This document shows positions 1 through 10,065 of a stretch of DNA of 10,065 bases, one piece after another. The DNA is from Candidatus Gerdarchaeota archaeon (GTDB lineage Archaea > Asgardarchaeota > Heimdallarchaeia > JABLTI01): positions 1 through 10,065 of the forward strand of contig JAEORJ010000025.1 of the NCBI GenBank assembly GCA_016840945.1, written 5' to 3'. Each line of letters opens with the position of its first letter. Within the stretch, counting starts at the first letter, position 1. Below the pieces are notes generated by a model. That model was not told the origin of the DNA. It was given only the letters and a program-made list of their open reading frames with translations, and ran no database searches. The position numbers and the translations under genes were made by a program.

Positions 1-537
1 ATTTGTCTCTCTATGATGGGGTTAGCATTAGAACCATTGTTAAATCAACCTTTGAACAAGTTACCACTTAAAAAGGAGAAATTAGTGGCATTATATAGAC
101 AATCTTATGAAAACACCAAATCACCATTTGGTTCTGTTCGTGAAAGAATTATTACCTTCTGTATTGATTATGTTAATTACCTTCGAACCCAAATTGCTAA
201 ACGTGCTCTTGATTTTGAAATTGTTTTTCAATTGAGTGGTCCTCGTGTTCTTACTTTTTATTTGAAAGATTTTCCAGAAGTTCAAGCTTTTGTACTCGAT
301 AAAATTACTGTTCTATTAGAGAACCATAGCATTCTTTCTTCAGCTCAACAAATCAGTTACTTGACCTTATTATTGCTTGCTAAACAGTTGGAATTCTCAC
401 CAGAAATATTGGCGTTATACGAGCGACATCAAGATTTAATTGCTACTTTTATTGAAAAACACACTAAATTATTACCAGACGAAGAACTTGATATTATCAA
501 AGAAAGAGATGAAGTTTTCAATTTTTATTTAAAATAA
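1..537 (+). CDS. C-terminal part of an unrecognised paralog-family protein (copy 1, cut by window edge)
   Basis: The frame is open to the first base of the window (I-C-L-S precedes the first ATG at 13), so this is probably the C-terminal part of a longer gene and not a 174-residue protein starting at 13. The visible part aligns with the C-terminal halves of the next two + strand genes: a helical stretch, then LSGPRVLTF, a P-x-V-x-x-F core and a leucine-rich helix (about residues 72-124 counted from the ATG at 13). The matching blocks are FNGETVLLF in copy 2 and LSGATTLGF in copy 3. The residues before the first ATG also fit the paralog alignment. No catalytic motif, signal peptide or membrane span is visible. 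The function is unknown; it is probably cytosolic and mostly helical. It is the first of three same-strand paralogs, with an 86-base gap to the second. Confidence 0.8.
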   Translation: MCLSMMGLALEPLLNQPLNKLPLKKEKLVALYRQSYENTKSPFGSVRERIITFCIDYVNYLRTQIAKRALDFEIVFQLSGPRVLTFYLKDFPEVQAFVLDKITVLLENHSILSSAQQISYLTLLLLAKQLEFSPEILALYERHQDLIATFIEKHTKLLPDEELDIIKERDEVFNFYLK

Positions 538-592
538 ATTATTATAATTGGACAGCTAAAAATTTCTTTTATCATATTTTTGTTGTAAGTAA

Positions 593-602
593 TTTTTTTA
601 AA
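593..602 (+). promoter_or_regulatory. possible TATA box for the copy 2 gene
   Basis: TTTTTTTAAA is centred about 26 bases before the ATG at 624. No ribosome binding site precedes that ATG. This spacing fits an archaeal TATA box driving a leaderless or nearly leaderless transcript. The A/T-rich background makes chance matches common, so this is a weak call. Confidence 0.3.
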
Positions 603-623
603 CCGTTATGAAATATTGAATTT

Positions 624-1598
624 ATGGAAAAGGATGATTATATACCATTATTTGCTCGTATACATGGACCTGTAGGGATTTATGTTGTGAATAATCAATT
701 ACTTGAGCTCTACTCAAGCTTGATTTGTTATCATTTCACTCCCTACAAGACATTTCATTTCTTACAGCAAATATATGTTGGTAGTTATGAGGTAAGAGAG
801 TATTTACCAAAAACTATGCAAGAACCATTAACTGCAGGTTATCAAGAACTTGAAGATATCATCAAGCACAGTAAAGGGCGAATTAGAGTGTTAGGTGAGG
901 AGGAATCAGGCTTTTGCAATCATTGTTTTGATTTTAATATTGCAATAACTAGTGAAGGAGTAGTTTTCAATGATTTTCAATATGAATATCATGATAAAAA
1001 AGAAACACTCGAAAATTGCCTTCCTCTTGACTACAAACAAGCGTATTTACTGCTAGCTAATATGTTGTTATCTATGAGCAGCGTCTATCCTTTAGAAAGC
1101 CTATTTTATACTCGTAAAAAACTTACTTTTGATTATGAATATTATAAGCAAGGGGTACTTGAATATTATCAACAAATAAAGAGGGATCGTTGGAATGATT
1201 TTGCTGCTAATAATGAATTACTCATCAATACTTTCAATTTAGACCACCTCATATTCATTCAACAAAAATTGGAAGCTAAAGAGCTAACGCCATATGATAT
1301 TTTGCGATTCAATGGTGAAACAGTATTGCTATTCCTAAGTGATACACCTGTAGTTCGCACTTTCATTGATGATATACTAACGCGATTATTTACTAATTAT
1401 AGTAATTTATCCTTAACGAAGAAGATCTTATTTTATACTTTCTTCAGAATTATCTCTTCTCATACAAATGATTTTAAAGACCCGTTAGTTGAGAAATTAA
1501 AAACCTTGAAGCAAGAAAACAAATCATTATTATTACAAATAGAAAAAGAATTGCTCTTTGATAGAGCTAATCTATATAGGAAATACAAATTATATTAA
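624..1598 (+). CDS. unrecognised paralog-family protein (copy 2, 324 aa)
   Basis: Complete reading frame of 324 residues. It shares a colinear architecture with the following gene: an N-terminal (D)xIPLF motif (residues 7-10), a PYxxFxxL-xxxY-x(n)-REx-x-P block (about 40-63), a QAYLLLANMLL helix (139-149), and a C-terminal FNGETVLLF...TPVVRTF...D block (229-250). The C-terminal block is also found in the partial first gene. There are three cysteines around 98-132 (FCNHC, then C132), but no conserved pairing with the paralogs, so zinc binding is not supported. It has no signal peptide, membrane span or known enzyme motif. The ATG at 624 is the only reasonable start and has no ribosome binding site, suggesting leaderless transcription. 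The family is not recognised and the function is unknown; the lineage-specific tandem copies suggest recent local duplication. Confidence 0.85.
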   Translation: MEKDDYIPLFARIHGPVGIYVVNNQLLELYSSLICYHFTPYKTFHFLQQIYVGSYEVREYLPKTMQEPLTAGYQELEDIIKHSKGRIRVLGEEESGFCNHCFDFNIAITSEGVVFNDFQYEYHDKKETLENCLPLDYKQAYLLLANMLLSMSSVYPLESLFYTRKKLTFDYEYYKQGVLEYYQQIKRDRWNDFAANNELLINTFNLDHLIFIQQKLEAKELTPYDILRFNGETVLLFLSDTPVVRTFIDDILTRLFTNYSNLSLTKKILFYTFFRIISSHTNDFKDPLVEKLKTLKQENKSLLLQIEKELLFDRANLYRKYKLY

Positions 1599-1651
1599 AA
1601 AGGTTATTTGGTATAACTAATCCAATAGATAGAATTGAAAAACCTTTTTTT
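1597..1651 (+). terminator. possible stem-loop terminator after copy 2
   Basis: AAAAAGGTT at 1597-1605 is the exact reverse complement of AACCTTTTT at 1641-1649. The downstream arm runs into a seven-base T tract (1645-1651). The stem starts inside the stop codon of the preceding gene and encloses a 35-base loop, which itself can form a short TTGG/CCAA stem. The T tract alone could act as an archaeal termination signal. The large loop lowers confidence in the hairpin. Confidence 0.4.
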
Positions 1652-1684
1652 ACTGGCATTTCATTTGAAAACGTGATGAGGAAA

Positions 1685-2659
1685 ATGCTAACACTTGAAG
1701 AGGGTGACATTCCACTTTTTTTAGAAGCTAATGGCGAAGTCTTTAGCTACATCATTGATAATACTTTTCTTGGTGCAGAAAGAACAAGTTTGTTAATTTC
1801 CCAACCTTATCGTGCATTCAGTTTACTGGTAGAACTCTACAACCATGATTCTACTCGAGAGGTTTTCCCTGAGAAAATAGCAGCTCTGCTCGAAACAGAC
1901 TTTACCCTTCCCAACTCCTTTTCACAAGACCTATTAGTTGGACAAGTAGATCAAGGAAAATATCATTATGGTATCTCATTGGATATGAGTATTAGTAAGG
2001 ACCAATTAAAACTGGTGTCACTATCTCATATTCGCTATTATCATGGGTTTAAACCTTTTACTTTTGATTGCACCCTAACTTTAACACCTCAACAAGCATT
2101 TTACCTTTTCGCAAATATCTTAACAAATAGCATACTTTTCCACTTTGAGTATGTCTATTACCCTCAAGAGCTCTTAGCATTATCATTAACAAAATTCACT
2201 GAGAACTACATTCAACGGAACAAGTATGACCACGATCGATTTGGTGAAGCTTTTACCATTTACAATCAATTAGCTTTCGAATATCTCCAGCATCTCAAAA
2301 CAATATTATTGAACAAAACTCTCACACCTGCTACTTTATTCCCCTTGAGTGGAGCAACCACCTTGGGTTTTTTACGTCATCTCCCTCCAGTAGAAAACTA
2401 TCTGTATGATGTTATTAGCGTTTTGAAAAATCCTATAACAAAGCCATCTTTGAATCAAGAGGTGCTTTATTACACTCTTTTGTATAATGTAGCTAATTTT
2501 AATCGCACAATTGACAACAACCGTGCAGTTGATTTCAAACCTACAGATGATTTTGTCTATCGATTTTTAGAAGACAAATCCCCAAAGAGCAAAAATTATT
2601 ATTCTCGAGATATTGCTAAGCCCTTCCCCATAAGTGATACTATGAAATCCTTATCATAA
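1685..2659 (+). CDS. unrecognised paralog-family protein (copy 3, 324 aa)
   Basis: Third member of the tandem family. The frame is also open from GTG at 1673 and ATG at 1676. I prefer ATG at 1685 because the protein then begins at the same place as copy 2 relative to the shared GDIPLF / DYIPLF motif. Both proteins then come out at 324 residues, and a GTGAT ribosome-binding-like sequence (1673-1677) lies 7 bases upstream. Shared blocks are PYRAFSLL-x-x-Y with REV-x-P (41-62), QQAFYLFANIL (136-146), and LSGATTLGF with P-x-V-x-x-Y and a following D (221-242). The sequence between these blocks is very different from copy 2, so the copies are old or fast evolving. No catalytic, signal or membrane features are seen. 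Function unknown. It ends 1 base from the stop of the convergent minus-strand gene. Confidence 0.85.
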   Translation: MLTLEEGDIPLFLEANGEVFSYIIDNTFLGAERTSLLISQPYRAFSLLVELYNHDSTREVFPEKIAALLETDFTLPNSFSQDLLVGQVDQGKYHYGISLDMSISKDQLKLVSLSHIRYYHGFKPFTFDCTLTLTPQQAFYLFANILTNSILFHFEYVYYPQELLALSLTKFTENYIQRNKYDHDRFGEAFTIYNQLAFEYLQHLKTILLNKTLTPATLFPLSGATTLGFLRHLPPVENYLYDVISVLKNPITKPSLNQEVLYYTLLYNVANFNRTIDNNRAVDFKPTDDFVYRFLEDKSPKSKNYYSRDIAKPFPISDTMKSLS

Positions 2660-2660
2660 G

Positions 2661-3338
2661 TTAATGGTTTTTTCTTGCACTAGTTTTTCTTTCAAATGCT
2701 ATAATTACCATTAAACTGGTTGTAGTTAATCCTAATATTATGTTATTTGAAATTGATAGGTAAATAGATGGTTCGATTTCAGTATAATTATAGTCAAATA
2801 TTGCTTCACCATTTTCAATAGTCATTAAAGCCCGTGTTGAATTAAGTAAAGTTTCTTTATAATAATACATATACATCCAAAAAACATAATCTCCATCAGG
2901 AAGAGCAATGTAACCAGCTTTTTGAATGAGTAAATAACTTATAGTTGAATGGTAGGTTGTTCCTCCCGCTAAAGTAGCATCAACTTCTACTTGTTGTATG
3001 CCACCACAAATACATATGTGTTTATAGTCTAATCTTCTATTGTCAAATCTTATTGTTGTGTTTGTACCGAACATTTGATCAGGTGGGTTTGGAAAATGTA
3101 ACTCCACTGGTCCATTGGGATTATTCACAGTTGAATTTGTCATTAATATGAAAGCTGATCTATTTTCATTACTTAGACTTTCAGAATAAGACCATTGTAT
3201 GCTTGTTATCCTTACATCAATATCTAACAGCTCCCCCTTTACATTTTCATTAATAAGATTAAATGAACCAATAATTCCTAATAGCACTATCATTAAAAAT
3301 ACAAGAATAATTTTTAACTTTTGTTTCTTTAACCTCAT
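2661..3338 (-). CDS. membrane-anchored, sequon-rich extracytoplasmic protein, unknown function
   Basis: About 225 residues from ATG at 3338; a TTG start at 3347 would add three residues, but ATG is the more usual codon. Neither start has a clear ribosome binding site. The basic N-terminus (RLKKQKLK) is followed by a hydrophobic span at about residues 8-26, a signal anchor or signal peptide. A roughly 165-residue polar domain follows, then a second hydrophobic span (about 193-214) and a basic tail (ERKTSARKNH). The positive ends suggest both termini face the cytoplasm, with a looped-out outside domain. That domain has five N-x-S/T sequons (NRS, NST, NTT, NST, NYT), consistent with archaeal N-glycosylation, and a single CxC (ICICGG). 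Its alternating beta-like pattern suggests a beta-sandwich, but I recognise no family. It converges tail to tail with the preceding + strand gene. Confidence 0.75.
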   Translation of the reverse strand: MRLKKQKLKIILVFLMIVLLGIIGSFNLINENVKGELLDIDVRITSIQWSYSESLSNENRSAFILMTNSTVNNPNGPVELHFPNPPDQMFGTNTTIRFDNRRLDYKHICICGGIQQVEVDATLAGGTTYHSTISYLLIQKAGYIALPDGDYVFWMYMYYYKETLLNSTRALMTIENGEAIFDYNYTEIEPSIYLSISNNIILGLTTTSLMVIIAFERKTSARKNH

Positions 3339-3392
3339 CTTGCCCAATAATATTATGGTCTTACGATATATAATTCTTCCTTTCCGATCTAA

Positions 3393-3525
3393 AAATGAAC
3401 TTCTAGATCTTCGAGAGGAAGTGAGTGCAGAATCTTCTGCAATTTTAATTTTATTTTTTCAAAAGTAGTTAGTTGTTTTTGTAGACCTAGCTCAGGTTAG
3501 GTTTATCTTTGCTATCTTTAGAAGT
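3393..3525 (+). repeat. diverged intergenic repeat, copy A
   Basis: Two blocks match copy B (5757-5950) in the same order and orientation. Block 1 (3399-3440) is ungapped with 32 of 42 bases identical to 5801-5842 by hand count. Block 2 (from TAGCTCAGGTTAG at 3488 to about 3525) matches TAGCTTAGGCTAG at 5912 onward. A T-rich spacer separates the blocks. Block 1 contains an ACTTC(T)/(G)GAAGT stem (3399-3404 with 3417-3422), then a GCAGA/TCTGC stem (3427-3440) followed by a T-rich run, terminator-like on the + strand. It lies in the region upstream of the minus-strand membrane protein. Its nature is unknown: RNA element, mobile-element relic or decayed coding sequence. Confidence 0.45.
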
Positions 3526-3534
3526 AATTTTCTA

Positions 3535-4044
3535 TTAATTTTTCTTATGGATTTTTAATAATCTGTTATATGATTTATTTATCTTCTTTATTTGATTAGC
3601 AATTTTTCTTCTCTTCCAAAAAGCTACACTATTTTTCCTTTCCTCTAAAATAGTATATAGATAATTTTTCAATTTGTTCATTTTTTAAGTTGTCTCCATC
3701 TTCCTAACCTATCTGACCATCACTTATTTTGATTTCAATAGCTTCTTCTATACCATTTGAATTTCTATATAATTATCTGGTTCAATATATGAACCATCGT
3801 TATTATACAATCTATTGCTTTTTATATCTGAATTAGTATATCGCATCATTTCAGGATTGGTATACAGTCTATTGAATTTTTGAACCCAATATTTATCAAA
3901 TACCACTAATCGGAATGCTCCTATATCTTCTCTAGATCGAATATTGGAATTCTAATTTTCTTGCAAACTCAAGTCTGGTCACTATTTCTCTAATGATCTT
4001 TCATTAAATAACTCAGCTATTCAGAAAAATTTCTCACTTTTCAT
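3535..4044 (-). pseudogene. decayed protein-coding gene, several frameshifts and stops, family unknown
   Basis: Reading the minus strand from ATG at 4044, protein-like sequence continues across at least four frames. Frame A runs MKSEKFF, a TGA at 4023-4021, then IAELFNERSLEK to a TAG at 3984. Frame B gives IVTRLEFARKLEFQYS to a TAG at 3934. Frame C is open for about 62 codons (3939-3751) and includes SREDIGAFRLVVFDKYW and QKFNRLYTNPEMMRYTN. Frame D gives NSNGIEEAIEIKISDGQIG, a TAG at 3706-3704, then EDGDNLKNEQIEKLSIYYF. A last frame ends at 3535 and is a 48-codon ORF (3681-3535) with its own ATG and a very basic product containing FWKRRKIANQIKK. This last piece could instead be an independent small gene. 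The start lies 33 bases after the stop of the ubiquitin-like gene, so the two may once have been cotranscribed. I cannot name the family. Sequencing indels are possible, but the in-frame stops as well as shifts, against intact neighbours, favour real decay. Confidence 0.5.
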
Positions 4045-4077
4045 GTCATTTAATTAATCGCTACAAGTCTCGTAGCT

Positions 4078-5637
4078 TTAGTCTAATTGTTGACTTGGTA
4101 CATAGTGTTCAGTTCCACAATATTGGCAAAATTGATTTCCAGGTTTCTCTAGTTTTGCCCCACAACATAAACAAGTATAAGGGTGAACCGCTATTAATGA
4201 CGAGAACAAATTCAATTCTTTACCTAATTCTCTCTCAAATCGCTCAATTTTATTTGTCCAACCATAAAATCCTTCATTTTCTTTAGTAAATGTTAAAATC
4301 ATTCTTCCTAATTGTTTTTCTTGATGGTGGCTAAGGTGTAAATGTGATGTTATCTTTCCATCATGATTTCTAAATTGCTGTTGCAAAAACGTTAGTCTTC
4401 CACCTGATTGCTTCAGTAGGTCTATAGTTGGTTGCAGATTTAAAAATGAGCTGAATAGCGAACCAATACTTCTTGCAAGAACCTCTAACTCTTCTGTTCC
4501 ACATATAACATCATAAGAATGTGTTGATACATCATAGCTTTTTTGTGAAGCATTAATTTGCTCTTTATCTTTCATTTGTCCTAACTGTTCTTGCCACAGT
4601 TTATCGGCAAGTCTATCTTTACCGTCTTCCGTAGTGATTATTTCTGAAACTCCATCCCAATTTGATTCTAGTGCTGGATTAAAATCTTTTACTTCTATTA
4701 TATATTTTAAGAACCATCCTTCTTTTTCACCACATTCACATGGTTTTGATTCAAATCTCAAGCGCTCTTTATATTGGAAATTTTTTGAAATGTTAGTTAT
4801 TTGTCTATGCCCCTTCTTACATCTACCAATTGCTTTAATGTCTATACAATGGCCCTTTTCGTATTGTTCATCAAAATAAAGAGCATTAATATTTACCCAA
4901 GTTTCCTTCTTACAATTTGGACAATACCATGTTTCTGCTTTGTCTATAATATTGACCTCTTTATAATAGGTATGGACAATATATTCATTGCAAAAAGGGC
5001 ATTTTAGTTGTATACCAATATTCATTCTGTTTTTTTCTATTAGTAATACATTATATTCATATTCTGTATCTTGGTTATACTCATATGACTCTCCTTTATC
5101 ATCTAACTTTACTCCTATACTTGTTGGAGGTCCTCCTCCTTCTGTTCTGGCAATCAAATATAGGTTATCATCTGTTTTAATATTATAATTAGATAATGTT
5201 TCATTTCTATCAAGTTGCTCGCCTCTATAAATCAATATTACTGAGTTTTCAGGTTGCCTTTTCATAATAGCTGTTTTTCTAATAATATCATTAACAGTTG
5301 TTGTTGGATTAAAACTTAAATCGATAGTACATCCTCCAAGTGCTGAGACGATATGTATTACCGATTTCTTATGTGAAATCGTTAATTTTAAAGTATTACC
5401 AAATTTGGAAATATAATCAGAAAATTTCATATTATCATTATTGATATTTTTATTTCCATATATAACATCATAAAATTCATGACTTGATAATCCAAACATC
5501 GATAAAAGATGTTTAGAAGCGTTTGCTATAGTATCATTAGCAGCGCAAATTAAAGGTATCTCAGTTTCTCTTTGATTCAAGTAAGATGGTATATCTAATA
5601 CATCTTTATTTGTAATTAAATAATTAATTGTTAACAT
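4078..5637 (-). CDS. tandem ubiquitin-like domains fused to zinc-binding modules
   Basis: 519 residues, apparently cytosolic. UBL1 (about 1-90) has ubiquitin landmarks DTIxN (35-39), FSDY (72-75) and TLKL (82-85) but no di-glycine. UBL2 (93-168) aligns without gaps to all 76 residues of ubiquitin, 26 identical by hand count. It includes LSNYNI for LSDYNI, the L8/I44/V70 patch as L100/I136/I162, R72 as R164, and the terminal di-glycine at 167-168, followed by GPP. K48 and K63 are replaced by E140 and T155; K29 is kept. After a short linker come a zinc ribbon (C213-x2-C216, C239-x2-C242) and a second cysteine/histidine cluster (C264, C273, H277, C300, C302). A polar helical stretch follows (about 340-485), then a C-terminal zinc ribbon (C489-x2-C492, C504-x2-C507). 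No E1, E2, RING or deubiquitinase gene is nearby in the window. The sequence before the ATG, GGGGATTAG, is at best a weak ribosome binding site. Its role is inferred only: a ubiquitin-like adaptor, or a precursor releasing a modifier if cut after the di-glycine. Confidence 0.85.
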   Translation of the reverse strand: MLTINYLITNKDVLDIPSYLNQRETEIPLICAANDTIANASKHLLSMFGLSSHEFYDVIYGNKNINNDNMKFSDYISKFGNTLKLTISHKKSVIHIVSALGGCTIDLSFNPTTTVNDIIRKTAIMKRQPENSVILIYRGEQLDRNETLSNYNIKTDDNLYLIARTEGGGPPTSIGVKLDDKGESYEYNQDTEYEYNVLLIEKNRMNIGIQLKCPFCNEYIVHTYYKEVNIIDKAETWYCPNCKKETWVNINALYFDEQYEKGHCIDIKAIGRCKKGHRQITNISKNFQYKERLRFESKPCECGEKEGWFLKYIIEVKDFNPALESNWDGVSEIITTEDGKDRLADKLWQEQLGQMKDKEQINASQKSYDVSTHSYDVICGTEELEVLARSIGSLFSSFLNLQPTIDLLKQSGGRLTFLQQQFRNHDGKITSHLHLSHHQEKQLGRMILTFTKENEGFYGWTNKIERFERELGKELNLFSSLIAVHPYTCLCCGAKLEKPGNQFCQYCGTEHYVPSQQLD

Positions 5638-5756
5638 CTAATCCCCAATAAATTACGTATTTATTATTAATATCTTTTTAGGATTAATTTTATTTGTTGC
5701 TGAAGATCGGTTTGAAAGGTTTGCTGAGTATACATCGAATCTTCAAACAAAATGCT

Positions 5757-5950
5757 CAGTTGGCAGATACTATTATCTAAGCGTATCTCTCCCGAACTGG
5801 ACTTCTAGACCTTAAAGAAGAAGCGAGGGCCGAGTATTTCTACGGTGATTATTTTTTGGAGTTTTTTTGGTTTGTTTTATTTTTGTTTGTTTTCCTTCCA
5901 CCATTTTATTTTAGCTTAGGCTAGATTCAATCTTTTCTCTATTGAAGAAG
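5757..5950 (+). repeat. diverged intergenic repeat, copy B, with nested hairpin
   Basis: Matches copy A in two blocks (5801-5842 and 5912-5950), same strand, about 2.4 kb apart. The spacer is again T-rich and about 20 bases longer than in A. Just upstream lies a nested stem: TCAGTT (5756-5761) can pair with AACTGG (5795-5800, one G-U), enclosing AGATAC (5765-5770) paired with GTATCT (5783-5788). Block 1 again forms a small stem, CTTCT/AGAAG (5802-5806 with 5819-5823), in the same place as the ACTTC/GAAGT stem of copy A. Conserved stem position with changed sequence suggests structure, but the sample is tiny. Confidence 0.45.
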
Positions 5951-5982
5951 AAGTGTGTGTCATGTTACATCTTTTTTATTGT

Positions 5983-5998
5983 AAAATATATAAATTTT
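5983..5998 (+). promoter_or_regulatory. TATA-like box
   Basis: AAAATATATAAATTTT is the best archaeal TATA match in this intergenic region. Transcription would be expected about 25 bases downstream, near 6015-6020. That is just before a short open stretch starting with ATG at 6025, and about 220 bases before the tail-anchored gene. It could serve that gene with a long leader, or a vanished gene at 6025. Confidence 0.35.
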
Positions 5999-6024
5999 CA
6001 AACTCAATCTATCATAGATTAGTG

Positions 6025-6185
6025 ATGTTTAAAGAAGAGAGGTAAAAGCAATTATTAGAAATGAAATAAAATTTGTAGAAATTGAGTGTTATGTTAAAGC
6101 GATTAAGCCTTTTTTATTAAATTTTAAAGAGGAAATGCTATATCTAGGCGTCATTTTACATCGATTATCTTGTTTGTATTATTGA
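6025..6185 (+). pseudogene. possible small gene remnant with a frameshift
   Basis: ATG at 6025 reads MFKEER and stops. Shifting frame within AGAGGTAAAA gives a run open to the TGA at 6183-6185 with plausible protein-like sequence (VKAIIRNEIKFVEIECYV, then KPFLLNFKEEMLYLG). The open stretch is only about 50 codons with no proper start of its own. A TATA-like box sits at the right distance upstream. In A/T-rich DNA such a run can occur by chance, so this is a weak call. Confidence 0.18.
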
Positions 6186-6235
6186 TATTAATATGATTAG
6201 AATACATTAGGAAACAATAACTATAGGTGATATGA

Positions 6236-7285
6236 ATGATAAAAGAAGACCAAGAAGACCTCTACTGTCAAGAGGACATAGATGAGAATAGAATGTTCAT
6301 AAAAAAGGCAGAATCACTGGTAAAACCACGTGATGTAACTGGCATTAGTTTTTTCAGTGATCTAAATAGTAAAATGCCCAAGAAAATTCAGCGTGCATTT
6401 ATGAACAGTGGTAAAAAAAGAGTTCCCTACATGGGATTCATAGTCGACCCCTACTGTTTCTTCCTCTCGTATAAAATAAACAATATCCCCGCTGCTAAGG
6501 AAATGCTTCCTGAGGGATATGAATTAATAGAAACGTCATTATTTAAAGGAGATGAAAAATATCCCATGGCTATTGCAGGTGTTTTCTCTGCCCGAACTTC
6601 GGCTTTCAATGGTGTACGAGCTGAGTTCTACATTATTGCTCGAAACAAAATATCGGGTTTGATATCCTGGGTCATCGTTGATTATGAAACGAATACTAAT
6701 AGCTATGATCCCAAGAATGGGTTTAGTGGGTATTCTGCTGATCAGGCCTTATTTACAACTACACCTTTTGGTGAGTTACTGGTCGATATTAGGAATAACA
6801 AGAGTGATAAAGAATTGGCCTTATCAGTTGATATTAAAAAAGGTAAAACAATGAGATTAGATGAAAATCTATGGATTGAAGGAAATCTCTCTGTCGATTA
6901 TGGTGGTGAGGTAAAAGGTGAAACCTCAGAGTTTTTCAGTTTAATATTTGACCAAAACATGATGAAAGAAGCAGTAAAAATACCATTAGAAAATGTTGAT
7001 ATCAAGGCAAATTCCTATTTGAGTAGTATAATTGATCCGCTAAAGCCAGAAAACGCTGTTATCTTTCCATATAGCCAGCACTTCATCATCAAACAAGATT
7101 TGGGAATGAATGACCTTCAAAATCAGAAGGAATTATGTCTGCAGATGCGGTCTTTTCTCAGTACAACAGAATTCAAAACTATGTCAGCTGATGATATCAA
7201 AAAGCCATTATTAATTGGATTAGTGATTTCTTCATTGGTAAATATCGGTATAATCATAACTTTACTACTACTGCTCTTACTATAA
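6236..7285 (+). CDS. C-tail-anchored protein, possible acetoacetate-decarboxylase-like domain
   Basis: 349 residues. The start ATG at 6236 is preceded by GGTGAT (6226-6231), complementary to the archaeal 16S 3' end; an ATG at 6232 is in another frame. There is no N-terminal signal, but the last 26 residues (from about 324) are a hydrophobic span ending in LLLLLLL with nothing after it. This is the layout of a tail-anchored protein with its whole domain in the cytoplasm. The soluble part has a block (about 84-150) reading INNIPAAKEMLPEGYELI, then KYPMAIAGVFSARTSAFNG-VRAEFYIIARN and SWVIVDYETN. This pattern resembles the acetoacetate decarboxylase / DUF2071 fold, in which a proline-rich 'LP.G' segment precedes paired strands. 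I cannot identify the catalytic lysine pair, so an enzyme role is not supported. It stands alone on its strand, 387 bases before the glycosyltransferase. Confidence 0.8.
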   Translation: MIKEDQEDLYCQEDIDENRMFIKKAESLVKPRDVTGISFFSDLNSKMPKKIQRAFMNSGKKRVPYMGFIVDPYCFFLSYKINNIPAAKEMLPEGYELIETSLFKGDEKYPMAIAGVFSARTSAFNGVRAEFYIIARNKISGLISWVIVDYETNTNSYDPKNGFSGYSADQALFTTTPFGELLVDIRNNKSDKELALSVDIKKGKTMRLDENLWIEGNLSVDYGGEVKGETSEFFSLIFDQNMMKEAVKIPLENVDIKANSYLSSIIDPLKPENAVIFPYSQHFIIKQDLGMNDLQNQKELCLQMRSFLSTTEFKTMSADDIKKPLLIGLVISSLVNIGIIITLLLLLLL

Positions 7286-7321
7286 TATCAATTCACTTTC
7301 CAAAAATCAAGAATATGTATC

Positions 7322-7440
7322 GATCACTTTTTACAGTGATTACTGAACTGATCTACTAACCCTTTAAGAAGTAGGTGCAAGATTCTTCTATTTCTTTTCT
7401 TTTTATCATAATTCTCAAGCTTAGTGATATTAAGGTTTGA
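7322..7440 (+). repeat. possible third copy (C) of the intergenic repeat, with upstream hairpin
   Basis: ATCACT (7323-7328) pairs perfectly with AGTGAT (7335-7340) around a 6-base loop. Four bases later GAACTG (7345-7350) matches copy B exactly and is followed by an alignable CC-TTTAAGAAG stretch. ATCTAC (7351-7356) can pair with GTAGGT (7371-7376) in the place of the block 1 stem of copies A and B. A pyrimidine-rich run follows, then AAGCTTAG (7417-7424), like TAGCTTAG of copy B. Order, orientation and hairpins agree, but base identity is clearly lower than between A and B. Confidence 0.3.
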
Positions 7441-7658
7441 AAAGCAAAACCACATGTTAAAAAATGATCAGAATGTATGGGCTAAAAATTAAGATAGACT
7501 ATTATTCATTTAATGAACCGACAAAAACCTTGCAGAAACGATAACATAACCATTGTTCCTCTTTGCTTAAATCATACGTGGTACCTTTAATCAATTAGAT
7601 GAAAATTATACTGACATGAAAAGCTGAATTGTAAAAATAGTGTTAATAATTATTGCCA

Positions 7659-7664
7659 GAGGTG
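7659..7664 (+). promoter_or_regulatory. ribosome binding site deciding the glycosyltransferase start
   Basis: GAGGTG lies 8 bases before ATG 7673 and matches the archaeal anti-Shine-Dalgarno. The upstream in-frame GTG at 7640 has no such site and would place this motif inside the coding sequence, so ATG 7673 is preferred. Confidence 0.65.
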
Positions 7665-7672
7665 CAACACTT

Positions 7673-9193
7673 ATGGTTTTTGAGGAGCTAAGCCAATTAT
7701 TCAATAATAACCCTACGTTATATTCTACACTTTACTGGATAGCTTATATTTTTGCAATGGTATCAGTTTTAAGTATAATTATTGCCCTTTTTTGGTATTC
7801 AATAGCAAGAAGGAAATTTTCTTCACCCAATCCCAAAAAAAAGATATCAGCTGTTAGTCTGGTAATAATTTTAATTGTGATTTTAATTGTTGTCCAATTA
7901 ATGCTAGCACTTTTCAAAGAAGATCTCTTGTATATAGTCTCCTTCATTATATTGATGATTTCATTAGCTCTTTTAGGTTTTAAAACTATCACCAATATTT
8001 TCCTCTCAATTATCTATAGAGGTAAACAAAAAAGAACTGAGTATAATCCTTTGGTTTCTCTTGTAGTACCTGCCTATAATGAAGCGAAGGTGATTGAAAA
8101 AACCATTACTTCTCTCTTACAGCTTACCTATACACCAAAAGAAATAATTGTTGTTGATGATGGTTCCAAAGATGATACCCTTAAAATAATAAGAAAAATT
8201 GCTAGAAAAGCACCTATTAAAGTGATATCTAAAATTAATGGTGGGAAATGGAGCGCCTTGAACAAAGGTGTCGAGGAAGCAAAGGGGGAAATAATAGTTT
8301 GTATAGATGCCGATACTATTCTAGGAGAAAAGGCTATCGAATATTTGATCCCCTATTTTACTGATAAACAAATCGCAGCAGTAGCTGGAAATATAAAAGT
8401 AGAGAATAGAGGAAAAATGATCACGAAATTACAAGCACTTGAGTATGTAATGGATATTAATCTTCAAAGGAGAAGTGAAGCAACTTTTGGGAGAATAACA
8501 ATTGTCCCAGGACCATTAGGCGCGTTTAGAAAGGCAGTTATAGAAGAAGTGGGGATGTATTCGGGAGATACTTTTGCAGAAGATGCTGATTTAACTATAA
8601 GTATTTTAAAGGCCGGCTATAAAATAAAATATGCCAGGGAAGCAATAGGGTATACTGAAGCACCAACCACTATGCTAGATTTAGGTAAACAACGGTATCG
8701 TTGGTATAGAGGGCAGATCCAAGTGATGAAAAAACATGCTAAGGATTTATTTTTATTTCCTAGGATCTTTTTCAATGAGGTCATTCTCTCTTGGCTTTCC
8801 ATCTTCATTTTTCTGTGGTTATTTGTGTTAATGTTAAATCCCTTGTCCGTGTTTGCTTTATACCAAGCAACAGATGTACCACCTGGTCATGCTGGACCAC
8901 TACTATCTAAAGCGATAGCTGAAACATCTCAATTTCAAGGAATGCTGATAATTTACATAATTTGTTTCTTAGTTGTCTTGCTTCTAGAACTAATTGTCAC
9001 AATGTATGCCATAATGATAGATACAAAAGAAAAACCAAGATTAGCATTGAATCTTCTCATCTACAAATTCTTTTTCTTGAATCTAATCAACATTATTAGA
9101 GTGCTAAGCCAATTAGAAGAATTACTTAATTATCCTATGAAATGGGAAGTCACTCAAAGAAGTGGCACATTTTCAGGGCAATCAGCACAATAA
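7673..9193 (+). CDS. membrane family 2 glycosyltransferase, processive polysaccharide synthase type
   Basis: 506 residues from ATG 7673. Three N-terminal membrane spans (about 25-45, 61-80, 85-104) precede a cytoplasmic GT-A domain (about 127-345), then three more spans (about 371-396, 423-447, 457-478). The catalytic set is complete: VVPAYNE (131-137), VDDGS (161-165) for the nucleotide, NGGK-x-x-ALNKG (189-199), DAD (212-214) for metal and UDP-sugar, AED (302-304) with the likely catalytic base D304, and QRYRW (340-344), the QxxRW motif of processive synthases. Family knowledge places such proteins with hyaluronan, PNAG (PgaC/IcaA) and cellulose synthases, which add sugars and export the chain through the membrane helices. 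Sugar and product cannot be told from sequence. There are no partner genes (deacetylase, c-di-GMP regulator, exporter) here. The hydrophobic loop between the first two C-terminal spans (about 397-422) is longer than usual. It converges with the methyltransferase-like gene across 70 bases. Confidence 0.9.
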   Translation: MVFEELSQLFNNNPTLYSTLYWIAYIFAMVSVLSIIIALFWYSIARRKFSSPNPKKKISAVSLVIILIVILIVVQLMLALFKEDLLYIVSFIILMISLALLGFKTITNIFLSIIYRGKQKRTEYNPLVSLVVPAYNEAKVIEKTITSLLQLTYTPKEIIVVDDGSKDDTLKIIRKIARKAPIKVISKINGGKWSALNKGVEEAKGEIIVCIDADTILGEKAIEYLIPYFTDKQIAAVAGNIKVENRGKMITKLQALEYVMDINLQRRSEATFGRITIVPGPLGAFRKAVIEEVGMYSGDTFAEDADLTISILKAGYKIKYAREAIGYTEAPTTMLDLGKQRYRWYRGQIQVMKKHAKDLFLFPRIFFNEVILSWLSIFIFLWLFVLMLNPLSVFALYQATDVPPGHAGPLLSKAIAETSQFQGMLIIYIICFLVVLLLELIVTMYAIMIDTKEKPRLALNLLIYKFFFLNLINIIRVLSQLEELLNYPMKWEVTQRSGTFSGQSAQ

Positions 9194-9263
9194 AATACTT
9201 CGTTGGAATTCTTATTGAATTATTAGGCCATTATGAGGAAGGGGGTAATCATAGAAAAAATGG

Positions 9264-9905
9264 TTATTTCTTAGCGAAGAGATAAAAAACCGCCGTAATT
9301 TTAGGTTTATAGGGATCTTTAGAAGGAGATTTGGTAAGTGAAGTATCGATCATTTCTTGGGTCATCTCGAGACCATTAGATAATTTGAAGTAGTTCTGCA
9401 AATTACTTTCTGAAAAATTAAAGCTCTTACTCGCTTTATTATAGACTGCTATGAATTGAAAATAATTATCAACGAAGGCCGTTCGAGCATCATAGTGTTC
9501 ATCATTAACTAAAAAAAGTGCTCCTTTCTTCAGATAGTTCTTACAGGCTTGTGAAATTAATCCAGCATTTAATGATATCAACAAGTCAAAAGATGCAGTT
9601 GGCTCATCAATACTACTCCGATAATCAGTGAAAAGGAACTTGATGTTTGCTTCCTGCTCATAGATCTTATTTTCTTGAACAAAAGCCAACACATCCTTGT
9701 CGTGAAAGAATTGCTTGATCTTTTTGAAATTATCGACATACACAACTCGAGGGTAAAAGAGTGAGGGAGTAATATGGCAATACGAACCGGGATAAAGCAC
9801 ATTTTGAGGGTGATAGTTAGTATTGATTAGTTCAAAAATTGGCAAATAATAATCGGATAAGCCATTATACTCTTTGCTATAGATTTCCAAGTAATTGGGA
9901 GTCAT
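9264..9905 (-). CDS. Rossmann-fold, class I methyltransferase-like protein
   Basis: 213 residues. The start at 9905 is supported by GAGGTA six bases upstream. The strand-loop pattern fits a class I SAM-dependent methyltransferase: NVLYPGSYCHITPS (35-48) in the place of motif I, VVYVDNF (54-60) with the acidic residue D58 at the end of the second strand, IKFLFTDYRS (88-97), FDLLISLNAG (106-115) as the fourth strand, and ALFLVNDEHYDA (129-140). The usual GxGxG of motif I is replaced by YPGSYxH, so SAM binding is inferred from the overall pattern and is not certain. A K/R-rich tail ends in FYLFAKK. No substrate can be suggested. A short T tract on the transcribed sense lies just after the stop (complement of 9255-9260) and may end transcription. 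Confidence 0.75.
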   Translation of the reverse strand: MTPNYLEIYSKEYNGLSDYYLPIFELINTNYHPQNVLYPGSYCHITPSLFYPRVVYVDNFKKIKQFFHDKDVLAFVQENKIYEQEANIKFLFTDYRSSIDEPTASFDLLISLNAGLISQACKNYLKKGALFLVNDEHYDARTAFVDNYFQFIAVYNKASKSFNFSESNLQNYFKLSNGLEMTQEMIDTSLTKSPSKDPYKPKITAVFYLFAKK

Positions 9906-9911
9906 TGGATT

Positions 9912-9917
9912 TACCTC
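9912..9917 (-). promoter_or_regulatory. ribosome binding site of the methyltransferase-like gene
   Basis: On the minus strand this reads GAGGTA, six bases before the ATG at 9905. It supports that start codon over later in-frame methionines. Confidence 0.6.
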
Positions 9918-10017
9918 AGTAATCCTATACCCTATTACCCTCTCAGGTTAGTATTAAGAATTCCTAGTTAGAAATCATTGTTTGAACTTTCAATTTTCCT
10001 TTGTAAAGAAAAAAGAG

Positions 10018-10065
10018 TTATTTTCCATCAGGATGTTTCCATAATACTGATTCATCACTAATGAA
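10018..10065 (-). CDS. possible C-terminus of a gene running off the window
   Basis: The minus strand is open from the window edge to TAA at 10020-10018 and reads FISDESVLWKHPDGK. The composition looks like a real soluble C-terminus, and the strand agrees with the next gene, 112 bases downstream. Only 15 codons are visible, so chance cannot be excluded and no family can be named. Confidence 0.3.
   Translation of the reverse strand, partial: FISDESVLWKHPDGK

What the first reader, a model, noticed from the sequence alone, without database searches (positions are those of the whole stretch)
4078..5637. Ubiquitin with an intact di-glycine buried inside a multi-zinc-ribbon protein
UBL2 aligns without a gap to all 76 residues of ubiquitin (26 identical by hand) and keeps the hydrophobic patch, the LSxYNI turn, R72 and the terminal GG. 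It is followed by about 350 residues of zinc-binding and helical sequence. Free ubiquitin needs an exposed GG, so there are two readings. It may be a precursor cut after G168, which would release a UBL1-UBL2 modifier and a zinc-ribbon protein, much as eukaryotic ubiquitin is made fused to the zinc-ribbon ribosomal protein eS31. Or it may be a permanent adaptor in which ubiquitin-like domains act in cis with zinc ribbons. The tail TEGG in place of LRGG would matter for E1 recognition.
Basis: partly seen in the sequence, partly recalled or inferred. Interest (0 to 1): 0.78.

Follow-up and report, generated by a model that had tools for sequence, protein, structure and literature searches.

The report
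Archaeal ubiquitin fused to zinc ribbons
A DNA piece from an Asgard archaeon, the microbial group closest to complex cells, encodes a protein in which a ubiquitin with its intact tail sits in front of zinc-binding-like domains, perhaps as a precursor that is cut to release ubiquitin, as our own cells do with ribosomal proteins.

Summary
In detail: a 519-aa gene on the MINUS strand (4078-5637) carries a ubiquitin domain at residues 93-168 (PF00240, 2.6e-12; 26/76 ungapped identities to human ubiquitin) ending TEGG, followed by ~350 residues with three Cys clusters. The gene and its neighbours point to an Asgard archaeon of unsettled class. The 30 best matches among 227 Asgard genomes all carry RT(E/K/T)GG within four residues of their end (23 RTEGG), and 20 of 30 lie beside E1-, E2- or JAB-like genes; so TEGG is an ordinary Asgard tail. 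The fusion is the unusual part: the 85 ubiquitin matches have open frames of 41-167 residues, and protein searches returned only the query. Four other Asgard proteins, in loci I chose, with a UBL followed by >=50 residues have no GG. That, the EGG|GPP junction, JAB-family genes in 14 of 14 chosen genomes and published cleavage of archaeal ubiquitin fusions favour a cleaved precursor (about 0.5) over a permanent adaptor. Against: no ortholog, no host genome, no usable fold model, and the top-scoring ubiquitins lie beside LarB/LarE rather than E1/E2. UBL1 is only weakly supported as beta-grasp.

The parts
4078..5637 (-). 519-aa ORF: UBL1 - ubiquitin (UBL2) - three Cys clusters
   Evidence: in-frame TAG immediately before ATG
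5362..5637 (-). UBL1, residues 1-92, possible beta-grasp domain without GG tail
   Evidence: weak: one of three profiles scores above all 1000 shuffles; no Pfam ubiquitin match
5134..5361 (-). UBL2, residues 93-168, ubiquitin domain ending ARTEGG
   Evidence: PF00240 2.6e-12; 38-49% identity to 18 standalone Asgard ubiquitins, R72 T73 G75 G76 invariant in 19 of 19 rows
5131..5139 (-). junction G167-G168 | G169 (followed by PP); predicted cleavage point after G168
   Evidence: sequence; published archaeal Rpn11 cleavage after GG (PMC5654768, PMC6043591; passages, section 13)
4912..5001 (-). Cys cluster 1, CxxC...CxxC, residues 213-242
   Evidence: sub-threshold Pfam zinc-binding matches
4732..4848 (-). 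Cys/His cluster 2, residues 264-302
   Evidence: Cys/His pattern only
4117..4173 (-). Cys cluster 3, residues 489-507 (CLCC...CQYC)
   Evidence: sub-threshold DZR and Zn_Ribbon_1; ribbon-level matches in Asgard genomes

Best explanation
The gene encodes a ubiquitin precursor. A JAB/Rpn11-type protease of the host cuts after G168 in the EGG|GPP junction, releasing a GG-ended modifier (ubiquitin with UBL1 in front of it) and a separate Cys-rich protein of about 350 residues. The modifier then enters the host's E1-E2 pathway. Shown: the ORF, the ubiquitin homology, the Asgard-type tail and the Cys clusters. Inferred: cleavage, conjugation, the presence of the enzymes in this host, zinc binding, the fold of UBL1 and any role of the Cys-rich part.
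For: UBL2 belongs with Asgard ubiquitins: among the 30 best matches 20 lie within about 1.5 kb of an E1- (17), E2- (15) or JAB-like (3) ORF. Its last six residues are identical in 3 of 18 compared relatives and differ by one or two in the other 15, while the core is only 24-32 of 70 identical. Four of 4 distinct Asgard proteins seen with a UBL followed by >=50 residues lack GG at its end. E2 (PF00179) and JAB (PF01398) families are present in 14 of 14 chosen Asgard genomes. Caldiarchaeum Rpn11 cuts a 9-residue extension and a linear ubiquitin-GFP fusion, and uncut pro-ubiquitin is refractory to E1 (PMC5654768, passages). A Gly just after the site (C79G) speeds cleavage, and a 3-residue linker removes the block by a folded partner (PMC6043591, passages and section 13); here G169 follows and 44 residues separate G168 from C213.
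Against: No ortholog, so no conservation test of the junction. The window holds no E1, E2 or JAB gene (Pfam, 8 proteins) and no host genome is held; the 14 genomes are my choice, not the host, and JAMM active-site residues were not checked. The eight best-scoring standalone matches (L025-L032) have no E1, E2 or JAB ORF in the fetched flanks; seven of them lie beside LarB/LarE. Pro at the second and third places after the cut was not among the mutants I read of; Trp at the second (G80W) and Glu at the first (C79E) blocked cleavage. The fusion could be recent, so that GG has merely not yet been lost. Relatives make ubiquitin from separate genes, so a precursor is not needed.
Confidence: 0.5

Rival explanations
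1. Permanent adaptor: the protein stays whole. UBL2 is read in cis by ubiquitin-binding partners, and the Cys clusters hold a client or nucleic acid, as Rad23-type UBL shuttles do in eukaryotes (recalled).
For: UBLs fused to other domains occur in Asgard genomes: HEAT-UBL (L082), UBL-GerE-type helix-turn-helix (L084), ThiF-UBL (L133). The hydrophobic patch positions are kept. One ORF with no processing enzyme nearby.
Against: The four Asgard proteins with >=50 residues after the UBL lack GG, as expected without selection for it; here ARTEGG is complete.
Confidence: 0.33
2. Recent or chance gene fusion with little function: a diverged ubiquitin paralog became joined to an orphan Cys-rich ORF, or the join is an assembly error.
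For: Singleton: the two protein searches returned only the query (one search scored only the 7998 candidates sharing most words), although the neighbour gene has 87-88% identical relatives on other contigs.
Against: 519 codons open in one frame; GC3 0.15, 0.16 and 0.21 and AGA/AGG for arginine 1/1, 5/5 and 10/12 across UBL1, UBL2 and C-terminal part, so no sign of a seam, though UBL1 has a single arginine.
Confidence: 0.17

Closest known systems
Standalone Asgard ubiquitin (RTEGG type)
   Same: Same domain, same tail, 38-49% identity.
   Different: The 30 fetched have 0-4 residues after GG; here about 350 residues follow and 92 precede.
Caldiarchaeum pro-ubiquitin (PMC5654768, PMC6043591; passages and one section)
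   Same: Ubiquitin encoded as a precursor with residues after GG, cut by Rpn11.
   Different: Its extension is 9 residues, not a multi-domain protein.
Eukaryotic ubiquitin-eS31, ubiquitin-eL40 and ubiquitin-zf-AN1 fusions (PMC8122580, passages)
   Same: Ubiquitin with GG ahead of another protein; zf-AN1 is a zinc-finger domain, and eS31 and eL40 are zinc-binding (the latter recalled).
   Different: No Pfam match to eS31, eL40 or zf-AN1 in the C-terminal part; ubiquitin is internal, with UBL1 in front.
Tandem UBL modifiers (ISG15, FAT10; recalled)
   Same: Two UBLs in a row with GG at the end of the second.
   Different: UBL1 weakly supported; GG is internal.
Prokaryotic UBLs lodged in multidomain proteins of conflict systems (PMC7159879, passages)
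   Same: UBL inside a larger architecture, proposed to be released by a JAB peptidase.
   Different: Those are fused to E2 or EAD1 domains with E1, E3 and JAB genes alongside; none such here and no PADLOC match.

Membership tests
Ubiquitin family (PF00240) | Profile match above the curated cut-off | tested here: met
   46.8 bits vs 25.4, residues 97-164
Ubiquitin family (PF00240) | Di-glycine after R72 | tested here: met
   R72 T73 E74 G75 G76; R72, T73, G75, G76 in 19 of 19 rows
Ubiquitin family (PF00240) | Beta-grasp fold | tested here: inconclusive
   single-sequence models unusable, pLDDT 32 and 38; fold inferred from homology
Ubiquitin family (PF00240) | Free GG carboxyl end in the mature form | not testable with these tools
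   needs cleavage; not seen from sequence
Archaeal E1-E2-JAB ubiquitin operon | E1, E2 or JAB gene next to ubiquitin | tested here: not met
   no such Pfam match among 8 window proteins; present in 20 of 30 best relatives' loci
Ubiquitin-eS31 / ubiquitin-eL40 | Ribosomal protein domain (PF01599, PF01020) after ubiquitin | tested here: not met
   no match listed at E up to 1 (whole protein) or 10 (C-terminal part); HMMER's filters drop most matches above about 0.1
Tandem UBL modifiers (ISG15-like) | First domain also beta-grasp | tested here: inconclusive
   one of three profiles scores above all 1000 shuffles, with 10.3 bits
Uncleaved UBL adaptors | No intact GG at the end of the UBL | tested here: not met
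   ARTEGG complete; 4 of 4 Asgard proteins with >=50 residues after a UBL lack GG
Anti-phage UBL systems | Match to a PADLOC model | tested here: not met
   0 families for 5 window proteins

The most novel reading that the evidence does not exclude
An Asgard archaeon makes ubiquitin the eukaryotic way: as the cleavable head of a zinc-binding protein, and as a two-domain (ISG15-like) modifier. Ubiquitin precursor fusions to zinc proteins, described so far from eukaryotes, would then also have arisen in archaea, at least by convergence.
Probability: 0.3. Interest if true: 0.75.

Novelty: new variant of a known kind. Interest (0 to 1): 0.52.

Why it matters
A 2021 review states that eS31 and eL40 are in no case apparently made as ubiquitin-like fusions in archaea (PMC8122580, passages), and the archaeal ubiquitin precursor studied in the lab has a nine-residue tail. 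An archaeal ubiquitin with intact GG ahead of a large Cys-rich protein would show that the precursor-fusion strategy is older or easier to evolve than thought, and it gives a simple substrate to test how Asgard JAMM proteases process fusions.

Tried and rejected
Orthologs: two searches of the 5.8-billion-protein set returned only the query; one search scored only the 7998 candidates sharing most words. Genome and viral contig scans with patterns from P0001 confirmed nothing; a viral scan with the Asgard ubiquitin alignment confirmed nothing; tblastn on phage records found nothing. So no sign of a viral origin in those collections. C-terminal part in 227 Asgard genomes: 64 genomes matched at E 0.1 or better, best E 1.3e-4; the alignments looked at (7 sequences above the inclusion line) are zinc-ribbon-level or short.

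UBL1 in 227 genomes: 14 genomes at E 0.1 or better, best E 0.0038, judged chance. Structure: both AlphaFold2 jobs gave unusable models, so no fold search was run.

Host as a Lokiarchaeon: first suggested by the neighbour gene at 6236-7285, then weakened, because none of seven Loki genomes matched UBL2 with P0001 as query (its one match was in the C-terminal part), the six Loki ubiquitins fetched have an ATQAGG tail, and the 1-2659 paralogs matched other genomes. On the other side the gene at 9264-9905 does match three of those seven Loki genomes (G001, G002, G006), and the 6236-7285 gene was not found in 18 genomes picked near the paralogs' matches. The class stays open. A tree did not place UBL2 (end branch 1.23, no starred set).

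Terminal repeats or a mobile-element boundary round the gene: only short imperfect repeats. RNA families and tRNAs: none at the thresholds used.

Full report
What is there. The gene runs on the minus strand, 4078-5637, 519 aa. The start is fixed by a TAG codon directly before the ATG. Residues 93-168 are a ubiquitin domain: PF00240 at 2.6e-12, above the curated cut-off; ungapped alignment with solved ubiquitins to the GG; 26 of 76 identities with human ubiquitin. Positions 8, 44 and 70 are L, I, I; R72 and GG are kept; R42 is I, and of the ubiquitin lysines only K29 is kept. After the GG come GPP, then Cys/His clusters at 213-242, 264-302 and 489-507. Pfam zinc-ribbon matches are all below cut-off.

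UBL1. Residues 1-92 have no Pfam ubiquitin match. Against three profiles built here, UBL1 scored 10.3 bits (0 of 1000 shuffles as high) with an Asgard UBL family whose members end in STAG or similar, 4.7 bits (3 of 1000) with a mixed profile, and -2.0 (403 of 1000) with the RTEGG ubiquitins. A beta-grasp fold is plausible, not shown.

Which organism. No host genome is held. The gene at 6236-7285 has relatives in Lokiarchaeota records (14 of 23 loci), spirochaete records (8 of 23) and one labelled Klebsiella. The paralogs at 1-2659 match 11 of 227 Asgard genomes; the gene at 9264-9905 matches 19 of 227, mostly other ones. Arginine codon use differs strongly between the genes of the contig. I call the host an Asgard archaeon of unsettled class.

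UBL2 among Asgard ubiquitins. The whole protein against 227 Asgard genomes gave 88 matches in 85 genomes; 85 of the matches, in 83 genomes, cover UBL2, the other three lie in the C-terminal part. The 30 best UBL2 matches were fetched (L025-L054): all carry GG with 0-4 residues after it, 23 RTEGG, 5 RTKGG, 2 RTTGG. In an alignment of UBL2 with 18 standalone ubiquitins R72, T73, G75 and G76 never vary, and identity to UBL2 is 38-49%. Weaker family members differ: six fetched Loki ubiquitins end ATQAGG, and the best PF00240 match of genome G087 ends SIAG plus eight residues, without GG. Of the 30 loci, 20 have an E1-, E2- or JAB-like ORF within about 1.5 kb (17, 15 and 3 loci), 7 have LarB and LarE, 3 neither. 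The eight top-scoring loci, L025-L032, are not among the 20; seven of them are the LarB/LarE ones. So UBL2 belongs to the family of conjugation-type ubiquitins, with the caveat that its best-scoring relatives have another neighbourhood.

How odd the fusion is. PF00240 matches 165 of 227 Asgard genomes and none of 14 control genomes. The 85 UBL2 matches lie in open frames of 41-167 residues; the longest, in G077, is 81 residues between stops. The match list is cut, so I repeated the search in 44 genomes and fetched chosen long frames. In 48 loci examined (L066-L093, L129-L148; chosen by me, partly for long frames) four distinct proteins have a UBL followed by 50 or more residues: the 4221-aa frame in G155 (L080, L145), UBL plus a GerE-type helix-turn-helix (L084), ThiF plus UBL (L133), and L138. 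None of the four has GG at the end of the domain. The window protein has both the long extension and a complete tail. A systematic survey of all fused UBLs was not made.

Mechanism. Published work on Caldiarchaeum: pro-ubiquitin is cut by Rpn11 after GG, uncut pro-ubiquitin is refractory to E1, and a linear ubiquitin-GFP fusion is cut (PMC5654768; passages). Gly just after the site speeds cleavage, Glu there or Trp one further on blocks it, and a three-residue linker removes the block by a folded partner; G78A is still cut, so an intact GG is not strictly needed for cleavage (PMC6043591; passages and section 13). Here G169 follows, then two prolines (not among the mutants I read of), and 44 residues separate G168 from C213. 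E2 and JAB families occur in 14 of 14 Asgard genomes that I picked: nine neighbouring handles G062-G070, four with paralog matches (G018, G030, G034, G036) and G087. These are not the host, and JAMM residues were not checked. I put about 0.5 on a cleaved precursor, 0.33 on an uncleaved adaptor and 0.17 on a recent or spurious fusion.

Tests against this reading. No ortholog was found, so neither the GG nor the GPP can be tested for conservation. The neighbour gene has 87-88% identical relatives on other contigs, yet the protein searches brought up no relative of this gene, which suggests a gene that comes and goes; where those contigs end relative to this gene is unknown. The window's other genes include no E1, E2 or JAB.

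Known or new. Ubiquitin fusions to eS31, eL40 and zf-AN1 proteins are described from eukaryotes, and a review says archaea apparently do not make the ribosomal ones (PMC8122580; passages). My paper searches for Asgard or archaea with ubiquitin and zinc ribbon, UBL domain or related terms listed no title or abstract start that describes such a fusion. I read passages of seven papers (PMC10936438, PMC9192718, PMC6043591, PMC5654768, PMC7159879, PMC1779556, PMC8122580) and one section of one of them; most subscription papers are not held. PMC1779556 mentions a bacterial protein with an N-terminal UBL, a Mut7-C domain and a zinc ribbon, so a prokaryotic UBL with a zinc ribbon is not new as such. 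I rate the find a new variant of a known kind.

Noticed in passing
L104 763-2694, L105 2543-4480, L106 4273-6229 (and L025, L026, L028-L032): In some Asgard genomes the standalone RTEGG ubiquitin gene sits beside LarB and LarE (nickel-pincer cofactor and sulfur transfer; NCBIfam 295 and 298 bits for the L104 copies), in 7 of 30 loci. A sulfur-carrier link is conceivable; a paper search for LarE, ubiquitin and archaea listed 4 papers, none by title or abstract start on this.
   Followed up: partly
L083, L085, L087, L088, L090, L129-L132, L135-L142, L144, L146, L148: A second Asgard UBL family with an FGLxPxEFHLS-like motif and an IPxSTAG-like end instead of GG, in some loci as neighbouring pairs; in L129 and L130 one copy has an N-terminal hydrophobic stretch.
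   Followed up: partly
L137, L138: Asgard proteins with an N-terminal CPKC motif (read by eye) and a later STAG-type UBL (PF00240 below cut-off): zinc-like motif and UBL in the opposite order to the window protein.
   Followed up: partly
L080, L145 (G155:C1): A 4221-residue open frame with an internal UBL without GG.
   Followed up: no
L086, ORF from about 2660 (+): 205-residue open frame with an N-terminal part and a Loki-type ubiquitin ending AGG plus RMR.
   Followed up: no
window 6236-7285: Conserved protein of unknown function in Lokiarchaeota records (62-67% identity) and spirochaete records (53-65%), suggesting lateral transfer.
   Followed up: partly
window 1-537, 624-1598, 1673-2659: Three tandem paralogs of an unnamed family found in 11 of 227 Asgard genomes, up to 9 matches in one genome.
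   Followed up: partly
window 9264-9905 against 2661-3347, 4078-5637, 7640-9193: Arginine codons: no AGA/AGG in one gene, 89-90% in three others of the same contig; a patchwork of gene origins or of the contig.
   Followed up: no
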